A DNA stretch of 64,000 nucleotides, from contig PLRS01000081.1 of assembly GCA_003164035.1 (NCBI GenBank), forward strand, positions 62,001 to 126,000, in the 5' to 3' direction. The translations under genes and the position numbers were made by a program. The DNA comes from Bryobacterales bacterium (GTDB lineage: Bacteria; Acidobacteriota; Terriglobia; Bryobacterales; Bryobacteraceae). Of this stretch, positions 1 to 64,000 are shown piece by piece; the first letter of the stretch is position 1; each line of letters starts with the position of its first letter. The notes beneath the pieces are model-generated. The model did not search any database and was not told where the DNA came from. It saw only the letters and a program-made list of their open reading frames with translations.

Positions 1-1156
1 CGACACGAGGCGGATGAATCCTATTCGCGGCCAAGGTACGCAATAGCGGTCGCATCACCACATTCACCAGCACCATAGCGACCGAGAAAATCGGGAGCAG
101 AAGCAGGGCGGTATGCAATCCGGAGGCATGCGCCACGTTGCCGATAATGGGGGAACTGACGGCCAGGCCGATCCAACCGGAGGTAATGACCACGCCCATA
201 GCGGTCGCGCTCATACGCGGGAAAGCATCGCCCACCATCGCCAGCGTGGTGGGGAATATGGGCGCCATGGCGAGGCCGGCGCAGAAAACCGCGATCCAGG
301 CCCCGGTGGCGGTGGCCGATTGCAGCATTCCGTAAGTGGTGGCGGCCATGGCGCAGGAGGCGATCAAGGTCACCGTAAGCGCCGACACGTTGACCAGAAT
401 ACGCGCCACCACCACGCGGCCCACCAGCAGACCCAAAGCGAAGCCGAGCGACAGAATATTGAGGGCGGAAGCCTTATCCAACCCGCGCTCGTCGCTGAGA
501 TACTTCGCCAGCCAGTTCCACACGCCCACTTCGCAGGAGACGTACAGGAACAGGAACAAGGAAAGCAGGTAGAGCGCCGGGCGTCCGAAAAGCGCGCCGA
601 GTTCGGAGGCTTTGAAACCGCGTTCTCCGGTGGGCCGGGGCATGGGTGTGACGGCGTTGACGACCAGCGCCGCGGCGGCCAGACCGGCGGCCAGGTAGCA
701 CATGCGAATGGCATTACCGCTTAGCAGGTTGGCGGTGACGAACGGAGTCAGCAGGCCGCCCAGGCCGAAAAATATGTTGAGCAGGTTGAGAGCGGTGCCG
801 CGGCGCGATTCGGTGACGTCGGAGACGAGCGTGTTGGCGCCGGTGACGACAATGCCGCCGCCCAGCCCGAGCACGGCCAGGCAAATCATGATGACGGTGT
901 AATCGCGGCCTGCATTGGGCAGCCAAAACAGCGAGCCGGCGACGAGCGCCAACCCGGCCACCAGAGCCACCTTTTTCCCTTTCAGATCGATCAACGGGCC
1001 GACCGAAATGGAAGCTACGACGAGCCCCAGCGCTTGCGCCAGCGCGATCGAGCCGTTCTGCGCGTCATTGAACCCTAAGGTGGGATTCAGCGTTCCCCAG
1101 GTGGCGGCGACGATGCCGTACACCAGGATGCCTAGAATAGCAGCCAGTATCAACAT
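1..1156 (-). CDS. MFS transporter, 3' end outside the window
   Basis: The reverse strand is open from an ATG at 1156 to the window edge, giving 385 residues without a stop. The protein is almost entirely hydrophobic helices with the paired layout of a major facilitator. It starts MLILAAILGILVYGIV, has a loop DLKGKKVALVAG after the second helix (the usual place of the MFS loop 2-3 motif), and a cytoplasmic middle loop around PRPTGERGFKASELG. An in-frame TAA lies four codons upstream of the ATG, which supports this start. Glycine-rich helices such as GLGGGIVVTGANTLVSD recall the fucose/glucose (FHS) group, but the substrate cannot be read. No ribosome binding site is obvious. Confidence 0.85.
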   Translation of the reverse strand, partial: MLILAAILGILVYGIVAATWGTLNPTLGFNDAQNGSIALAQALGLVVASISVGPLIDLKGKKVALVAGLALVAGSLFWLPNAGRDYTVIMICLAVLGLGGGIVVTGANTLVSDVTESRRGTALNLLNIFFGLGGLLTPFVTANLLSGNAIRMCYLAAGLAAAALVVNAVTPMPRPTGERGFKASELGALFGRPALYLLSLFLFLYVSCEVGVWNWLAKYLSDERGLDKASALNILSLGFALGLLVGRVVVARILVNVSALTVTLIASCAMAATTYGMLQSATATGAWIAVFCAGLAMAPIFPTTLAMVGDAFPRMSATAMGVVITSGWIGLAVSSPIIGNVAHASGLHTALLLLPIFSVAMVLVNVVMRPLLRTLAANRIHPPRV

Positions 1157-1209
1157 GGACAGTCGATCTTATCAGATTCAAGCCATGCCCGGCGAAAATC
1201 AGGTCCGCT

Positions 1210-1815
1210 TCAGAACGTCACCCCAACCAGGAACTCCGCCTGGTTCTGGTTGCTGGCCACCACGTTGGCAAGGTCGAAGTGCTGCGACGTCCAACGCGTG
1301 AAACGGATCTCCGGCGCAATGTGCAACACCAGCACGTGAATGTCGATCCCGCCGCCCATCACGAATCCGGTGGTAACCGAGTGCTGTTCCGCCGGAGGCG
1401 TCGTCGCTATACTCTCGACAGTCGATTTCAGCCCGCTCAGCGCATCCCAGGAAACTCCCGCCTCGACGTATGGGCGGACCAGTTTGCCGTGGAACCTGTA
1501 TTTCGCCACCAGCGGGAATTCCCAGTCCCCGCTCGATGTCACAGTCGACAGCGCCGAAACTGCCGAACCGACCGGGTTGGTGTAATTGAAATGCCGGTAA
1601 AGCACATCGAATTCCACGCTCAGACCCAGCGGCAGGTGCAATTCCGCCATGGGACCCACAATATAATCGCTCCTGGTGGTCGCCGCGCCGCTCTCCACCG
1701 TATTCACAAAGTCGGTTAAGGGAAGGCCGCCCTTAATCCCACCTGAGAATGGCTGCGCCAGACAAACGGCGGCGCCTAATGCAACCACCGTCAACAACCG
1801 CGAAAAAGCACTCAT
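1210..1815 (-). CDS. Secreted outer-membrane beta-barrel protein
   Basis: A 201-residue protein with a clear Sec signal peptide (MSAFSRLLTVVALGAAVCLAQ) followed by alternating hydrophobic strands and a terminal phenylalanine (FLVGVTF), the usual signature of a BAM-inserted outer-membrane barrel. I placed the start at 1815 because an upstream ATG at 1842 would put nine extra residues before the signal peptide. The inner strands (SVEFDVLYRHFNY, WEFPLVAKYRF, PYVEAGVSWD, IRFTRW) match both halves of the duplicated barrel at 34084-35241, so the two genes belong to one family. The role is unknown; an eight-strand, OmpW or OmpA-like porin fold is the likely structure. It ends 53 bases before the MFS gene start, possibly co-transcribed. 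Confidence 0.75.
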   Translation of the reverse strand: MSAFSRLLTVVALGAAVCLAQPFSGGIKGGLPLTDFVNTVESGAATTRSDYIVGPMAELHLPLGLSVEFDVLYRHFNYTNPVGSAVSALSTVTSSGDWEFPLVAKYRFHGKLVRPYVEAGVSWDALSGLKSTVESIATTPPAEQHSVTTGFVMGGGIDIHVLVLHIAPEIRFTRWTSQHFDLANVVASNQNQAEFLVGVTF

Positions 1816-1906
1816 ATTAAAGATTACGAAGAACTTCGGCATTTCGTTTCGGTCCGACGCCAGGTTTCGGGGCGTGTAGCCACCAAAAAGGAGTTACATT
1901 TGGGCT

Positions 1907-2017
1907 TTGAAGAACGAATGGGATGGGGCGAAGAAGGAACCGAACGCGCCCCATTTCGAAGGGGATGGGAACCGCCGTGGCCAAAAGACCTATGAAGAGC
2001 GACTTGGAACGGATTGA
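1907..2017 (+). pseudogene. Possible remnant of a BrnT-type toxin
   Basis: This short frame reads LKNEWDGAKKEPN and then RRGQKTYEERLG before a stop. In intact BrnT toxins the N-terminus has a F/EWD-x-AK-x3-N pattern and the C-terminus has an R-R-E-R-x-Y-E-E pattern, so the piece looks like the two ends joined with the middle lost. A good Shine-Dalgarno (AAAAAGGAG, 1884-1892) precedes it, and it overlaps the start of the BrnA-like frame as brnT does in real brnTA operons. The match is by eye over about 20 residues and may be chance. Confidence 0.3.
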
Positions 2018-2147
2018 CCGAATGAAGGATGCCGATATCGACTACTCGGATATCCCGCCGCTCGACAAGTCGTTTCTTAACAAAGCGGCCGTCGTCTGGC
2101 CACCGGTAAAGCCCGCCCCTCACAGCGAGAACGAGTCCCCCAGGTAA
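1992..2147 (+). pseudogene. Truncated BrnA-type antitoxin
   Basis: A 51-residue frame starting MKSDLERIDRMKDADIDYSD and continuing IPPLDKSFLNKAAVVWPP. The acidic pattern D-I-D-Y-S-D-I-P-P-L-D followed by F, K-A and W-P-P is characteristic of the N-terminal part of BrnA antitoxins (PF14384). Intact members continue with a DNA-binding segment (T-I-R-L-D ... W-F ... Y-Q-T-R-I-N), and this is absent: the frame ends 30 bases after the WPP, inside the 3' end of the oppositely oriented lptB. It therefore looks like a 3'-truncated antitoxin gene. The reading frame also extends upstream to 1923, but the ATG at 1992 matches the family start. Confidence 0.5.
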
Positions 2148-2842
2148 ATCCGCTTCACATCCGGGTCGCGGCCCAGCGCCTGCGGGCTGCCGGCGCGAAA
2201 AATACGGCCGTTATTGATGATGTAGGCGCGGTCGGTCACCATCAGCGTCTCGCGCACGTTGTGATCGGTGATCAGAATTCCGATGCCGGAGCGCTTGAGG
2301 TCGAAAATGATGCGCTGCAGCTCCAGCACCTGGATCGGGTCGATGCCGGAAAACGGCTCGTCGAGCAGCAGAAAAGCCGGGCTGATGACCAGCGAGCGGG
2401 CGATTTCGACGCGCCGCCGTTCGCCCCCCGACAGCATGTAGCCGTGGCTGCGCCGCACCTTTTCGAGGCCGAGTTGATCGATCAACTGTTCCAATCGCTC
2501 GCGGCGCTCGCGCGAGCTCATCGACAGCGTCTCCAGGATCGCCATCAGGTTCTCTTCCACCGTCAGCTTGCGGAAGACCGAGGCTTCCTGCGGCAGGTAG
2601 CTGATGCCGCGGCGGGCGCGCTGATACATGGGCAGGCCGGTGATGTCCTGCTCGTCCACCAGAATGCGTCCCGAGTCGGGGCTGATCAGGCCCACGATCA
2701 TATAAAACGACGTGGTCTTGCCGGCGCCATTGGGCCCCAGCAGGCCGACCACTTCGCCCTGTTCCACGTGCACGGTGACGTCGTCCACCACACGGCGGCC
2801 GCGATATGCCTTGGATATCTCCCTGGTTTCGAGTTTGCTCAT
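2120..2842 (-). CDS. lptB: LPS export ABC transporter ATP-binding protein LptB
   Basis: A full-length 240-residue ABC ATPase. Walker A is GPNGAGKTT at residues 36-44, the Q-loop glutamine is at 85, the signature LSGGE at 137-141, Walker B LLLDEP at 158-163, and the switch histidine at 194 in ITDHNVRET. The sequence around the Q-loop ([19 protein letters not shown]) and [10 protein letters not shown] are typical of LptB, the ATPase that drives lipopolysaccharide from the inner membrane across the periplasm with LptF and LptG. The gene follows the lptC/A gene by 6 bases on the same strand, the usual lptC-lptA-lptB order. LptF/G are not in the window. Confidence 0.95.
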
Positions 2843-2848
2843 GCGGGC

Positions 2849-5131
2849 TTATTTGCGGCTGCGATTGAGGCGGCTTTCCACGGGTTGCCCCGCCGCCCCT
2901 TCCCCCAGCAGGCGGTCGTCATTGGCGTAGTAGGTCAGTTGTTGCGGGGCCTGGATCATGCTGCCTTTCACGCTGTCGACCAATTTAGGCGAGCCGCCGC
3001 GCAGGATCACTTTCTGATCGGCGGTGTAGTACTCGCTATGGTCGGCCGTCCCGGTGCGGACCCGGCCCGAGGCGGTCTGGCGAATCTCCACGGCGCCGTC
3101 GGCGAACGCCTTCTCGAGACGCGAGTCCGCGCCCTGCTCGGCCAGGTAAGCGCGCAGTTGGTTGCACTTCACTTCCATGCCGCTCCGCTTCAGATCCACA
3201 CCGCCCGAATAAACCGCCAGGCGGTTGTCGTCGGTGTAGGCCATGTGCGGCGCACGCACCACCGTCAACACCGGGAGCGCGGCCTTTTTCTTTGGATCGG
3301 CGCTCTTCGTCGGGTCGTCCTTGTGCTCTTCCCACAAATTGCTCACCACGTTGCCGTCGGCCACGAGCTGCCTCTTTTCGCGATTCAGGTCGACCGTATC
3401 CGCCTGAATGCGGCTGGCGCCCTGCCACATGGCGACGTTGCCCTCGTAGTGAATCACTTTGTTCTTATCGGCCGACACCATGCGTCGCGCCTGCGCCTGA
3501 AAGGGCTGGTCGCTCGAGAGCATCTGGGAGTTCTTCTTGGGGTCCTTCTCCGGCATGCGGCTGGAGTTGACGTTCCCTTCGGCCATGTAGTCGCCCGTGC
3601 GCTGATCCATGCGAATCAGATCGGCGCTGGTCGATCCGGCGGCGTCCCACATGCGCGCGCCGTGTTCCAGCACGATCACGTTCTTGTCGTTATCGAGGCT
3701 GGCATGGGCGGCTACCGCCTGCCGGTCGCCTTCGGCGTATTGCACGTTGCCGGTTTGCTCCATGGTTGCCATCTGGCTCGACCCGGGTTTGAAGCGGGCC
3801 AGGATCTCATGGCTGGAAGTTTTCGATTGCTGGCGGTTGTGCTTGCGCTCTTCCGCGTTGGGATCGGTCAGCGTCCCGACGTCGGTGGCGCGGAACGTAT
3901 CGATGCGGTTTTCGGCGCCATAGACAATGCGCATGTTGTTGCCGGTGAGGATACGGTGATGCTGCGCCGGCACATTGGGCAGGAACTCCAGCGTGCCCGT
4001 CGCCAGCGTCGCCACCGATTCGATGTCCTTGCCGCCAGGCCGCATCTTCATTTGCAGGTTGTCGCTCGACAATACGTGCGTTTCGCCCATCTCACGGCCC
4101 GGCGCCGCCAGCGGTTTGGACCTGACTACGCCGTGCCCGGTGGCGGCAACCTGCGTCAGCAGGCTTTCGTGATTTTGCACGTCGAATGCCAACTCCACAT
4201 GGTCGGCCGTCACCGTGGTTTCGGACGTGGCCGCGTAGGACACGAGCCGGGCGTTGTTCTGGCCCACGATTTTCTCAATCTCCCCGTGCTCGTTGAACTC
4301 CATCCACAGCTCATCGGCGGCGTACTGGAGCTTGCGGCCGGGGTCGTCATTCACGCCACGGGCATGGATGGCATGCACGCGGTGAATCTCGTGGTTCTGG
4401 AGTTGAATCTGCGGATTCTCGCCTTCCACTACCAGGGTGTCGCGCGTCAGCCGGCCCCAGGGACTCAGATCGATGGTTGCACCCGCCTCGTGATACACCA
4501 GGCTGCCGGCTTCGATTACCATCGCCTTGCCATTCGGCGTCGCCGGCTTGTAGTTGATCTCGACGTCCTGGTTCATGCGCAATTCGTGCGATTCCGGATC
4601 GTAATCGGCGCCGGTGGCTTTGCCGCTGCCGTTTTCGAAAGTGAAGGTCGACGGCCGGTCGGTCTGGGCATGGCCCGTATCCGAATTGAACCCCACCCCC
4701 GAACTGTGAATCGTCACCAACTGGTGGCGCGGTTGGCCCTGGAACGGAATGCCGAGGGTGATTTCGACGTCGCCGTCGGAATACAGGCGATGCTCGGAGC
4801 GATAGAATTCCGCCGCCGCGCTCTTGATCAGGTTGTAGTTGTCGCCCTTCCGCGAGGGCAGTTCCAAGGTCACTCCCTTGAGGTCGACCCGGGAGGAGTC
4901 TTTGACCTCAGCCATATCCCTGGCTGTGATTCTGGCCTTGATTCGGTTGGTCTTACCGTCGGTATCCACGTACTGCCACTGCTGCGCCTGGGCGCCGACG
5001 TCCTCCGGCAGATCTCGCGGTTTGGCGACCGCCAGCTTCTTGACCAACGTTTTCTGGGCTCGATACGTCGCGCCAACGCCGCCGAGGATAGCGAAGATGG
5101 CGACCAGCAGGAGCCAGCGGGTGCCTCGCAT
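2849..5131 (-). CDS. LptC/LptA-like LPS transport protein (large fusion)
   Basis: A 760-residue protein with an N-terminal membrane anchor (about residues 5-22, WLLLVAIFAILGGVGA) followed by an LptC-like region, where VDLKGVTLELPS and later YSDGDVEITLG resemble the beta-jellyroll strands of LptC. The remainder has several OstA/LptA-like beta-taco segments (for example VIHYEGNVAMWQGASRIQAD, LAVYSGGVDLKRSGMEVKC, VILRGGSPKLVDSVKG). Proteobacterial LptC and LptA are separate proteins of about 190 residues, so this is a fused and expanded version carrying several bridge units. It lies immediately upstream of lptB and probably links the inner-membrane transporter to the outer membrane. The first half is assigned with less certainty than the C-terminal OstA repeats. 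Confidence 0.85.
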   Translation of the reverse strand: MRGTRWLLLVAIFAILGGVGATYRAQKTLVKKLAVAKPRDLPEDVGAQAQQWQYVDTDGKTNRIKARITARDMAEVKDSSRVDLKGVTLELPSRKGDNYNLIKSAAAEFYRSEHRLYSDGDVEITLGIPFQGQPRHQLVTIHSSGVGFNSDTGHAQTDRPSTFTFENGSGKATGADYDPESHELRMNQDVEINYKPATPNGKAMVIEAGSLVYHEAGATIDLSPWGRLTRDTLVVEGENPQIQLQNHEIHRVHAIHARGVNDDPGRKLQYAADELWMEFNEHGEIEKIVGQNNARLVSYAATSETTVTADHVELAFDVQNHESLLTQVAATGHGVVRSKPLAAPGREMGETHVLSSDNLQMKMRPGGKDIESVATLATGTLEFLPNVPAQHHRILTGNNMRIVYGAENRIDTFRATDVGTLTDPNAEERKHNRQQSKTSSHEILARFKPGSSQMATMEQTGNVQYAEGDRQAVAAHASLDNDKNVIVLEHGARMWDAAGSTSADLIRMDQRTGDYMAEGNVNSSRMPEKDPKKNSQMLSSDQPFQAQARRMVSADKNKVIHYEGNVAMWQGASRIQADTVDLNREKRQLVADGNVVSNLWEEHKDDPTKSADPKKKAALPVLTVVRAPHMAYTDDNRLAVYSGGVDLKRSGMEVKCNQLRAYLAEQGADSRLEKAFADGAVEIRQTASGRVRTGTADHSEYYTADQKVILRGGSPKLVDSVKGSMIQAPQQLTYYANDDRLLGEGAAGQPVESRLNRSRK

Positions 5132-5144
5132 GGAGTTTAATCTT

Positions 5145-5182
5145 ATTCTACCGCCATGTGGAACAGGCCCCCCGGCCTGTTC
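5145..5182 (-). promoter_or_regulatory. Possible -10 box and upstream hairpin of the lptC/A gene
   Basis: On the reverse strand TAGAAT (5150-5145) lies 13 bases before the ATG of the lptC/A gene, with no Shine-Dalgarno between. Just upstream, 5161-5182 is a perfect 9-bp stem (GAACAGGCC / GGCCTGTTC) with a 4-base loop. No convincing -35 box is seen. If TAGAAT is used, the leader would be only about 6 bases long. Confidence 0.3.
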
Positions 5183-5230
5183 AGGCCCACCGTGACGGCC
5201 CGCCAGCGTTGCACGGGTAGCATTTTTCAG

Positions 5231-5272
5231 TCACAAACATTTAATCGATGAAAATACAGCACTTAGCTTCAT
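5231..5272 (-). pseudogene. Thirteen-codon stub of a ParE-type toxin gene
   Basis: The ATG overlaps the parD stop codon as ATGA, exactly the coupling expected for a parE start. It reads MKLSAVFSSIKCL and then stops. Only the first eight or so residues resemble a ParE N-terminus; the catalytic RelE-like fold is missing. Confidence 0.4.
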
Positions 5273-5535
5273 CCCCTGGATCGTTTCCGCTGGGCGCTAC
5301 GCTGCCGTATCTTCGCAAAAGCCTCGGGGCCGTCCACGAATTCACCACGGTCGGCTTGCCCGGCTCCCACGGCGATTTCCTTGCGCAACTCGGCAAGCCG
5401 CAACTGCTTGAGATCTTCGCGCTCTTTCAACAGCCGGAGGCCTTCGCGCAAGATTTCGCTTTGCGTTTGGTAGTAGCCGCTCTTCAAGAGACCGGCCACA
5501 AAATCATCAAAGACTTGTCCGAGGTGGACGTTCAT
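5269..5535 (-). CDS. ParD-family antitoxin, apparently orphan
   Basis: An 88-residue protein starting MNVHLGQVFDDFVAGLLKSG, with the ribbon-helix-helix layout of ParD: a short beta strand, then YYQTQSEILREGLRLLKERED, then a disordered toxin-binding tail ending in basic residues. An upstream in-frame ATG (5550) would add five residues; the family start fits 5535. ParD normally binds and neutralises the ParE gyrase toxin and represses its own operon. Here the downstream toxin frame stops after 13 codons (5231-5272), so the antitoxin has no partner nearby. A palindrome overlapping a -35 box lies upstream (5565-5579), consistent with continued autoregulation. Confidence 0.8.
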   Translation of the reverse strand: MNVHLGQVFDDFVAGLLKSGYYQTQSEILREGLRLLKEREDLKQLRLAELRKEIAVGAGQADRGEFVDGPEAFAKIRQRSAQRKRSRG

Positions 5536-5564
5536 GGCTTTACCGTACATGCTGTAACAATCGT

Positions 5565-5579
5565 TGTCAACTATTGACA
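5565..5579 (-). promoter_or_regulatory. Palindromic operator overlapping the parD -35 box
   Basis: The sequence TGTCAActaTTGACA is a perfect 6-bp inverted repeat around a 3-base spacer. Read on the reverse strand, the half nearer the gene is a consensus -35 TTGACA, 17 bases before a weak -10-like TACGGT close to the start of parD. Overlap of an inverted repeat with the -35 is the usual arrangement for a self-repressing antitoxin. The inverted repeat is certain; its use is inferred. Confidence 0.5.
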
Positions 5580-5612
5580 GTGGTCTTTAGTGGCTTGGCG
5601 CGCCAGGGCGGG

Positions 5613-5690
5613 ATGACGGATCTGTGGGGACTGGAAGAGGCGGGCTACGGGATCGAAATCGAATGCAAGACCCCGCGCCCGCCGTGGTAG
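5613..5690 (+). pseudogene. Possible VRR-NUC nuclease fragment
   Basis: A 25-codon frame, open for some distance upstream as well, reads GMTDLWGLEEAGYGIEIECK followed by TPRPPW and a stop. The spacing of TD, then E-x-K-T-P, recalls the PD-(D/E)xK core of phage VRR-NUC proteins (G-x-P/T-D-L ... I-E-x-K-x-P). Nothing else of the domain is present. It sits among other decayed small genes. Weak, by eye only. Confidence 0.25.
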
Positions 5691-5735
5691 CTGCGGGTTA
5701 TTTCGCCGATTCCAGGCAGCGAGCGCCTGGGAGGT

Positions 5736-5954
5736 TTACACGACTCCGACGTAGACAGTCAATTCAAACAGGTTGCGCACTCGCTCGACATCCCCGGCTT
5801 GAATACGGTGCGCTGGGGTTTCGTCGCCAAGCGAGCGATGCGGGCTCCGGAGCCAATTCTCCGCATCCGGTAATATGATTCGAATTTCTTCAAGCAGTTC
5901 CATTGCCTTTGGGTCCGTGTTCGGCGACAGAGAAGCAGATTCATCGGTATTCAT
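5736..5954 (-). CDS. DUF2384 (MbcA/ParS/Xre) antitoxin-like protein
   Basis: Seventy-two residues from an ATG at 5954. The core NWLRSPHRSLGDETPAHRI and VERVRNLFELTVYVGV matches the MbcA/ParS toxin-binding domain, whose hallmark is W-L-x-(S/T)-P-x-x-x-L-G-G-x-T-P followed by a closing amphipathic helix and Y-G-V. In intact systems this protein neutralises a RES-domain NAD-degrading toxin encoded next to it. No RES toxin is found on either side, and the protein is shorter than usual because the N-terminal Xre-like helices are missing. It is therefore an orphan, perhaps non-functional. The GGD substituted as LGD in the motif is a small deviation. Confidence 0.55.
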   Translation of the reverse strand: MNTDESASLSPNTDPKAMELLEEIRIILPDAENWLRSPHRSLGDETPAHRIQAGDVERVRNLFELTVYVGVV

Positions 5955-6342
5955 TTCAAATGGCAAGACGCTAGCACCTCCCGGTATGGTCGGAGAGCGG
6001 CGTGTTGCCGTCAACTTCCTTTCTTATGAGAATTGATAGTAATAGACTGAAAAACCAATACATCCCCACGGAGGAGCCCGACATCCCCAGGCTTCCCGGT
6101 GCTGCAGGAGCACCAAAGCAAACATCGGTGCGCCCATCTACTAATATGGCTCCGAAGTCGCCGGCGGATGCGTCCTCAGTGCGAATATCGCGGAGGTTAG
6201 GCCATAACCTGGGGCCAATCCATCGCGGCAAAATCGGTTGGGCCGAGGAGGCCGTCGGGACGGTGAATTTGGTCCTTTCCGTGCTCGGCCCGGGCCGGTT
6301 TCGAACCGGCAAACCTTGCCATGGAGTAACGTGGAAAGAGCT
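5955..6342. other. 388-bp gap with one hairpin
   Basis: No convincing gene is seen on either strand; frames of up to about 110 codons have no recognisable motif. Near the 3' side a perfect 7-bp hairpin (GCCGGTT-tcg-AACCGGC, 6294-6310) lies 32 bases before the ubiX start and could be part of its leader or a terminator. It mimics a tRNA T-arm but no tRNA surrounds it. Confidence 0.5.
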
Positions 6343-6948
6343 ATGGATACTTCCGGCACGTCCCGGCTCATCGTTGGCATCACCGGCGCAACAGGTTCGA
6401 TTTTCGGCATTCGTCTACTCGAAGCGCTGGCCGGCGCGGAAGTGGAAACCCACCTGGTAATCAGCAAGTGGGGCGCGGCGACCCTGGTGCATGAAACGCC
6501 GTACTCGGTGGAGCAGGTGGAGCGTCTGGCCAGCAGCCACTATTCGCCCCAGGACCAGGGAGCGGCCATTTCGAGCGGCTCGTTTCTGACCCGCGGCATG
6601 GTGGTGGCGCCTTGCAGCATGCGTACCGTGGCCGCCATCGCTACCGGCCAGGGCGAGCACCTGGTGCATCGTGCCGCCGACGTGGTGCTGAAGGAACGGC
6701 GCAAACTGGTGCTGGTGGCGCGCGAGGCGCCGCTTAGCGAGATCCACCTGGAGAACCTGTACAAGCTGGCGCGCATGGGGGTGGTCATTTTGCCTCCGGT
6801 GCCGGCCTTCTACAATCATCCCCAGTCGATCGAGGAGATGGTCGACCATATTGTCATGCGGATTCTGGACCAGTTTGACATTCACCTGGACCTGCGCGCC
6901 CGTTGGGATGGCCGGATGCGGGCCGGCCGGGAACGAGCGGAATCGTGA
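6343..6948 (+). CDS. ubiX: Flavin prenyltransferase UbiX/Pad1
   Basis: A 201-residue protein starting MDTSGTSRLIVGITGATGSI. The phosphate-binding GxTGATG motif near residue 14, the SSGSFLTRGMVVAPCSMRTVAAIATG stretch in the middle (quoted here as SSGSF and APCSM-R-T) and VLKERRKLVLVAREAPLSEI are diagnostic of UbiX. It attaches a dimethylallyl group to FMN to make the prenylated flavin cofactor used by UbiD decarboxylases. The start at 6343 is supported by GGAAAGAG (6333-6340); the frame is open further upstream but without homology. The C-terminal tail after LDLRARWDGR is longer than usual by a few residues. No UbiD is in this window. Confidence 0.93.
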   Translation: MDTSGTSRLIVGITGATGSIFGIRLLEALAGAEVETHLVISKWGAATLVHETPYSVEQVERLASSHYSPQDQGAAISSGSFLTRGMVVAPCSMRTVAAIATGQGEHLVHRAADVVLKERRKLVLVAREAPLSEIHLENLYKLARMGVVILPPVPAFYNHPQSIEEMVDHIVMRILDQFDIHLDLRARWDGRMRAGRERAES

Positions 6949-7267
6949 CGCCCTCCTCCGGCTGCCAGGCGGCCCTCGGGGCCGACGATTCGCCCCGCCT
7001 AGCCTCGCCGGGTCGCCTCGCAGCGGCGTGACCGCTCCAGAGGAAACCATCTTCGCGCGGCCTCTCCGGTGAACGCGCGAACCGGGGGTTCGGGCCGCAG
7101 TGCCGCCGGCGGGACCTCCCTTGCGAAGACCTGGCCGACCGTCGGGGGAAAACCCGATTGACGCCCCCCTCCAACTTACTAGTACGTTTAGTTAGCAGCG
7201 TCACACCGCCGCGTGGAGCGCTGTATAACTTTGGCCCCGCCTGGCTAAGATTGGAGAAAACTACGCT
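6949..7267. other. GC-rich gap, nothing recognised
   Basis: About 320 bases without a supported gene. Open frames on both strands are proline/arginine-rich and look like composition artefacts. A short AT-richer stretch near 7160-7200 and TTGGAGAA (7252-7259) in front of the next gene are the only features noticed. Confidence 0.5.
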
Positions 7268-7792
7268 ATGTGTAAGAGGTGTTGTGTGCCACTGTTACTG
7301 ATCGTGGGCAGCCTGGCTATTGTGGGCGTGCCCGCCGCCAGCCAGGAGCGGGTGCAGGCTGGTACCTCGGCGCCTGCGGTCGACGACCCCGGGCTCTATC
7401 TCGGCCTCTTCTCGTTTCAGCAAATACTTAGGAAAGACGCAGCGGGAGACCGGGCCAACGGCGATGGGCTGCTTAGGGCCGTCGCGCGCGACTATCACAT
7501 CTCCGACGCGGACTTCGCGGCGCTCGGTAAGGTTGCCGATGCGGTCCTTGCAAAGCTGCCGCCCATCCACGCGGCGGCCAAGGCCTACTCGTCGAGTGAG
7601 GTCGCCGCGGGCCGCATGCCGGACCGGGCGAAAATCGAGGAATTTCAGCGACAGGAAGCGGATATCGTGCGCGGTGGAATGAGGGATCTGGAGGCGGCAC
7701 TGTCGCCCGAGGGTTGGAGAAATCTCCACGCCTACATCAACGGCGCCTACCGGCTTACAGTGGTGCGAAAGGAGCAGATCCGTGCGAAATAG
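7268..7792 (+). CDS. Exported protein of unknown function
   Basis: A 174-residue protein with a Sec signal peptide (hydrophobic core LLLIVGSLAIVGVPAASQ). The mature part is mostly helical and charged, with a FSFQQILRKDAAGD segment and a C-terminal helix LSPEGWRNLHAYINGAYR. I do not recognise a family. TTGGAGAA provides a ribosome binding site 8 bases before the ATG. The gene overlaps the next one by 11 bases, so the two are very likely co-translated. It is the first of three consecutive exported proteins without known function. Confidence 0.7.
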   Translation: MCKRCCVPLLLIVGSLAIVGVPAASQERVQAGTSAPAVDDPGLYLGLFSFQQILRKDAAGDRANGDGLLRAVARDYHISDADFAALGKVADAVLAKLPPIHAAAKAYSSSEVAAGRMPDRAKIEEFQRQEADIVRGGMRDLEAALSPEGWRNLHAYINGAYRLTVVRKEQIRAK

Positions 7793-8957
7793 AAGCGAGG
7801 CGAGCGGGAAACGGCGGTTGCTGCCGCGGCGGCCGATGTGGGCGCCCATTTTCATCCTGGCCTGCTGCGCCATACCGGGGAGCGGCCAGACGCCGTGTGA
7901 CGAGGAGTCGGTCGTCTTCAACGGCCAATCATACGCCGTTCGGCTCGACTCGAATCACGTCAAGACCTACGGCTCTAGCTGGGTCGTGAACGACCAGCTA
8001 GAGCTTTGGACGCCCTACGATGGGGCCTGGCAGCAACTAAATGGTACTGACATCACGACTGAGGCGATCGGTAGCGCCAACCCCGGGGCCACGGCCTCGT
8101 CGGCATGGACGAGCACGCTGAGCGGCACTGGGCCCGGCTCGTACACCGATTACAGCTACCACTGGTTTGTACCGAACCAATCCTGCTCCTCCGACACATC
8201 CACCGACTACTTGGGCTATACAAGGAGCGCGGCTGTTGCTATACAACAGCCAGCAATAAGCGGAGCGAACGCATTCTGGTGGCTCGGCAGCGGCGTCCTC
8301 TCGGACGGCGGATACTACGCCCAGGCCGCCTGGAGCGCCGATCCGAATGGGGCGACGGGCACACCAACGTGGAGCGTGTACTACTATGGCTCGGGGCAGG
8401 TGAGCCTGAGCTGCACGAACTGCACGAGCACGACCGCGACCAGCCTGGCGGCGAGCCTTGGCTGCACCGCGGACATCAAAATTACGGTCAACTATGGGGG
8501 ATTCACGTCCAATCCCTTCTGGGTAACCATCGCGGCGCCGGCCCAACTGGTATTGGTGAGCGGGTACCCGCAGGACAAAGACGGAAATCCGAATGACTCG
8601 ACCGGCTGGACGAGCGTGTACGAGTGGAACCTGACAGACACCTGCGGGTACCAGGACCCGGGGCTTGATGGGTACGAGCTGTTCGGGCAGTGGACCCAAT
8701 ACAACGGTTCAAATTGGCCGTCGGCGCAGCCCGAGCCGCCAGCCAGCAACAGCGCCAGCATATGGAACGACGAGATGGCGAAGGGCGAGACCTACGGACT
8801 CAATCCCCCCGCCCGGCCGCTGCAGAACCCCTTGACCTCCATCCAGGCCGAGAGCGCTCCGTGGACGTTCACGGTTGGCTCGCTGACCGTGGGACTGGGC
8901 CTCCAGGTCGGGTCCAATACCTCCATGTACTATGTGGACCACGGTAGGCACCAGTGA
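7782..8957 (+). CDS. Exported protein with Ig-like segment, unknown function
   Basis: A 391-residue protein starting at GTG 7782, supported by AAAGGAG and the overlap with the previous stop. A basic N-terminus and hydrophobic core (WAPIFILACCAIPGSGQ) form the signal peptide. The mature protein is rich in Ser, Thr, Gly, Trp and Tyr and poor in charge, typical of extracellular proteins. Residues around VYYYGSGQVSLSCTNC and the following KITVNYGGFTSNPFWVTI look like a beta-sandwich (Ig-like) module found in secreted acidobacterial proteins. Paired cysteines in that segment could form disulfides. No catalytic motif is visible. Confidence 0.7.
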   Translation: MRNRSEASGKRRLLPRRPMWAPIFILACCAIPGSGQTPCDEESVVFNGQSYAVRLDSNHVKTYGSSWVVNDQLELWTPYDGAWQQLNGTDITTEAIGSANPGATASSAWTSTLSGTGPGSYTDYSYHWFVPNQSCSSDTSTDYLGYTRSAAVAIQQPAISGANAFWWLGSGVLSDGGYYAQAAWSADPNGATGTPTWSVYYYGSGQVSLSCTNCTSTTATSLAASLGCTADIKITVNYGGFTSNPFWVTIAAPAQLVLVSGYPQDKDGNPNDSTGWTSVYEWNLTDTCGYQDPGLDGYELFGQWTQYNGSNWPSAQPEPPASNSASIWNDEMAKGETYGLNPPARPLQNPLTSIQAESAPWTFTVGSLTVGLGLQVGSNTSMYYVDHGRHQ

Positions 8958-9014
8958 CGCCGCCGCGCCGCAAGGTCAGTGGCAATGACTGAAATGACTG
9001 AAAGGAGAAAAAGC

Positions 9015-10151
9015 ATGCGAGTGACTCAATATCGTTTGGCGGCGGGTTTGTTTGGAGCGGCCGCCTGTGCATACGGCGGCATGTCCGCTCCGCGCTCTCT
9101 GGCTGATCTGGCGCAGAGCGCCGATGCCATCGTGATAGCTACCGCGAGTTGGCAGGGGAGCAGCGGCTCGGCGGCGGCCGTGACGCTGCAGCTGACGCGT
9201 GTCGTGAACGGCGACCTCTCGTTGTCCGGTGGGCCAGTCGTCGTAGCTCTCCAAGGCGTGTCCCCGGCTGGCACCATCACTCCGGGGACGCCAATTCCCG
9301 TGGCCTCGTCGGGCGCGCTGTGGTTCCTGCAGCGCTCGTCCGGCGGGTGGGCAGTGCTCCCGGTTGCCTCAGGCGCATCCGCGAGCCATGCTTTCCTCCC
9401 TGTTCCGGGCGGCCCGCTGCTGCCGGCGTACGCGTATCAGAGTTCGGCGCCTTTGCTGGACAAGCTCGCCTCCGAGCTCTGCTCCGCTATCGAGGGCGCC
9501 GACGGCGGGGAGCCTCAGCTAGCAAGCCTGCACCTTGGTCTGCTAGACCAACTGGGCTCTTCCGTGGTCGCACTGCTGTACCAGCGGATGGCCACGTCGA
9601 GTTCCCTTAAGCAGCAGATCCTGGGCCTGGCGGGCCAAGTCCGCGGAGGCAGTTCCTCGGCCCTGGCGAGCGCGGCGCAACTCGCGTCCTCGGCGTCGGC
9701 GCCCTCGCTGGAAACCGGGGTGTTGCTGTGGAGCATTCAGAACGAGTTCCGGGCCGCCGACGCGAACTCTGCCGCCGTCCTGGGTGGGATCGCAGCGTCG
9801 CCAGCATCCGGGAACGCCGCGCTCCGGCACGCGGCGGCGCACGCCTTGGCCGCGATCCATACCGCCGGTGCCGCGCCGTACCTGGCCGCGCTCCTCGACG
9901 ACCCCGACACCGAGATTGAAGCGGAGGGAGTGCGCGGATTGGGCTCTCTCGCGCTAGGATTGCCGATCCAGACCACCGCCGGGGTGCCATCGCTGGCGCA
10001 TCTTCAGATGCCGGCTAACGCGCCTCTAAGGACCGACGCGGTGGTGGCTAACTTCGCCCTCAGCACGGACGCGATCCAGCAGAAGATAGCAACGTACGTC
10101 CCTTTTTGGAAGAGTTGGTGGACGAGTAACCAAGCCGCAATTGGGCATTAG
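9015..10151 (+). CDS. Exported HEAT-repeat-like protein
   Basis: A 378-residue protein; ATG 9015 is preceded by AAAGGAG (9001-9007) and begins a signal peptide (MRVTQYRLAAGLFGAAACAY). The first half is beta-rich (LADLAQSADAIVIATASWQG ... VVVALQGVSPAGTI), and the second half has helical repeats such as RHAAAHALAAIHTAGAAPYL and ALLDDPDTEIEAEGVRGLGS, the spacing expected of HEAT repeats. HEAT repeats usually mediate protein binding. An upstream in-frame ATG at 8979 would add an implausible N-terminus. Third member of the 7268-10151 exported cluster; partners unknown. Confidence 0.7.
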   Translation: MRVTQYRLAAGLFGAAACAYGGMSAPRSLADLAQSADAIVIATASWQGSSGSAAAVTLQLTRVVNGDLSLSGGPVVVALQGVSPAGTITPGTPIPVASSGALWFLQRSSGGWAVLPVASGASASHAFLPVPGGPLLPAYAYQSSAPLLDKLASELCSAIEGADGGEPQLASLHLGLLDQLGSSVVALLYQRMATSSSLKQQILGLAGQVRGGSSSALASAAQLASSASAPSLETGVLLWSIQNEFRAADANSAAVLGGIAASPASGNAALRHAAAHALAAIHTAGAAPYLAALLDDPDTEIEAEGVRGLGSLALGLPIQTTAGVPSLAHLQMPANAPLRTDAVVANFALSTDAIQQKIATYVPFWKSWWTSNQAAIGH

Positions 10152-10368
10152 AGACGCGGACGGCGCCCTCCCGCGTAAAGCGCCGGGGGGCGCCAAGAAC
10201 GGTCTCAGGCTGTTCGCGAGCGCCATTTTGTCGGGCCTTTGCGCCCGGGTCTGGTCGGCTGAAGGGATGGTTGACCACCGTGTCACGTGGACGCCGGGCC
10301 GGCCCGGCGTCCACCCCGCACTGCGGGGCTGGCGGGAACGGCCCGAACTGTGATAGCTTCGTCTCTTC
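10152..10368. other. Gap with a 28-bp perfect palindrome
   Basis: No gene. At 10287-10314 lies a perfect palindrome whose arms are GTGGACGCCGGGCC and its complement, followed at once by a second hairpin (CCCCGCA / TGCGGGG, 10314-10328). Without a following T-tract this is not a classical terminator, though it may stop transcription from the exported cluster. It could also be a repeat element. Confidence 0.55.
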
Positions 10369-11820
10369 GTGATTGCCACGCCTCCCCAGCCGGTCGTCCC
10401 CGCCGTGCGGTTCGGCCTGTTCAGCATCGGCCTGGACGCTTACTGGCCCCAGTTCGACGGGCTGCGCGAACGCCTTCTCGGCTATAACCAGGCGGTGGCG
10501 CGGCGGCTTGAGAGGCCGGGCGTGGAGGTCGTCAATCTCGGCCTGATCGACAATCCCCAGGCGGCTGCCGAAGCGGGACACCAGTTCCGGCGCGCCGACG
10601 TGGACGTCATCTTCCTGCACGTCGCCACCTATGCGCTGTCTTCCACCGTTCTGCCGGTGGTGCGGCGCGCCAAAGTTCCGGTCATCATCTTAAACCTTTC
10701 GCCCGGCGAAGCCATCGATTACGCCGCTTTCAACCGCATGAGCGATCGCGGACGCATGACCGGGGAATGGCTGGCCTGGTGCCAGGCGTGCCCGGTACCG
10801 GAAATCGCGAACGTTTTTCAACGCGCGCGCATCGCGTATTTCGAGGTCACCGGCATGCTGGACGGCGACCCGCGGGCGTGGGAAGAAATCGACGAGTGGG
10901 TGGACGCCGCCCGCGTGGCTTGGGTGATGGAACACAACCGCCTCGGCCTGATGGGTCACTACTACGGCGGCATGCTGGACATCTACTCCGACCTGACGCG
11001 CCAGTGCGCCGGCTTTGGCGGCCATATCGAGATGCTGGAAGTGGACGAGCTGGCCGCGCTCATCGCCCAGGTCGCGCCGGAGGAATGCCCCGCGCGCGTG
11101 GCGTTGTTCCGGGATGTATTCGACGTCCAGCCGGATTGCTCCGAGCGGGAGCTGGCGCGCTCGGCGCGAACCTCGGTGGCGCTCGACCGCCTGGTTGCGC
11201 GTCACGCCCTCGGGTCGCTGGCGTATTACTATTCGGGCACCGGCAATGCGGCGAACGAAGACGCCATCGGCAGCATCATTGTGGGCACCAGTCTGCTGAC
11301 GGCGCGCGGCGTTCCGGTGGCGGGAGAATACGAAGTCAAGAATGCGCAGGCCATGAAGATCATGGACGCGTTCGGGGCGGGCGGATCGTTTTCCGAATAC
11401 TACGCCTGCGATTTCCGCGACGACGTAGTGCTGCTCGGCCACGACGGCCCCGGCCACATCGCCATCGCCGAGGGCAAGGTGAAGGTGAAGCCGCTGGGCG
11501 TTTATCACGGCAAGGTGGGCAGCGGCTTGTCGGTCGAAATGTCGGTGAAGCACGGGCCAGTCACGCTGCTCTCGGTAGTGGAGACGCCGGCCGGCGAGTT
11601 GAAGCTGCTGGCGGCCGAAGGCGAATCGGTGCCCGGTCCGATTCTCGAAATCGGCAACACCAACAGCCGCTACCGTTTCCCCATCGGCGCCCGACGCTTT
11701 ATCGGCGAATGGAACGCGCACGGCCCCGCCCATCATTGCGCCATCGGGGTGGGCCATATCGCATCGAAGATCGAAAAGCTGGGCCGGCTGCTGGGATTTC
11801 AGACGGCGAGAGTTGGCTGA
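10369..11820 (+). CDS. L-arabinose/L-fucose isomerase-family protein
   Basis: A 483-residue protein starting at GTG 10369. It resembles the L-arabinose and L-fucose isomerase fold: an N-terminal Rossmann-like domain (FGLFSIGLDAYWPQFDGL, then VDVIFLHVATYALSSTVLPV), a middle domain with LMGHYYGGMLDIYSDLTRQ, and a C-terminal beta barrel. Acidic and histidine residues that would bind the divalent metal are plausible in GEYEVKNAQAMKIMDAFGAG and in the final segment (NAHGPAHHCAIGVGHIAS). The actual sugar is not evident. Its last 72 bases plus the 7 bases beyond the stop are duplicated at 12512-12590. It stands alone between an exported cluster and a toxin-antitoxin insertion. Confidence 0.8.
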   Translation: MIATPPQPVVPAVRFGLFSIGLDAYWPQFDGLRERLLGYNQAVARRLERPGVEVVNLGLIDNPQAAAEAGHQFRRADVDVIFLHVATYALSSTVLPVVRRAKVPVIILNLSPGEAIDYAAFNRMSDRGRMTGEWLAWCQACPVPEIANVFQRARIAYFEVTGMLDGDPRAWEEIDEWVDAARVAWVMEHNRLGLMGHYYGGMLDIYSDLTRQCAGFGGHIEMLEVDELAALIAQVAPEECPARVALFRDVFDVQPDCSERELARSARTSVALDRLVARHALGSLAYYYSGTGNAANEDAIGSIIVGTSLLTARGVPVAGEYEVKNAQAMKIMDAFGAGGSFSEYYACDFRDDVVLLGHDGPGHIAIAEGKVKVKPLGVYHGKVGSGLSVEMSVKHGPVTLLSVVETPAGELKLLAAEGESVPGPILEIGNTNSRYRFPIGARRFIGEWNAHGPAHHCAIGVGHIASKIEKLGRLLGFQTARVG

Positions 11821-11827
11821 GGGCGGC
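11749..11827 (+). repeat. 79-bp direct repeat, copy 1 (isomerase 3' end)
   Basis: This segment covers the last codons of the isomerase gene and 7 bases after its stop. It recurs at 12512-12590 with a single C/T difference (78 of 79 identical). Similarity continues more loosely after the repeat, including a GACTGGACGG block in both flanks. Confidence 0.9.
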
Positions 11828-11881
11828 GGCGCGAGTATCGGCGACTGGACGGCAGGGCGCCACCCACGTGCCCCCGCCGTT

Positions 11882-12163
11882 TCAGAGCCCAAGCTCACTA
11901 TGCGAGCCGAGGCGCACGAGTTCGAGGCTGTCGTCATCCGGCTTGCGGTAGATGAGAACGAGATCCGGCGTGATGTGGCAGTCGCGGTGATCGTTCCATT
12001 CGCCGGACAGTGGGTGGTCGAAATTCCGGCGCCGCAGCGGCGTGTTTGCGGCGAGCAGGTTGACGACCTCCATCAACAGGGCGTCCAGCTTCTTGCTGTG
12101 CCGACCGGATTTTTCTCGCCTGTAGTCACGCTGAAAGCGGCTGGTGTATTTAATCTCTCGCAT
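11882..12163 (-). CDS. YafQ/RelE-family mRNA interferase toxin
   Basis: A 93-residue protein starting MREIKYTSRFQRDYRREKSG, typical of YafQ. The later segment DHPLSGEWNDHRDCHITPDL and VLIYRKPDD, ending in LVRLGSHSELGL, fits the RelE-like fold with the YafQ histidines (H-x-x-x-H before D-L and S-H near the end) that cut mRNA on the ribosome. It overlaps the dinJ-like antitoxin by 14 bases and is expressed from the same promoter. Length and residues look intact, so it is probably functional. The module is bracketed by a 79-bp duplication. Confidence 0.85.
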   Translation of the reverse strand: MREIKYTSRFQRDYRREKSGRHSKKLDALLMEVVNLLAANTPLRRRNFDHPLSGEWNDHRDCHITPDLVLIYRKPDDDSLELVRLGSHSELGL

Positions 12164-12413
12164 TCAGACTTCGCAGCAGTTTGTCCGGCTTGCCGACCTT
12201 GACCAGCTCGCCCCGGCGCGCGGCTTTCATCGCTGCAACGGTTTCGGCATTGGGATTGAGCGGCTCGAACGGCAGGGCCTTTTCCGCCGCGACGCGCACC
12301 AGCAGCAGGCGAAAGGCATCGGACACGGTGAGCCCGATTTTCTTCAGCGCCACGGCGGCTTCCCTTTTAGTGCGTTCATCGATGCGGGCGCGAACGACGG
12401 AATTGCCAGTCAT
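12150..12413 (-). CDS. DinJ/RelB-family antitoxin
   Basis: An 87-residue protein, ATG 12413, beginning MTGNSVVRARIDERTKREAA with the ribbon-helix-helix N-terminus of DinJ and the following IGLTVSDAFRLLLVRVAAEK. The C-terminal half (FEPLNPNAETVAAMKAARRG) is the flexible toxin-wrapping region common to RelB/DinJ. It precedes and overlaps the YafQ-type toxin. AAGAGGAG (12430-12423 on this strand) and a good promoter just upstream support the start; the longer in-frame extension to 12812 crosses other features and is not credible. Confidence 0.88.
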   Translation of the reverse strand: MTGNSVVRARIDERTKREAAVALKKIGLTVSDAFRLLLVRVAAEKALPFEPLNPNAETVAAMKAARRGELVKVGKPDKLLRSLNARD

Positions 12414-12437
12414 GGCGTCAGTCTCCTCTTGAGCCAC

Positions 12438-12467
12438 ATTGTAGCCCAGGCAGCCAGGAAATGTCCA
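12438..12467 (-). promoter_or_regulatory. Promoter of the dinJ-yafQ module
   Basis: On the reverse strand TGGACA (12467-12462) and TACAAT (12443-12438) are separated by 18 bases, each one mismatch from the sigma-70 consensus. The ribosome binding site AAGAGGAG and the dinJ ATG follow directly, giving a leader of about 18 bases. Confidence 0.65.
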
Positions 12468-12511
12468 GCTTTCCGACGTTGCACAAAGCGCTGACGTGAG
12501 CACCTGGGGCC

Positions 12512-12590
12512 GTGGGCCATATCGCATCGAAGATCGAAAAGCTGGGCCGGCTGCTGGGATTTCAGATGGCGAGAGTTGGCTGAGGGCGGC
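12512..12590 (+). repeat. 79-bp direct repeat, copy 2
   Basis: A second copy of the isomerase 3' end (see 11749-11827), here not attached to an isomerase gene but leading straight into the DUF433 gene. The 684 bases between the copies hold the dinJ-yafQ module. The arrangement suggests a duplication-associated insertion. Confidence 0.9.
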
Positions 12591-13007
12591 CTCGGCGGGA
12601 ATAGCGGGAATATCATCGACTGGACGGGAGCACTCAGTAGCCCACAGGTCTGCGGCGGCGATCTCTGCGCGACGGGAACGCGAATTCCCGTGACGGTGAT
12701 CCTCGATAGCCTCGCCGAGGGAGCCACCAAGGGCGAGGTCCTGGCAAGCTATCCCTCCCTTCGCGCCGACCATATCGATGCGGCCCTGGCCTACGCCGCG
12801 GAACTGGCGCACGAAGAACGCCTCGTGCCCATCCGGGCGCTGTCACTTACCGAAGCCGCGACCGTTAGACCGAGCGGGAACTTCGGGTTAGAGTGGTTGC
12901 ACACGCCGGAGCCGGGCGCAGGCAAGCAACCGCACAGGTGCACAGCAGGCTCGCCACAGCAAGGCCAGCTTCCAGAAAGAGTTCGTGGTGTTCCTGAGGA
13001 AGCATAG
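12576..13007 (+). CDS. DUF433-family antitoxin-like protein
   Basis: The core runs from IIDWTGALSSPQVCGGDLC through GTRIPVTVILDSLAEGATKG to LRADHIDAALAYAAEL, the complete DUF433 pattern (G-x-x-x-x-x-G-T-R-I-P-V, then D-A-L-A-Y-A). DUF433 proteins are usually antitoxins of DUF5615 PIN-like toxins. The start is unclear: the TTG at 12576 lies inside the 79-bp repeat, and there is no ATG. After ERLVPIRA (about 12840) the frame continues into a tail that looks non-coding, so the C-terminus is probably a read-through past a lost stop. No DUF5615 toxin follows, so this is likely a decayed pair; compare the intact pair at 41715-42290. Confidence 0.6.
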   Translation: MAEGGLGGNSGNIIDWTGALSSPQVCGGDLCATGTRIPVTVILDSLAEGATKGEVLASYPSLRADHIDAALAYAAELAHEERLVPIRALSLTEAATVRPSGNFGLEWLHTPEPGAGKQPHRCTAGSPQQGQLPERVRGVPEEA

Positions 13008-13041
13008 GGTGGTCTACGATGAACGGGACCTATGGGGGTAG
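12967..13041 (+). pseudogene. C-terminal relic of a REP-associated tyrosine transposase
   Basis: The frame reads SFQKEFVVFLRKHRVVYDER then DLWG and a stop. The pattern F-x-x-E-F-V-x-F-L-x-K-H-x-V-x-Y-D-E-R-x-x-W-G is the typical C-terminus of Y1/IS200-like (RAYT) transposases in this kind of bacterium. Nothing of the catalytic HUH domain remains upstream. A hairpin (CCCACG / CGTGGG, 13093-13112) follows. Only the tail is left, so it is inactive. Confidence 0.5.
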
Positions 13042-13145
13042 ACGCGCTTACGCCCTTGCAGGGCTGGTCCGTTGGCAGGCCATTTCCGCGTTCCCACGGC
13101 TCACGTCGTGGGCTACTATCTGCCGCTGCCGGGCGGAAGCTACTC

Positions 13146-15296
<2,151 letters not shown>

Positions 15297-15303
15297 TCAC
15301 GCG

Positions 15304-15332
15304 TTGACAAATCGGGATTAATGTCATAGCAT
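15304..15332 (+). promoter_or_regulatory. Sigma-70-type promoter of the lactate permease gene
   Basis: A perfect TTGACA (15304-15309) and TAGCAT (15327-15332) are 17 bases apart. The ATG of the permease is only 9 bases after the -10 box and has no Shine-Dalgarno, so the transcript would start about 3 bases before the codon, that is, be almost leaderless. Confidence 0.6.
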
Positions 15333-15341
15333 CCGCTTTCT

Positions 15342-16967
15342 ATGCCGCAGCAAGACTATATTCCGGTAGCAGGAAGTCTGGCTCTCTCCACCGCGATCGC
15401 AGCCATCCCCATCGTGGTTCTGCTCTACTGTTTGGGTATCCGGCGAACTGCCGCATGGGTAGCGGCTTTGTTCGGCCTGGGGACGGCCCTGCTGGTCGCC
15501 TTGTTCAGCTACCACATGCCGCCCGCGCTCGCCGCCAGCGCGGTCGCCTACGGGGCCGCGTATGGGTTGTTTCCCATCTGCTGGATCATCATTTGGGCAA
15601 TCTTCCTCTACCGCATCATGGTCGAGACGGGCAAATTCAAAATCGTCAAGGACTCGATCGGGAACCTGACCACGGACCGGCGCCTGCAGGCGCTGCTGAT
15701 CGCCTTCGCCTTCGGCTCGTTCATCGAGGGCGCGGCCGGTTTCGGCACGCCGGTGGCGGTAGCGGCAGCCATGCTCACCGGCCTCGGGTTCTCGCCGTTC
15801 TACGCGGCGGCGATCTGCCTGCTGGCCAATACCGCGCCGGTGGCCTTCGGTTCCGTGGGCGTGCCCATTGTTACCCTGGCGGGCATCACGGGGTTGCCGC
15901 TCAACCACCTGAGCGCGGCGGTGGGCCTGATTTGCGCGCCCATCTCGTTGCTGGTGCCGGCCTACGTGATTCTGGTGATGGGTGGGTGGAAGGCCCTGCG
16001 CGGAGTGTTGCCGGCGGTGGTCGCCTGCGGCGTGGTCTACGCCCTGGTTCAGTTCTTCGTCTCCAATTATGTCGGCCCGCACCTGACCGCGATCCTGACT
16101 TCACTGGCCGCGATGGGCGTGCTGGCAGTGGCCGTGAAGATATGGAAGCCCTCGGGAACGGTGACGCTCGAAGGGGACACGGGGATGCCGGCCAACCCGC
16201 CGCACCATACCGGCCGCGAGCTGGCGCTGGCGTGGTCTCCCTACATGCTGCTGGTGGTCTTCGTGCTGGTGTGGGGGATGGAGCCGTTTAAGGGCTGGCT
16301 CAACTCAGTCACGGTTATTTTCGGATGGCCGGGGTTGCACAACCGGATTCTGCAGGTGCCGCCGGTGACGGCCAAGCCCACGCCGTATGCGGCGCGGTTC
16401 ACCCTGAACTGGCTGTCGGCCTCCGGCACGGCGTGCCTGTTCGCATCGGTTTGCTCGGCGATCGTCCTGAGATTGTCTCCGTGGCGCTTTTTCCACCTGC
16501 TGGGCGCGACCCTGAAGCAGTTGACGGTGCCGATCGTGACCATCGCCTCGGTGCTGGGCATGGCCTTCCTGATGAACTATTCCGGCTCCATCGGCACGCT
16601 CGGGCTGGCCTGCGCCGCCAGCGGGGCCTTGTACCCGTTTATCGGGACGTTGATGGGATGGCTGGGCGTGTTTCTGACCGGTTCCGACACTTCGTCCAAC
16701 GCCCTGTTCGGAAACCTGCAGGTGGTGACTTCCCGTCAACTGCACCTCAACCCGGTGCTGATGGCGGCGGCCAACTCGAGCGGCGGCGTGATGGGCAAGA
16801 TGATCAGCCTGGCGAGCATCGCCGTAGCATCGGCGGCCACCGGCATGGCGCCTCACGACGAGGCGAAACTGTTCCGGTTCACCTTGCACCACAGCCTTCT
16901 GCTGGTGTCGCTGGTGGGGTTGCTGGTGGTTTTCTATGCGTACGTCACGCCCCAGTGGATACCGTAG
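15342..16967 (+). CDS. lldP: L-lactate/glycolate permease (LctP family)
   Basis: A 541-residue protein of about 13 membrane helices, the right length for LldP. Family marks include IEGAAGFGTPVAVAAAMLTG, LLANTAPVAFGSVGVPIVTL, FLTGSDTSSNALFGNLQVVT and the late ANSSGGVMGKMISLASIAVA, all recognisable parts of the LctP signature. The family carries lactate or glycolate with protons. Downstream, in convergent orientation after one small gene, is a large 2-hydroxyacid dehydrogenase, suggesting a shared pathway. The gene has a perfect -35 box and no leader. Glycolate versus lactate cannot be told from sequence. Confidence 0.92.
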   Translation: MPQQDYIPVAGSLALSTAIAAIPIVVLLYCLGIRRTAAWVAALFGLGTALLVALFSYHMPPALAASAVAYGAAYGLFPICWIIIWAIFLYRIMVETGKFKIVKDSIGNLTTDRRLQALLIAFAFGSFIEGAAGFGTPVAVAAAMLTGLGFSPFYAAAICLLANTAPVAFGSVGVPIVTLAGITGLPLNHLSAAVGLICAPISLLVPAYVILVMGGWKALRGVLPAVVACGVVYALVQFFVSNYVGPHLTAILTSLAAMGVLAVAVKIWKPSGTVTLEGDTGMPANPPHHTGRELALAWSPYMLLVVFVLVWGMEPFKGWLNSVTVIFGWPGLHNRILQVPPVTAKPTPYAARFTLNWLSASGTACLFASVCSAIVLRLSPWRFFHLLGATLKQLTVPIVTIASVLGMAFLMNYSGSIGTLGLACAASGALYPFIGTLMGWLGVFLTGSDTSSNALFGNLQVVTSRQLHLNPVLMAAANSSGGVMGKMISLASIAVASAATGMAPHDEAKLFRFTLHHSLLLVSLVGLLVVFYAYVTPQWIP

Positions 16968-16987
16968 GGAAATGGCCGGTTCAATTG

Positions 16988-17016
16988 GCAACCGCTCCTT
17001 GACAGTCGCGGCTCGG
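16988..17016 (-). repeat. 29-bp interspersed repeat R1, copy 1
   Basis: GCAACCGCTCC...CGCGGCTCGG, a member of the R1 family (consensus on the other strand CCGAGCCGCGACCGT then NAGGGAGCGGTTGC). This copy has four differences from the consensus. It begins 20 bases after the permease stop. Confidence 0.75.
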
Positions 17017-17075
17017 TAGAGGGAACAAAACCCAGGTGTGAAACGTATGACTACAACGGACGAGCATCCGATCTC

Positions 17076-17270
17076 ATGAAAGCCTCTACGAACAGCACTC
17101 TAGCGGCAACCCTGATTGCGACCGCCGCCGGTGTCGGCGCATGGTTCTTTGGCTTCGCTAAAGTCATCTGGCCGGACCATCCGCAAGTTGCCGCCCTCGT
17201 GATCTCTATTGTTGTCAGCATCGTGGTAAAGCAAATCTGGCCCATCAATGTCGGCCGGAAGAGAATCTAG
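17076..17270 (+). CDS. Small membrane protein, 64 residues
   Basis: MKASTNSTLAATLIATAAGV followed by GAWFFGFAKVIWPD, then a second hydrophobic helix AALVISIVVSIVVKQIWPIN and a basic tail. The two predicted helices and a hairpin topology look like a real small inner-membrane protein. GGACGAG lies 11-17 bases upstream of the ATG, a weak site. No family is recognised. It stands between the lactate permease and the convergent dehydrogenase gene and might be an accessory to either, or unrelated. Confidence 0.5.
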   Translation: MKASTNSTLAATLIATAAGVGAWFFGFAKVIWPDHPQVAALVISIVVSIVVKQIWPINVGRKRI

Positions 17271-17324
17271 CCCTTCGCCTCGTTTAACTACGCGCACCAT
17301 TTCGGAATTTCGGCCACATGATGA

Positions 17325-17353
17325 GCAACCGCTCCCTAACGGTCGCGGCTCGG
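17325..17353 (-). repeat. R1 interspersed repeat, copy 2
   Basis: A near-consensus copy (GCAACCGCTCCCTAACGGTC continuing GCGGCTCGG). It lies immediately downstream of the dehydrogenase stop at 17366, between two convergent genes. Confidence 0.8.
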
Positions 17354-17365
17354 AAACGCTCGCCG

Positions 17366-20263
17366 TCACCGCAGCAGATCGCGGATCAGCACGGCGGGAT
17401 GTTGGGCCCTGGCGCCGCTCAGTTCCGTCACTTGATGACGGCAGCTCGTGCCGGGCGCAACCAGCACGTCGCCCGGCTCCATTTTCCGCACTTCGGCCAG
17501 CAAGCGCCGATTGGCGATGGCTTCCGAAATCTCGTAATGCTCCTTGTAATAGCCGAACGATCCGGCCATGCCGCAACAGCCGGCATCGAGATCGATGGCC
17601 TGCGCCTGGGGAATGCGGCCGACCAGCGCCATGGTGGCAGGCAACAGCCCCAGCGACTTCTGGTGACAGTGGCCGTGCACCAGAATGCGCCTGGGGCCGG
17701 GCGCGAGCGGCAGGTCCAGGCCGGCCGCGAATTCGTCGAACAGCATGCAGGCGCCCGCCACCGTCCGCGCCCGGCTCTGCTGTTCGCCCCGCAATAGCGA
17801 CGGCGCGTCGTCTTTGAAAACGGAAAGGCAGCTCGGCTCGCAGAACAGGATCTTCTCACCGCGTTCGGCGATCGGCAACAGGGCTTCCACCACGTGCGCA
17901 ACCTGCTCCCGGGCCTCACCCAGCAGTCCCTGCGAAATCAAAGGGCGCCCGCAGCAACCGGGCCGCACCACCCCGACCTGGCAGCCTCCCTTCTCCAGAA
18001 CCGCCAGGGCCGCGATGCCGATCTCCGGGTCGTAATGATTCAGGAACGTATCGTTAAACAACGTCACCCGCGTGCCCACCGCCGAAGTCCGCGGAGGGTG
18101 GCCGGCGAGCCACCGCTCGAAGGTCTGCCGCTTCCAGGCCGGCGGTACGCGGCGGCGGTCGATGCCCAGCAGCTTTTCCATCGTCCAGCGCATGGGCCCA
18201 CTGGCCGCGATCCAGTTGGACAGGGGAGCGAAGCGGCTGCCCCAAACCGAGAGCCGGTGGATATTCCCCAGCGCGCGCGCCCGCAGCGGTGTCCCGTGGC
18301 GTTTCCAGTAATCCGCCAGGAACTCGCTCTTGAAGCGCGCCATGTCCACGCCGATCGGGCATTCCGCCTTGCACGCCCGGCACTGGAGGCACAGATCGAG
18401 CGCGCCGTATACGCCCTGGTCGCCAAGTCCCGCTTCCCCCAGGCTTCCGGTCATCGCCAGCCGCAACGCGTTGGCGCGGCCCCGCGTCGCGTGCGCTTCG
18501 TCGCGCGTGGCCATATACGAGGGGCACATCGTGCCCGACAGTTTCTTGCGGCAGGCGCCGATGCCGCTGCACATTTCCACCGCGCGGCCCATGCCGCCGA
18601 ATTCCGAATAGTCGAACCATGTGGGCGGATCCGGCGTCCGGTAGTCCTTCCCGAAACGCAGATTCGCAGCCAGCGGCGGCGCGTCCACGATCTTGCCGGG
18701 ATTCAGAATACCGTCCGGGTCGAAGGTCCGTTTCACCTCGCGGAACGCTTCATACAGCACCGGGCCGAACATCTGCCGGTTGAACGGGCTGCGCGTCAGG
18801 CCATCGCCGTGTTCGGAGGAAAGCGAACCGCCGAATTCGAGCACCAGGTCCGCGACCTCCTGGGCCATGGTTTCGAACTTCCGAATCCCGTCCTCGGTCT
18901 TGAGATTGATCACCGGCCTCACGTGCAGGCAGCCCACCGAGGCGTGCGCGTAAATTCCGGCGGTGGTTCCGTGACGATGGATAACTTCAAGGAAGCGGCC
19001 GATGTAGTCGCGCAGCTTTTCGGGCGCAACCGCGGTGTCTTCGACGAAGGAGATCGATTTGGCGTCGCCCCTCATAGCCATCGAAAGACCCAGCGAGTTC
19101 TCGCGCAGGCTCCAGATTTTCGCCTGCGCCGCCGGGTCGGTTTCGGACCGGTAGGCGTAGCCGAGCTTGCGCCGCCGCAGATCGTCTTCGAGCGCCTGGA
19201 GCCGCGGCGGCAGGTCCTCCTTCCGATCGGCGTAGAGTTCCACGCACAAAGTGGAAGCCGGGTCGCCCTCGATATAGGCGTTGCGAATGCGGTCGAGGGT
19301 GGCGTTCTGGCGGGTGTAATCCAGAATCGACTTGTCCATCACCTCCACGGCCGATGGTTTATGCTCCAGGATTACGGGAGTGGCGGCCAGCGACTCCAGC
19401 AGGTCGTGGAACATGATCGCCATCACGGCTTTCGCCTTCGGCAGCGGCACCAGCCGCAGCTTGGCTTCCAGGATGATGCCCAAGGTCCCCTCGGAGCCGA
19501 CCATGATCCTGGCGAGATTCACCGGCTTCGCCGGGTCGGTGAACTCGTCCAGGTTGTAGCCGCCCACGTGGCGCAGGATCTTGGGGTAGCGGCGGCCGAT
19601 CTCGGCGGCGTGCTCGCTGGCGAGGCCGAGCACGGTGCGATAACAGGCCGCCTCCAGCGTGTCGCCGGCCGGCACTTCGGTGCGCGGAATTTCGCGAAAG
19701 TGAACCATGCTCGCGTCCGATAGCGCGACCACCATCTCCTGCACGTGGTCGATGGTTCTGCCCCACCAGACGCTGCGCGCGCCGGCCGCGTTGTTGGCCA
19801 TCATGCCGCCGATGGTGGCGCGGCTGGCGGTGGAAATGTCGGGCGCAAAGCGCAGCCCGAGCGGCGCCATTTGCGCGTTCAATTCGTCCAGCACGATGCC
19901 CGGTTCCACCCGGACCCAGCGCTCGTCCGCGTTCACCTCCAGCACGCGGTTGTAGTATTTGGAAATGTCGATCTGCAAACCGGAGCCGATCGACTGGCCG
20001 CACTGCGAGGTGCCGCCTCCGCGCATGGTGATGGGGCAGCGGTGCCGCCGGCAAATCCCGAGGCTGCGCAGAATGTCCTCGCGGTTCCTGGGAATCACGA
20101 CGCCTGCAGGGGCGATCTGGTAAACGCTGGCATCGGTGGAATAGAGCGCGCGAGTGACCGCGTCGAAGCGGACCTCGCCTTCGATCTGGCTTTCGAGCTC
20201 GCGGCGGAGCGCGCCCGAGTCGATTGGCGCCACCGTTCCGGGCAGGATGGGAACGGTCGTCAC
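17366..20263 (-). CDS. FAD-linked 2-hydroxyacid dehydrogenase fused to Fe-S (GlcD-GlcF / YdiJ type)
   Basis: A 965-residue fusion. Residues about 45-280 are an FAD-binding PCMH domain (CPITMRGGGTSQCGQSIGSG, then TIGGMMANNAAGARSVWWGR), followed by the FAD-oxidase C-terminal domain (FGGSLSSEHGDGLTRSPFNR). From about residue 590 come two [4Fe-4S] motifs (C-S-G-I-G-A-C ... C-P and C-L-Q-C-R-A-C-K-A-E-C-P) and two CCG-type domains (VRPGCCGRPLISQG, DAGCCGMAGSFGYY). The closest architecture is YdiJ, which oxidises D-2-hydroxyacids such as D-lactate or D-2-hydroxyglutarate and passes electrons to the membrane. Its GTG start overlaps the stop of the aminotransferase gene (GTGA), so the two are co-translated. 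Confidence 0.9.
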   Translation of the reverse strand: MTTVPILPGTVAPIDSGALRRELESQIEGEVRFDAVTRALYSTDASVYQIAPAGVVIPRNREDILRSLGICRRHRCPITMRGGGTSQCGQSIGSGLQIDISKYYNRVLEVNADERWVRVEPGIVLDELNAQMAPLGLRFAPDISTASRATIGGMMANNAAGARSVWWGRTIDHVQEMVVALSDASMVHFREIPRTEVPAGDTLEAACYRTVLGLASEHAAEIGRRYPKILRHVGGYNLDEFTDPAKPVNLARIMVGSEGTLGIILEAKLRLVPLPKAKAVMAIMFHDLLESLAATPVILEHKPSAVEVMDKSILDYTRQNATLDRIRNAYIEGDPASTLCVELYADRKEDLPPRLQALEDDLRRRKLGYAYRSETDPAAQAKIWSLRENSLGLSMAMRGDAKSISFVEDTAVAPEKLRDYIGRFLEVIHRHGTTAGIYAHASVGCLHVRPVINLKTEDGIRKFETMAQEVADLVLEFGGSLSSEHGDGLTRSPFNRQMFGPVLYEAFREVKRTFDPDGILNPGKIVDAPPLAANLRFGKDYRTPDPPTWFDYSEFGGMGRAVEMCSGIGACRKKLSGTMCPSYMATRDEAHATRGRANALRLAMTGSLGEAGLGDQGVYGALDLCLQCRACKAECPIGVDMARFKSEFLADYWKRHGTPLRARALGNIHRLSVWGSRFAPLSNWIAASGPMRWTMEKLLGIDRRRVPPAWKRQTFERWLAGHPPRTSAVGTRVTLFNDTFLNHYDPEIGIAALAVLEKGGCQVGVVRPGCCGRPLISQGLLGEAREQVAHVVEALLPIAERGEKILFCEPSCLSVFKDDAPSLLRGEQQSRARTVAGACMLFDEFAAGLDLPLAPGPRRILVHGHCHQKSLGLLPATMALVGRIPQAQAIDLDAGCCGMAGSFGYYKEHYEISEAIANRRLLAEVRKMEPGDVLVAPGTSCRHQVTELSGARAQHPAVLIRDLLR

Positions 20264-21441
20264 GCTGTCTCGCTTTCCTGCCCGATCAGGTAATCGAGAG
20301 CGGCGGCGATGCCGCCCTTTCGGTGTGGAATGCCGGCAAGCCCGAGCCCCATTTCGACGCCGGCCAAAGTGCCCGCCAACATGAGATCGTTGAAATCGCC
20401 CAGGTGGCCGATGCGAAAGACCTTGCCCGCGGTCTTTCCCAATCCCGCCCCGAGCGACATGTTGAACCGTTCCAGCACGACTGCCCGGAGGGCGGATTCG
20501 CTGCAGCCGTCCGGCAGCAGAACGGCCGTATCCGAACTGCTGTACTCGGCGGGATTCGCGGCCCAGATCTCCAGGTTCCAGGCGCGCACCGCACGGCGGG
20601 TGGCCTCGGCCAGGCGGTCGTGACGGCGAAAGACGTTTTCAAGCCCTTCCTCCTGGAGCATCTTCAGAGCTTCCCGCAGGCCGTATAGCAGGTTCGTAGC
20701 GGGAGTGTAAGGGAAAAATCCGCGCGCGTTGTTCGCCAGCATTTCTTCCCATCGCCAGTAGCTCTTGGGCAGTTTGGAGTCCTTACTGGCCGCGATGGCT
20801 TTCGAACTGACCGCATTGAAGGAGAGCCCGGGCGGAAGCATGAGACCCTTTTGAGAGCCGCCGACGGAGACATCCACGCCCCACTCATCGTGCCGGTAGT
20901 CCATCGCCGCCAGCGAAGAAATGGTGTCCACCAACAGCAGGCCGGGGTGCTCGGCGTTGTCGAGCGCACGGCGGACGGCGGCGACGTCGCTCCGGATGCC
21001 GGTCGAAGTCTCGTTGTGGACTACCAGGACGGCCTTGATCTCGTGGTTGCGGTCGGCACTTAGCTTGGCCGCGGCCTCCGCCGGGTCCACGCCGCGTCTC
21101 CAGTCGCCCGGCACAAAGTCCACCCGCAGGCCGAGGTCCGCCGCCATCTTGGCCCACAGGGTGGCGAATTGGCCGGTCTCGAACGCCAGCACCCGGTCTC
21201 CCGGACTCAGGGTGTTGACCAAAGCCGCCTCCCACGCGCCCGTGCCGGACGACGGGAAGATCATCACGGGGTTCCCGGTCCGGAAGACGGCCTTCATGCC
21301 CTCCAGACAAGACTTGCCCAGCTCCGCGAAACCCGCGCCGCGATGGTCGATCGTCGGATTGTCGATGGCGCGCAGAACCCGGTCCGGAACATTGGTCGGA
21401 CCGGGTATTTGAAGAAAGTGTCTGCCGGTGGGATGCCTCAT
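20260..21441 (-). CDS. Serine-glyoxylate / alanine-glyoxylate aminotransferase
   Basis: A 393-residue class V PLP aminotransferase from ATG 21441, preceded by GGAAAGG. Opening QIPGPTNVPDRVLRAIDNPT and then VMIFPSSGTGAWEAALVNTL are typical of SgaA/AGXT. The PLP lysine is in VGGSQKGLMLPPGLSF. The enzyme transfers an amino group from serine or alanine to glyoxylate, producing glycine. It is translationally coupled to the downstream fused dehydrogenase; an oxidase making glyoxylate from glycolate followed by its amination would make chemical sense. An upstream extension to 21486 is possible but lacks a ribosome site. Confidence 0.9.
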   Translation of the reverse strand: MRHPTGRHFLQIPGPTNVPDRVLRAIDNPTIDHRGAGFAELGKSCLEGMKAVFRTGNPVMIFPSSGTGAWEAALVNTLSPGDRVLAFETGQFATLWAKMAADLGLRVDFVPGDWRRGVDPAEAAAKLSADRNHEIKAVLVVHNETSTGIRSDVAAVRRALDNAEHPGLLLVDTISSLAAMDYRHDEWGVDVSVGGSQKGLMLPPGLSFNAVSSKAIAASKDSKLPKSYWRWEEMLANNARGFFPYTPATNLLYGLREALKMLQEEGLENVFRRHDRLAEATRRAVRAWNLEIWAANPAEYSSSDTAVLLPDGCSESALRAVVLERFNMSLGAGLGKTAGKVFRIGHLGDFNDLMLAGTLAGVEMGLGLAGIPHRKGGIAAALDYLIGQESETA

Positions 21442-21618
21442 GGTTACCTTTCCGGGCGAAGTGTCACCGTGGCCAATCATCGCCACAGTTGGCCGTTTTC
21501 AGAATCTTATCAGACATAAACGGCCCCGGGTTAGCTGACCCGCCAACGCAAGAATCCGTCCGGCCCCGTCAATCGGGAGTAGAATACTTCAGAAGAACCC
21601 CCACTGGAGGGGGGACTC

Positions 21619-22629
21619 ATGAAAAGACTTCTGTCTTCCCTACTGCTATTAAGCTGCGTCTTGCCGGCTCAAACCAGGAAAGTGATTGCCAACCTCTCGC
21701 CGGATATGCTGAAGGAGCTGGCGGTGACTGCTCCAAACGTGAAGATCGTGGCGGCCCGCGGCGCCGATCTCGCCAAGGAAATCGTGGATGCCGACGCCAT
21801 GGTAGGCGTCCAGTTAACGCCCGAGTTATTCAAACAGGCCAAGCAGTTGAAGTGGCTGCACATCTCGAGCGCGGGTGTCGAACCGCACGCCGAGCAGGTC
21901 GGTCTGTTCCCGGCCTTGATCGATAGCGACGTAGTAGTCACCAACGCCAAGAACGTCTACGGCCCGCAGATCGCCGATCACGCGTTTGCCTTTCTGCTGG
22001 CGCTGACGCGCCGGCTGAACGTTACCATTCCCCGGCAGCATCTCGAGGAATGGCCTCCTGGACGGAACGGAATGTTCGAGTTGGATGGCAAGACGGCTGT
22101 CATCATCGGCGTCGGTGGAATCGGCAGCCAGATCGCCCAGCGGGCGCATGGCTTCGGTATGAAGGTCATCGGTGTCGATATCCGCGACGTTCCCATCGGC
22201 AACACGGTGCAGCGCGTCGTGCCCCCGGATATGCTCGATTCGGTGCTGCCCGAGGCTAATGTCGTTTTCATCTCGGTGCCGCACACCAAGAAGAGCGAGG
22301 GAATGATGGGCCCGCACGAGTTCGAACTGATGAAACAGGGCTCGTATTTCATCGCCATGTCGCGCGGGGCGATCTATAGCCACGCAGGGCTGGTCAAGGC
22401 GCTCGACAGCGGGCGCCTCGCCGGAGCGGGCCTGGATGTCACCGACCCCGAGCCGCTGCCCAAAGGCGACCCCCTCTGGAAGTTTCCCAACGTCGTGATC
22501 ACGCCCCACACCTCCGGCGGTTCCGACAATTTGCAGGCGCGCCTGAATCACATCGTCAGCGAGAACATCAGGCGGTTCGGCGCCGGACTGCCGCTGCTCA
22601 ATGTGGTGGACAAGAAGGAAGGCTTCTAA
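21619..22629 (+). CDS. D-isomer-specific 2-hydroxyacid dehydrogenase with Sec signal
   Basis: A 336-residue dehydrogenase. The NAD-binding motif is GVGGIGSQIAQRAHGFGMKV, the catalytic region includes MSRGAIYSHAGLVKAL and GLDVTDPEPLP, and the terminal histidine motif is VVITPHTSGG. The start MKRLLSSLLLLSCVLPAQ is a textbook signal peptide, unexpected for an NAD-dependent cytoplasmic enzyme. A strong GGAGGGGGG site precedes the ATG, so the start is secure. Family members are glyoxylate, hydroxypyruvate or phosphoglycerate reductases, which would fit the neighbouring glyoxylate aminotransferase. Either the enzyme is periplasmic with unknown cofactor use, or the leader is retained as an anchor. 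Confidence 0.85.
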   Translation: MKRLLSSLLLLSCVLPAQTRKVIANLSPDMLKELAVTAPNVKIVAARGADLAKEIVDADAMVGVQLTPELFKQAKQLKWLHISSAGVEPHAEQVGLFPALIDSDVVVTNAKNVYGPQIADHAFAFLLALTRRLNVTIPRQHLEEWPPGRNGMFELDGKTAVIIGVGGIGSQIAQRAHGFGMKVIGVDIRDVPIGNTVQRVVPPDMLDSVLPEANVVFISVPHTKKSEGMMGPHEFELMKQGSYFIAMSRGAIYSHAGLVKALDSGRLAGAGLDVTDPEPLPKGDPLWKFPNVVITPHTSGGSDNLQARLNHIVSENIRRFGAGLPLLNVVDKKEGF

Positions 22630-22680
22630 CTCCTTCCCGGCGCCGGCCGCGAAGGGTGCGTGCGCCGTAATAACCGTACC

Positions 22681-22708
22681 AACCGCTCCCATACGTAAGG
22701 GAGCGGTT
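22681..22708. repeat. R1-related hairpin
   Basis: AACCGCTCCC-atacgtaa-GGGAGCGGTT, a perfect 10-bp stem made from the AACCGCTCCC half of the R1 repeat in both directions. It lies 51 bases after the dehydrogenase stop and could end its transcript. Confidence 0.7.
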
Positions 22709-22742
22709 CCCGGTCATTGGGGTTGGGCGCTTGGGAATCGTC

Positions 22743-22888
22743 ATGAAATAACCATGCCAAATCCTGGAGCCGACGTGGCGCACGCACTCGTGCGTGCCGT
22801 GTCGAGACTCTTCTCGACACCCGCTTGCGTAGGGTGAGCCGAGCGTCGGCAAAAGTGCCGACGCGGCACGCACGAGTGCGTGCGCCAC
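22743..22888. repeat. R2 repeat element, copy A, with 25-bp inverted ends
   Basis: A region of which bases 22775-22799 (GTGGCGCACGCACTCGTGCG continuing TGCCG) and 22864-22888 are perfect inverted copies of each other, 64 bases apart. The left ~95 bases (from ATGAAATAACC) are closely repeated at 29545-29635, and one end again at 57847-57882. The long exact arms around a short middle resemble a miniature inverted-repeat element. It sits between convergent genes and encodes no plausible protein. Confidence 0.8.
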
Positions 22889-22921
22889 GCCGGAAAGGCA
22901 TAGTTACTTCTTGACGGGCGC

Positions 22922-23815
22922 TTAAACAAAATCGATGCGGAAGATAGCACCGCTCGACAAGCTGTCGCGATCCTTCCAGCCAGGATGAACGCCGGCGTCG
23001 CAACTGATCAGGGCGCCGTCGTGAAACTCCAGTCCATGCGGGTCGGCGGAGCCGGGAAGGAACTCCGCAGTCTCGAGCAGGCGGCCGGTTTGGGCGTCGT
23101 ACTTAACTAAGGCGGGCCGGCCTTCGGCAAAGCTCTTGCTGTCGTTCCCCATCACCTGCCAGATGGCGCCGTCCCCGTCGAAAGTCATGTCGTGCCACCG
23201 CGGCATCTCCGCCGTATGGTGGATGGGGATCAGCAACTCCGGCTCCCAGGTGTTGGGATCGACGCGGAGGAGCCCGGCGATCCGGTTCGCCACGATCCAT
23301 AGCTTGCCTTCGTGCCACTGTGCCCCGTGGCAGCCGCCGCCATCGCTCGCGGGCCCGAGCGGAATCTGACGATGGCTGACTGTCCTGGAGTCCATGTCCG
23401 TCTGGAAAATGCCCTGCGGCTCCGTATTCGCGCCCATCCAGACACACCCGTTGCCATAGGCCATTCCGCTGGTGTTGCGGGACTGGGTCGTTACTGTCTT
23501 CAGCAGTTTGCCATTCCAATCGACCAGCCAGGCGGCTTCGTCCCGGTCTTTTGGGACCGGTTGGTTCCATAGGGCGGCCTGCTGCGCCGAGAGTTTTTGC
23601 TGAGCGATCCACAAGCCCTCGGGTGCCACCGCGAGCCCGTTCGGGTACATGCCCGGCGAGCGGAACAGCTCTGTCGTTTTCACCTTACGATGCGGAATGC
23701 CCGCCCCGCCGCGGCCTCCGGTTCCCTGCTGGGGCTCCCACGCAAAAGCCAGGCGCCCACCCAGCCACCCGGCAGCCAAACCGGCGCCGATAAAGTCTCT
23801 TCTCTTGGTGTCCAC
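22922..23815 (-). CDS. Tat-exported SMP-30/beta-propeller-like protein
   Basis: A 297-residue protein from GTG 23815, preceded by GGGTGGGAAAC. The start VDTKRRDFIGAGLAAGWLGG is a twin-arginine signal (K-R-R-D-F-I). The body has repeated beta-propeller phrases: MYPNGLAVAPEGLWIAQQ, NTSGMAYGNGCVWMGANT, CHGAQWHEGKLWIVANRI, RWHDMTFDGDGAIWQVMG, and DPHGLEFHDGALISCDAG. Such W-x-x-x-x-x-(D/E)-G-x-L/I-W units are found in streptogramin lyase and SMP-30/gluconolactonase-like propellers. A longer frame upstream adds an implausible N-terminus. Substrate unknown; a sensor or lactonase role is a guess. Confidence 0.75.
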   Translation of the reverse strand: MDTKRRDFIGAGLAAGWLGGRLAFAWEPQQGTGGRGGAGIPHRKVKTTELFRSPGMYPNGLAVAPEGLWIAQQKLSAQQAALWNQPVPKDRDEAAWLVDWNGKLLKTVTTQSRNTSGMAYGNGCVWMGANTEPQGIFQTDMDSRTVSHRQIPLGPASDGGGCHGAQWHEGKLWIVANRIAGLLRVDPNTWEPELLIPIHHTAEMPRWHDMTFDGDGAIWQVMGNDSKSFAEGRPALVKYDAQTGRLLETAEFLPGSADPHGLEFHDGALISCDAGVHPGWKDRDSLSSGAIFRIDFV

Positions 23816-24153
23816 GTTTCCCACCCCCCAAAGAGTCGGTCTTGGAGCCCAGGCAAGAGTGACCTCACCCGCCCGCACCCGAATCAGCCGCGGAAACGTC
23901 GGGTAGAGACTCGCCGCGGTGCCGAAAGGTACCGGCGCCACGCTTGGCTCTCGGCTTTCGATTCTACATCCAACCGCCTCGGTCGCACGGTTTTGTCTCG
24001 GCTTGTCTTGATTTTCGCAACAAATCGGTACACAATATCACTCGTTGTCACTCGCTGACCGGTTTGGGACTGAAATTCCGCAGAAATGTCCCGGCGGCAG
24101 TGGGCGATGGTTGGGTGGGGTCTTCAACCGAGTACGTTGAAAGAAGGTGGGAA

Positions 24154-27100
24154 ATGTCACGGTGGTACAAGTTTCTTCTCCTCGCTGCGTTGCCTGTATT
24201 CCGACTTTGCGGGCAACAATTCGGCGAAGTCACAGGCACAGTCACGGATGCCAGCGGTGCGGTCATTGCGGGAGCCCAGGTTCGGGTGACGAATACCGCA
24301 ACACAACAAGCTCGTAGTGCGGCCAGCAACGACTCGGGCGTTTATTCCGTTCCCTATCTGGTGCCGGGCATGTATGCGGTCCGCGCCGAGAAATCCGGAT
24401 TCAAGGTCACCACACAGTCGGACGTGGAGGTACACGTCGGCGATGTGGCGCGTATCGATTTCCGGCTGGAACTCGGCGAGATCACCCAGCAGGTAGAGGT
24501 CACCGGCGGAGCGCCGCTGCTCAACACCGAATCGGTCGCCATCGGCAGCGTCATCGAATCGACGCAAATCGTGAACCTTCCCCTCAACGGGCGCGACTAT
24601 CTGAGTCTGGTGATGTTGAGTTCCAACGCGGTGGGAGAAATGACCGGTGGCGGTGGCAGTGGCTTGCAGGGCGGTGTGCGCTCTTCCGAGGCGATCTCGG
24701 TGGCTGGGCAGCGCCTGGAATACAACCACTATACGCTCGATGGGGTGGAAAACACCGATCCCAACTGGAACTCCTACATCATTCATCCATCGGTTGATGC
24801 GATTCAGGAATTCAAAGTGCTGACGGGCGTCTACTCAGCCGAGTTCGGGCGGGGAGCCTCGCAGATCAACGTCAATACCCTGCCTGGGGCGAATGCCTAC
24901 CATCTGGCGGCTTTCGAGTTTTTGCGGAATGACGACATGGACGCCAAACAATGGGAGCAGGTGGGCGCGAAGAATCCGTTTCGGCGCAACGATTACGGCT
25001 TCACGCTGTCGGGGCCGACCTCGATTCCCAAGATATTCAATGCCAAGAACCGGCTTTTTTTTATGTCGAATTTCGAAGCGCTCCGCGACCGGACCACTTA
25101 CCAGGAGATTGATCCGGTAGCTACCGACCTGATGCGCGCCGGCAACTTCACGCAAATCAGCCAGATCATTTACGATCCCCTGACGCGGGTCTACAATTCC
25201 TCCGGAGCGGGCACCGCCAACCCCTTTCCGGGAAACATAATCCCCGCCTCGGAGATCAGCCCGCAAACGGTGAACCTGCTCAAGTACTATCCGACCACGA
25301 CCATCCCGGGCGACACACTGAACGCGCGCAATTTCCATCGCAACGCCCTGTCGCCCACCGATTCCACCCAGTTCAACCAGCGAATCGACTGGGTCGAGAA
25401 CGCCAAATCGACCTGGTTCGGCCGTTTCAGTTGGGGCAACGATTTGCAAGAGGCCGCCGGCGCCTTTTACGGCGGAAACACGATTACCGGGACTATCGTT
25501 CGCCAGGCCGTGTTGGCCAATACTCGCATTCTGAGTCCCTCCATGGTGAACGAAGCCCGCTTCTCCTGGAATGAGTTCGAAAACAATCTGACCGGCGATT
25601 ACGCCAACACAACCAACGTGCAGGGCACGCTCGGCATCACTGGCCTGGCGGCTCCCAGTCCCTTGGCATACGGCATCCCGGCGATCGGTCTTGGGGAGGG
25701 TATCACTGGCTACGGCGGGATCACTCCGTGGATTACCAGGGACAATAACTTCCAGGGGACCGATACCGTCTCGATTCTCAAAGGCGGCCACAGCATCAAA
25801 GTGGGCGCCGACCTTCGCCGCCAGCGGTACGACCAGTATGGGAACCAGAAGACCGATGGCGAATTCGATTTCGACGGCCAGTCCACCTGCAATCCGGCCA
25901 GTTGCGCCTCGAGCGGTTTCATCTTTGCCGATTTCATGGTCGGTCTGCCTTACCAGGCCTACCGTGCGCTGGGCGAAGCCAACGCCATGATGCGCACCAC
26001 TTTCTTTGCCGGTTACGTCCAGGACGACTGGAAGGTCAGCCGAAAGCTTACTCTGAACCTCGGTTTACGCTACGAAAACGAGCGCCCGTGGGTGGACAAG
26101 TACAACGACATGATGAACATCCAGGCGTTTGACACGGGCGTGGGCCCGGCCGGAGCTTATCTGATTCCCAACGCGCAGGCACCGATCTTCACCAGACCGG
26201 GAAGCGGGAGCTTTTACCCCAACAGCGCGTGGGAATTCGGGCAAGGACAGGCGACGCAAGTCAGCAACGCCATGGGGCGAGGCCTGGTCAACCCCAGCGA
26301 CCGCAATTGGGGGCCGCGCGTCGGTCTGGCCTACAACCCGGCGCAACACTGGAGCATCCGGGCCGGTGTCGGGATGTTCTACGTGCAGGACATCACTAAC
26401 ATCGTTTTCGATATGGCCCGTAATCTGGCAGCTAAGGACGGGTATGTGATCCCCGTCAACGCGCGGACCACTTATCTTTCTTCTCCGTGGGCCACCGAGT
26501 CTGGCAGTCCCAATTGCCCGGGCTTTGGCGGGGTGTGCCTGGCGGCGCCTCAAGTCCAGGCCACCGATCAGAACAACCGCACGCCGTACGTGGAACAGTT
26601 TCTGCTGAACATACAGCGCGAATTGACACACCACATCGTAATGGAGGTCGGATACCTGGGGAATGAAGGACACCACCTGGACCGTTACCAGGTCCTGAAC
26701 CAGGCGATTCTTCCGAGCGGGCCGAACGACCATAGCAGCACCGCGTCGCGCCGTCCCTGGCCGTTATACGGCAATCTTCAGGAAGTGGCGGGCGTGGATA
26801 ACTCCAACTACCACGCCCTCAATTGGAAACTGACCCAGACGCCGGTCAAGGGCTTGGCCTACACGGTTGCGTTCACCTGGTCGAAGGCCATCGACGAGGG
26901 CAGCGCCACACGCACCAATTCCGGCGATACCCTTTGGCCGAACAACAGCTACACGCTGAACACCATGCGCGGGCTTTCGCAATTCGATGAGGGGCGCCGG
27001 TTTGTGGCTTCCTACGTGTACAATCTGCCGATCGGGCGGGGCACGAGCTTACTCGGCGCTGGCGCCGCCGGCGCGATCCTCGGCGGCTGGCAGCTCGGAG

Positions 27101-27531
27101 GCATCCTCACCCTGGCGGACGGCACGCCGGAACAGGGCTCCACGTTGGGCGATACCACCAACATCGGCAACCTAAACGATTTCCCGGAGGTCACGGGAAT
27201 TAGTCCGGTCCCGGCGAACCGCTCCGCGAGTAACTACTTTAATGCGGCCGCATTCAATTTCACCAGTCCGACCCTGTCCTATCTACCGGGTGATGAGGGA
27301 AGAAACGTGCTGTTAACTCCCGGGGTCGCAAACTTCGATGCCTCGCTGGTGAAGCTGATCCATATCCGAGAGAGCCACGCGGTGGTCGTCCGGTTTGAGG
27401 CCTTCAACTCAGTCAACCATCCCAACTGGAATGTGCCGCCTAACGATCCCCGGTCCCCGGCCACATTCGGCATCGTGACCAGCGCCAGGGCGATGCGGCA
27501 GTTGCAAGTCGCGCTGAAATATAGTTTTTGA
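24154..27531 (+). CDS. Oar-like TonB-dependent receptor
   Basis: A 1125-residue outer-membrane receptor. A signal peptide (MSRWYKFLLLAALPVFRLCG) precedes a carboxypeptidase-regulatory domain (GEVTGTVTDASGAVIAGAQV) at about 25-110, then a plug (VNLPLNGRDYLSLVMLSSNA) and a long barrel with Oar-like strands, ending QLQVALKYSF. The start at 24154 has AAGAAGGTGG upstream; the frame is open for 210 bases more but without homology. The family imports or senses large ligands and is highly expanded in Solibacter-type genomes. It is followed on the same strand by the secreted aldolase and DUF1080 genes, so they may serve the same substrate, probably a plant or microbial polymer fragment. Confidence 0.93.
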   Translation: MSRWYKFLLLAALPVFRLCGQQFGEVTGTVTDASGAVIAGAQVRVTNTATQQARSAASNDSGVYSVPYLVPGMYAVRAEKSGFKVTTQSDVEVHVGDVARIDFRLELGEITQQVEVTGGAPLLNTESVAIGSVIESTQIVNLPLNGRDYLSLVMLSSNAVGEMTGGGGSGLQGGVRSSEAISVAGQRLEYNHYTLDGVENTDPNWNSYIIHPSVDAIQEFKVLTGVYSAEFGRGASQINVNTLPGANAYHLAAFEFLRNDDMDAKQWEQVGAKNPFRRNDYGFTLSGPTSIPKIFNAKNRLFFMSNFEALRDRTTYQEIDPVATDLMRAGNFTQISQIIYDPLTRVYNSSGAGTANPFPGNIIPASEISPQTVNLLKYYPTTTIPGDTLNARNFHRNALSPTDSTQFNQRIDWVENAKSTWFGRFSWGNDLQEAAGAFYGGNTITGTIVRQAVLANTRILSPSMVNEARFSWNEFENNLTGDYANTTNVQGTLGITGLAAPSPLAYGIPAIGLGEGITGYGGITPWITRDNNFQGTDTVSILKGGHSIKVGADLRRQRYDQYGNQKTDGEFDFDGQSTCNPASCASSGFIFADFMVGLPYQAYRALGEANAMMRTTFFAGYVQDDWKVSRKLTLNLGLRYENERPWVDKYNDMMNIQAFDTGVGPAGAYLIPNAQAPIFTRPGSGSFYPNSAWEFGQGQATQVSNAMGRGLVNPSDRNWGPRVGLAYNPAQHWSIRAGVGMFYVQDITNIVFDMARNLAAKDGYVIPVNARTTYLSSPWATESGSPNCPGFGGVCLAAPQVQATDQNNRTPYVEQFLLNIQRELTHHIVMEVGYLGNEGHHLDRYQVLNQAILPSGPNDHSSTASRRPWPLYGNLQEVAGVDNSNYHALNWKLTQTPVKGLAYTVAFTWSKAIDEGSATRTNSGDTLWPNNSYTLNTMRGLSQFDEGRRFVASYVYNLPIGRGTSLLGAGAAGAILGGWQLGGILTLADGTPEQGSTLGDTTNIGNLNDFPEVTGISPVPANRSASNYFNAAAFNFTSPTLSYLPGDEGRNVLLTPGVANFDASLVKLIHIRESHAVVVRFEAFNSVNHPNWNVPPNDPRSPATFGIVTSARAMRQLQVALKYSF

Positions 27532-27637
27532 CGAGTCGAGGGAGGGGCGCATTTAACTGATCCACTTTACCGCGGCATCCGATGTTTGACAGAGCCGGCG
27601 GATTTCCGTTCGTTAAACAAGTTCGGAAAGGAAAATC

Positions 27638-28639
27638 ATGAAGAGTATTTCGAAGGGAACGTGTTGGCTGGGCTTGCCGGTGGCACTGGTATTCGGGGTT
27701 GCGGTCACGCTGGCCCAAAACGGGGAGTCGGCCTACAAGCCGAAGCGGATCAATCGAGCCGTCGAGTTGTTGGCGGACGGCCAGCCGATTTATTATACGG
27801 GCTCTCACACGGGAGCGCCGGGCGGGGGCGCGAGCGCGGAAGCCAGTTTTGAACAGGGTAAGAAGGACGCGCAGACTTACGCCGACTATATCAGCTACGA
27901 CATGGAACATACCGCTTACGACATTGTCGGGCTGACTGCATACATGAAGGGGCTGGTGGCGGGCGGCCCGACCAGGAGCGGCCATCGCACGCCGGCGGTG
28001 ATCGTCAATGTGCCTGTGAATGGCTTGGATGAAGCGTCGGTGCGCGCCAATGCCTGGATGTTCCAGCAGGTACTGGCCGCGGGTGTGCACGGAATCATGC
28101 TCACCCACGCGGAAACGCCGGGCGCCATTCGGGAGTTCGTTGAAGCCGTCCGCTTTCCAATCCACAAAGAGGGGATCGGGCCGCTGCTCGGTGAGGGTCA
28201 CCGGGGCGAGCACGGATCCGCCCCGGCCGCGGCGATCTGGGGAATTTCGTTACAAGAGTACGAGCAAAAGGCCGATCCGTGGCCGCTCAACCCGAACGGG
28301 GAGCTTCTGCTGGGCGTAAAGGAGGAAGATAAGTACGCCCTGGCGAACGTGGAAACCAACCTGCAAGTGCCGGGCATCGGAATGGCGGAGTGGGGGCCGG
28401 GAGACATGGCGCTGTCGCTGGGCGTACCCTCGGGGCGGGACGCAGTCAGCGACCCCAGAATGGTGGCTGCCCGAGCGAGAGTATTGGCGGCATGCAAAGC
28501 CAACCACGTCGCTTTCCTGAATTCCCTGGCTCCCGGTAATGCAATCGATATGATCAAGGAAGGCGTCATGGTGGGTCCGGCTAGCCGGGAGACTACCGAA
28601 ATCGGCCGTAAGTTCACCAAACGCCAGATGCCCTGGTAG
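27638..28639 (+). CDS. Secreted HpcH/HpaI-type aldolase
   Basis: A 333-residue protein with a signal peptide (WLGLPVALVFGVAVTLAQ). The mature part matches the HpcH/HpaI class II aldolase fold: DYISYDMEHTAYDIVGLTAY, HGIMLTHAETPGAIREFVEA and WGPGDMALSLGVPSG. Metal-binding E and D are present in DMEH and later. HpaI enzymes cleave 2-keto-4-hydroxy acids to pyruvate and an aldehyde in the cytoplasm; export is unusual. GGAAAGG lies upstream of the ATG. Positioned after the TonB receptor, before a DUF1080 protein and an R1 repeat. Reaction and substrate unknown. Confidence 0.8.
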   Translation: MKSISKGTCWLGLPVALVFGVAVTLAQNGESAYKPKRINRAVELLADGQPIYYTGSHTGAPGGGASAEASFEQGKKDAQTYADYISYDMEHTAYDIVGLTAYMKGLVAGGPTRSGHRTPAVIVNVPVNGLDEASVRANAWMFQQVLAAGVHGIMLTHAETPGAIREFVEAVRFPIHKEGIGPLLGEGHRGEHGSAPAAAIWGISLQEYEQKADPWPLNPNGELLLGVKEEDKYALANVETNLQVPGIGMAEWGPGDMALSLGVPSGRDAVSDPRMVAARARVLAACKANHVAFLNSLAPGNAIDMIKEGVMVGPASRETTEIGRKFTKRQMPW

Positions 28640-28665
28640 TTACCGGGCGGTTCTTTTTGCCGTTA

Positions 28666-28692
28666 CCGAGCCGCGACCGTCAGGGAGCGGTT
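28666..28692 (+). repeat. R1 interspersed repeat, copy 3
   Basis: CCGAGCCGCGACCGTCAGGG followed by AGCGGTT, 27 bases after the aldolase stop and in the opposite orientation to copies 1 and 2. Confidence 0.8.
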
Positions 28693-28741
28693 CTTTTCCG
28701 GACGGATATTTCAGACAGAGCAGTCGAGAAAACCACAACAC

Positions 28742-29482
28742 ATGAAACCATACCTAAGTTCGGTTGGCCTGACGCTGATGATGACGGCGGGCCTGTTCGG
28801 CGCGGACAACGTTCTGACTCCCCAAGAGAAAGCTGCGGGGTGGATACTCTTGTTCGACGGCAAGACGCTTAATGGCTGGGATTCGGCCGTTCCCTGGACT
28901 GGCGGGCAGGGGCCCGGCGCACCGGGGGCCGGGGCTCCAAAGCAGGCGAAAGCCGCGCCGCGAACCGGCGGCTCCCCGGCGCAAGGCTCCAATCCGCGGC
29001 CGTGCTCGACCGAAACGGCGACGGCCGCCGTCCCGCCGGGCGGTTCGCACTGGGAAGTCAAGGATGGAGTGCTTTCGCCGTGCGGACCGGTTTCGGGCTA
29101 TCTGACCTCGAAGCAGGACTATAAAGACCTGGTTCTTACGGTGGATTTCAAGACCGGCGAGGACACCAATAGCGGCGTATTTATTCGCTCTCCTGCGGGC
29201 AAGCTGGGCTATGAAGTGCAGATCTGGAAGGACCAGCCGGCGGGTTATAACACCGGCTCGATCGTCGGGGCGGGCAAGACCGACAAAGAGTATAAGTTCA
29301 TAGCCGACCAGTGGAACCACTACGAGATCACCGCCGATGGCGATCGCCTGGTGGTAGTGCTGAACGGAACCAAGACGCTGGATATTCACGACTCATCGTT
29401 TTCCGATGGCCGCATCCGTTTTCAGTATCAGAAATACCCAATCGAGTTTAAGAATGTCAAGATGCGAGAGATTAAGCACTGA
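28742..29482 (+). CDS. Secreted DUF1080 (3-keto-disaccharide hydrolase-like) protein
   Basis: A 246-residue protein with a signal peptide (MKPYLSSVGLTLMMTAGLFG). The DUF1080 LamG-like sandwich shows GWILLFDGKTLNGWDS, then DFKTGEDTNSGVFIRSPAGK, GYEVQIWKDQ and WNHYEITADGDRLVVVLNGT. Members of this family hydrolyse 3-keto-glycosides made by an oxidoreductase. Between residues about 45 and 98 there is an inserted low-complexity run of G, A, P, Q and S that splits the first strands; in relatives the two halves are adjacent. The domain is otherwise complete and the protein is probably periplasmic. Confidence 0.85.
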   Translation: MKPYLSSVGLTLMMTAGLFGADNVLTPQEKAAGWILLFDGKTLNGWDSAVPWTGGQGPGAPGAGAPKQAKAAPRTGGSPAQGSNPRPCSTETATAAVPPGGSHWEVKDGVLSPCGPVSGYLTSKQDYKDLVLTVDFKTGEDTNSGVFIRSPAGKLGYEVQIWKDQPAGYNTGSIVGAGKTDKEYKFIADQWNHYEITADGDRLVVVLNGTKTLDIHDSSFSDGRIRFQYQKYPIEFKNVKMREIKH

Positions 29483-29544
29483 TGCCTGGTGTTTAGGTGG
29501 GGCAGGCGGTTCCGCCTGCCCGCCAATTCTCTTACTGCATCCTA

Positions 29545-29635
29545 ATGAAACAAGCATGCCCAATCCTGCGGCCCTATGTGGCGCACGCACTCGTGCGTGC
29601 CGTATCGAGACTCTCTCGACACCCGCTCGCGTATG
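29545..29635 (+). repeat. R2 repeat element, copy B
   Basis: A copy of the left ~95 bases of the R2 element at 22743-22888: ATGAAACAAGCATGCCCAAT, then GTGGCGCACGCACTCGTGCG, then the GTCGAGACTC/CTCTCGACAC arms. It lacks the right-hand inverted end. It ends 30 bases before the MFS gene start, so it may form that gene's leader. Confidence 0.75.
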
Positions 29636-29665
29636 GTACGGGTCATTCCATGACAGGCTTTTAGC

Positions 29666-31021
29666 ATGATCAATCTCCGGCGAGCTTCCGAACGCCCTCC
29701 CAAGGCACCGGCCGATCCAGCCGACCTACCTCCCGCCAGCCGGGTGCGCTATCGCGTATTGGGTTTAAGTTTTCTGATGGCGTTCCTGATGTACATGGAA
29801 CGCGGCGCCATCGGCGCGGTGGCTCCGGCCATCATGCGCGAGTTCCACGTGAACAAGATCTCCATGGGCTGGGCGGTTTCGGCGTTCAACTGGTCCTACG
29901 CTCTGTTTCAGGTGCCGGGGGGCTGGATGGCCGACCGGTTCGGTCCGCGCCTCATTCTGGCCGGGGCCATGGCGTGGTGGTCGGTTTTCACCGCGGCCAC
30001 GGGGTTCACGTTCAACGTCTCTTCGTTGGCCGCCACGCGGTTTCTGTTTGGCGTGGGCGAAGCGGCGGCGTTCCCGGCCGGATCGCGGGCGCTGGTGCGC
30101 TGGCTGCCGGTCCGGCGGCGCGCCTTCGGACAGGGATTCCAGCATTCCGGCTCGCGTCTGGGCGCGGCGCTGGCTCCGGCCCTGGTGGTGACGCTGACCG
30201 CGCTGTCGGGTTGGAGGCCGGTCTTCTACATTTTTGGGGTAGTGGGAATCGCGTGGGCCTTCGCCTGGTATTGGTATTATCGCGATTATCCGCGCGAGCA
30301 CGCGGGCGTCAACGCCGAAGAGTTAGCCATCCTGGGGACGGCGGGCTCGCGGCCTCCGTCCGCGGCGCGGCCCGCCGTGCCCTGGGGGCCGATTCTACGC
30401 AGCCGCGATTTGTGGTACCTCAGCACGATTTATTTCTGTTACGGCTGGGTGCTGTGGTTGTATCTGGCCTGGTTTCCCAGTTACCTGCGGGAAGCGCGCC
30501 ACTTCACCCGGCTGGGGATGGGGTTGGCGAGCCTGCCTCTGCTGGCGGCGACTGTTACCAATGTGATGGGCGGGTTGTTATCGGACCGGCTGGCCCACCG
30601 TTGGAACGACTTGCGCCGCGGCCGGTTGATCGTTTCGATCGGCGGCTTCGCCATAGCGGGGATCGCCCTGTTACCGGGGGTTTTGGCGGCCAGCCCCATC
30701 GCGGCGATGATTTGTCTGACCATCGCGCTGGCTGGGCTGGAACTTACTGTCTCGGTGTCGTGGGCCATCTCGATCGATATCGGCGGCGACTTCAGCGGCT
30801 CGGTTTCTTCGGTCATGAATACCTGGGGCAATGTGGGCGGGGCTGTGTCCGCCGTTATGGTCGGCTATCTGGCTACGCTGCTTGGATGGACCTCGCCGTT
30901 TCTGGTGGCCAGCGCCTTGTGCCTGTTCTCGGCGCTGGTTGTCAGCCGCATCGATCCGCGCCGCTCGGCCACCGGCCAACCTGTGAGAGAATACAATACT
31001 TCGGGGAGCACACCGGTATGA
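29666..31021 (+). CDS. MFS transporter, anion:cation symporter (ACS) type
   Basis: A 451-residue, 12-helix permease. The loop 2-3 region is PGGWMADRFGPRLILAGAMA, and the protein carries W-S-x-x-F-Q-x-P-G-G and FLFGVGEAAAFPAGSRAL, typical of the ACS group (hexuronate, tartrate, glucarate transporters). It has no Shine-Dalgarno. Its last codons overlap the ferredoxin gene start as ATGA, so it belongs to the same transcript. The substrate is presumably an acid handled by the following Fe-S proteins and amidohydrolase, but this is inference. Confidence 0.9.
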   Translation: MINLRRASERPPKAPADPADLPPASRVRYRVLGLSFLMAFLMYMERGAIGAVAPAIMREFHVNKISMGWAVSAFNWSYALFQVPGGWMADRFGPRLILAGAMAWWSVFTAATGFTFNVSSLAATRFLFGVGEAAAFPAGSRALVRWLPVRRRAFGQGFQHSGSRLGAALAPALVVTLTALSGWRPVFYIFGVVGIAWAFAWYWYYRDYPREHAGVNAEELAILGTAGSRPPSAARPAVPWGPILRSRDLWYLSTIYFCYGWVLWLYLAWFPSYLREARHFTRLGMGLASLPLLAATVTNVMGGLLSDRLAHRWNDLRRGRLIVSIGGFAIAGIALLPGVLAASPIAAMICLTIALAGLELTVSVSWAISIDIGGDFSGSVSSVMNTWGNVGGAVSAVMVGYLATLLGWTSPFLVASALCLFSALVVSRIDPRRSATGQPVREYNTSGSTPV

Positions 31022-31836
31022 GAATCGACCCTGCTAAGTGCGTGGCCTGCGGCAACTGCACTTATGTGTGTCCCATGGGCGCGATCTACATCGATCCCGC
31101 CATCAAACGCGCCACCGTGAACCGCGACGAGTGCGTGGAGTGTTATGCCTGTTACAACGGTCTGAGCCAGGAGCACCTGAATCCGACGCTCGTGCGGACG
31201 ATGCGCAGGGTGTTCCAAATGATGCGGCTGCGTTTCGACCCCGAACCCGACGTCTGCCCGACGGCGGCGTTCGCGCCCGAGGATCTCGTCTGGCCGAGAG
31301 TGGTGCGGCGCGCCTTTTCCGACCCGCGCGTGCCGCACGAATCGACCGGCGTGGAAGGGCGCGGCACCGAAGAGGTGAAGACTAACGACATCAGCGGCCG
31401 GGTGAAGGTGGGCGAGGTGGGATTCACCATCGAATTCGGCCGGCCGGGAGTGGGCGTATGGTTCCGTGAGATCCAGGAGATGGCTTGGGTGCTGGCGCGC
31501 GCCGGAGTGGCGTTCGAAAAGAAGAACCCCATCACGTCGCTGATGTCCGACGTCTCCAGCGGCACTATCCGTGAAGATATCCTGAATGAAAAGGTACTGT
31601 CGGCGATTCTCGAAATCAAGGTCCCGGTGGCGCGCACCGAGGAAGTGATCCGGCTGGTGTGGGACGTGGAGAAGAGACTGGAGACGGTGGTGGCGCTGGG
31701 GGTAGGAACGCGGTGCGACGCGGACGGGGAAGAACGCACGGTGGCGCCGATTCTGGAACAGTTGGGATACAAGCTGGAGCGGGCCAAGACCAATACGGGA
31801 CTGGGGCGAATCACCAACGCCGCGCCGGTGAGTTAA
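31018..31836 (+). CDS. Ferredoxin-like protein with unusual second cluster site and unrecognised domain
   Basis: A 272-residue protein from ATG 31018, overlapping the MFS stop. Residues 1-20 hold a canonical [4Fe-4S] motif (C8, C11, C14, C18 in CVACGNCTYVCP). The second motif begins normally (C39, C42, C45 in DECVECYACY) but its fourth cysteine-proline is at residue 80 (DVCPTAAF), with about 34 residues inserted. From about residue 120 a ~150-residue domain follows (VKVGEVGFTIEFGRPGVGVW, AWVLARAGVAFEKKNP, AILEIKVPVARTEEVIRLVW), which I do not recognise. It could be a substrate- or cofactor-binding partner. It probably functions with the next protein. Confidence 0.75.
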   Translation: MRIDPAKCVACGNCTYVCPMGAIYIDPAIKRATVNRDECVECYACYNGLSQEHLNPTLVRTMRRVFQMMRLRFDPEPDVCPTAAFAPEDLVWPRVVRRAFSDPRVPHESTGVEGRGTEEVKTNDISGRVKVGEVGFTIEFGRPGVGVWFREIQEMAWVLARAGVAFEKKNPITSLMSDVSSGTIREDILNEKVLSAILEIKVPVARTEEVIRLVWDVEKRLETVVALGVGTRCDADGEERTVAPILEQLGYKLERAKTNTGLGRITNAAPVS

Positions 31837-31847
31837 AGGAGTTTTCA

Positions 31848-31872
31848 GAGCCGCGACCGTGAGGGAGCGGTT
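31848..31872 (+). repeat. R1 interspersed repeat, copy 4
   Basis: GAGCCGCGACCGTGAGGGAG continuing CGGTT, 12 bases after the ferredoxin stop and just before the next gene of the same cluster. Confidence 0.75.
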
Positions 31873-31914
31873 TGTACTCTTAGTGCGCAACGTGCCTTTA
31901 GGCGGAGAGACAAG

Positions 31915-32592
31915 ATGACTAACACTCTACATCGGTATGGAGACGCGGCCAGTTTCCACGACGATTACGTGGTTTTCGCCATCTGCAGCCGTGGCAAGAA
32001 CGACGAGGATTCGGTCCCCAAGCTGCGCCGGTTCCTGGAGATGGCGCTGCCGTTCCAACCGGTGAACCTGGGCGACGCCAGGCACGGCGGGGCGCTGCGG
32101 CCGTCGAAATCGATGCACCCGACGTCGCACTGGAAGCGGGAAGCGAAACCGGATTTTCAAGCCGTGATCGACGGCCTCGACACTCCCACCACGGCGGCGG
32201 CGGTATTCGACAACCGCGTGGCGGCGGAAGATTTCGTGAAGAGCGTGAAAGCCGCGGACCTGGGCCTGAGCGTGAATATCTCGACCTCCATCGATGGCGC
32301 CGAACAGTGCTGCCATGCGGCAGGTATCTGCCGCCACAGCGTGGGTTACTCACTCGGGTTTGAGGGCAAAACCGGGCATCTTCCCAATGAAGACGTGCTG
32401 AAGCTTTCCACCATGTGCGGACACGGGATGGTGAGCGCTTCGTTTGCCAAGAAGATGGTGGATTGGGTGAAAGAAGGGCGGCGAACCCCGGCGGAGGCGG
32501 TGACGTACCTGGCCCGCTTCTGCTCTTGCGGAGTGTTCAATCCGGCGCGCGCCAAACGGATTCTCGAAGATGCTCGCACCAGAACGAAGTAG
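31915..32592 (+). CDS. Cysteine-rich protein of unknown function
   Basis: A 225-residue soluble protein, without signal peptide, preceded by GGAGAGA. It has seven cysteines: C24 (VFAICSRGK), C132, C133 and C139 (EQCCHAAGICRHSVGYSLGF), C168 (STMCGHGMVS), C203 and C205 (FCSCGVFNPA). Several are next to His or Gly, as in metal or Fe-S binding proteins. No family is recognised. It sits between a ferredoxin-like gene and a secreted amidohydrolase, which starts inside its last codons (23-base overlap). The arrangement and the cysteines suggest a redox enzyme that receives electrons from the ferredoxin-like protein. Confidence 0.7.
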   Translation: MTNTLHRYGDAASFHDDYVVFAICSRGKNDEDSVPKLRRFLEMALPFQPVNLGDARHGGALRPSKSMHPTSHWKREAKPDFQAVIDGLDTPTTAAAVFDNRVAAEDFVKSVKAADLGLSVNISTSIDGAEQCCHAAGICRHSVGYSLGFEGKTGHLPNEDVLKLSTMCGHGMVSASFAKKMVDWVKEGRRTPAEAVTYLARFCSCGVFNPARAKRILEDARTRTK

Positions 32593-33892
32593 AATTGCCT
32601 GTTTGGCGGCGCTGCTCGTGGGCGCCTCTGCGCTTCATGCCGAGGTCAAGGTGCTGAAGGGCTTCACCCTGATCGACGGCTCCGGCCGCCCGCCGCTGGC
32701 CAACGCCGCCATGGTGATCGACGCCGGCCGGATTGTCTGGGTGGGCCCGGTGGCGCAACTCAAGGTACCGGCCGGGGTGGAGACGATCGACCTCGCCGGC
32801 AAGTACGTGATGCCCGGCATCATCAACCTGCACGGGCACCTCGGCAACACCATCGGCCTGACCCAGGATGCCAAGTTTTTCACCCGCGAAAACGTGGAGA
32901 AGAATCTCGATACCTATGCGTCTTACGGCGTGACGGCCATGCTCAGCATGGGTACCGACCAGGACCTGATTTTCGAGATTCGCGACCGGCAGCGCGCCGG
33001 CAGGCCTTCGACGACGCGGGTTTTCACAGCCGGCCAGGGGTTCATCTTCAAGGGCGGCTACGGCGGCATTGCGGGAGTGAACCAGGGCGTATCCAGCGTC
33101 GCCGAAGTGGAGCCGGCGGTGGCGGTGCAGGCGCGCAAGAAAGTTGACATGATCAAGCTTTGGATGGACGACGAACTGGGCAGGCTTCCCAAGATGCCCT
33201 ATCCGATCTCGAAGGCCATTATCGACGCCGCGCACCGACACCACCTGCGCGCGGCCGCGCACATCTTCTATTTGCAGGACGCGAAGCAGTTGACCGAATA
33301 CGGCGTGGACGGGCTGGCCCACAGCGTGCGCGACAAGCCCATCGACCAGGCGCTCATTGAGAGCATGAAGAAGCACGGCACCTGGCAGTTGGCGGCGACG
33401 CTCTCGCGCGAGGCGTCCATGTTCGTCTACGCCGGCCCCGCCCCGTTCCTCACCGATCCTTTCTTTATGCGCGGCGTGTCCCCGGTGGTCGTCGAGACGC
33501 TGCGCACCCCGGCGTATCGGGAGTCGATTTCATCCGGCGCCCATTTCAGAGAATATCCGGCCTTTCTCGAGACCGCCAAGAGGAACCTCAAAACACTGGT
33601 GGATGCGGGCGTGAAGTACGGTTTCGGCACCGATTCCGGCCCTCCCGGACGATTCCCCGGCTATTTCGAACATTGGGAAATGGAACTGATGGTGGAAGCC
33701 GGGCTGACGCCGGCGGAGGTTCTGACGGCGGCCACGCGCAATGCGGCGGAGTTTCTGGGAGCGAACGACCTCGGCACCTTGGAACGCTCCAAATGGGCCG
33801 ACCTGATCGTGCTCGACCGCAACCCGCTCGACGACATCAGGAACACCAGAACAATCGACGCGGTCTATATCGCCGGCAACCGGGTGAAATAA
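32570..33892 (+). CDS. Secreted amidohydrolase (imidazolonepropionase-like)
   Basis: A 440-residue metal-dependent hydrolase with a Sec signal (MLAPERSRIACLAALLVGAS, cleavage near ALHA). Metal ligands fit the amidohydrolase superfamily: H-x-H in PGIINLHGHLGN, a lysine in VDMIKLWMDDE, histidines in RAAAHIFYLQDA and DGLAHSVRD, and the catalytic aspartate in YGFGTDSGPPG. The C-terminal EFLGANDLGTLERSKWADLI and VLDRNPLDDIRNTRTIDAVY are typical of the family's closing beta sandwich. The substrate is unknown (a prolidase, imidazolone or cyclic amide hydrolase is possible). It overlaps the previous gene by 23 bases and is presumably co-translated. Confidence 0.88.
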   Translation: MLAPERSRIACLAALLVGASALHAEVKVLKGFTLIDGSGRPPLANAAMVIDAGRIVWVGPVAQLKVPAGVETIDLAGKYVMPGIINLHGHLGNTIGLTQDAKFFTRENVEKNLDTYASYGVTAMLSMGTDQDLIFEIRDRQRAGRPSTTRVFTAGQGFIFKGGYGGIAGVNQGVSSVAEVEPAVAVQARKKVDMIKLWMDDELGRLPKMPYPISKAIIDAAHRHHLRAAAHIFYLQDAKQLTEYGVDGLAHSVRDKPIDQALIESMKKHGTWQLAATLSREASMFVYAGPAPFLTDPFFMRGVSPVVVETLRTPAYRESISSGAHFREYPAFLETAKRNLKTLVDAGVKYGFGTDSGPPGRFPGYFEHWEMELMVEAGLTPAEVLTAATRNAAEFLGANDLGTLERSKWADLIVLDRNPLDDIRNTRTIDAVYIAGNRVK

Positions 33893-34083
33893 GGGCATCG
33901 ATATACTTGACGCGACCGGACTCGCCGGAAATTCGAGTCTGTCGCTTTGTCGCCGCGGGTTCCCCGCGTGAAGCCTCGTGGTCAGATGTGACGCTCAGGC
34001 CCACTGCCCGCGGCACAACTTCTTATTCGAGACCCCTAGATCCGCTTCCTGTCGCTCTGGCCCTCGGCGTGCCACAGAGCGGC

Positions 34084-35241
34084 ATGCGCACTGCATGGCT
34101 GGTTGTCGCTCTGTTGATGGCCTTTGGACCCGCAGCCTCCGGCCAGCGGCTCTATTGGGGCGCGATCGGAGGGACGAATCTCACTTCGGATTTTCCCCTC
34201 TACGACCTGAGCACACCGGCGGACGCTTACGGCAACCCTGCAGACAACTTCGAGCACCTGCCCGGTCCCCGCAAATTCATTTTGGGTGGCCTGCTGGAGG
34301 TCCAACTCACCAGCAGCTTTGCCATCGAGGCGGACATTTTGCATCGATCTCTGCCGGGCATCGGCGTCGATACGGAATTTCCGGCCGGCGGCCCCACCGT
34401 GACCACCAGATACAACACCCCATCGGCGAATACGTGGGAATTTCCCGTGATGCTGAAATGGAACCTGCCCTTCCCGCCGATATGGGGACGAGTCCGGCCG
34501 TTCCTCGAAGGCGGGCCTGCCTTCCGCACCTCGCAGGACAATTCGGGCACTCTGCCATCGCAATTCGGAGTGACTGCCGGGGTGGGCGCCGCCATCCACT
34601 TTGGCAAATTGCGCGTGGCGCCCACCATCCGGTACACGCGATGGGAGGAAGACGCAGGTTTTCCGAATTTTCCCACCAAGCCCGATCAGCTCGAGTTTCT
34701 GACCAGCGTGGCGTGGGGGACATCGTCAGACCCGGTGCCAGTGACCGGGCACGGGCTGAGTTTCGGGGTTTTGGCGGGATTATCCGTACTCGGTGAGCTC
34801 TACGACCCTTACACCGGAGTCAAGGAACACATCGGCGACCTGGGCGGGGTTTCGGGGCAACTGAAACTGCGCGAGGGCCTGGCGCTGGAGGCGGATGCCA
34901 TCTACAAGCCGCTGCACGGCGCGGATTTCACCGTGGTGACCTGGGATTTCCCGGTGTTGGCCAAATATCACGTGGCAAAGCTGGGGCGGGCGCCGTTCGT
35001 GGAGGCGGGGCCCTCCTTCCGGGTCTCCGGCAATCTGAACGGCTACAACCCCTCGCACTTCGGGGTGACGGCCGGGGCCGGCGCGGAGACACGCAAGGGC
35101 TGGGCGCTACTATCTACGGCGCTGCGTTACACCCGTTGGGTCAAGGATGGGTATCCGTACTCTCTGGCGCCCGCCGTGGGTTACAGTTATGAGCGGACGA
35201 ATGTCAATACCGTGGAATTGATATTCGGAATCGGTTTTTGA
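34084..35241 (+). CDS. Secreted double beta-barrel outer-membrane protein
   Basis: A 385-residue protein from ATG 34084 with a signal peptide (MRTAWLVVALLMAFGPAASG). Two similar units follow. Unit one: LEVQLTSSFAIEADILHRSL, WEFPVMLKWNLPFP, RPFLEGGPAFRTS, SQFGVTAGVGAAIHFG, APTIRYTRWEED. Unit two: LKLREGLALEADAIYKPLHG, WDFPVLAKYHVAK, PFVEAGPSFRVSG, SHFGVTAGAGAETRKG, STALRYTRWVKDG. The terminal sequence ends in I-G-F. The single-unit protein at 1210-1815 is a homologue. An internal duplication therefore made a two-barrel or one larger barrel. Frames upstream of 34084 lack homology. Confidence 0.8.
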   Translation: MRTAWLVVALLMAFGPAASGQRLYWGAIGGTNLTSDFPLYDLSTPADAYGNPADNFEHLPGPRKFILGGLLEVQLTSSFAIEADILHRSLPGIGVDTEFPAGGPTVTTRYNTPSANTWEFPVMLKWNLPFPPIWGRVRPFLEGGPAFRTSQDNSGTLPSQFGVTAGVGAAIHFGKLRVAPTIRYTRWEEDAGFPNFPTKPDQLEFLTSVAWGTSSDPVPVTGHGLSFGVLAGLSVLGELYDPYTGVKEHIGDLGGVSGQLKLREGLALEADAIYKPLHGADFTVVTWDFPVLAKYHVAKLGRAPFVEAGPSFRVSGNLNGYNPSHFGVTAGAGAETRKGWALLSTALRYTRWVKDGYPYSLAPAVGYSYERTNVNTVELIFGIGF

Positions 35242-35253
35242 TCGATGGTTTGA

Positions 35254-35814
35254 CCGTCCCTACTGGGACTCTCAAGCCCAGGCTGGTTCGCAACCGAGAA
35301 ATGGGACATTGAAGCAAAGAGTAGCGAACAGGTTGCGCATAGCGTCGAGGAAACACACCGCATGCTTCAGGGCTTGCTCGGCGAACGGTTTGGGTTGCGG
35401 ATTCACCGGCAAACCGAGCAGCGCCCGGCATACATACTGGCTGTCGGGAAGGGTGGACCAAAGTTCAAGGCAGCGGAGCCAGATGAGTCTACCAACTATC
35501 GAATTACCGGAAACTCCATTAGTTTGGAGCGAGGGGACCTCGCACGAATGGCGCAGATCCTCGCGACGGCATTAGGCAGACCGGTCATCGACCGAACCGG
35601 ACTCAGCGGGCACTACGATCTGTCCCTACAGTGGGACGATGCCCCCATCGGCGAAGGAGGCGTGCCGGGCCTGGATGCGCCCGTCGCGCAGGGGGACGAT
35701 CGCGGATCTATCTTCAGCGCGATTCAGGATCAGCTAGGCTTGCGGCTGGTGTCTCAGCGGGCGCCCGTTGAGGTCATCGTCGTCGACCGAATTGAGAGAC
35801 CATCTCAGAATTGA
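35254..35814 (+). pseudogene. 5'-truncated TIGR03435-family gene
   Basis: In-frame from just after a TGA at 35251 the reading is SPGWFATEKWDIEAKSSEQV, then EETHRMLQGLLGERFGLRIH, then AYILAVGKGGPKFKAAEPDE. W-F-x-T-E-K-x-D-I-x-A-K and M-L-Q-x-L-L-x-E-R-F-x-L are hallmarks of the soil-bacterium family TIGR03435; the C-terminal GRPVIDRTGLSGHYDLSLQW matches too. Family members have about 250 residues; here the first ~80 including the signal peptide are missing and replaced by the end of the barrel gene. The first ATG left is at 35362. The function of the family is not known to me. Confidence 0.7.
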
Positions 35815-35938
35815 GCTTCGGCGCGTCCACCGGCCAGTGGCGGAGAATCGCACTTTCTTGTTGGAGAAATGGAATGAACGCTTCCCACCTTAGCATCGCT
35901 TCGGCATCCGCCGCAGTTAGGCGCGGCAGCTTAGGCAT
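35774..35938 (-). pseudogene. Decayed HicA-type toxin gene
   Basis: Overlapping the hicB stop by 8 bases, the frame reads MPKLPRLTAADAEAMLRW then EAFIPFLQQESAILRHWPVD and stops after 54 residues. The start M-P-x-L-P-R-L-T-A and the helix are those of HicA, but the catalytic segment, normally G-F-x-x-x-R-Q-x-G-S-H, reads AFIPFLQQESAILRH, so the GSH with the essential histidine is lost, and the rest of the fold differs. It looks like a toxin damaged by mutation or small deletion. Confidence 0.5.
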
Positions 35939-36152
35939 GAACTTCGACCGCGGTGGTCAGAATCTCCTGGCTCAGCGCGGCCGAGCGCTCTTCATAAGTC
36001 AGAGTCTCCAGGAAGAGTTCGATTGCCTCGCGGATATTGACAAGTGTCTCCTCGACTGTCCTGCCTTGCGATTGGCACCCCCTCAGTTCCGGGCACCACG
36101 CGTAGCAGCCCTGCTCGTCCTGTTCGATTACGACGCTAACCTTGCCCGTCAT
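35931..36152 (-). CDS. HicB-family antitoxin
   Basis: A 73-residue protein (ATG 36152) starting MTGKVSVVIEQDEQGCYAWC and continuing PELRGCQSQGRTVEETLVNI, REAIELFLETL. This is the partial RNase H-like fold of HicB (E-x-D-x-x-G-x-Y-x-A-x-x-P-E-L-x-G-C-x-S-x-G-x-T-x-E-E-A). The C-terminal DNA-binding part is short or absent, as in many small HicB proteins. A TACAAT box (36168-36163 on this strand) suggests its own promoter. Its toxin gene appears damaged (35774-35938), so this antitoxin may be an orphan. Confidence 0.8.
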   Translation of the reverse strand: MTGKVSVVIEQDEQGCYAWCPELRGCQSQGRTVEETLVNIREAIELFLETLTYEERSAALSQEILTTAVEVHA

Positions 36153-36315
36153 CAACCATCATTGTACGCCAGCGGCTGACGACTGAGTACAAGACCTACA
36201 GCAACGAGGAGGGCTGGAGCGAGTGGCTCGACCCCAGGACCCTCATAATACTCGCCGGGAAGACCGACCGAAAAGACGGGAAGGCGAGTCCGGCTGACGG
36301 ACCCAGGCGCGAAAT
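36153..36315. other. Short gap with a possible coding fragment
   Basis: On the plus strand a frame from about 36169 reads RLTTEYKTYSNEEGWSEWLD and then ILAGKTDRKDGK. It looks protein-like but has no start or stop in place and no recognised family. It may be a remnant or chance. Confidence 0.25.
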
Positions 36316-37419
36316 TCAAACCGGGAAATCCACCGGCTGGCCGGTCTGGTTGGAACGATAGATGGCGGCGAATATCTCGACCACGGCGCGGCCGTCGGCG
36401 GCTGTCACCAGCGGTTCCCGGCCTTCGCGAATGGCGCGCAGAAAATCCTGAATCTGCAGGGCGTGGTAGTGAACGGTGGGATCGACGGCGGCGAAGCGGG
36501 TACGGTCGTCAGCCTGAAACCCCAAGAGCAGCGGCTCTTCGCCGGGAACGGTCCAGAGGTCGTTCAACGGCGGATCGACGACGCCCGTCATTCCCGCCAC
36601 GAAGGTGGCGCCGGTATCGGTTTCGACGCCCACCGAAGCGCCGTTCGACCCGTGTACGTGCAGCTTGGTGTAGATGCCCGGCCGCTGGCTCAGGCTGGTG
36701 AGGATGGACCCCAGGCCGCCATTGCGAAAGCGGACCATGGCGAGCGCTGTGTCTTCCACCTCTATATAAGGATGGTTCAGGTTGGCGCAGGCGCCGGTGA
36801 TTTGCCGGATGGGTCCCATGAACCAGCGCAACAGGTCCAGATGGTGCGGGGCTTGGTTCACCAGCACGCCGCCGCCTTCGGTATCCCAACGGCCGCGCCA
36901 CGGATCGGAGCGGTAATACGCCTCGTCGCGCCAGCTCAGCATCAGCACCGTGCCAAGGACGGGAGTTCCGATCTTGCCCGCATCGATGGCCGCCTTCAGG
37001 CGCATGACGGGCTCATAGAAGCGCCGCTGGCTGATGACGCCGAGCTTGACGTTGGCTGCGCGGGCGGCCGCGATCATGGCGTCGCAATCGGCAAGGCTCG
37101 CGGCCATGGGCTTTTCGACCAATACGTGGACGCCGGCACGGGCGGCTATGACGGCGGGTTCGAGATGCGCGGGATGGGGCGTGCAGATGGACACGGCCTC
37201 GACACCGGCTTCGGCGATCATGGCGGAGGGATCTTCGAAGGGAAGCGCGCCATACTCGGCGGCGAAGGCGCGGGCGCGGCCGCCCTGCGCGTCGCATACG
37301 GCCACCAGTTGCGCCTCAGCGATACCGGTCAAGGCGCGGGCATGCAGGTGCCCTACCTTGCCGCATCCGATGATAGCGGTCCGAACCGGGCGCGATTTTG
37401 GAAACGGGGAAGGTTTCAT
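36316..37419 (-). CDS. Gfo/Idh/MocA-family oxidoreductase
   Basis: A 367-residue NAD(P)-dependent oxidoreductase. The N-terminal Rossmann fold starts AIIGCGKVGHLHARALTG; the conserved E-K-P motif is in HVLVEKPMAASLADCDAMIA; the C-terminal sheet includes GGVLVNQAPHHLDLLRWFMG with the catalytic H-x-x-D. The family acts on sugars, inositols and other polyols. It is the last gene of a three-gene operon with a GntP permease 6 bases upstream and an MDR dehydrogenase, so it probably oxidises or reduces the sugar acid taken up. 3-keto-glycoside formation is another known activity of this family. Confidence 0.92.
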   Translation of the reverse strand: MKPSPFPKSRPVRTAIIGCGKVGHLHARALTGIAEAQLVAVCDAQGGRARAFAAEYGALPFEDPSAMIAEAGVEAVSICTPHPAHLEPAVIAARAGVHVLVEKPMAASLADCDAMIAAARAANVKLGVISQRRFYEPVMRLKAAIDAGKIGTPVLGTVLMLSWRDEAYYRSDPWRGRWDTEGGGVLVNQAPHHLDLLRWFMGPIRQITGACANLNHPYIEVEDTALAMVRFRNGGLGSILTSLSQRPGIYTKLHVHGSNGASVGVETDTGATFVAGMTGVVDPPLNDLWTVPGEEPLLLGFQADDRTRFAAVDPTVHYHALQIQDFLRAIREGREPLVTAADGRAVVEIFAAIYRSNQTGQPVDFPV

Positions 37420-37425
37420 GTTGGT

Positions 37426-38751
37426 TTATGGCGGACCGAGCAGGGCGTGTTCCAGTAGCACTCCGCCCAGACCCACCAGGGCGATCAGGATCTCGAGCAT
37501 GGTCCAGGTGGCTAGCGTGTCCCGAACGCTGAGATTGAAATATTCTTTGAACATCCAGAACCCGCTGTCGCTGAAATGCGAAAGCGATACGCTGCCCGCA
37601 CCGATGGCCAGCACCAGCAACTCGGGCCGCACGCCGCTGGAAGGGACGATGGGAACCACGATGCCGGCCGCGGTTATGGCGGCGACGGTGGCTGAACCGG
37701 TGGCGCCGCGGAGCAATACGGCCGTGGCCCAGGCCAGTACGATGGGCGAGAGAGACATGCCGGCGGTGAGGTGCTTCACGCTCTCGCCGGTTCCGGCATC
37801 GAGCAGCACCTGTTTCAGCGCGCCCCCGGCGGCGACGATGAACAACGTCCCGGCTACCCCGGAGACGGCCGTGTTGGCGTCTTTCATGAGCGCTTCCACG
37901 GTTCGTCCGCGCCGCAGTCCGAGGGTGTAACACGCTAAAACCACCGCCAGGAAGAGGGCCACATTCGCGTCACTGAGGAAGCGCATGGAGACGGTCAGGC
38001 CGTTGTCGTGCCGCACCGCCAGGGCCACGATGGAGCCGGCGATCATGAGCGCTACCGGGAACAAAACCGTGCCCATGCTCACTGGGAAGCCGGGAAGACT
38101 GCGGCCCTCGAAGGAGCGCTCCACGTGCAGGCCGGCGGGAGGCTGGCTGCGCAAGCCGCGGAAGAAGGTGGCCCACCCCGGTCCCGCGACGATCGCCGCT
38201 ATGATCGCAATGGGCAGGCCGTAGAGCAGCGTCCGGCCCGAATCGGCGTGAAACGCGATGGCGATGGCGGCCGGCGCGGGATGCGGCGGCAGCATGCCAT
38301 GCACGGCGGACAGGGCGGCGGCCATGGGCATCCCCAGCCAGGCGAGGGACAGACCGGTGTCGGTGGCCAGCGTATAGATGAGCGGAATCAGAACCAGGAA
38401 GGCGGCGTTGTAAAACATCGGCAGGCCGATCAGAAATGCGACGATCAGCACGGCCCACTGAATGCGCTTCGGTCCCATGGCGGCGATGAGCGCGCCGGTA
38501 ATGGTGTGGGCCGCTCCGCTTTCTTCGATCAGCTTGCCCAGCATGGCCCCGAACAGAATCATCAGCGCCAGGCTGCCAAGCGTATCGCCGAACCCTTTCA
38601 GGATGGATTTGAGCGCCGCGTCCGCGCTCATGCCGTTGAGGACGCCGGCGCAGAAGGCGGTTACCAGCAGCGCCAGAAGCGGGTTCAGTTTGGCCCAGGT
38701 GATGAGCGCCAGCAGGATGGCGATGGAGATTGCGAGAACGATCAGCGCCAT
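37426..38751 (-). CDS. GntP-family gluconate-type permease
   Basis: A 441-residue permease with about 12 helices. Marks of the GntP family include LIEESGAAHTITGALIAAMG, FLIGLPMFYNAAFLVLIPLI, SAVHGMLPPHPAPAAIAIAF and SLSHFSDSGFWMFKEYFNLS. The paralogous family members import gluconate, 2-keto-3-deoxygluconate, fructuronate, D-serine or glycerate; the substrate here is a sugar acid by association with the neighbouring dehydrogenases. It begins 6 bases after the upstream dehydrogenase stop and ends 6 bases before the Gfo/Idh/MocA gene, so it is the middle gene of the operon. Confidence 0.93.
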   Translation of the reverse strand: MALIVLAISIAILLALITWAKLNPLLALLVTAFCAGVLNGMSADAALKSILKGFGDTLGSLALMILFGAMLGKLIEESGAAHTITGALIAAMGPKRIQWAVLIVAFLIGLPMFYNAAFLVLIPLIYTLATDTGLSLAWLGMPMAAALSAVHGMLPPHPAPAAIAIAFHADSGRTLLYGLPIAIIAAIVAGPGWATFFRGLRSQPPAGLHVERSFEGRSLPGFPVSMGTVLFPVALMIAGSIVALAVRHDNGLTVSMRFLSDANVALFLAVVLACYTLGLRRGRTVEALMKDANTAVSGVAGTLFIVAAGGALKQVLLDAGTGESVKHLTAGMSLSPIVLAWATAVLLRGATGSATVAAITAAGIVVPIVPSSGVRPELLVLAIGAGSVSLSHFSDSGFWMFKEYFNLSVRDTLATWTMLEILIALVGLGGVLLEHALLGPP

Positions 38752-38757
38752 GGCGGC

Positions 38758-39792
38758 TCAGGTTTCAGGATGGAGGAGCACCTTCAGGGCTTGCTTCCGC
38801 TCGCACAGATCGAAGGCCTGGCGCCATTGGGAGATGGGCAGCCTGGCGGTGATCATGTCGTCCAGGCGGATGCGGCCCTCGGCCAGGATCTTCATCACGC
38901 GGTCCCAGGTGCGGGCGGTGTAACAGAGCGTGCCGGTCAGGGTGAGCTGCTTGTAGAAAATGAAATCGATGGGGAAAGGGATCTCGCGCCCGCAGATGGC
39001 CACCTGGGTGTAGTGTCCCATGGGCCGCAGGGCCTCCAGGCAATTGCGCACGGAGAGCGGGTGGCCGGCGCACTCGAATGCGGTATCCACGCCCACGCCG
39101 CCGGTTTCCTCGCGGATGGCTTCGGCCAGATTGCGCGAGGCGATGTCGATGGTTGCGGCCGCACCCATGCGGCGAGCGGCTTCCAGGCGTTCGGTATCCG
39201 CCGCGGCGCCGGCCACGATGGTCTTGACGCCCTCGGCCACCAGCAACTTGAGGCACAGCAGTCCGATGGGTCCAGGGCCGGAGATCAGCACGGTGTCGCC
39301 AATCCGCACTTGGGTGATTTCGGTGACGGCCTGGACGGCGGCCGCGAACGGCTCCGAGAGAGCGGCTTCCTCCAGAGGGAAACCCTCCGGGACGCGGTAA
39401 AGCTGATCCGGCCGGACCACCAGGTAACGGGCGAAGCCGCCGTTCACGCCGTGCCCGATGCCGCGCCGGTTGGCGCAGAACATGAAGTTACCCGAGCGGC
39501 AATAGCGGCACTGGCCGCAGGTTACCGCCGTGGCGCCCAGAATGGTGGCGCGGTCGCCGACCGAAACCCCGGCGGCTCCGGCTCCCACTTCCACCACCCG
39601 GCCCGAGACTTCGTGTCCCATGATCACCGGCGGGAAGTTGCGGAAGGTGTCGTGCAGAACGTGGAGGTCGGTGCCGCACACCCCACAAAAAGCCACTTCC
39701 ACCTTCACCTGGCCAGGGCCGCAGACGGGCTCTTCGACGTCCCGAACGTCCACGTTGCCCTCTCCGCGAGCGAATTTGACGACGGCTTTCAT
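38758..39792 (-). CDS. Zinc-dependent MDR dehydrogenase (sorbitol/threonine dehydrogenase type)
   Basis: A 344-residue alcohol dehydrogenase. The catalytic zinc cysteine is in FCGVCGTDLHVLHDTF, the G-H-E-x-x-G motif in VIMGHEVSGRVVEVG, and the structural zinc cysteines in CGQCRYCRSGNFMFCANRR. The nucleotide motif is ISGPGPIGLLCLKLLVAEGV. It most resembles L-iditol/sorbitol or galactitol-type sugar-alcohol dehydrogenases that use NAD. First gene of the operon with the GntP permease and the Gfo/Idh/MocA protein. Only the sugar specificity is uncertain. Confidence 0.92.
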   Translation of the reverse strand: MKAVVKFARGEGNVDVRDVEEPVCGPGQVKVEVAFCGVCGTDLHVLHDTFRNFPPVIMGHEVSGRVVEVGAGAAGVSVGDRATILGATAVTCGQCRYCRSGNFMFCANRRGIGHGVNGGFARYLVVRPDQLYRVPEGFPLEEAALSEPFAAAVQAVTEITQVRIGDTVLISGPGPIGLLCLKLLVAEGVKTIVAGAAADTERLEAARRMGAAATIDIASRNLAEAIREETGGVGVDTAFECAGHPLSVRNCLEALRPMGHYTQVAICGREIPFPIDFIFYKQLTLTGTLCYTARTWDRVMKILAEGRIRLDDMITARLPISQWRQAFDLCERKQALKVLLHPET

Positions 39793-39821
39793 AGAGAAGT
39801 CGCGGTCATCTTTCGAGTGGA

Positions 39822-40997
39822 TTAGCGCTCCAGGGCTTTGACGCCGGGCAGTTCGATACCGGCCAGGAACTCCAGCGAGGCGCCGCCGCCGGTGGAGACG
39901 TGACTGATCTTGCTGGTGACTCCGGCGGCTTTAATGGCTTTTTCCGAATCGCCGCCGCCTACCACCGAGGTTGCGCCGGAATCGGCCACGGCTTTGGCCA
40001 GCGCCACCGTGCCCGTGTCGAAAGGCGGTTTTTCGAAAATTCCCATGGGACCGTTCCAGATGACGGTCTTGGCCGCGGCGATCACTTGAGCGTATTCGGC
40101 GATGGTCTTGGGGCCGATATCGACCGCGATCTTACCGTCCGGAATGGTTTCCACGGTCTCGTGGGCCGCGCCGGCGGCGATTTCGGAAACCACCACGTGG
40201 TCGAGCGGCAGGAGCAGTTTGGTTCCCAGGCTGGCCATCAGGCTGCGAGCCAGATCGAGCTTGTCGTCTTCCACCAGCGATTTGCCGACGGGCAGGCCCT
40301 GGGCCTTCAGGAAGGTGTAGGCCATGGCGCCGCCAATGAGCAGCCTGTCCACGATCTTGCCCAGGTTTGCGATGACTTCGATCTTGTCGGAAACCTTGGC
40401 GCCGCCCAGAATGGCCACACACGGGCGGGCCGGGTTGCGGGTGGCCATGCCCAGGTACTTCAGCTCCTGCTCCATCAACAGGCCGGCCGCTGCGGTTTTG
40501 ACAAACGGGATCATGCCCGCGGTGGAGGCGTGGGCGCGGTGGGCCGAGCCAAAAGCGTCGTTGACGTAAACGTCGCACAGGGCGGCGAGCTGTTTCGAGA
40601 ATTCCGGATCGTTCTTTTCTTCCTGGGGATGGAAACGGAGGTTCTCGAGCAGCAGAACCTGGCCCGGAGCGGGCAGCATCGCCGCCACTTCCGGGCCCAC
40701 GCAATCGGGCGCCATCACGACCGGACGGCCCAGCAGTTCGGCCAGCCGCGTAGCCACCGGCTGGAGACTCATTTCCGGATTGCGTTTCCCCTTGGGACGC
40801 CCAAGGTGCGAAGCCAGAACCAGGCCGGCGCCGTGTTCCAGCGCATATTGAATGGTTGGCAGCGACGCCTTGATGCGCTTGTCGGAGGAGATTTCCATTT
40901 CTCCGCGGTCGTTTTTGACGAGCGGAACATTGAAATCCACCCGAATGAAAACGCGCTTGCCGTTCAGATCGAGATCGCGAATGGAAAGGTAGGACAT
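39822..40997 (-). CDS. pgk: Phosphoglycerate kinase
   Basis: A 391-residue enzyme of glycolysis/gluconeogenesis. The start [20 protein letters not shown], the RVDFNVP motif, [20 protein letters not shown], the nucleotide-binding [19 protein letters not shown] and the C-terminal [20 protein letters not shown] and [13 protein letters not shown] are all diagnostic. The frame continues upstream for 125 codons, but that part is the 110-bp tandem repeat translated and does not belong. The true start is ATG 40997. It converts 1,3-bisphosphoglycerate and ADP to 3-phosphoglycerate and ATP. It is not next to gapdh or tpi in this window. Confidence 0.97.
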
Positions 40998-41057
40998 AAG
41001 AGTTCTCGAAACGCTGAGGGTAACACGAGGCACGAGGAATTTCCGGTTCGGAAGCGG

Positions 41058-41390
41058 GGCCGTGGCGGGGAGGCAAAGGGCGACCGCCGGCGGATGGGGA
41101 AGGGATTGCGGAGGCCGGCGATTTGTGCGTCGTTGTGCATTTTTGTGCAGCTTTCGGAGCCGATCGAGAACGCCGAGATTGGGCGGCGAAAGACAAGCTG
41201 GCGGATGGCCAGGTATTGCCGAGGCCGGTGATTTGTGCGCCGTTGTGCATCTTTGTGCACTTTTCGGAGCCGATCGGGAACGCCGAGATTGGGCGGCGAA
41301 AGACGGGCGCGGGCGGATGGGGCAGGTATGCCGGGGCCGGCGATTTGTGCAGCGTTGTGCATTTTTGTGCACCTTTCAGAGCCGGTCATG
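41058..41390. repeat. Tandem ~110-bp repeats upstream of pgk
   Basis: About 2.7 copies of a unit beginning GAGGCCGGCGATTTGTGC. Full units start at 41111 and 41221 and a third at about 41333, giving spacings of 110 and 112 bases; a partial unit lies before the first. Each contains three TTGTGC-like hexamers in a row (TTTGTGC, GTTGTGCA, TTTGTGCA) and CGATC(G/A)G-GAACGCCGAGATTGG. The repeats lie 60-390 bases upstream of the pgk start, so they may hold regulatory sites, or be a simple array of no function. Confidence 0.85.
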
Positions 41391-41663
41391 CGGAGCAGGG
41401 TAGGTTCTTGGTTTCTTTTTGTTGAGTGAAAAACTGGCTCGGTATCGGCGATTTGGGTTCGTTCCGAGCGTGCTGCCGGACGAGAGCGGCTGCCCACTTT
41501 GAGATGTAGCACGACGACGGGGGCGGTGAGCAACGCGGCAGAGCCGAGACGGTGGGAGGAAAGGGCTTCGCGGCCTGAAATAATTGGGAAAGTTCCGTGA
41601 CCCGGATTTCGCAGCTCAGGCTGGGCCGCTTTCCACACGGTGTGTTGGACTTCGGGGCCCAGC

Positions 41664-41692
41664 TTGGCGCTGGCGGCAACTTAGGCTAGGAT
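41664..41692 (+). promoter_or_regulatory. Likely promoter of the DUF433/DUF5615 pair
   Basis: TTGGCG (41664-41669) and TAGGAT (41687-41692) are 17 bases apart. The start codon at 41715 follows with GGGAGGAAA as ribosome site. Both boxes deviate from consensus, so this is a moderate prediction. Confidence 0.4.
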
Positions 41693-41714
41693 CGGATTGG
41701 GGGGCGGGAGGAAA

Positions 41715-41951
41715 ATGGCAACCGCGACGACACTGATCGATTGGTCACACTGCTCCGTTCTGGAAAGCAAGCCGGACACGCAGGGCGGCGCCTGGGTTTT
41801 TCGGGGCACACGCGTACCGGTGACCGCCATTCTGCGCAACATGAGTGAATTGAGCGTCTCGGAGATGTCGCAGGAGTTCCCCACCGTTAAGCCCGAGCAG
41901 ATTGCGGACCTTCTGGATTTCATCGCGCAGAGCGCTGAATCCGGGACGTGA
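41715..41951 (+). CDS. DUF433-family antitoxin
   Basis: A 78-residue protein, ATG 41715 with GGGAGGAAA just before it. MATATTLIDWSHCSVLESKP and then WVFRGTRVPVTAILRNMSEL, ending in ADLLDFIAQSAES, is a full DUF433 fold (two helix-turn-helix-like motifs around GTR-V/I-P-V). These proteins are proposed to be antitoxins and DNA-binding repressors for the DUF5615 nuclease-like toxin encoded next. The gap to the toxin ATG is 3 bases. Compare the unpaired DUF433 at 12576-13007. Confidence 0.88.
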   Translation: MATATTLIDWSHCSVLESKPDTQGGAWVFRGTRVPVTAILRNMSELSVSEMSQEFPTVKPEQIADLLDFIAQSAESGT

Positions 41952-41954
41952 TCG

Positions 41955-42290
41955 ATGCGGGTTCTGCTCGACGAAAACTTGCCGCAAAGATTGCGCCTCC
42001 ACCTGGCCGGCCACGAGGTCGTCACAACGGCCTACCAAGGATGGGCAGGCTGGTCGAACGGAGCGTTGGTGAGGGCGGCGGACGAGTTGGCCTTTGACAT
42101 ATTGATAACGGCCGACCAAGGCCTGAATTATCAGCAGAGCCTTATGGGCCGCAAGATCGCGGTTGTGGTCTTGAGCACGAACAAAAGCAGCGTCGTGCTG
42201 GCGAATGTGGCGAAGATTCTAACCGCAATCAGCGCGGCCAAGCCGGGGAGTTTCAGCTTGGTCGACATCACGACCCGCGAGGAGCGCTAG
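41955..42290 (+). CDS. DUF5615 PIN-like toxin
   Basis: A 111-residue protein with the DUF5615 motif: MRVLLDENLPQRLRLHLAGH at the start (D6, E7, N8), VTTAYQGWAGWSNGALVRAA in the middle, and DILITADQGLNYQQSLMGRK with acidic D and the conserved Q after the strand. PIN-like nucleases use such acidic residues with Mg ions to cut RNA. Followed by strands AVVVLSTNKSS. Intact and directly preceded by its DUF433 partner, so this is a probably functional pair. Confidence 0.85.
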   Translation: MRVLLDENLPQRLRLHLAGHEVVTTAYQGWAGWSNGALVRAADELAFDILITADQGLNYQQSLMGRKIAVVVLSTNKSSVVLANVAKILTAISAAKPGSFSLVDITTREER

Positions 42291-42371
42291 GATCCGGTGC
42301 TCCGGCGCACCACCAGACATACATAGGAGCGGTCGCACCGATGATGTAGTGCGGGCCTTTGTCCGGCCGCG

Positions 42372-43640
42372 CTACGAGGGCGTTCGATCTCGTGCCACCT
42401 TGGGCCAGACAGCCGGCTCGACGGGGCCGAGGAAGAACAGGTACACAAACGCGCCGGTCAGAACCACTACGGCAACCGAGGCAAACGCCCAGAAGAATTG
42501 GCCGGTCCTACCTACGATGAATCCCGTGAGCGCCGGGGCGGCAATCCCCGCCCAGTTGCCGATGAAGTTCTGCAGCCCGGCCCATCTGCCCGCGGCAGCC
42601 GGTCCGGCGATGGTCTGGGTAATTGCCCAGTGACTGGAAGCGAAGACGCCATACGACACACAGGCCAGCATGAGGAAGGCCATCGACGCCGACCCGTTTG
42701 GAACGGCCACAACCGCCAGAATCACCGTGGAACAGCCCAGGCCCGCCGCCGTGCAGGTTTTGCGAACCCTGGTAGGGGACACGCCGGCGGCGATGGCGCG
42801 GTCGGCCAGCCATCCGGTAATAATGGTCGCGGTGGCCGTGACCGCATACGCCAACGCACCGATGGTTGCCATCCGGTCCATGGAAAAGTGGCGCTCGCGC
42901 ACCAGGTAGAACGGCAGCCAGGTCAGCAGAAAATACCAAAGGTAGTTTCCACAGAAGATTCCGGCGAAAGTGGCCCACGCCGACCGCTTGCTTAGGATCT
43001 GTGGAACGCTCGGAACGTCCCCGGCGCCGCGCAGGTTTGGAATCGGCCCGCGCGGCATCCACTTTACCCAGGCCGGCAGCCAGATCATGCTGGCCAACCC
43101 AAGTACGATGAAGAACGGCCGCCACCCGAAGCGCGCCATCAGCAAGCCGCCCAGGAGCGTGCCCAGCGCGGGACCAAGCTTGGTGCCGGCATCGATCAGC
43201 GCATTGGCGAAGCCTCGTTGTTGCTCCTCAAAATATCCGGCCAGGATCTTGCAGTAACACGGATACGCCACGGACTCGCCGACCCCCAGCATCAGCCTCA
43301 AGACAACCAGCAGGGCGATTCCGTGTACCAGCCCGGTTACGGCCGTCGCGGCGGACCAAAGGAAGAACCCGCCAGCCAGGACCCAACTCATGTTCAGGCG
43401 GTCGACCAACCAGCCGGATACGATCTGGAAGGAAGAATAAGTCCAGAAAAATGCGGAAAGCAGGAAGCCAAGTTGCGCCGGCGAGAGCTTCAGCTCGTCC
43501 TTCAGCATTGGGGCGGCGATCGAGAGATTGCCGCGATCGATGTAATTGATGGCGACCGACGCCACCATGAGAACCAGGACCGGCCAAAGCGAACTTTGGA
43601 TTCCGGTTTCCGCCATTTTACGGGGTGTTGTCACCGACAT
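42372..43640 (-). CDS. MFS transporter, ACS-type sugar-acid symporter
   Basis: A 422-residue, 12-helix permease. SVAINYIDRGNLSIAAPMLK, SYSS/FQIVSGWLVDRLNM and LRLMLGVGESVAYPCYCKIL are hallmarks of the ACS family (glucarate/galactarate/hexuronate transporters), with FYLVRERHFSM in the middle. I chose ATG 43640, which gives a short N-terminus before helix 1; ATG 43616 is also possible. It is divergent from the RraA/lyxose-isomerase/GntR cluster across a 752-base gap, so it may be controlled by the same GntR regulator. Confidence 0.9.
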   Translation of the reverse strand: MSVTTPRKMAETGIQSSLWPVLVLMVASVAINYIDRGNLSIAAPMLKDELKLSPAQLGFLLSAFFWTYSSFQIVSGWLVDRLNMSWVLAGGFFLWSAATAVTGLVHGIALLVVLRLMLGVGESVAYPCYCKILAGYFEEQQRGFANALIDAGTKLGPALGTLLGGLLMARFGWRPFFIVLGLASMIWLPAWVKWMPRGPIPNLRGAGDVPSVPQILSKRSAWATFAGIFCGNYLWYFLLTWLPFYLVRERHFSMDRMATIGALAYAVTATATIITGWLADRAIAAGVSPTRVRKTCTAAGLGCSTVILAVVAVPNGSASMAFLMLACVSYGVFASSHWAITQTIAGPAAAGRWAGLQNFIGNWAGIAAPALTGFIVGRTGQFFWAFASVAVVVLTGAFVYLFFLGPVEPAVWPKVARDRTPS

Positions 43641-43770
43641 AGGCACGGCCCGCCGGACGTCACCACCATCGGTCTCCGGCGACACTCCGAGATCGTCTCC
43701 GGGGCGAGCCACCCGGCGCCGTATTCGCCGCCACGTTTCATCCTTATAACAATCACCCTCGACGCCAGCC

Positions 43771-43863
43771 TTAGAACTGGAGCTTCAGGCCAAATTGTAA
43801 CACTCGTGGCCACGACCACTCCGTCGTCACTTGGCCGAACGCGGCGCTGGTTTGAGGTTGTGA
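43771..43863 (-). pseudogene. 3'-end relic of an Oar-like TonB receptor
   Basis: The minus strand reads SQPQTSAAFGQVTTEWSWPR continuing VLQFGLKLQF and then TAA. S-A-x-F-G-Q-x-T and R-x-x-Q-F-(G/A)-L-K-L-x-F are the end of Oar-like barrels (compare IQFGLKLIF in the receptor at 54205-57465). Only about 30 codons remain; upstream of 43863 the similarity ends. It may be the leftover of a deleted receptor gene next to the MFS permease. Confidence 0.6.
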
Positions 43864-43977
43864 TTGGTGTCGGGAACCGGGGATGACTCATCCATCTAAC
43901 TCGGACGGCGAATGCGAGTTATTATGCTTCCGAAAGCGATTCTACGCGGGGGCCGAATGGCTGTCAACAGTTTTCTG

Positions 43978-43995
43978 AGATATCTGAAAATATCT
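43978..43995. promoter_or_regulatory. AT-rich inverted repeat between divergent genes
   Basis: AGATAT-ctgaaa-ATATCT is a perfect 6-bp inverted repeat with a 6-base spacer, framed by TTTTC and GAAAA. It is an AT-rich island in the gap between the MFS permease and the GntR-containing operon, so it could be an operator. The link to GntR is not established. Confidence 0.3.
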
Positions 43996-44139
43996 TTCCG
44001 GAGCGCTTTCTGTCCGCTGGCCGCAAGACCTTTCAAGTCAACCGCAAGTGATTGAACCTACAGGCGTTATCATTCGCTCTTGACCGGCCAATGGGGCTCC
44101 ATATCCGGACGCTCGCGATGCTGCCGTTCGCCGATTCGC

Positions 44140-44168
44140 TTGACACCGCCCCCGACGGCAACTACAAT
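44140..44168 (+). promoter_or_regulatory. Strong sigma-70-type promoter of the RraA-lyxose isomerase operon
   Basis: TTGACA (44140-44145), 17 bases, then TACAAT (44163-44168): a perfect -35 and one mismatch in the -10. Transcription would begin near 44175, about 218 bases before the first gene. The long leader contains a hairpin (CACGGGC / GCCCGTG, 44296-44313). Confidence 0.7.
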
Positions 44169-44392
44169 CAGCTTCCGTATAAGCGTCGCGCCCGGAGTCT
44201 TCCGGCGCATGACTCGGCGGTTCGTATGAGTCGCCCGACAAAGCACCGGATACACGTGATGTACGGCAGTTCATGCGCGGGCGTGTGTGGAATGGCACGG
44301 GCCGCCGCCCGTGTTAGTTCGGAGTCGATAACTTAACCAAACATCGGAATGGAGACGGGCTGACAGTTCGTCCGGAAAGACGGGTCAAAGCA

Positions 44393-45256
44393 ATGAGAAC
44401 AGCAGTATTAGCACTCTGTAGTGTCGCCATGGCATGGGCGCAAGCCGACAAACCGGCGCTGCCGCCGCCGTCGAAACAGTACCTTACAGTGAAGCAGTAT
44501 AGCGCGGAAGAAGACTCGCGAGTGCTCAAGCTATACGACGGAATACGGGTTGCCGATGTCATGGACGCCCTGGACGTCGTCGGTTTGCAGGACGTTACCA
44601 TGATGGATCGCAATATCCGGCCGCTCTGGCGCGACGAGGAGAAACTCACCCATCGGATTCACGGTATCGCTCTTACCGTGCGGCTGGTGCCCGCTCAGGA
44701 GCGAGCGCCGCATTTCGAGTCTCACGCCGCGGAGCGCCCCTGGGAGGCGGCCTGGTATAAGAACCAGAGCGAGTATGGCGGCCTGGTGAGGCCCGGAACC
44801 ATCCTGGTGGTCGATAACCAGGCGCGGGACGACGGATTCTGCGGGTCCAATATGGGACTTACTCTTTTCGGAAAGGGCTTGCGCGGTTTCGTCGGCAACG
44901 AAGTCTGTCGCGATACCGACGAAATGACTCTGACGAGGATCCCCGTCTATCAGGATCCCGCAGTATCGCCGCGGGGCATTAATCCGGGGCGCATGTGGGT
45001 TGAGTCTTACAATCAGCCCATCACGGTCGGCCACGTGCTGGTGATGCCGGGAGACATCATTGTTGCGGACAACGACGGCGTGGCGGTGGTGCCTCGCGCC
45101 AAGGCGGAGCAGGTGGCGGGAATCGCACGCTGGATCTTCGAGGACGACGAGATCAAGCGCGGGAAGATATACGACCGTGTCCACAAGCCCCGCGACTGGA
45201 CGGTGGAAGGTCATACCGACCCCGCGCCTCCCAGCACTACGCCGATTCATCAGTAG
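44393..45256 (+). CDS. Secreted RraA/HMG-aldolase-family protein
   Basis: A 287-residue protein with a signal peptide (MRTAVLALCSVAMAWAQAD). The core matches the RraA/4-hydroxy-4-methyl-2-oxoglutarate aldolase family: YDGIRVADVMDALDVVGLQD, then VRPGTILVVDNQARDDGFCG, SNMGLTLFGKGLRGFVGN and, near the end, VMPGDIIVADNDGVAVVPRA, with G-x-x-x-x-D-N-Q and D-x-D-G-V patterns of the active-site region. These enzymes cleave aldol products or modulate RNase E. Here it is exported and 50 residues longer than usual. First gene of an operon with a D-lyxose-isomerase-like cupin and a GntR regulator, probably for sugar-acid breakdown. Confidence 0.85.
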   Translation: MRTAVLALCSVAMAWAQADKPALPPPSKQYLTVKQYSAEEDSRVLKLYDGIRVADVMDALDVVGLQDVTMMDRNIRPLWRDEEKLTHRIHGIALTVRLVPAQERAPHFESHAAERPWEAAWYKNQSEYGGLVRPGTILVVDNQARDDGFCGSNMGLTLFGKGLRGFVGNEVCRDTDEMTLTRIPVYQDPAVSPRGINPGRMWVESYNQPITVGHVLVMPGDIIVADNDGVAVVPRAKAEQVAGIARWIFEDDEIKRGKIYDRVHKPRDWTVEGHTDPAPPSTTPIHQ

Positions 45257-45268
45257 GGAGGCTCCCGC

Positions 45269-46009
45269 ATGTTGAAACGGTCGGCGATCAACTCCAGTAT
45301 TGCCACGGCCAAGCACTATCTGAAAAAGTACGGCCTGCACTTGCCGCCGTTCGCATCCTGGACGGTAGAGGAGTGGAACCATAAGGGTTCGGAATGCGAT
45401 GAGATCCGGCACTGCATGTTGGGGTGGGATGTGACGGATTTCGGCTGTGGCCGGTTTGCAGAGATCGGCCGGACTCTCTTTACCCTCCGAAACGGTACCT
45501 TGAGGGAACCGGGATACGCCAAGTCGTATGCGGAGAAGTACATTCTGGACCCCGAGGGCCAGCGCGCCCCCGCGCACTTTCACCGTGGCAAAATGGAGGA
45601 CATCATTAATCGCGGCGGAGGCGTCATTTGTATCCAACTCACGCCATGGGCGGATGACGAGGAGCGGAGCGGCCGGCGGTTCACTGCCCAGGTGGACGGC
45701 CGGCGGGTCGAACTTACGCCGGGCGCGGTGATTGAACTGATGCCGGGGCAAAGCGTGTGTATCCCGCCGCGAACCATACACCAGTTTTGGGGTAAGTGCG
45801 GCACGGGATATACCATTAGTGGAGAGGTTTCGACTGTCTGCGACGATTGGAACGACAACTGCTTTCTGGAGCCCGCGTCCCGCTTTCCGGAGATCCACGA
45901 AGACGAGCCTCGCGCCGCGTATCTGTGTCATGAGTACCCGCCCGCGGCTCCGGGCTTTGGTCTTGGGGCTGCAACTATCGGCGATATACTGAAAACACAG
46001 CGGCCATGA
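45269..46009 (+). CDS. D-lyxose ketol-isomerase-like cupin
   Basis: A 246-residue protein that closely follows the D-lyxose isomerase (YdaE) pattern: MLKRSAINSSIATAKHYLKK, GLHLPPFASWTVEEWNHKGS, DEIRHCMLGWDVTDFGCGRF and GRTLFTLRNGTLREPGY, with a metal-binding cupin: H-F-H in APAHFHRGKMEDIINRGGG and H in IPPRTIHQFWGK. The enzyme interconverts D-lyxose and D-xylulose using Mn or similar metal. Separated by 12 bases from the RraA-like gene, and preceded by GGGAGG. It ends with ATGA overlap into the GntR gene. Confidence 0.88.
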   Translation: MLKRSAINSSIATAKHYLKKYGLHLPPFASWTVEEWNHKGSECDEIRHCMLGWDVTDFGCGRFAEIGRTLFTLRNGTLREPGYAKSYAEKYILDPEGQRAPAHFHRGKMEDIINRGGGVICIQLTPWADDEERSGRRFTAQVDGRRVELTPGAVIELMPGQSVCIPPRTIHQFWGKCGTGYTISGEVSTVCDDWNDNCFLEPASRFPEIHEDEPRAAYLCHEYPPAAPGFGLGAATIGDILKTQRP

Positions 46010-46800
46010 ACACTTATCACGGCAATCTCACTGAACACGCCTATCTGTTGATTCGCGATCGTATTCTTCGGGGTGAGCTTCCGTTCGGTACAGGGTTATC
46101 CAGGCGCGCCTTGGCCGAGGATTTCGGCATAAGTATCGTTCCGGTGGGAGACGCCCTGCAGCGTCTCGAAAACGACGGTCTCGTGGAAAGCCGGCCTCGC
46201 GTCGGTACACGAGTTCGCATTCCCACGCCGAAAGCAATTCGCGGCCACTATATTTTGCGTGAGGCGCTTGAATCGCAGGCCGCCCGGATTTTCGCGGAGA
46301 AGGCCAGCCCCAACGAACGCGAAGAAATCAAGCAGTTGGCCAGTCAGTTGGACGAACACTATACTCTACTGGCTACCACCGAAGGAGCCACGGAACCGGC
46401 CTTCCAAAGCCACACGCTCCACATGCGTTTCCATATGCGCATCGCGGAATGCACGGGGTGCGATGAGCTTTGCCAGGCAGTGGAGAAGAACCAGGTGCTG
46501 GTGTTCAACTGGCTCTACGACACTTCTCTCGGCAATCAGCAGCAGCCGCCGCCGGGTTGGCATCGGGAGCTAGCCGAAGCCCTTGTGTCGGGAGATCCCG
46601 AAGCCGCGGACGCGGCCATGCGCCGCCACACACGGTTTCGCATGGAAGAGGTTCTGCAGCGGATGGAGCCGTACTTCAGCTTCACCGAGGCGCGTCTGGG
46701 CGTTTTCCCAAAACGGCCGCGGCGGCGCACGGCGCCCAAGGCTGCCACGGCTCGCAAGTCTCGCAAGTCTTTGGCCGCGGCCCTGGAATCCCCCAAATGA
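46006..46800 (+). CDS. GntR-family (FCD) transcriptional regulator
   Basis: A 264-residue regulator. The winged helix-turn-helix is at residues 5-70 (HAYLLIRDRILRGELPFGTG, LSRRALAEDFGISIVPVGDA, LQRLENDGLVESRPRVGTRV), followed by an FCD ligand domain (about 85-225, HTLHMRFHMRIAECTGCDEL with the D/H metal site). FCD-type GntR proteins commonly sense sugar acids. It is the third gene of the RraA-lyxose isomerase operon and overlaps the isomerase stop (ATGA), which fits autoregulation. A basic C-terminal tail is unusual. Confidence 0.92.
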   Translation: MNTYHGNLTEHAYLLIRDRILRGELPFGTGLSRRALAEDFGISIVPVGDALQRLENDGLVESRPRVGTRVRIPTPKAIRGHYILREALESQAARIFAEKASPNEREEIKQLASQLDEHYTLLATTEGATEPAFQSHTLHMRFHMRIAECTGCDELCQAVEKNQVLVFNWLYDTSLGNQQQPPPGWHRELAEALVSGDPEAADAAMRRHTRFRMEEVLQRMEPYFSFTEARLGVFPKRPRRRTAPKAATARKSRKSLAAALESPK

Positions 46801-46930
46801 CGCTTGTGCCGGGAGTTCATAGAGCGACTCGTCCGGTTTCGCTCCAGCGGGTTGCCGCCGAGCAGGCGCGTATGGTTCGAATTGTGGTTCTCCTTGATTT
46901 CGACTGTGTGGAGCGAGAGGATTACGCACT

Positions 46931-47455
46931 ATGAAACGAAGACAACTCATCGGTGCCGCCACAGTGATGGCGGGCTTCCTGGCGGCGGTGCCTGGCCGCG
47001 CCGCCGACGCTAAGCCGCCGGAGCCGCGAGTGTTCGGGGGCGCCCAGGTGCAGGAGGTCTATCGCGTCCTGCTCGACCGCGACGATCTTCTGCTGGAGTC
47101 CATCATCGATATCGTGAAGAAGGAAAACATTCAGGACGGCGAGGTTCTCATCAGCTCCGGTTCCATACAGGGATGCACTTATCACTATGTGGGGTCGACC
47201 GCGACAAAAGCGAAAAACATATTCAAGACCGTCAAGGGACCTTACGAGATCCTGGCCGGCATGGGAGTGATTGCCGACGGAGAACCTCACATTCATATCG
47301 TGCTGTCGCACGATGGCAAGGGGGGGTTTGGAGGCCACCTGGAAAAAGGCTGCCGCGTCCTCTACCTGGCCGAACTGACGATCATCAAGTACTCGGGACC
47401 GCCGTTAACGCGTAAGGAAAATGCCAACGGGATCTCGCTGTTGCAAGCAAAATAG
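46931..47455 (+). CDS. DUF296 (PPC domain) protein with Tat-like leader
   Basis: A 174-residue protein. The N-terminus MKRRQLIGAATVMAGFLAAV is a twin-arginine-like signal. The PPC domain follows: VYRVLLDRDDLLLESIIDIV, GEVLISSGSIQGCTYHYVGS, then EPHIHIVLSHDGKGGFGGHL and EKGCRVLYLAELTIIKY, with the H-I-H and G-G-H-L that bind metal in PPC-domain proteins. PPC/DUF296 proteins are usually cytoplasmic; their role in bacteria is not defined. GAGAGGA lies upstream of the ATG. Possibly co-transcribed with the GntR operon 130 bases upstream. Confidence 0.8.
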   Translation: MKRRQLIGAATVMAGFLAAVPGRAADAKPPEPRVFGGAQVQEVYRVLLDRDDLLLESIIDIVKKENIQDGEVLISSGSIQGCTYHYVGSTATKAKNIFKTVKGPYEILAGMGVIADGEPHIHIVLSHDGKGGFGGHLEKGCRVLYLAELTIIKYSGPPLTRKENANGISLLQAK

Positions 47456-47548
47456 CCACGGCCCCAATCACGGCCTAGTTGACCGGAACTCCCGATGTCG
47501 TGGAATTTGGTTTGAGCCAGTTTCAGCTCGCGGGGCAGTGGGGCGATC

Positions 47549-47674
47549 CGTGGGGCAGACCATCGTCTTTTGTGGTCTGCCACCGTGTCACCAGATCGCC
47601 GGCAATCTCGCGCTGGTAAGAGGCTGAATAGGAGGTGTAGGGCAGACCACAAGAAACGATGGTCTGCCCCACGG
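47549..47674. repeat. R3 inverted pair of palindromic repeats
   Basis: CCGTGGGGCAGACCATCG (47549-47566) recurs inverted at 47657-47674; the inner copies continue as TTTTGTGGTCTGCC and GGCAGACCACAAG. Each 30-base unit is itself palindromic (GGCAGACCA ... TGGTCTGCC), so the pair looks like a repetitive extragenic palindrome doublet. It lies between convergent genes, 94 bases after the DUF296 stop. Confidence 0.7.
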
Positions 47675-47743
47675 GTTCTGCCGGCGGTGGAGCGGGCGTT
47701 TTGGCTTTGAGACCTGCCACTGGGCTGCTTCCACCACGGGCCG

Positions 47744-48565
47744 TTACGGGCGCTCGCCGCGGGCCAGGCGGGCGGTGATGTCGTCCACTACGGGGATGAG
47801 ATCGGCGGTTGAGGCGATGATGTAGTGCGGGCCTTTGGCGGCCAGACGGGCGCGGGCGCGGCTCATCCGGTCCTCCAGGTCCGCCGGCGAAAGCTGGTCG
47901 AGGTCCTGGCGCGACAGGCCGATTTCATTACCGTGCCGCAAAACCGAGACGGCCCACATACCGGCGGCGTGGGCTTCCTCGACATCGGCCAGGGTGTCGC
48001 CCACCTTGACGAACGCCGACATGGGATACAGGTTCAGTTTCTGCGCGGCGTAGAAGGCCATCCAGGGCGCCGGTCTTCCCTTCCCCACTAAGTCCGGGCA
48101 CACCCATAGGTCGGGTGTATAGCCGCCCTCGCCGGCCAGGCGGACCAGGTCCACCATCATGCCGGTATCGAAGCCGGTGGTGTTGGCGATCTTGATGCCA
48201 CGCGCGCGCAGTTGGCGCACCACCTCGGGCACGCCGGGAATCACGTCGCAGTGCCGCTTCAGAACCTCCATCTGCAGCGGGGTGAATTCGGCGTAGAGGC
48301 GGTCGAGATCCTCGCGTGTGGGCGCGGCGCCGTTGGCGCGCAACCAGCGCTCGGCCACAAAAGGATCGCTCAGCACGGTCCAGATGTGATCCTTCTTGTG
48401 GGTGCCCATGGGGCCGCGGGCTTCCGCCTCGGTGATGGCCACGCCGTGGCGGGCGAACAGTTTCACGAAGGCCACGACGGGCCCGCGGCTGCCGAAATCG
48501 AGGGTGGTACCGGAAATGTCGAAGATGACGGTGCGGACGCCGTTCGGTTCGCTAAGTTGGCTCAT
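47744..48565 (-). CDS. phnX: Phosphonoacetaldehyde hydrolase
   Basis: A 273-residue HAD-superfamily enzyme. FDISGTTLDFGSRGPVVAFV at the start holds the nucleophile aspartate; the inserted motif GPMGTHKKDHIWTVLSDPFV holds the lysine that forms the Schiff base with phosphonoacetaldehyde; the later GDTLADVEEAHAAGMWAVSV is the phosphate and Mg site. PhnX splits phosphonoacetaldehyde into acetaldehyde and phosphate, the second step in 2-aminoethylphosphonate breakdown. PhnW (the first step) is not in the window. Its neighbour 164 bases upstream is the phosphonate-associated alcohol dehydrogenase, the usual partner. Confidence 0.93.
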   Translation of the reverse strand: MSQLSEPNGVRTVIFDISGTTLDFGSRGPVVAFVKLFARHGVAITEAEARGPMGTHKKDHIWTVLSDPFVAERWLRANGAAPTREDLDRLYAEFTPLQMEVLKRHCDVIPGVPEVVRQLRARGIKIANTTGFDTGMMVDLVRLAGEGGYTPDLWVCPDLVGKGRPAPWMAFYAAQKLNLYPMSAFVKVGDTLADVEEAHAAGMWAVSVLRHGNEIGLSRQDLDQLSPADLEDRMSRARARLAAKGPHYIIASTADLIPVVDDITARLARGERP

Positions 48566-48655
48566 TCTGGCTCCTGAAAAATCTGCAAAATTGGGTGGGG
48601 CGGACGCCCGCGCTTCCAGAATTCAAGGGCTGGACCCTGGCGATGCCTGAAAAAC

Positions 48656-48677
48656 CGCGCGACCAGGGGGTCGCGCG
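48656..48677. terminator. Strong hairpin between two genes
   Basis: CGCGCGACC-aggg-GGTCGCGCG, a 9-bp perfect stem. It lies in the 164-base gap between the dehydrogenase end and the phnX start on the reverse strand. No T-tract follows on either strand, so it may not be a rho-independent terminator. Confidence 0.4.
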
Positions 48678-48729
48678 CCCCTACCAAAGGCCTATGCACA
48701 CCGATCAGAGAGGTATACGGCATGGGCTT

Positions 48730-49827
48730 TCATGGTACCAGCGCCACGCGCGGCGGGCGATGGCTTTCGGCGAAGGCGATGGCGGCGTTGACTTCGCGCA
48801 GCGGGAAACTGGCCCCGACCAGGTCCGCGAAGGGGAAGCGGTCGACGGCGGCGGCGAGGAAAGCCAGCGCGCATTCCAAATCCTCGGGCGAGTAGTTGTA
48901 GACTCCAACGATCCGAATCATGCGGCGGACCAGTTGTTCGGCGTCGAGTTGCAACGGGCGGCTGGGAAATGTGGCGCCGGCCATGACGAAGCGGCCGCCC
49001 ATGCGCAGCAGGCCCACACCCAGCTCGACGGATTCCGGATAGCCGGCGAATTCCAGGCCGGCATCGGCTCCCCGTCCCTGGCTGAGTTCTTTCACGCGCG
49101 CGGCAATTTCCGCCGGCGGCAGGGCGCTATCGAACGCGTGATCGGCCCCGAATCGCAATGCCTGCTCGCGCCGGCGCGGGTCGGGCTCGATCGCGACTAC
49201 GCAGCGGGCGCCCCCAGACGCCGCCATGGCACAAGCGGTCAGGCCGAGCATCCCGGCGCCATGGACGACGACGACTTCGCCTTCGACCGAGCCGGCGTTG
49301 CGAAATACCGCCGCCACGGTGGCGGTAGCGCAATTGGCCGGGCTGGCAACGGCATCGGGCACGCCGGGCGGGACGAGGAAGATGGCGGTGCCTTCGGGCA
49401 GGTGGCAATACTCCGCCATGCCGCCGATCAAAACCCGGCCGGGCGCGAGCTTTTCATGACCGAACTTCATCAAACGCTCGCACTTGGGCCGCAACCCGTG
49501 GCGGCAGTAGAAGCACACTCCGCAGCTCCACACCATGGACCAGGTGACGCGGTCGCCGGGCCCGAGCGGCCGGCCGCGATAATCGCGCGCGCCCAGCGGA
49601 CCCATGCCGGCAATCTCGCCCACCATTTCGTGACCCAGTATGGACGGCATCGGCGAGTGGCGCCGGCCGGACCAGGAATGCAGGTCGCTGCCGCAAATGG
49701 TGGCGCAGCGGACGCGCACCAGCGCTTCGCCGCCAGCCAGCGCGGGAATCGGAAACCGCTCCAAGGTGAGCGGCTCGCCGGCGGCGCGAAACACGGCGGC
49801 CAGCGAAGTGGATGGGGAATCGGTCAT
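48730..49827 (-). CDS. Phosphonate-associated zinc alcohol dehydrogenase
   Basis: A 365-residue MDR protein of the type called HpnZ/TIGR03366 (proposed phosphonate catabolism dehydrogenase). The catalytic cysteine and G-H-E are in ATICGSDLHSWSGRRHS and SILGHEMVGEIAGM; structural zinc cysteines are in SCGVCFYCRHGLRPKCERLM; the nucleotide-binding motif is VVHGAGMLGLTACAMAASGG. It precedes phnX on the same strand, as in other genomes. The natural substrate of the family is not established; an aldehyde or alcohol produced from aminoethylphosphonate is a guess. Confidence 0.9.
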   Translation of the reverse strand: MTDSPSTSLAAVFRAAGEPLTLERFPIPALAGGEALVRVRCATICGSDLHSWSGRRHSPMPSILGHEMVGEIAGMGPLGARDYRGRPLGPGDRVTWSMVWSCGVCFYCRHGLRPKCERLMKFGHEKLAPGRVLIGGMAEYCHLPEGTAIFLVPPGVPDAVASPANCATATVAAVFRNAGSVEGEVVVVHGAGMLGLTACAMAASGGARCVVAIEPDPRRREQALRFGADHAFDSALPPAEIAARVKELSQGRGADAGLEFAGYPESVELGVGLLRMGGRFVMAGATFPSRPLQLDAEQLVRRMIRIVGVYNYSPEDLECALAFLAAAVDRFPFADLVGASFPLREVNAAIAFAESHRPPRVALVP

Positions 49828-49868
49828 GGGGTCATCTTCCGACCGCCGGGGTCAACACAAGGATAACT

Positions 49869-52034
49869 TCAGTCAGGCAGCGTGAACTTCGGCATCACAA
49901 AGCTGTAGGCGGTGTAACGCATTTCGCTCCAGGCCAGTTCGGGCAGAGGGTAGCCCGGAAACAGCGGCCTCGATACGGGTGTGAACTTCACCCGAACGCG
50001 GATGGCGTTGCGGCCTCCGGTCAAGGCAAGAGGGAGCAGGAATTCGTCGTCGCGGAAACGGCGGTTGGAGGTCTCGACGAAGTGCTGGGTGGCGCCGAGT
50101 TCCTGCCGGGCGCCGGGGTCAGAGAAAACGCAGGTGTTGGAGCCGGCCAGGTACCAGATGCCGGCCGGCTTCCACTCGCGCCGGCCCGCTCCGGCATCGG
50201 CCACGAAAACCTCCGCGCGCTGATTGGGAAACGAATAGTCTAGCTTTCGGCGGAGCATGACGCCGAAGTTGCTCGGGTCGATTCGCAGGGTGAACTCGGA
50301 GAACGTTTTGGTGGTGCGGCCACGATCGGTTTGGGCCGGGTAGATCTCGCGGCCGTTGAGCGTATCCGGCCCCCATTCATATCGCGAGGTGATTTGGTAA
50401 GGCGGGGAGGCGTCCGGAGACGCGTATCGATGGCGGCGCTCGCTGGCAGGGTCGCCAACGATCAGCTCATCGGTTTGGACCAGCGAGGGCGCGGGCAGGC
50501 CGTACCAGTAGGCGACGGTTTCGTAGTGCTCGGTGGATTCATTGTTACCGCCGTGCTCCAGTTGAATGCGCGCATTCCTGCCGAAGGGCATCAGGTCCGC
50601 CAGCAGGAAGCGATAGGCCGATTCGATTCTATCCTCGTCACTGACGGCCGCCTGGGCGCTCCGGGCGCCGGTGGGATGGCCGGCGAAGGGGAGAGTCATG
50701 GTTTCACCGCCCCAGTAATCCCCGCCGCCGCCCCACTCTTCGGTACCGGTGCCTTGGGCTTGCGGGGTGAGGCTGTCGTCGAAGAAGAAGCGCGGGTCGC
50801 CTTCCAGAGTATTGAGCACAGCGGCGTGAGAAAAGATGAAAGACGTGCCGACGAACTGGCCGGACCAGTCGCCGCCTCCTTCGGTGCGGGTGGTGTCGAG
50901 CAGCACCAGATCCTTGCCGGGCTCGGGCGAGGGATGGTCGCGATAGGTAGCGTGAAAATAGCCGACGTGATTGGGCGGATCGCGATACGGAGCGAAGCGG
51001 ACCTTCCAGTCGATATCCGCGATCGGCAGATCGGCGCCGGTGAGTTCGACCCGCGCGGAGCGAAAGAAGGGCATGGGGAAGTAACAGCTCAGGTAGACCC
51101 GGTCCGGACCGTAGCGGATCACCATGGGGAAGGACCGGACGAGATATTCGCGGTTGTCGCGGTTGTAGAGAACGCCCGCGCCGTAGAAAAGCCCGATGGG
51201 AGCGTCAATCGAGGCTGCCGCGCGGCCGTCCCAGGTGACGCGCAGCCGGACCCGGGAGAATTCCAGCGCCCGGTCGCGCGGGACGGAGAATTCGAGCGCC
51301 CGGAGCATCGTGGGGCCATCGGCGCGGCTCCAAACCGAGACAGTTCGGTCGGCGGGAACTTCGATTCGGCCGGATTGTTCGCGAATGCCGCCGGTGCCGG
51401 CCGGCGCCAGGTCGGTGCCGGAACGGTTGATAAGGTCGAGCACATCGGCGTCCGGCGGCGCGCCATCCCAAGACGAGATAGGGCGAGACAGCCTGGCGCC
51501 ATCGACGAACTGATGATAGATGTAATAGCCGGTTCCGTAAAACGTGCGCGAATAAGCCATCCGGAACGATTGGGTGAAGCCGATGGGCACCCAACTGAGG
51601 TCGGCGCCCTTGGTTTCCGCCCACGTCCACGCCAGCGGTTTGGGGAACGACCGTTCGGGCAGAAACGTGGAGCCTGGCGCGGGGTGCAGTGGATCGGCCG
51701 TGCTGGTTTCCTGGACGATGCGGTCGCGGTGGTCCACCTCGTAGTGCCAGGGACTGCCGTGCCAGTGGTTGTAGCGGACGAAGTAGAGGACGCCGGGCGA
51801 TTCCACGTCCAGGGTGACATTGAAATCGTCGGCCTGCTGATACAGGAAGTGAGAGGCGTCGGCGCTCTCGTTGCCGCCGCGCCGGTCGTAGGTGCTGCGC
51901 ATATAGGCCCGCGCGCCGATGCGCTGATAGGGCCAGCGCTCCCACTGGCGATAGGCATCGGCGCCGACCGGAATGGCAGGCGGCTGGGCAAGGGCGGAAG
52001 CAGCCAGGCCGAAGAGGCAAAGCGACCATTTCAT
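49869..52034 (-). CDS. Secreted DUF2961 (GH172-type) protein
   Basis: A 721-residue protein with a signal peptide (MKWSLCLFGLAASALAQPP). The double-jelly-roll DUF2961 is recognisable from GVLYFVRYNHWHGSPWHYEV, then APPDADVLDLINRSGTDLAP and GTGTEEWGGGGDYWGGETMT with the acidic residues used in GH172, and ESAYRFLLADLMPFGRNARI. GH172 enzymes act on furanose-containing glycans (alpha-fructofuranosidase, D-arabinofuranosidase) or difructose anhydrides. It is divergent from an alpha-galactosidase and TonB receptor, with only 87 bases between the starts, suggesting a shared regulatory region for glycan use. Confidence 0.88.
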   Translation of the reverse strand: MKWSLCLFGLAASALAQPPAIPVGADAYRQWERWPYQRIGARAYMRSTYDRRGGNESADASHFLYQQADDFNVTLDVESPGVLYFVRYNHWHGSPWHYEVDHRDRIVQETSTADPLHPAPGSTFLPERSFPKPLAWTWAETKGADLSWVPIGFTQSFRMAYSRTFYGTGYYIYHQFVDGARLSRPISSWDGAPPDADVLDLINRSGTDLAPAGTGGIREQSGRIEVPADRTVSVWSRADGPTMLRALEFSVPRDRALEFSRVRLRVTWDGRAAASIDAPIGLFYGAGVLYNRDNREYLVRSFPMVIRYGPDRVYLSCYFPMPFFRSARVELTGADLPIADIDWKVRFAPYRDPPNHVGYFHATYRDHPSPEPGKDLVLLDTTRTEGGGDWSGQFVGTSFIFSHAAVLNTLEGDPRFFFDDSLTPQAQGTGTEEWGGGGDYWGGETMTLPFAGHPTGARSAQAAVSDEDRIESAYRFLLADLMPFGRNARIQLEHGGNNESTEHYETVAYWYGLPAPSLVQTDELIVGDPASERRHRYASPDASPPYQITSRYEWGPDTLNGREIYPAQTDRGRTTKTFSEFTLRIDPSNFGVMLRRKLDYSFPNQRAEVFVADAGAGRREWKPAGIWYLAGSNTCVFSDPGARQELGATQHFVETSNRRFRDDEFLLPLALTGGRNAIRVRVKFTPVSRPLFPGYPLPELAWSEMRYTAYSFVMPKFTLPD

Positions 52035-52121
52035 TTTGAGAAACAGTCTACACCTTTGTAGATAATGGAATGTGTGCCGCGGGATCGCCGTAGGATTGCG
52101 ACCGCGAAGGGAGTCGGATCG

Positions 52122-54203
52122 ATGAGATTTTGGTCAATAGTCCCGGCCGCGATATTGCCGCTGGTTTCCTTTGCCGCGCCGCGAACGTGGACCATCGGCA
52201 ATGGCGAGATCGCCAGAACCCTGACGTTCAGCGAAACCTCCGGGCTGTACACCGAGCGGCTGAGCGATCTGCGCACGCACACCGATTTCATCGCGCCGGG
52301 AGCGCTCCGCATGGACATGGCCCAGGAGTTCTCTTTCCAGTGCGAGGGACACACCTGGCGCGGCGCCAGTTCGCAGTTTACGCTGGTGAGCGCCGCCGAG
52401 GAGCCTCTGCCAAACGGAAAGTCGCTCATCATCCGGCTGCGTCACAAGGAAATTCCGCTGGAAGTGTCGGCGATCTACAACGTTTACGATGGGCACCCGG
52501 CCATACGCAAATACCTGGTATTCCGCAATACCGGGTCCGCGCCATTGCAGTTGTCGCATTTGAATATAGAGGCCATCGGGCCGTCGGTCGGCCCGGCGGA
52601 CGAGACCACGCTGAACACGCAGTACGGCGCGATTCCGCGCGAGATCTTCTACACGGGCCGTTCGGAGGATGCCGGGCTTCTGATCGCCAACGGACGCACG
52701 GGCATCGGCCTGGCAATCCTGAGCGAAGTCCCGGGATACATGAAGCGCACCGAGATTGCCGGTTGGGACGACCCGGCACGCGTGCGCATCGGCGTCCTGT
52801 ACGATACCGATCTGATGCCGTTCGAGCGGTCTCTCGCGGCCGGGGAAGAATTCAGGACGGCCGCCGTTTCGCTGGTGAGCTTTCGAAACGGCGACGGCTT
52901 CCGCGATCCGCATTGGGTGCTGCCGTCGTACACTTCGAAGGTTCTGATGCGGAGAGTGAATCGGCACGGCGCGCCCTGGATCTACAACACGTGGGAACCG
53001 TTCGAACGGCGGATCGATCGCGATACGGTGCTCAAACTGCTCGACGTAGCCGGCGAAATGGGAATCGATATCTTCACCATCGACGACGGCTGGCAACAGG
53101 AATATGGCGAGAACGGGGTGAGCCTGACGAGCTTTCCGGACGGGCTGAAGTCCATTCAGGAGGCCATCGAGACGAAGGGGATGCGGCTTGGACTGTGGAT
53201 TCCCCTGGCGGCCATCGGCACATCCACGGCGGACTATCGCGCGCATCCGGAGTGGGCGGCGCTCGACCAGCAGGGGAAAGAGAAGATCACCTCCACGGCG
53301 GCGGGCCCGAAAGTGGTAATGTGTCTGGCAAGCCCCTATCGGGACTCCGCCGCCGACCGCGTCAACCAGGCGATTGAGCGGTTTCACCTGGCTTACGTGA
53401 AGCTGGACCTGACGACGATCTTCAATGCGTATGGCGAAGCGCCGGGGTGTTGGGCTAAGGGTCACAACCACGCGAACTGGGCCGAATCCCTGAACCTGAT
53501 CTACGAAGGCATCGCGTACGTGACAAATAAAATCTACCAGAAGCATCCGGATGTTCTTCTCGACCTGACCTTCGAACTCTGGGGCCAGAAACATGTCATC
53601 GACGCGGGATTGCTGGCGGCGGGCGATCTGGACTGGATGAGCAACGTCGACGACACCCGGCCCACTTCCGCCGGGCCGCTGCAGGCTCGCACCCTGCTTT
53701 ACCAACGCGCCCTATCCATGCCGGCCGAGAGTATGCTGATCGGCAATATTCACGGCGAGCTGCCCAGCATTCAGGAGAGCTTTGCGACGGCCATCGGCTC
53801 CGCGCCTCTGCTGCTTGGCGACCTGGGCAAACTGAGCGCCGCCGACCGCGAGTGGTACCACGAGAAGATCGCCTGGTTCAAGCACCTGCGAACAACCACG
53901 CCCATCAGCGAGAGCTTCTTTCCGCTCGGAAGCTGGCTGCAGCCGTCGCCGGCTAAATGGGATGGATTCGCACGTCTGGCCCGCACCGGGAGCGGAGTGA
54001 TCGCGGTCTTCCGTAACAAGTCGAACACGGCAACGGCGAACGTTCAACTACTCCTGATGCCGGAAGGCAAGTTCAAGATACACTCGGTGGTTATGAATAG
54101 AGATATGGGAGTCTTCACGAAGTCCGATTGGATCCGCGGCGTGCCAATCGCGTTTTCGGGTTCCGAACCGGTCGAGATACTCGAAGTTACGGTCGCGAAG
54201 TAA
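52122..54203 (+). CDS. GH36-type alpha-galactosidase
   Basis: A 693-residue secreted enzyme; ATG 52122 has AAGGGAG before it and starts a signal peptide (MRFWSIVPAAILPLVSFAA). The catalytic barrel of clan GH-D is visible: VLMRRVNRHGAPWIYNTWEP, DIFTIDDGWQQEYGENG, then the nucleophile aspartate at about residue 429 in AYVKLDLTTIFNAYGEA, and the acid/base region DWMSNVDDTRPTSAGPLQAR at about residue 510. It should release terminal alpha-galactose from oligosaccharides. Its stop is 1 base before the TonB receptor start, so the two form an operon for galactoside uptake. Confidence 0.9.
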   Translation: MRFWSIVPAAILPLVSFAAPRTWTIGNGEIARTLTFSETSGLYTERLSDLRTHTDFIAPGALRMDMAQEFSFQCEGHTWRGASSQFTLVSAAEEPLPNGKSLIIRLRHKEIPLEVSAIYNVYDGHPAIRKYLVFRNTGSAPLQLSHLNIEAIGPSVGPADETTLNTQYGAIPREIFYTGRSEDAGLLIANGRTGIGLAILSEVPGYMKRTEIAGWDDPARVRIGVLYDTDLMPFERSLAAGEEFRTAAVSLVSFRNGDGFRDPHWVLPSYTSKVLMRRVNRHGAPWIYNTWEPFERRIDRDTVLKLLDVAGEMGIDIFTIDDGWQQEYGENGVSLTSFPDGLKSIQEAIETKGMRLGLWIPLAAIGTSTADYRAHPEWAALDQQGKEKITSTAAGPKVVMCLASPYRDSAADRVNQAIERFHLAYVKLDLTTIFNAYGEAPGCWAKGHNHANWAESLNLIYEGIAYVTNKIYQKHPDVLLDLTFELWGQKHVIDAGLLAAGDLDWMSNVDDTRPTSAGPLQARTLLYQRALSMPAESMLIGNIHGELPSIQESFATAIGSAPLLLGDLGKLSAADREWYHEKIAWFKHLRTTTPISESFFPLGSWLQPSPAKWDGFARLARTGSGVIAVFRNKSNTATANVQLLLMPEGKFKIHSVVMNRDMGVFTKSDWIRGVPIAFSGSEPVEILEVTVAK

Positions 54204-54204
54204 T

Positions 54205-57200
54205 ATGCGGTTTGAAAGCCGGCCGTTGACACTTCTTATCTTGTTACTGGCGGTGATCGCCGGCGGCATTGCCGCGAACGCCCAGGTCACCGCCGCGATT
54301 TCGGGCAAAGTGGAAGATTCAGAGGGCGGCGCGGTGGAGGGCGCGGCGATCACAGTGACGAGCGTCGAAACCGGCGCGACGCGCACCGCGACAACCGATC
54401 AGAAAGGCAATTACACCGTGCTCTCGCTTCCGCTGGGGGCGCAGGAAGTGAAGGCGGAAAAGAAGGGCTTTCAAGCGGCTCTGCGGACCGGGGTCAGTTT
54501 GAAGGTGGGACAGCAAGCGGTGGTGAACCTACGGCTCGAAGTGGGCGGCCTGACCCAACAGGTGACGGTTTCCGAGGAGAACCCGCTGGTGAATACCACC
54601 ACGAGCCAGACCTCGGGCGTGGTCGACGAACGGGACGTGAAAGACCTGCCGCTCAACGGGCGCAGCTTCGACGATCTGATCGCCCTCAATCCGGGGGCCG
54701 TCAATTACGGCCTGAAGAGCGCCAATACCAGCACCAGCAACGGGAATACGTTCACCGTGGCGGGGCGCCGGCCGGCGGATAACATCGTGCTGTTGAACGG
54801 GATCGAATATACCGGATCGAGCCAGCTTGCCATTACTCCCGGAGGGGTGAGCGGTGAACTGCTGGGTATCGACGCCGTGCGCGAATTCAACGTACTTACC
54901 GATACTTACCCGGCGGAATACGGCAAACGGTCCGGCGCGCAAGTCACGGTGGTGACTCAGTCCGGAACCAATGCGCTGCACGGGTCGGTTTTTGAATTCC
55001 TACGCAACAGCCGCCTCGATGCCAAGAACTATTTCGACCAGGGCACGATCCCGCCTTTCCGCCGGAACCAGTTCGGCGGCGCGCTGGGCGGGCCTCTGAA
55101 GCGGGACAAGCTGTTCGTCTTCGGGAACTATGAGGGATTCCGTCAGTCGCTCGCGCTGAGCAACGTGGCCGTTGTACCCGATGGGTATGTCCGCCTGGGA
55201 GAGTTACCGAACGCCGCCACGGGTCTATACTCGACGCCCGCCAATCTCAACCCAGGGATGTTGAAATATATGTCCCTGTGGCCGGCCGCGAACGGTCCCG
55301 AGTTACTTGTCAATGGCGTCGCCAGCGGAGCGGCCTTGTCTTACAACCATCCGCTCGAAGCCATCCGGGAGGACTTCGGCACCATGCGAACCGATTACTC
55401 CATGGGCGCCCGCGACACTCTGACGGCCGCTTACACCATAGACGACGGCGATAGCCTGATACCGCAGGCCGATCCCCTGTTCGCGTCTTATTCGGCACTG
55501 CGCAGCCAGGTAGCCAGCCTGCAGGAAACGCATATCCTGTCTCCCTCGACGGTCGATACGTTCCGAGCGGGCTTTTCGCGCGCCGGTTATAATTTGGATC
55601 CGGTTTCGTTAGCCTCCTTCAGTCCGGACCTGGCCTTTGTTACCGGCGCGGGACCGGGTGGATTTACGATTGGCGGCGGAAATACGACCACCGGGTCGGC
55701 GGCTTTGACGGCGGCCGGTCCGAACAATGCCGCCGACGTCTGGAACCGCAGGAATCTGTATACTTTCTCGGACTCCGTCGATATCTTGAAGGGAAGGCAT
55801 CAGATCGGCGCCGGGGTTTGGTTTCAGCGCGTCGAGGACAACGAAAACGGAGCGTCGCGCACCACCGGCGCCGCCACTTTTGCCTCGCTGGCGACATTCC
55901 TGGCGGGAACCGTAACTACCTTTCAGGTGGTGCCCGACCCGAATGAACTGGGCTGGAGAAGCCTTTTCGGCGCATGGTATTTGGAAGACGCCATCCGGTT
56001 GCGCGGTAATCTCACGGTAGATCTTGGCGTCCGGCAGGAATTCACCAGCGGATGGAACGAGGAATCCAGCAGGGCCGCTAACTACATCACCAACGGCGCG
56101 GGCGTGCTCTTGACGGCTCCGCGAATATCGGGCTCCGCGTTCACCGCGAACAATGCCACCAGGCTGTTCGCGCCGCGCATCGGCCTGGCGTGGGACCCTT
56201 TCGGGAACGGCAATACCGCGATTCGAGCGGCGTTCGGCACTTACCATTCGCTCCTCGACGACCTGAGCTTTCTGCTGAATTCGCTGCCTCCCGCCAATGG
56301 CTCCGCCTCCTATTCCGGTGCGCTGCTGCCGCTGCTGCCAGTCAGCCCGGGCGTTCCGCCGCCGCCATCGTGCGGTCCGGGCGTGGCGGCGCCGTGCACC
56401 ACGTTCGCGCCGCAGGGAGTGCAGCCCAACGCGAAAACGCCGGCGGTGGAGGAATGGAATCTCACCATCGAGCGGCAGTTGAGCCCGAACACGGTGCTGC
56501 GGGTCGCTACTGTCGGATCGCACGGCTACCACGGACTGCTGAACGTCGATCCCAACAGCATTCCGGCGCAGGTTTGCGAGAGTTCGAGCGGTTGCGCGTC
56601 GGGCGGCAACGGCACGGCCATCGGCGGCGTGGCTCAGGGAGCGCTCTACATACCGGTACAGGCAACCCGGCCCAATCCTTATCTGGGAGCGGGTTTCTTC
56701 TGGTATACGGAGGGTAACAGCAGTTACAACGCGCTCCAGCTCGATCTGACGCGGCGCCTGAGCAAGGGTCTGCGGCTGCGCGCCAATTTTACCTGGTCGA
56801 AGAATCTCGACATGAATTCCGCGCCGACCGGGGCGCAGGCCAGCAATGAGGCGCAGATGATTATGGATCGCAACGATCTGCCCATGGACTGGGGACCATC
56901 GGCGCTCAACGTGGCCGCTCAGGCCAGTATATCGGCCACTTATGAACTGCCTTTCCCGAAAGTCAAGGGCCGAGTCAGTGGCCTCGCTCAAAGATTGGCG
57001 GGCGGTTGGCAATTGAATGCCATCGCCACTTTGCTGAGCGGGTTTCCGCTTACGCCGCAGGATGGGTCGAACCGCTCCGGCGACGGAGACACTCGGAACC
57101 CGGACCGGCCGTCGTTGAATCCGGCATTTTCGGGCCCGGTCGTTACCGGGAACCCGAATCGGTGGTTCAATCCCAATGCGTTCCTTCTTTCGACACCCGG

Positions 57201-57465
57201 CACCTGGGGCACGCTAGGCAGGGGGACATACAACGGGCCGGGGCTGGCGGATGTGGATCTGTCGCTGTTCAAGCGGATCGCGGTAACCGAAAAGACGAGC
57301 CTGCAGTTCCGGGCGGAGTGCTTCAACATACAGAACCGGGCTAACTTCGGGACACCCAATGCGATTGTGTTTTCGAGCGGCACGGTGAGTCCCTCGGCGG
57401 GATTGATATCGAGCACGGTAACCACGTCGCGGCAGATTCAGTTCGGGCTGAAGTTGATTTTCTAG
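54205..57465 (+). CDS. Oar-like TonB-dependent receptor
   Basis: A 1086-residue receptor. Signal peptide MRFESRPLTLLILLLAVIAG, then a carboxypeptidase-regulatory domain (ISGKVEDSEGGAVEGAAITV), a plug with DLPLNGRSFDDLIALNPGAV, and the barrel ending RQIQFGLKLIF. It follows the alpha-galactosidase stop with a single base between, so the genes are co-transcribed and likely import the released or parent oligosaccharide, or act in outer-membrane adhesion as Oar does. No conserved SusD partner is seen, as expected for Acidobacteriota. Confidence 0.93.
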   Translation: MRFESRPLTLLILLLAVIAGGIAANAQVTAAISGKVEDSEGGAVEGAAITVTSVETGATRTATTDQKGNYTVLSLPLGAQEVKAEKKGFQAALRTGVSLKVGQQAVVNLRLEVGGLTQQVTVSEENPLVNTTTSQTSGVVDERDVKDLPLNGRSFDDLIALNPGAVNYGLKSANTSTSNGNTFTVAGRRPADNIVLLNGIEYTGSSQLAITPGGVSGELLGIDAVREFNVLTDTYPAEYGKRSGAQVTVVTQSGTNALHGSVFEFLRNSRLDAKNYFDQGTIPPFRRNQFGGALGGPLKRDKLFVFGNYEGFRQSLALSNVAVVPDGYVRLGELPNAATGLYSTPANLNPGMLKYMSLWPAANGPELLVNGVASGAALSYNHPLEAIREDFGTMRTDYSMGARDTLTAAYTIDDGDSLIPQADPLFASYSALRSQVASLQETHILSPSTVDTFRAGFSRAGYNLDPVSLASFSPDLAFVTGAGPGGFTIGGGNTTTGSAALTAAGPNNAADVWNRRNLYTFSDSVDILKGRHQIGAGVWFQRVEDNENGASRTTGAATFASLATFLAGTVTTFQVVPDPNELGWRSLFGAWYLEDAIRLRGNLTVDLGVRQEFTSGWNEESSRAANYITNGAGVLLTAPRISGSAFTANNATRLFAPRIGLAWDPFGNGNTAIRAAFGTYHSLLDDLSFLLNSLPPANGSASYSGALLPLLPVSPGVPPPPSCGPGVAAPCTTFAPQGVQPNAKTPAVEEWNLTIERQLSPNTVLRVATVGSHGYHGLLNVDPNSIPAQVCESSSGCASGGNGTAIGGVAQGALYIPVQATRPNPYLGAGFFWYTEGNSSYNALQLDLTRRLSKGLRLRANFTWSKNLDMNSAPTGAQASNEAQMIMDRNDLPMDWGPSALNVAAQASISATYELPFPKVKGRVSGLAQRLAGGWQLNAIATLLSGFPLTPQDGSNRSGDGDTRNPDRPSLNPAFSGPVVTGNPNRWFNPNAFLLSTPGTWGTLGRGTYNGPGLADVDLSLFKRIAVTEKTSLQFRAECFNIQNRANFGTPNAIVFSSGTVSPSAGLISSTVTTSRQIQFGLKLIF

Positions 57466-57480
57466 GTGGTGAGTAAGTCG

Positions 57481-57509
57481 GCAACCGCTCCCTCACGGGC
57501 GCGGCTCGG
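57481..57509 (-). repeat. R1 interspersed repeat, copy 5
   Basis: GCAACCGCTCCCTCACGGGC continuing GCGGCTCGG, 15 bases after the receptor stop. Forms a near-perfect inverted pair with the copy at 57522-57550, twelve bases away, so the RNA would fold into a very long hairpin. Confidence 0.85.
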
Positions 57510-57521
57510 TTTTGCGCGTTT

Positions 57522-57550
57522 CCGAGCCGCGACCGCCAGGGAGCGGTTGC
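57522..57550 (+). repeat. R1 interspersed repeat, copy 6
   Basis: CCGAGCCGCGACCGCCAGGG continuing AGCGGTTGC, inverted relative to copy 5. The two copies differ at two or three positions. Confidence 0.85.
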
Positions 57551-57611
57551 TTTGTGGCCGTAATTCCGAAATCAAGTACTAAGCGTGAAAGGTTCCACCG
57601 GTGGAGCAGTG

Positions 57612-57857
57612 GCGTCGAGACGAGTCTCCGAACTCTTGAAGTCATGGAAATTGAGGTGAGCCGGGCTTCGAGCGGCCAGCGAGCCGCAGCCAGGAGGCGC
57701 GGGCCGTCCCCGCTGCATAACAACGTATGTGAGACAAGCGCCGGGATAAGTCCCGGCGTGGCAGACTGAGAGTCCGCTCCACGAGGGAGGGCTCAGCTCA
57801 TTTTCGTTGGCGGCGCGAAGGGCCAGGGCCACTTCAGGAGTTCGGAGTCTCGACGCG
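57612..57857. repeat. Possible MITE-like element with imperfect inverted ends
   Basis: GTCGAGACgagtCTCCGAAC then TCTTGAAGT (from 57612) is imperfectly inverted at 57832-57857 (ACTTCAGGAGTTCGGAGTCT then CGAC). The middle has a hairpin CGCCGGGA-taag-TCCCGGCG (57739-57758) and no plausible gene. The right end merges with an R2-type end at 57847-57882. Confidence 0.45.
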
Positions 57858-57882
57858 GCACGCAGGAGTGCGTGCGCCACGA
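57847..57882 (-). repeat. R2 repeat, copy C (end only)
   Basis: On the reverse strand GTGGCGCACGCACTCCTGCG continuing TGCCGCGTCGAGACTC, the same end sequence as copies A and B with two or three differences. It lies directly downstream of the kinase stop at 57886. Confidence 0.7.
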
Positions 57883-57885
57883 ACG

Positions 57886-59703
57886 CTACGATCCTGGCAC
57901 GGCGGCACGCAGATGAAACTCGAGGCGCGTCTCGGCGGGAATCGTCACCTCGCCGCGAGTCGACTCTTCGACCCCGGCACCGGCTCCGGCTCCGACCGCC
58001 GCTCCCGCCGCTGCGCCTTTCTTTTTGTGAAAGATTCCGCCGATCGCGCCGCCCACGGCCGCCGCTCCGCCCACCACGGCCGCGCCGGTTTCAGCGCGCA
58101 AGGTACCCTCCCGGAAGAACGAGTCGGTCTGCACGGTTTGAAGCCGTCCCCGAACCGACAGCCCCACCAGGCGCAGCTCCAACCTGGCGCGTCCCTTGAA
58201 GTGTCCCGAATCGGCCGCGTCCACCACTTCCAACTGGGCATCGGCGCCATGCGGCACCACCACGGTTCCAGCGACCATGACCGGCGTGTCCACACTGACG
58301 GAGAACTTCTGGCCGCGGCGGCTCCTGCCCGATTCGATGGGTCCGATGGTGCGGACGGTAACCGTCGTCCCGGCCGGTATCGCCAGGTCGGGCTGAGCCG
58401 GCGGGGGCGGCGGTGGGGTTTGCGGCGCGGGCGCCTGCTGTTGCTGTTGCGATGGCGGCTGCTGTGCTTGCCGATGGGGCGGATTGGGAGTGGCCGGCTG
58501 CTGCTGCGCGCCGGGCGCGGTTTGGCCGGCGTCGGCTGGCGCCTCGGCCGGCGGAAGCGCCGGCGGAATCTCCACCTGTTGAGTGGGCGCCGTTCCCGTG
58601 GAACCGGTATTCGAGGCGATGGGAGCGAGCGACGTCCCGTGATCCGGCTTCGGGCCGAACGGTGGGTGCATGGCAAAGTACACAGCGGCGGCGGCCAGCG
58701 CCACTACGCCGGCGGCGGCCAGCGCCATCCGCGGCGTGGTCCACGCGAAACGCCGCTTGGGCGCGGGCACCGGCGGCGACGGCACGGCAACGGCTTGGAC
58801 TGGAGGGAGGGTGCCGGCCATGCGGGTCCGCGCCGGACCCGGAGCCACCGGCCCGGCGACTCCGGAGCCGACAACCACGGGCGCCCATTGAAATCCCTCC
58901 GGGTTCTCCAGCGCCGCGCCGAATTCCTCGGTGGTCTGAAAGCGCGCGTTGGGGTCTTTTTCGAGCGCCTTCAGAACCGCGTTGACCACGCCTTTGGGGA
59001 TGTAAGGATAGAACTGGGTGGGCGGCGGCGGCGGCGTATTCACGTGGTCCGTCATCACCTGGTAGTCGCTGTCGCTCTCGAACGGAACGTGGCCCGCCAG
59101 CATCTCGTAGAGGGTGATGCCGAGCGCATAGACGTCGGAGCGGATGTCCACGCCCCGGTTCGTCACCTGTTCCGGGGCCATGTACCACGCCGTGCCCATC
59201 TGCGTGCCGGTGCGGGTCATGCTGCGATTGCCCAGCACCTTGGCGATGCCGAAATCCATCACCTTCACGATGCCCTGCCGGTTCAGCATGATATTGCCGG
59301 GCTTGATGTCGCGATGCACGATGCCCATGCGGTGGGCGTAACCGAGCCCCAGCAGCGCCTGGCGGAACAGCGGGACGGCCTCCTGGCTGGGAATGGGGCC
59401 GCGCCGCTGAATCATGCCGGCGAAGGACTCGCCCTCGATAAACTCCATCACCATCCACGCCGAGCCGCCCTCCACCAGAAACGCGTAGAGCGTGGCCAGG
59501 TTCACGTGGTTCAGGCTGGCCTGGGCGCGCGCCTCGGCGCGAAAACGCTGTTCCAGTTCCGGATTCCTGGCGAGCTCGGCCGTCAGCGCCTTGAGGGCGA
59601 CCACGCGGTCGAGCGAAACGTCGACGGCCTTGTACACCACCCCCATGCCGCCCTCGCCGAGCTTGTCGACAATCCGATAGCCTGCCACCATGGTACCGAT
59701 CAT
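57886..59703 (-). CDS. Transmembrane Ser/Thr protein kinase
   Basis: A 605-residue kinase from ATG 59703 (MIGTMVAGYRIVDKLGEGG). The Hanks-type domain (residues about 5-270) has GEGGMGVVYKAVD (glycine loop), VVALKALTAEL with the lysine, HRDIKPGNIMLNRQG (catalytic loop), DFG in VMDFGIAKVL, and the P+1 region GTAWYMAPEQV. A TM helix is near residue 310-330 (MALAAAGVVALAAAAVYFAM), followed by a Q/P-rich linker and a C-terminal domain ending in a glycine-zipper-like segment (GAAVVGGAAAVGGAIGGIFH) and VTIPAETRLEFHL. The starts of the two kinases agree (MIGT), supporting this choice. In the same operon as a phosphatase and FHA proteins. Confidence 0.92.
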   Translation of the reverse strand: MIGTMVAGYRIVDKLGEGGMGVVYKAVDVSLDRVVALKALTAELARNPELEQRFRAEARAQASLNHVNLATLYAFLVEGGSAWMVMEFIEGESFAGMIQRRGPIPSQEAVPLFRQALLGLGYAHRMGIVHRDIKPGNIMLNRQGIVKVMDFGIAKVLGNRSMTRTGTQMGTAWYMAPEQVTNRGVDIRSDVYALGITLYEMLAGHVPFESDSDYQVMTDHVNTPPPPPTQFYPYIPKGVVNAVLKALEKDPNARFQTTEEFGAALENPEGFQWAPVVVGSGVAGPVAPGPARTRMAGTLPPVQAVAVPSPPVPAPKRRFAWTTPRMALAAAGVVALAAAAVYFAMHPPFGPKPDHGTSLAPIASNTGSTGTAPTQQVEIPPALPPAEAPADAGQTAPGAQQQPATPNPPHRQAQQPPSQQQQQAPAPQTPPPPPPAQPDLAIPAGTTVTVRTIGPIESGRSRRGQKFSVSVDTPVMVAGTVVVPHGADAQLEVVDAADSGHFKGRARLELRLVGLSVRGRLQTVQTDSFFREGTLRAETGAAVVGGAAAVGGAIGGIFHKKKGAAAGAAVGAGAGAGVEESTRGEVTIPAETRLEFHLRAAVPGS

Positions 59704-59722
59704 CTGGCGTTTCCCCGTTCTA

Positions 59723-61669
59723 TCATTTTGCCTGCAGCCACTGTTCAATAGCGTTCACGTACTGAATCGGCGCACCGGACGCCGGTACGAAATTATAGAC
59801 CTGCCCGTTGATGCGCAGGTGGAACGCGGCGCGGCCTCGAATCGGCAGCCGGTTCACTCTGACTTCCTCCACCGCCGAAGCCGCCACCGCAAAATCGTCG
59901 CGGCGTCCATCGGAGGTGCCGACGACGTGGAAGACCACCCGCCCGCCGCCAATCTGCAACTGGCCCCAGCAACTGGGCCATAGGAACTTGCCGCCGCCCA
60001 CACCGTGATCGTGGTAGAGCGACATCAACGGGCTCAAGCGCGCCGTCTGTGGCGCGGGAGGAGCCTGCGGCGGCGCAACCGGCGGGGCCTGGCTCGCGGG
60101 AGCCGGAGCGGTCTGGGCGGGAGCCTGCGCCGGCTGTTGTGGCGCGGCCGCGGGAGCCTGCGCCGGTGGCTGGGGCGTGGGGGCGGAGGTCTTCTGCGCC
60201 GGCGCCGGTTTGGCCGCGGCGCCGCCGGCCACCAGAATGTCCACGGTGCGCGTCGCCGTCTGGCCGTCGGCGGCCTTGGCGGTGAGGGTAAACTCGGCGT
60301 CGGCCCGTGCGTCGATGGCCCGGCTGCCCTCGGCCGGCACCGTGCCGATGGCCGGGCTGATGGTCACTTCGGTGGCTCCCGGAACCGACCAGCGCAGCGT
60401 CACCCGCTGTCCCGCGGCAACCGGGTTCGGCGAGGCCTCGAACGCCTCCACCGCGAAAGGCGCCGCCGCGTTTTTCATTTCGATATCGACCTGCTCGGGA
60501 CTGGGTGCGGGATTGACGATCTGCGATGGCGATACCTGCGCGGCGATGGGGCCCGGCAGCGGGCGCGGCGGCTGGGGGCTGAACAGGAGCCAGCCTCCCA
60601 TCAGCAACACCACGGCGCCGAGGGCCCCCAGCACCATCCTGCCGGGCCAGGTGTTGAATAGAACCGCCAGCCCGGTGGGCGGATTTCGAGCCGGCGGCGG
60701 TACCTGGTATAGTGGCGCCGGTGCCTGCGGCGGCGGCCGATACGGCGGCTGAGGAGGAGGAGGAACAGTCGCGGCGGCAACCACCGTCCGGGATACGGTT
60801 GGCCTGGCGGCGCTCGGCGGCGGCGGGACGGTCACTATCCCCGCGCCGGCAACACCGAAATCGTGGGGACGCTCCAGCGCCGCGCCGAATTCCTCCACCG
60901 TCTGGAAACGCTCGTCCGGGTTCTTCGCCAGCGCCTTCAGGACGGCGTTCTCGACTCCTTTCGGAATGTGCGGATAGAACTTCGAGGGCGGCGGCGGAGG
61001 GGTGTGGACGTGGTCCGACATCACCTGGAACTCGCTCTCGCGCTGGAACGGCGCCGTCGCCGTCAGCATCTCGTACAGCGTGATGCCGAGCGAGTAGATG
61101 TCGCTGCGCGCGTCGGCGTCGGTGGTGAGCACCTGCTCGGGCGACATGTAGCGGCAGGTGCCGACCGGCATTCCCGTGCGCGTCAGGCCGCGCTCGCCCA
61201 TCACCTTGGCGATGCCGAAGTCCATCACCTTGACGATGCCCTGGCGGTTCAGCATCAGGTTGCTGGGCTTGATGTCGCGATGAATGATGCCGGCGCGGTG
61301 GGCATGGGCGAACCCCAGCAGCGCCTGGCGGAACATGGGTACGGCGGTTTCGGCGGGGATGGGGCCGCGGCGATGAATCATGTTGGCGAAGGTTTCGCCG
61401 TCGACGAATTCCATCACCATCATGGAGTTGCCCCCGACGGTGAGAAACGCATAGAGCGTGGCCAGGTTGGTGTGGTTGAGATTGGCCTGCGCCTTGGCCT
61501 CGCTGCGAAAACGCGCCACCAGATCCGGTACCCGCGACAGGTCCGCGTTGAGCACCTTGATGGCAACCGTGCGGTCGAGCGTAGTATCTATCGCCTTGTA
61601 GACCACCCCCATGCCGCCCTCGCCGAGCTTCTCGAGAACCCGGTAATTACCGACCTCGGTTCCGATCAT
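59723..61669 (-). CDS. Transmembrane Ser/Thr protein kinase with Ig-like and PH-like C-terminus
   Basis: A 648-residue kinase (MIGTEVGNYRVLEKLGEGGM). Kinase motifs: GEGGMGVVYKAIDT, VAIKVLNADLS, HRDIKPSNLMLNRQG, DFGIAKVMGERGLTRTGM, YMSPEQVLTTDADARSD. A single TM segment occurs near residue 350 (MVLGALGAVVLLMGGWLLF), then an Ig-like domain (VEAFEASPNPVAAGQRVTLR, SWPGATEVTI) and a long P/A/Q-rich linker; the last ~95 residues (WGQLQIGGGRVVFHVVGTSD, VRVNRLPIRGRAAFHLRING) look like a GRAM/PH-like fold. It overlaps the phosphatase gene stop by 4 bases. Probably a paralogue of the downstream kinase. Confidence 0.92.
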   Translation of the reverse strand: MIGTEVGNYRVLEKLGEGGMGVVYKAIDTTLDRTVAIKVLNADLSRVPDLVARFRSEAKAQANLNHTNLATLYAFLTVGGNSMMVMEFVDGETFANMIHRRGPIPAETAVPMFRQALLGFAHAHRAGIIHRDIKPSNLMLNRQGIVKVMDFGIAKVMGERGLTRTGMPVGTCRYMSPEQVLTTDADARSDIYSLGITLYEMLTATAPFQRESEFQVMSDHVHTPPPPPSKFYPHIPKGVENAVLKALAKNPDERFQTVEEFGAALERPHDFGVAGAGIVTVPPPPSAARPTVSRTVVAAATVPPPPQPPYRPPPQAPAPLYQVPPPARNPPTGLAVLFNTWPGRMVLGALGAVVLLMGGWLLFSPQPPRPLPGPIAAQVSPSQIVNPAPSPEQVDIEMKNAAAPFAVEAFEASPNPVAAGQRVTLRWSVPGATEVTISPAIGTVPAEGSRAIDARADAEFTLTAKAADGQTATRTVDILVAGGAAAKPAPAQKTSAPTPQPPAQAPAAAPQQPAQAPAQTAPAPASQAPPVAPPQAPPAPQTARLSPLMSLYHDHGVGGGKFLWPSCWGQLQIGGGRVVFHVVGTSDGRRDDFAVAASAVEEVRVNRLPIRGRAAFHLRINGQVYNFVPASGAPIQYVNAIEQWLQAK

Positions 61670-62496
61670 GGACGTTCCGGCTCGGCCGGGTACTCCGGCC
61701 TGGTCTTCTTCAAGCGGCCCGAAGCGGCCTGCGCCGGCGCCCCGTCCACGCGCACAATCTGCAGCGTGATGTTATCCGGGCCGCCGCGATCCCTGGCCAT
61801 TTGCACCAGTTGCCGGCAGGCCTGGCGGGGCTCCGAGCGGGTGGCCGCGTCGGCCAACTCAGGTTCGCTCACCAGGCCGTGCAGCCCATCCGTGCAAATT
61901 AGCAGCGTGTCGCCGGGCTCGAGGGGAATCGCGGCGTCGGGGACGTCCACCGAAACGGCCCCGCTCATTCCCAGCGCCGCCACCAGCACGTTGCGGTCCG
62001 GATGGTCGGCTGCCTGCGCCTCGGTGATCACCCCTGTATCCACCAGCCGCTGCACCAGGGAATGATCGTGAGTGACGCGGCGGATGGCGCCGCCGCGGAT
62101 CAGGTACAGGCGCGTGTCGCCGACATGGCCGTAGTAAAGCAGGCCGCCGATCAGCGCGGCGGCGGTGCAGGTGGTGCCCATGCCGGCCAGCTCCGGGTGC
62201 TCCCGCGCGTAATCCTGAATGGCGGCGTGGGCCTTGCCGAGCGCCGCGATCAGCAGCTCGGAAGGGTCGCCCGCGCCGCTGCTCCACGTCTGCCGCACCG
62301 TCTCCACCGCAATGCCGCTGGCAATCTCGCCGCCTTCGTGGCCGCCCATGCCATCGGCCACCACCAGCAGCCGGCCGCGCGCCCGGAATGCGTCGTCGTC
62401 GTCCGGCTCGAAATAACAATAATAGTCCTCGTTGCGCTCCCGCACGCAACCGGGGTCGGTCAGGTTCGCCAGTTCGATGCCGGGTCGTACCGTCAT
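61666..62496 (-). CDS. PP2C-family protein phosphatase (Stp1 type)
   Basis: A 276-residue metal-dependent phosphatase. Motifs in order: RERNEDYYCYFEPDD (N-terminal metal residue), VVADGMGGHEGGEIASGIAV (metal-binding D-G-M-G-G), GMGTTCTAAALIGGLLYYGH and GDTRLYLIRGGAIRRVTHDH, LICTDGLHGLVSE, and GGPDNITLQIVRVDG (last metal site G-G-x-D-N). It dephosphorylates Ser/Thr substrates and normally opposes the adjacent kinases. The stop overlaps the upstream kinase start. FHA proteins are the likely substrates. Confidence 0.94.
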   Translation of the reverse strand: MTVRPGIELANLTDPGCVRERNEDYYCYFEPDDDDAFRARGRLLVVADGMGGHEGGEIASGIAVETVRQTWSSGAGDPSELLIAALGKAHAAIQDYAREHPELAGMGTTCTAAALIGGLLYYGHVGDTRLYLIRGGAIRRVTHDHSLVQRLVDTGVITEAQAADHPDRNVLVAALGMSGAVSVDVPDAAIPLEPGDTLLICTDGLHGLVSEPELADAATRSEPRQACRQLVQMARDRGGPDNITLQIVRVDGAPAQAASGRLKKTRPEYPAEPERP

Positions 62497-62503
62497 GCCC
62501 GCC

Positions 62504-63019
62504 CTACAGGCACTTGAATTTCAACACCACGTCGCCCACCCGGACCGTATCGTTATCCTTCAGGTCCTCGCGGGCAACCGATTCCGCGCCCTGGTTCAGG
62601 AACGTTCCGTTGGTGGAATCGAGATCGGTCAAAATGAACCTCTCTTCCTTGTGGCGGATGCTGGCGTGATGTCCCGATACGGTGACGTCGCGAATGACAA
62701 TGTCGCAGTCGGCCGACGAGCCGAGCAGGTTCTGGCCATCGCGCACGCGGAAGTCGTCGCCCTTCTGTTCGCCGCTCATGGCCACGAACCAGCCCACCAC
62801 CGGCGCCTTCCGCATCTCCGACAGCAGAACCGTTTTGCGGCCGCCCGCTGGCGCCGAACCCGCGGCGCTTCCAGGCGGAGGTGGCGGCGCGGTTTCCAGC
62901 CGGGTTTTCGCCGCGCCGGCGCCGCCGGCGGCTACCCCTGCAAACCCCGTCTTCTGGCAGTAAGGGCAGATCTCCCAGGAATCTTCCATCTGATGCCCGT
63001 TCGCACAAAACTTAGCCAT
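62504..63019 (-). CDS. FHA-domain protein with N-terminal zinc ribbon
   Basis: A 171-residue protein. The start MAKFCANGHQMEDSWEICPY (C5, C18 and C21 with H9) is a zinc-ribbon-like motif. A P/G-rich linker follows, then an FHA domain at about 75-165: LGSSADCDIVIRDVTVSGHH, RHKEERFILTDLDSTNGTFL. FHA domains bind phosphothreonine, so this protein is a likely substrate or reader for the kinases. It is 7 bases upstream of the phosphatase gene on the transcript, so part of the same operon. Confidence 0.9.
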   Translation of the reverse strand: MAKFCANGHQMEDSWEICPYCQKTGFAGVAAGGAGAAKTRLETAPPPPPGSAAGSAPAGGRKTVLLSEMRKAPVVGWFVAMSGEQKGDDFRVRDGQNLLGSSADCDIVIRDVTVSGHHASIRHKEERFILTDLDSTNGTFLNQGAESVAREDLKDNDTVRVGDVVLKFKCL

Positions 63020-63040
63020 TCCAGTCTCCCCCGATCTTCC

Positions 63041-64000
63041 TCAGGACGCGAAGTAGGTAACCACCACCGACCCCTTCTTGCCCAGAAACACACGGTCGCC
63101 ATTCTGCAGCCCCACCTTGCTCACGCGCGGAGACTCCACCGAGTTGATGAACGTCCCGTTGCTCGATCCGCGATCGATCACCACCACGCCATTATCCAAC
63201 GGTACGATCCAGGCGTGCTCGCCGGAAACCACGTCCTCGGTAAACACCACCTGGCACTTGGCCCCGTCCCGGCCCAGCAGCAGGCCGGCCTTGGTGACCG
63301 GGAAGCGGCGTCCCGCGAGCGATCCGCCGGTCACCTGGATGGTGCCGAAGGACCGGTCGGCCGCCGGAGGCAGCGCGGGCTGGGGCTGAAACTCCACCTT
63401 GGGCGCCCCACCGGCCATCGCCGGCGCGGGCGCCGCCTGCTTGCCGCGCATCATCAGCAGCGCCGCCGCCAGCAGCAACACCAGCAGCCCGCCCAAACCC
63501 CACATGACATACCCGGCGTTCTCCGTCATGCGGCCCACCGGCCCTTCGTCGACGGCGCACGCCTCCGCCGCCGCAAACAGGCGCGTGGCATCCGGCTCGT
63601 TCGGCATGATGCGCAGCACGTCGTCCAGTTTTTTCTTGGAGGTCTCGCACTTGCCCGCATCGTAGGTGTCCAGCGCCTCCTTCCACAGGCTGTCGAAAAG
63701 CCCCTGTTCGGGTTTGGCCCCCACCTGGTTGACGAACTCGATGGCGGTGTTGATGGGTACGAAGAAGTTCAACCCCGCCACCTCCGGCCCGAAGGTGGCA
63801 ATCCCGATCACCTCGCCGGCGGCATTAAACGCCGGACCGCCGCTGTTGCCGTGGGTGATGGCCGCGTCGGACTGAATCACCGGCTGGCCCTTGAAATCCA
63901 TCTTCACCGCCGAGACGTGCCCGTTGGTGACGGTGGGCACGAACAGCGACTCCATGCCGATCAGGCTCAGGCCCAGGGGCGAAGCCGCGCCCGGGTAGCC
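63041..64000 (-). CDS. Membrane trypsin-like protease with FHA domain, 5' end outside the window
   Basis: The frame is open to the window edge, giving 319 residues. The N-terminal part is the second half of an HtrA/DegP-like protease: DFKGQPVIQSDAAITHGNSG and GPAFNAAGEVIGIATFG, with the catalytic serine in GNSGGP. A TM helix follows at about residue 162-183 of the visible part (MWGLGGLLVLLLAAALLMM), then an FHA domain (GRRFPVTKAGLLLGRDGAKC, VVSGEHAWIVPLD, DRGSSNGTFINSVE) near the C-terminus. A cytoplasmic FHA on a periplasmic protease suggests it links cell-envelope cleavage to the kinase system. Two further stretches, NPL and an upstream catalytic His/Asp, are beyond the window. Confidence 0.88.
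   Translation of the reverse strand, partial: GYPGAASPLGLSLIGMESLFVPTVTNGHVSAVKMDFKGQPVIQSDAAITHGNSGGPAFNAAGEVIGIATFGPEVAGLNFFVPINTAIEFVNQVGAKPEQGLFDSLWKEALDTYDAGKCETSKKKLDDVLRIMPNEPDATRLFAAAEACAVDEGPVGRMTENAGYVMWGLGGLLVLLLAAALLMMRGKQAAPAPAMAGGAPKVEFQPQPALPPAADRSFGTIQVTGGSLAGRRFPVTKAGLLLGRDGAKCQVVFTEDVVSGEHAWIVPLDNGVVVIDRGSSNGTFINSVESPRVSKVGLQNGDRVFLGKKGSVVVTYFAS

Follow-up and report, generated by a model that had tools for sequence, protein, structure and literature searches.

The genes for a ferredoxin-like protein (FD) and a cysteine protein of no known family (CYS) form an obligate pair in certain soil Acidobacteriota. This pair is conserved across genera and families within the one phylum, co-occurs with a secreted amidohydrolase (AMH), and lies beside a transporter gene that has been exchanged for members of unrelated families. 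FD-CYS is probably an uncharacterized enzyme that uses some imported organic acid. The pair was studied in the window, i.e., the whole 64,000-nucleotide stretch of Bryobacterales contig PLRS01000081.1 that was analyzed, and a literature search found no paper on it. In the window, four genes are tightly packed on the forward strand between 29666 and 33892, namely an MFS permease of the ACS (anion:cation symporter) type (29666-31021; PF07690, E 1.4e-64), FD (31018-31836; 272 aa), CYS (31915-32592; 225 aa), and AMH (32570-33892; PF01979, E 6.3e-22). The MFS and FD genes share a 4-base ATGA overlap, FD and CYS are separated by a spacer of 78 bases (31837-31914), and CYS and AMH overlap by 23 bases, a packing already described in an earlier note on this DNA and confirmed here in all its coordinates. 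The spacer carries the dispersed repeat GCCGCGACCGTGAGGGAGCGGT at 31850-31871, which occurs 6 times in the window against an expectation of 0. In this respect the window departs from the usual ATGA overlap of FD and CYS, as the spacer contains the repeat and the tail of FD is shorter. No Rfam match was found between 27000 and 36000.

The suggestion in the earlier note to check the two middle proteins for co-occurrence in other genomes led to a clear result, as they are strictly paired. Among 121 related genomes, CYS was detected in 47 and FD in 46, with both present in 45 and only one of them in 3; the orthologues in this survey are 53-92% identical. Two of the three singletons (G073 and G075) are fragments at contig ends, and the third (G029) is a CYS that lacks ~20 residues at its start as well as other invariant positions, which looks like decay following the loss of FD. 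We also examined 93 loci, comprising 80 named GTDB loci (the best 80 of about 400) and 13 from more distant families. In 90 of them FD is located directly upstream of CYS and on its strand, the exceptions being L046, located at the end of a contig, and two loci (L096 and L106) in which CYS lies beside beta-propeller genes with no adjacent FD. An overlap of 4 bases (ATGA) links FD and CYS in 60 of 87 loci, although starts and spacings in relatives are approximate because genes were called with a simple codon-usage caller. Distance correlation was 0.92 (r) for FD-CYS versus 0.38 for FD-MFS. Comparison with four relatives gave dN/dS values of 0.067-0.098 for FD, 0.049-0.098 for CYS, 0.115-0.171 for MFS, and 0.162-0.190 for AMH. 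FD and CYS are thus under strong purifying selection, and of the four genes they show the tightest constraint, because their values fall below those of MFS and AMH.

Relatives of CYS are encoded at about 400 genome loci. The best 80 of these all belong to Acidobacteriota except for one Acidimicrobiia record, which looks like a mislabelled bin. A phylum-wide draw of 396 genomes contained CYS in only 4, one of these being a fragment, and FD in 3, and the system therefore centers on the order of the window, with a few other lineages also carrying it. Plasmid searches by tblastn with FD, its C-terminal half, and CYS found nothing, and neither did a search of viral contigs with CYS and FD.

FD combines a ferredoxin part with a further domain. 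Residues 1-85 (31018-31272) contain two [4Fe-4S] motifs, whose ligands are predicted from ferredoxin motifs: motif 1 consists of C8/C11/C14/C18, and motif 2 of C39/C42/C45 followed by C80-P81. The fourth cysteine of motif 2 lies 35 residues past C45 (34 between) instead of at the usual distance of 4, and C80 probably replaces the missing residue. With 39.1 bits against a cut-off of 25.5, the Fer4_10 match of residues 1-46 (E 6.9e-10) places FD among the 2[4Fe-4S] ferredoxins (Fer4 clan). Outside these residues no match was found in Pfam, NCBIfam, or PDB using single sequences or alignments. The earlier note had listed the cysteines of both middle proteins, and the positions given for the eight in FD and the seven in CYS are exact, but the FD list omitted a ninth, C233; all nine FD cysteines are invariant in relatives. 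The segment at residues 93-124 (31294-31389) is near-invariant (PRVVRRAFSDP.VPHESTG..GRGTEEVKTND) and has AF2 pLDDT values <50, and the ferredoxin half as a whole gave a poor AF2 model. Residues 131-250 (31408-31767), which contain C233 and for which Pfam has no family, form a block modeled with pLDDT of about 70-95 across most of its length. The predicted order of secondary structure elements (residues 133-248) is beta-alpha-beta-beta-alpha-beta, i.e., a ferredoxin-like arrangement of the ACT/PII type, and according to the model this domain folds as ACT/PII-like. Foldseek with the FD model found no match at E<=1e-3, and the weak matches of the C-terminal domain were to PII (E 9e-3) and an aspartate-kinase ACT domain (E 0.018, prob. 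0.98). The fold is what FD has in common with PII/ACT regulatory domains, whereas its domain reaches a Foldseek E of 0.009 at best, has about 10-16% identity to them, and is joined to ferredoxin clusters. The best NCBIfam match of FD is the mercury-methylation ferredoxin HgcB (NF040864), which resembles it in the ferredoxin motif only. FD was rejected as HgcB, considering that it scores 30.3 bits against a cut-off of 99, that no HgcA-like gene adjoins it, and that the C-terminal part differs.

Searches of Pfam, NCBIfam, and PDB with CYS, whether by single sequence or by alignment, gave no match, and the AF2 model of CYS (pLDDT 85, pTM 0.86) has no PDB fold match at E<=1e-3 by Foldseek. The initial impression that the middle proteins are unrecognized therefore holds in these databases for CYS and for the C-terminal part of FD. 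The N-terminal alpha/beta domain of CYS (31915-32379) has the near-invariant start MTNTLHR.G and, in the AF2 model, a ferredoxin-like element order. The C-terminal helical domain (32386-32580) contains invariant residues within TMCGHGM (C168 and H170) and RFC.CG..NP.RA (C203 and C205). Among 30 relatives, C168, C203, and C205 are the only invariant cysteines, and H170 is also conserved; most of them have P, A, or S in place of C24, position 139 is freely variable, and the more distant members have other residues instead of C132/C133. A redox chain through seven CYS cysteines in metal-like positions, as originally envisaged, is thus wrong in detail, as four of the seven are not conserved. In the AF2 model, C168/H170 and C203/C205 are placed on two loops of this small helical domain, and these residues are most naturally read as what is probably a metal or cluster site. 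The C-terminal domain also occurs as a stand-alone ORF of ~90 residues in G007 and G516 (one genus, without full-length CYS), where it keeps the C.H ... C.C pattern, and plasmid tblastn with this stand-alone domain returned chance-level matches only. Weak matches to the domain in G056, G383, G238, and G254 look degenerate or spurious and were discarded.

Judging from its sequence, AMH is probably an active extracytoplasmic enzyme, because the metal-site residues H88, H90, K196, H231, H251, and D355 are conserved in 31 sequences, as expected of the amidohydrolase superfamily, and its orthologues start with signal-peptide-like sequences. Its nearest solved relatives are of the prolidase, amide-hydrolase, and L-Arg carboxypeptidase (Cc2672) types (PDB 2p9b, 3mtw, and 8ihq). 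AMH has its fold family and complete set of metal-site residues in common with this group but differs from it in being tied to FD-CYS. It scores below every curated NCBIfam cut-off, and an assignment as Xaa-Pro dipeptidase (NF051886) was rejected (118.7 bits versus a curated cut-off of 500). A ferredoxin-dependent enzyme, 6-hydroxynicotinate reductase, works with an enamidase of the amidohydrolase superfamily. Compared with the enamidase in this nicotinate-pathway analogy, AMH is secreted, and no enamidase-named entry is found among its 17 PDB matches (E<=1e-10).

AMH homologues are located near FD-CYS in 28 of the 93 loci (directly downstream in 19, divergently upstream in 6, and elsewhere nearby in the rest). 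Using a threshold of E<=1e-95, AMH orthologues were identified in 44 of the 48 genomes with FD or CYS (no clear orthologue in the other 4) versus 1 of the 73 without (Fisher 4e-27). The orthologue is on another contig than FD-CYS in 25 genomes. In a second draw of 101 genomes, taken from within the family and partly shared with the first, AMH is present in 29 of 32 genomes with the pair versus 0 of 69 without, counting domain-only or spurious matches in G007, G516, and G049 as negative. Among genomes new to this draw, AMH is present in 7 of the 8 with CYS and in none without CYS. Conservation of the neighborhood in relatives, on which the earlier reading depended, is indeed observed, with MFS upstream and with AMH downstream, divergent, or unlinked yet co-occurring.

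An MFS homologue lies directly upstream of FD in 51 of the 93 loci. The best MFS subfamily model for the permease of the window is TIGR00893 (D-galactonate-type), with 228 bits against a cut-off of 395, so that it is related to this subfamily but not assigned to it. More distant lineages have other carriers in the transporter position, namely a full DctP-DctQ-DctM set of the TRAP type (L137), a sodium:solute symporter (SSF; L143), and Nramp (L144). The transporter beside FD-CYS is thus interchangeable among four unrelated families (ACS-type MFS, TRAP DctPQM, SSF, and Nramp), and because unrelated carriers swap at one position, the exchange suggests that FD-CYS depends on the uptake of something, in most cases by carriers of families whose known cargo is organic anions (ACS-type MFS and TRAP). 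Metals are the usual cargo of Nramp transporters. The idea that the permease and the hydrolase bring or open a substrate was part of the first description of this locus, and it is strengthened by the transporter swapping and by the co-occurrence of AMH. Together, swapping and co-occurrence, even where AMH is unlinked, offer a concrete handle on the function of FD-CYS.

Our tentative proposal, held at somewhat below even confidence, is that FD-CYS is a two-subunit cytoplasmic ferredoxin-dependent enzyme for an organic anion that is released by AMH and imported by the neighboring transporter. AMH would release the anion outside the inner membrane, and the neighboring exchangeable carrier (an ACS-type MFS in the window) would import it. 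FD and CYS would form a complex in which the two [4Fe-4S] clusters of FD accept electrons from the low-potential pool of the cell and hand them to a center in CYS, at which the imported compound would react. It is plausible that electrons move from FD to CYS in this way, and the reaction center would probably be a metal or cluster with C168, H170, C203, and C205 of CYS as its ligands. The ACT/PII-like domain of FD may bind the substrate or a regulator/effector. Several observations count against the proposal, including Nramp, which as a metal carrier fits the organic-anion reading badly, the shared ancestry of the genomes, CYS without adjacent FD in L096/L106, the 4 of 48 genomes without a clear AMH orthologue, and the poor model of the ferredoxin half of FD. 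It is also conceivable, though we consider it rather doubtful, that FD-CYS founds a new class of two-subunit ferredoxin-dependent enzymes in which CYS would be a new domain combination with a Cys/His/Cys/Cys site for a metal or cluster in an undescribed mobile domain, FD would be a new ferredoxin-ACT-like fusion, and the reaction would be a step of organic-acid use in Acidobacteriota. The soil metabolism of this phylum is largely unassigned, and CYS, despite its relatives at ~400 loci, lies outside every family model, as does the C-terminal half of FD; if FD-CYS is indeed enzymatic, pathways supplied by secreted hydrolases gain a further ferredoxin-dependent reaction.

The association of AMH with FD-CYS might also result from shared ancestry or from co-transfer on a genomic island, without any joint function. 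The genomes come from related families, and when gain and loss of AMH and FD-CYS were examined on a tree of one gene (GuaB, 90 genomes), a conservative sign test on supported branches (6 pairs; mean 4.1 same-way versus 0.1 opposite) agreed in direction with a link between the two but fell short of significance (p 0.125). However, the GuaB tree shows 17 changes for each trait (about 17 on the best tree), mostly together, and two genera are split, with one species carrying both traits and one carrying neither (G405/G024 and G530/G035). The presence of AMH on a different contig in the 25 genomes mentioned above further argues against a single island, and we consider an explanation by ancestry or co-transfer quite improbable. 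A redox or ligand sensor controlling the permease and hydrolase genes would account for the linkage of FD-CYS to transporters, and regulatory ligands are often bound by ACT/PII-like folds. Yet no DNA-binding or signalling domain was found in FD or CYS, and there is invariance of a catalytic type over long stretches, which makes such a sensor very unlikely.

Two further alternatives concern the chemistry of the pair. MA1821/MA1822, in which a NIL-ferredoxin works with a DUF39 protein carrying an essential cysteine, performs reductive sulfur transfer to aspartate semialdehyde (PMC5764234, PMC12068725). MA1821 (DUF39/COG1900) and MA1822 (NIL plus ferredoxin) follow a two-protein plan with clusters joined to a ligand-binding domain, like FD-CYS, and this methanogen/Desulfovibrio L-aspartate-semialdehyde sulfurtransferase is its nearest working analogue. 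By analogy, a persulfide might form on a conserved CYS cysteine, with an intermediate reduced by FD, and both the same general anatomy, including a partner with an essential cysteine (PMC5764234, PMC12068725), and the predicted ACT/PII-like fold of the FD C-terminal domain would be consistent with this. On the other hand, the sequence of CYS is unrelated to MA1821, and the context of FD-CYS is uptake plus hydrolysis rather than amino-acid biosynthesis. Since the NIL domain has no match in FD at E<=1 or in its C-terminal part at E<=10, and DUF39 has none in CYS or 11 homologues at E<=10, FD-CYS is best regarded as an analogue and not a member of this family, and reductive sulfur transfer seems unlikely. 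Alternatively, FD-CYS could serve in metal handling or cofactor maturation, assembling or reducing a metal or cluster for a client metalloenzyme, either AMH or another one. The compact C.H ... C.C domain at the end of CYS, which is also found as an independent protein of ~90 residues, would suit such a role, as would the Nramp transporter that precedes FD-CYS in L144. But AMH has a signal-peptide-like start and FD and CYS have no signal, and the transporter is mostly an MFS, with TRAP and SSF as some of its substitutes, so this role is also quite improbable. The ferredoxin-dependent enzyme acting on an imported organic anion remains our preferred reading.

Another protein frequently accompanies the system. 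Among the 19 loci whose AMH lies elsewhere in the genome, the gene next after AMH encodes a signal-bearing xylose-isomerase-like TIM barrel in 9 cases. Its orthologues (E<=1e-75) are present in 22 of the 48 FD-CYS genomes versus 0 of the 73 negatives (Fisher 4e-11). The genome of the window has no such orthologue, and the xylose-isomerase-like protein is therefore optional to the system. Directly after CYS in L135 comes a gene from its Pfam family, and in L034 genes for an arylmalonate-decarboxylase-like protein and a cupin are found between AMH and FD.

A signal-bearing xylose-isomerase-like TIM barrel (PF01261) immediately follows the secreted amidohydrolase gene (AMH) in nine loci of relatives (L258, L259, L260, L261, L262, L264, L266, L269, and L270), and close orthologues of this protein are restricted to genomes encoding the pair of ferredoxin-like protein (FD) and cysteine protein (CYS). 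In the relative at locus L034, AMH and FD are separated by genes for a cupin and an arylmalonate-decarboxylase-like protein (PF17645) (7319-9143). In the window, the region 5' of the operon (27638-29482) encodes two proteins: one is signal-bearing and resembles HpcH/HpaI aldolases, and the other is 3-keto-disaccharide hydrolase-like (PF06439).

At the L096 and L106 loci themselves, CYS is present with no adjoining FD, its neighbors being beta-propeller genes (lactonase-like and glucose-dehydrogenase-like). The CYS copy of genome G029 (L121), in which FD was not detected, is truncated by ~20 residues at its N-terminus, has lost further invariant positions, and is likely a decaying gene. Equivalents of the small helical C-terminal domain of CYS were observed as stand-alone proteins of ~90 residues (motif MC.HG ... 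C.CG) in G007 (L118, about 7923-8165) and G516 (L164, about 5293-5478), whose genus has neither full-length CYS nor FD.

A dispersed 22-base repeat, GCCGCGACCGTGAGGGAGCGGT, occurs in the window in six copies with at most 3 mismatches versus 0 expected (16991-17012, 17328-17349, 28670-28691, 31850-31871, 57484-57505, and 57526-57547); the copy at 31850-31871 sits in the FD/CYS spacer and accompanies a shortened FD tail.

Follow-up and report, generated by a model that had tools for sequence, protein, structure and literature searches.

A strongly conserved ferredoxin with a split second cysteine motif and its adjoining partner gene in Acidobacteriota

In the 2[4Fe-4S] ferredoxin fold, cluster I is held by the first three cysteines plus the cysteine of the last CP, and the fourth cysteine of the first motif completes cluster II; in this fold, no single cluster is bound by a CX2CX2CX3CP motif on its own. 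Ferredoxins of the Alvin type (from A. vinosum, and Fdx1 of P. aeruginosa) are described, in the excerpt of PMC2984482 used here, as carrying an insertion of 6–8 residues and a C-terminal piece of roughly 20–40 residues; the insertion lies between the second and third cysteines, as in the spacing CX2CX8CX3C given in the excerpted part of PMC11430716. Table 1 of that article gives 36 spacings for 2[4Fe-4S] ferredoxins and 12 for Alv ferredoxins, all ending in CX3C, and the 2[4Fe-4S] rows that the excerpt of PMC8928951 prints in full end in the same way. A different arrangement is found in L-aspartate semialdehyde sulfurtransferase (L-ASST), in which, according to excerpts of two reports, a NIL-ferredoxin subunit (MA1822) works with a DUF39/COG1900 subunit (PMC12068725, PMC5764234).

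Here we analyse a ferredoxin gene in a stretch of 64,000 nucleotides from a Bryobacterales bacterium, called the window throughout (Table 1). Residues 1–88 of the protein match the Pfam families Fer4_10 (39.1 bits; cut-off 25.5) and Fer4 (35.1 bits; cut-off 21.1), passing both cut-offs, and cysteines stand at positions 8, 11, 14, 18, 39, 42, 45 and 80, with an additional one at 233. Like the clostridial-type 2[4Fe-4S] ferredoxin of C. acidurici (1fca), the protein has eight cysteines in order and CP after each fourth. Its second motif, however, reads CX34CP and not CX3CP, with 34 residues between C45 and C80 where 3 are usual (a net insertion of 31), and about 190 extra residues follow at the C terminus. 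With Alvin-type ferredoxins, as far as the excerpts describe them, it shares an insertion between ligands of the second motif and a C-terminal extension; here, by contrast, C39xxC42xxC45 is uninterrupted, the 34 residues come between cysteines three and four, and an entire domain makes up the extension. A gap of this length before C80, with so many residues after it, places the protein outside the Alvin type.

Table 1 Features of the locus in window coordinates
Feature	Position	Strand	Remarks
MFS transporter	29666..31021	+	MFS_1 218.7 bits; its stop codon TGA and the ferredoxin start codon ATG overlap as ATGA
Split-motif, putatively dicluster ferredoxin with C-terminal domain of predicted ACT/PII-like fold	31018..31836	+	272 aa plus stop (ORF and translation); start ATG at 31018, stop TAA at 31834-31836
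First motif C8xxC11xxC14xxxC18, then P19	31039..31071	+	cysteines in 113/113 rows
Second motif, cysteines 1-3, C39xxC42xxC45	31132..31152	+	113/113 rows
34-residue insert, residues 46-79, ending FxPEPDV	31153..31254	+	predicted helices 44-49, 56-68
C80-P81, remote CP cysteine	31255..31260	+	113/113 rows
Strongly conserved loop, residues 109-124, STGVEGRGTEEVKTND	31342..31389	+	
Domain of predicted ACT/PII-like fold, about residues 130-234	31405..31719	+	includes invariant C233
Tail motif RAKTNxGLG, residues 255-263	31780..31806	+	conserved (alignment A2)
Partner protein	31915..32592	+	225 aa, MTNTLHR...; invariant C168, H170, C203, C205
Amidohydrolase	32570..33892	+	Amidohydro_1 78.7 bits; overlaps the partner's end

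Among the families searched, none accounts for the whole ferredoxin. Searches of Pfam, NCBIfam, PADLOC and PDB sequences return its generic ferredoxin part, and a BrxP match spans only residues 6–47. The best NCBIfam match, to HgcB/HgcAB-like ferredoxins, likewise covers the ferredoxin part only and, at 30.3 bits, falls far below the 99-bit cut-off, outside membership. The nearest architectural analogy would be the NIL-ferredoxin subunit of L-ASST, which, in the excerpts, also fuses a ferredoxin to a small-molecule-binding regulatory domain and acts with a second subunit; the likeness is one of working, and the split-motif ferredoxin is not a member of that family. NIL (PF09383) found no match in the ferredoxin rows under filters that may drop weak matches, and appeared in 0 of 21 genomes of relatives, with 8 of 14 control genomes positive; 73 partner rows gave weak matches to 15 Pfam families, and DUF39 is not one of them. 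In a limited literature search, we recognised no published description of the split-motif ferredoxin.

The split motif is real and strongly conserved. A preliminary description of this DNA had reported a normal first motif followed by a second one split into C39, C42 and C45, a 34-residue gap and C80P, which the translation bears out, and had pointed to homologues as the place to see whether the insert and C80 are kept. We aligned 113 complete proteins (95 distinct sequences) from 117 loci with a ferredoxin match, the rows having been gathered by searching relatives at the protein level, by scanning genome contigs (80 of 213 relatives) and by further genome searches. Four rows were left out: L105 and L022 reach the region, both with CP, and L115 and L117 are without the N-terminal half. 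All eight motif cysteines, P81 and C233 are invariant across the 113 rows, and no homologue among them lacks C80 or has a normal second motif. The ending is CX34CP in 110 rows and CX33CP in the remaining three; two rows read DICP in place of DVCP, with a gap of 34 by count. Because the patterns of the contig scan (KCVAC[AG]NC and [PY]VCPMGAI) were taken from the first motif, the invariance of C8–C18 is partly built in for the rows found in that way; C39–C80 were not selected.

Conservation extends into the insert, where S50, E52, P56, R60, R63, R72, F73, P75, E76, P77 and D78 are invariant in all 113 rows. Measured against the window sequence, the insert had a pN/pS of 0.21 and C80–F85 one of 0.04, compared with 0.15 for residues 1–38 and 0.27 for residues 86–108; given these low values, the reading frame is that of a constrained protein, and the conserved frame and low pN/pS together rule out chance or a frame error as the origin of the split.

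For a check that used no ferredoxin query, we started from an 88-aa protein that resembles only the C-terminal module of the partner, and fetched 11 loci in 10 genomes, which added two further families. Every one of the 11 has a split ferredoxin upstream, with all nine cysteines, a first motif of the form CX2CX2CX3CP and a gap of 34 residues. One locus (L160) is on the same contig as L070, which had already been counted; the ten new loci encode ferredoxins 59–64% identical to the window protein. The tail motif reads RGKTNLGLG in 8 of the 11. As for C233 (31714–31716), which lies outside the cluster motifs, its invariance in the alignment holds in all 11 of these loci as well.

That C80-P81-T82 keeps the CP form and the position of a normal ligand, in 113 rows and in 11 loci reached through the partner module, makes it highly improbable that C80 is no ligand and is conserved for some other reason. 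On such an account, a three-cysteine [3Fe-4S] cluster or a site-differentiated [4Fe-4S] cluster would bind either a substrate or a ligand that the partner supplies, and this account could draw on the spare invariant cysteine and histidine residues of the partner, on the invariant and unexplained C233, and on the lower confidence with which residues 71–80 are modelled. We instead take C80 to behave as a ligand, as the preliminary description had it: it is invariant, proline follows it and it occupies the CP position in the predicted ferredoxin fold.

A model of the ferredoxin was built with AlphaFold2 on an 80-row alignment (pLDDT 82, pTM 0.79; means of the five models 67 to 82; mean pLDDT of residues 71–80, 65). 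In VIA-align, which was read for ranges and not for residue pairs, 54 of the 55 residues of the C. acidurici ferredoxin 1fca can be superimposed at 1.4 Å on the span 1–88 of this predicted model (Z 7.5); Foldseek returned no match at E ≤ 0.001 for either the ferredoxin or the partner model. Because 54 residues align over a span of 88, the insert would be looped out and its C80 end should sit at the position of the last CP cysteine. The insert, described earlier as charged and helical, is indeed basic and, in the predicted model, partly helical. Where the preliminary description probably erred was in grouping C80 with C39, C42 and C45, since in the 2[4Fe-4S] fold the C80 position completes cluster I. 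No unusual cluster is needed, because in that fold the last CP cysteine ligates cluster I and C18 cluster II; the motif is split in sequence, yet two ordinary four-cysteine [4Fe-4S] sites probably remain, and the model gives no indication of a change in cluster type.

A ferredoxin in which each motif is self-contained, with one cluster bound by C8–C18 and a second by C39, C42, C45 and C80, as the preliminary description implied, appears improbable to us: the predicted model fits 54 of the 55 residues of a two-cluster ferredoxin, and in that fold CX2CX2CX3CP does not hold one cluster alone. Its precedent lies in the single-cluster ferredoxins, for exactly CX2CX2CX34CP is given for the subtype 4Fe-4SST8 in Table 1 of PMC11430716. 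Our literature search on the split spacing led only to that article and to PMC8928951, both as excerpts, and there to the single-cluster form.

Beyond the cluster region, residues 130–234 of the model form a beta-alpha-beta-beta-alpha-beta domain that VIA-align, working on the predicted structure, places near PII/PstA and ACT proteins at Z ~6, a value that can reflect a common arrangement. The first-ranked Foldseek match of the ferredoxin model was an aspartate kinase regulatory subunit (E 0.017). We call the domain ACT/PII-like by predicted fold only and do not claim ACT membership by sequence: Pfam ACT matched none of 30 rows of the domain, and an hhalign comparison with 12 ACT domains from the same genome was marginal: the probability was 2.2, and 2 of 150 column shuffles scored at least as high. 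Scattered matches to 15 Pfam families (best E 0.0074, in 1 of 30 rows) and a PDB match to a glycerate kinase (E 0.016) were not taken as kinship. When 41 genomes were searched with the domain, all 22 matches fell on the ferredoxin gene, one copy of which is truncated at a contig end.

Two segments flanking this domain are conserved and partly unplaced in the model, as expected of loops that bind a partner or a ligand. In the loop 109–124, 14 of 16 positions are invariant (alignment A2) and pLDDT is under 50 at 109–112 and 116–119; the tail motif at 255–263 runs into a region where pLDDT is under 50 from residue 257. That these loops are poorly placed in a monomer model, like partner-binding segments, would also suit a simpler account in which the ACT/PII-like domain is a mere scaffold and the ferredoxin a plain electron carrier dedicated to its partner, with no ligand gating. 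The lack of an ACT sequence match and a fold match at a Z that a common arrangement can produce lean the same way. The first strand–helix turn, by contrast, carries an invariant G141-R142-P143 and G146 (alignment A2), which resemble the RPG turn of several of the 12 ACT domains compared by hhalign, and on balance we consider the scaffold account somewhat unlikely.

The ferredoxin is paired with a second gene. Neighbourhoods were compared at 92 loci (87 distinct), and the partner directly adjoins the ferredoxin on its downstream side in 89 of the 90 rows with enough downstream sequence. The exception is a ferredoxin without a partner (L097:994-1779), which is followed by a different gene. In 80 of 108 pairs the partner start overlaps the ferredoxin stop; in the window, a gap of 78 bases lies between them. 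Since the partner gene follows so regularly, a role of the insert in partner binding is plausible, and this half of the function first proposed for it is tenable; the other half, a change of cluster type, is unsupported.

Of the 114 partner matches, 3 were left out of the alignment, and C168, H170, C203 and C205 are invariant in all 111 complete rows. So is the segment TNTLHR immediately after the start (31918–31935), which is unusual for an N terminus. The predicted partner structure (pLDDT 86, pTM 0.86) has a ferredoxin-like N-terminal domain and a helical C-terminal part; its best VIA-align matches, to PII-like SbtB and small ferredoxin-like proteins, reach Z ~5, which does not suffice to assign a family. 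Above the cut-offs, Pfam and NCBIfam gave nothing, and the PDB held no sequence relative (best E 1.5). DEP (best E 0.014, matched by 13 of 73 rows, with the window protein scoring under the cut-off) and DUF406 (4 of 73 rows, best E 0.0063) were considered as family assignments, and neither was taken as a relationship.

The C-terminal part of the partner is a separable module, because a standalone version exists: a protein of 88 aa with the CxHG-x(~30)-CxCG pattern is encoded at L119:3899-4165 on the minus strand, in genome G007. Similar module ORFs occur in L120 and L121 (genomes G924 and G975), where the frame ends in a further CTCG tail. Judged from its residue pattern, the module probably binds metal.

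The genes around the pair vary. In 50 of 85 rows, the gene immediately before the ferredoxin encodes an MFS transporter; the other 35 have no adjacent MFS gene. In L155 (5638-8438), its place is taken by the TRAP genes DctM, DctQ and DctP, directly upstream of the ferredoxin, and L156 (6344-8776) appears to have the same upstream arrangement. An amidohydrolase comes immediately after the partner at 8 distinct loci, which make up 9 of 55 rows, and is divergent upstream in 5 of 55; it is a possible further member of the transcription unit. An HpcH/HpaI aldolase was found in 2 of 55 rows and an FMN-dependent dehydrogenase in 3 of 55, counts for which the queries came from the window and from L126 and for which most of the stretches L125–L136 were wider than the other rows. 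Taken together, the neighbours suggest organic-acid use, with no enzyme neighbour constant.

Several observations stand beside these counts. The window's HpcH/HpaI aldolase (27638–28639) reads as secreted, and its relatives near the pair are those in L126 and L130. In L104, genes for a KDPG/KHG aldolase and a pfkB-family kinase are found close to the pair. Elsewhere in the window, 23944–27531 encodes a large protein of the outer membrane that contains CarboxypepD_reg and beta-barrel domains, and a tandem repeat of 110-base units (2.7 copies) occupies 41089–41384.

Searches with the partner gave matches in 90 of 200 genomes of the order, a few of them short or weak, and at class level 26 of 200 genomes had the partner module. 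In a sample of the window genome's own phylum, at least 3 of 396 genomes had a match at E ≤ 1e-20, a lower bound because no more than six candidates per genome were scored in the rows listed. Three alphaproteobacterial MAGs (L102–L104) also carry the pair, with ferredoxins 72% and partners 51–54% identical, and horizontal transfer is a possible source of these copies; among 398 genomes from the phylum of one of them, no case besides that genome was found. A mobile-element origin was considered and set aside: viral contigs contained no relative, and plasmids yielded a single ferredoxin match over 14% of the query and none for the partner.

On this evidence, we propose, at what we would call even chances, that the protein is a dicluster ferredoxin responsive to a ligand, and that it forms one half of a so far undescribed redox module in which two proteins handle an imported organic anion. 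C80 would complete cluster I with C8, C11 and C14, and C18 would complete cluster II with C39, C42 and C45. The insert between C45 and C80 would form a conserved helical excursion beside cluster I and offer a docking surface for the partner. The C-terminal ACT/PII-like domain may act as a sensor, with an amino acid or an organic acid as its possible small ligand, and the partner would be the other half of the complex, likely its catalytic or electron-accepting side. Together, the pair might perform or gate a redox step on the organic anion imported by the neighbouring MFS or TRAP transporter. Any pathway assigned to the pair is a guess, because the transporter neighbours vary, the ferredoxin of L097 is without a partner and no enzyme neighbour is constant. 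A bolder version of the proposal, which we advance tentatively and think rather unlikely, is a new two-component metalloenzyme of Acidobacteriota in which an ACT-gated ferredoxin docks through its insert onto a hitherto undescribed C-x-H...C-x-C metalloprotein and carries out redox chemistry or sulphur transfer on an organic acid.

As the split motif indicates, an excursion of 34 residues can be accommodated between cysteines three and four of a motif in a ferredoxin of the 2[4Fe-4S] type, with no cysteine lost; for the dicluster form, this CX34CP spacing is absent from the published spacing table (PMC11430716). It belongs to an unannotated protein pair that is frequent in one order of Acidobacteriota and present in further families of the class, and the pair as a whole may be newer than the ferredoxin variant alone. 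With only two small proteins involved, the chemistry of the pair is directly testable.
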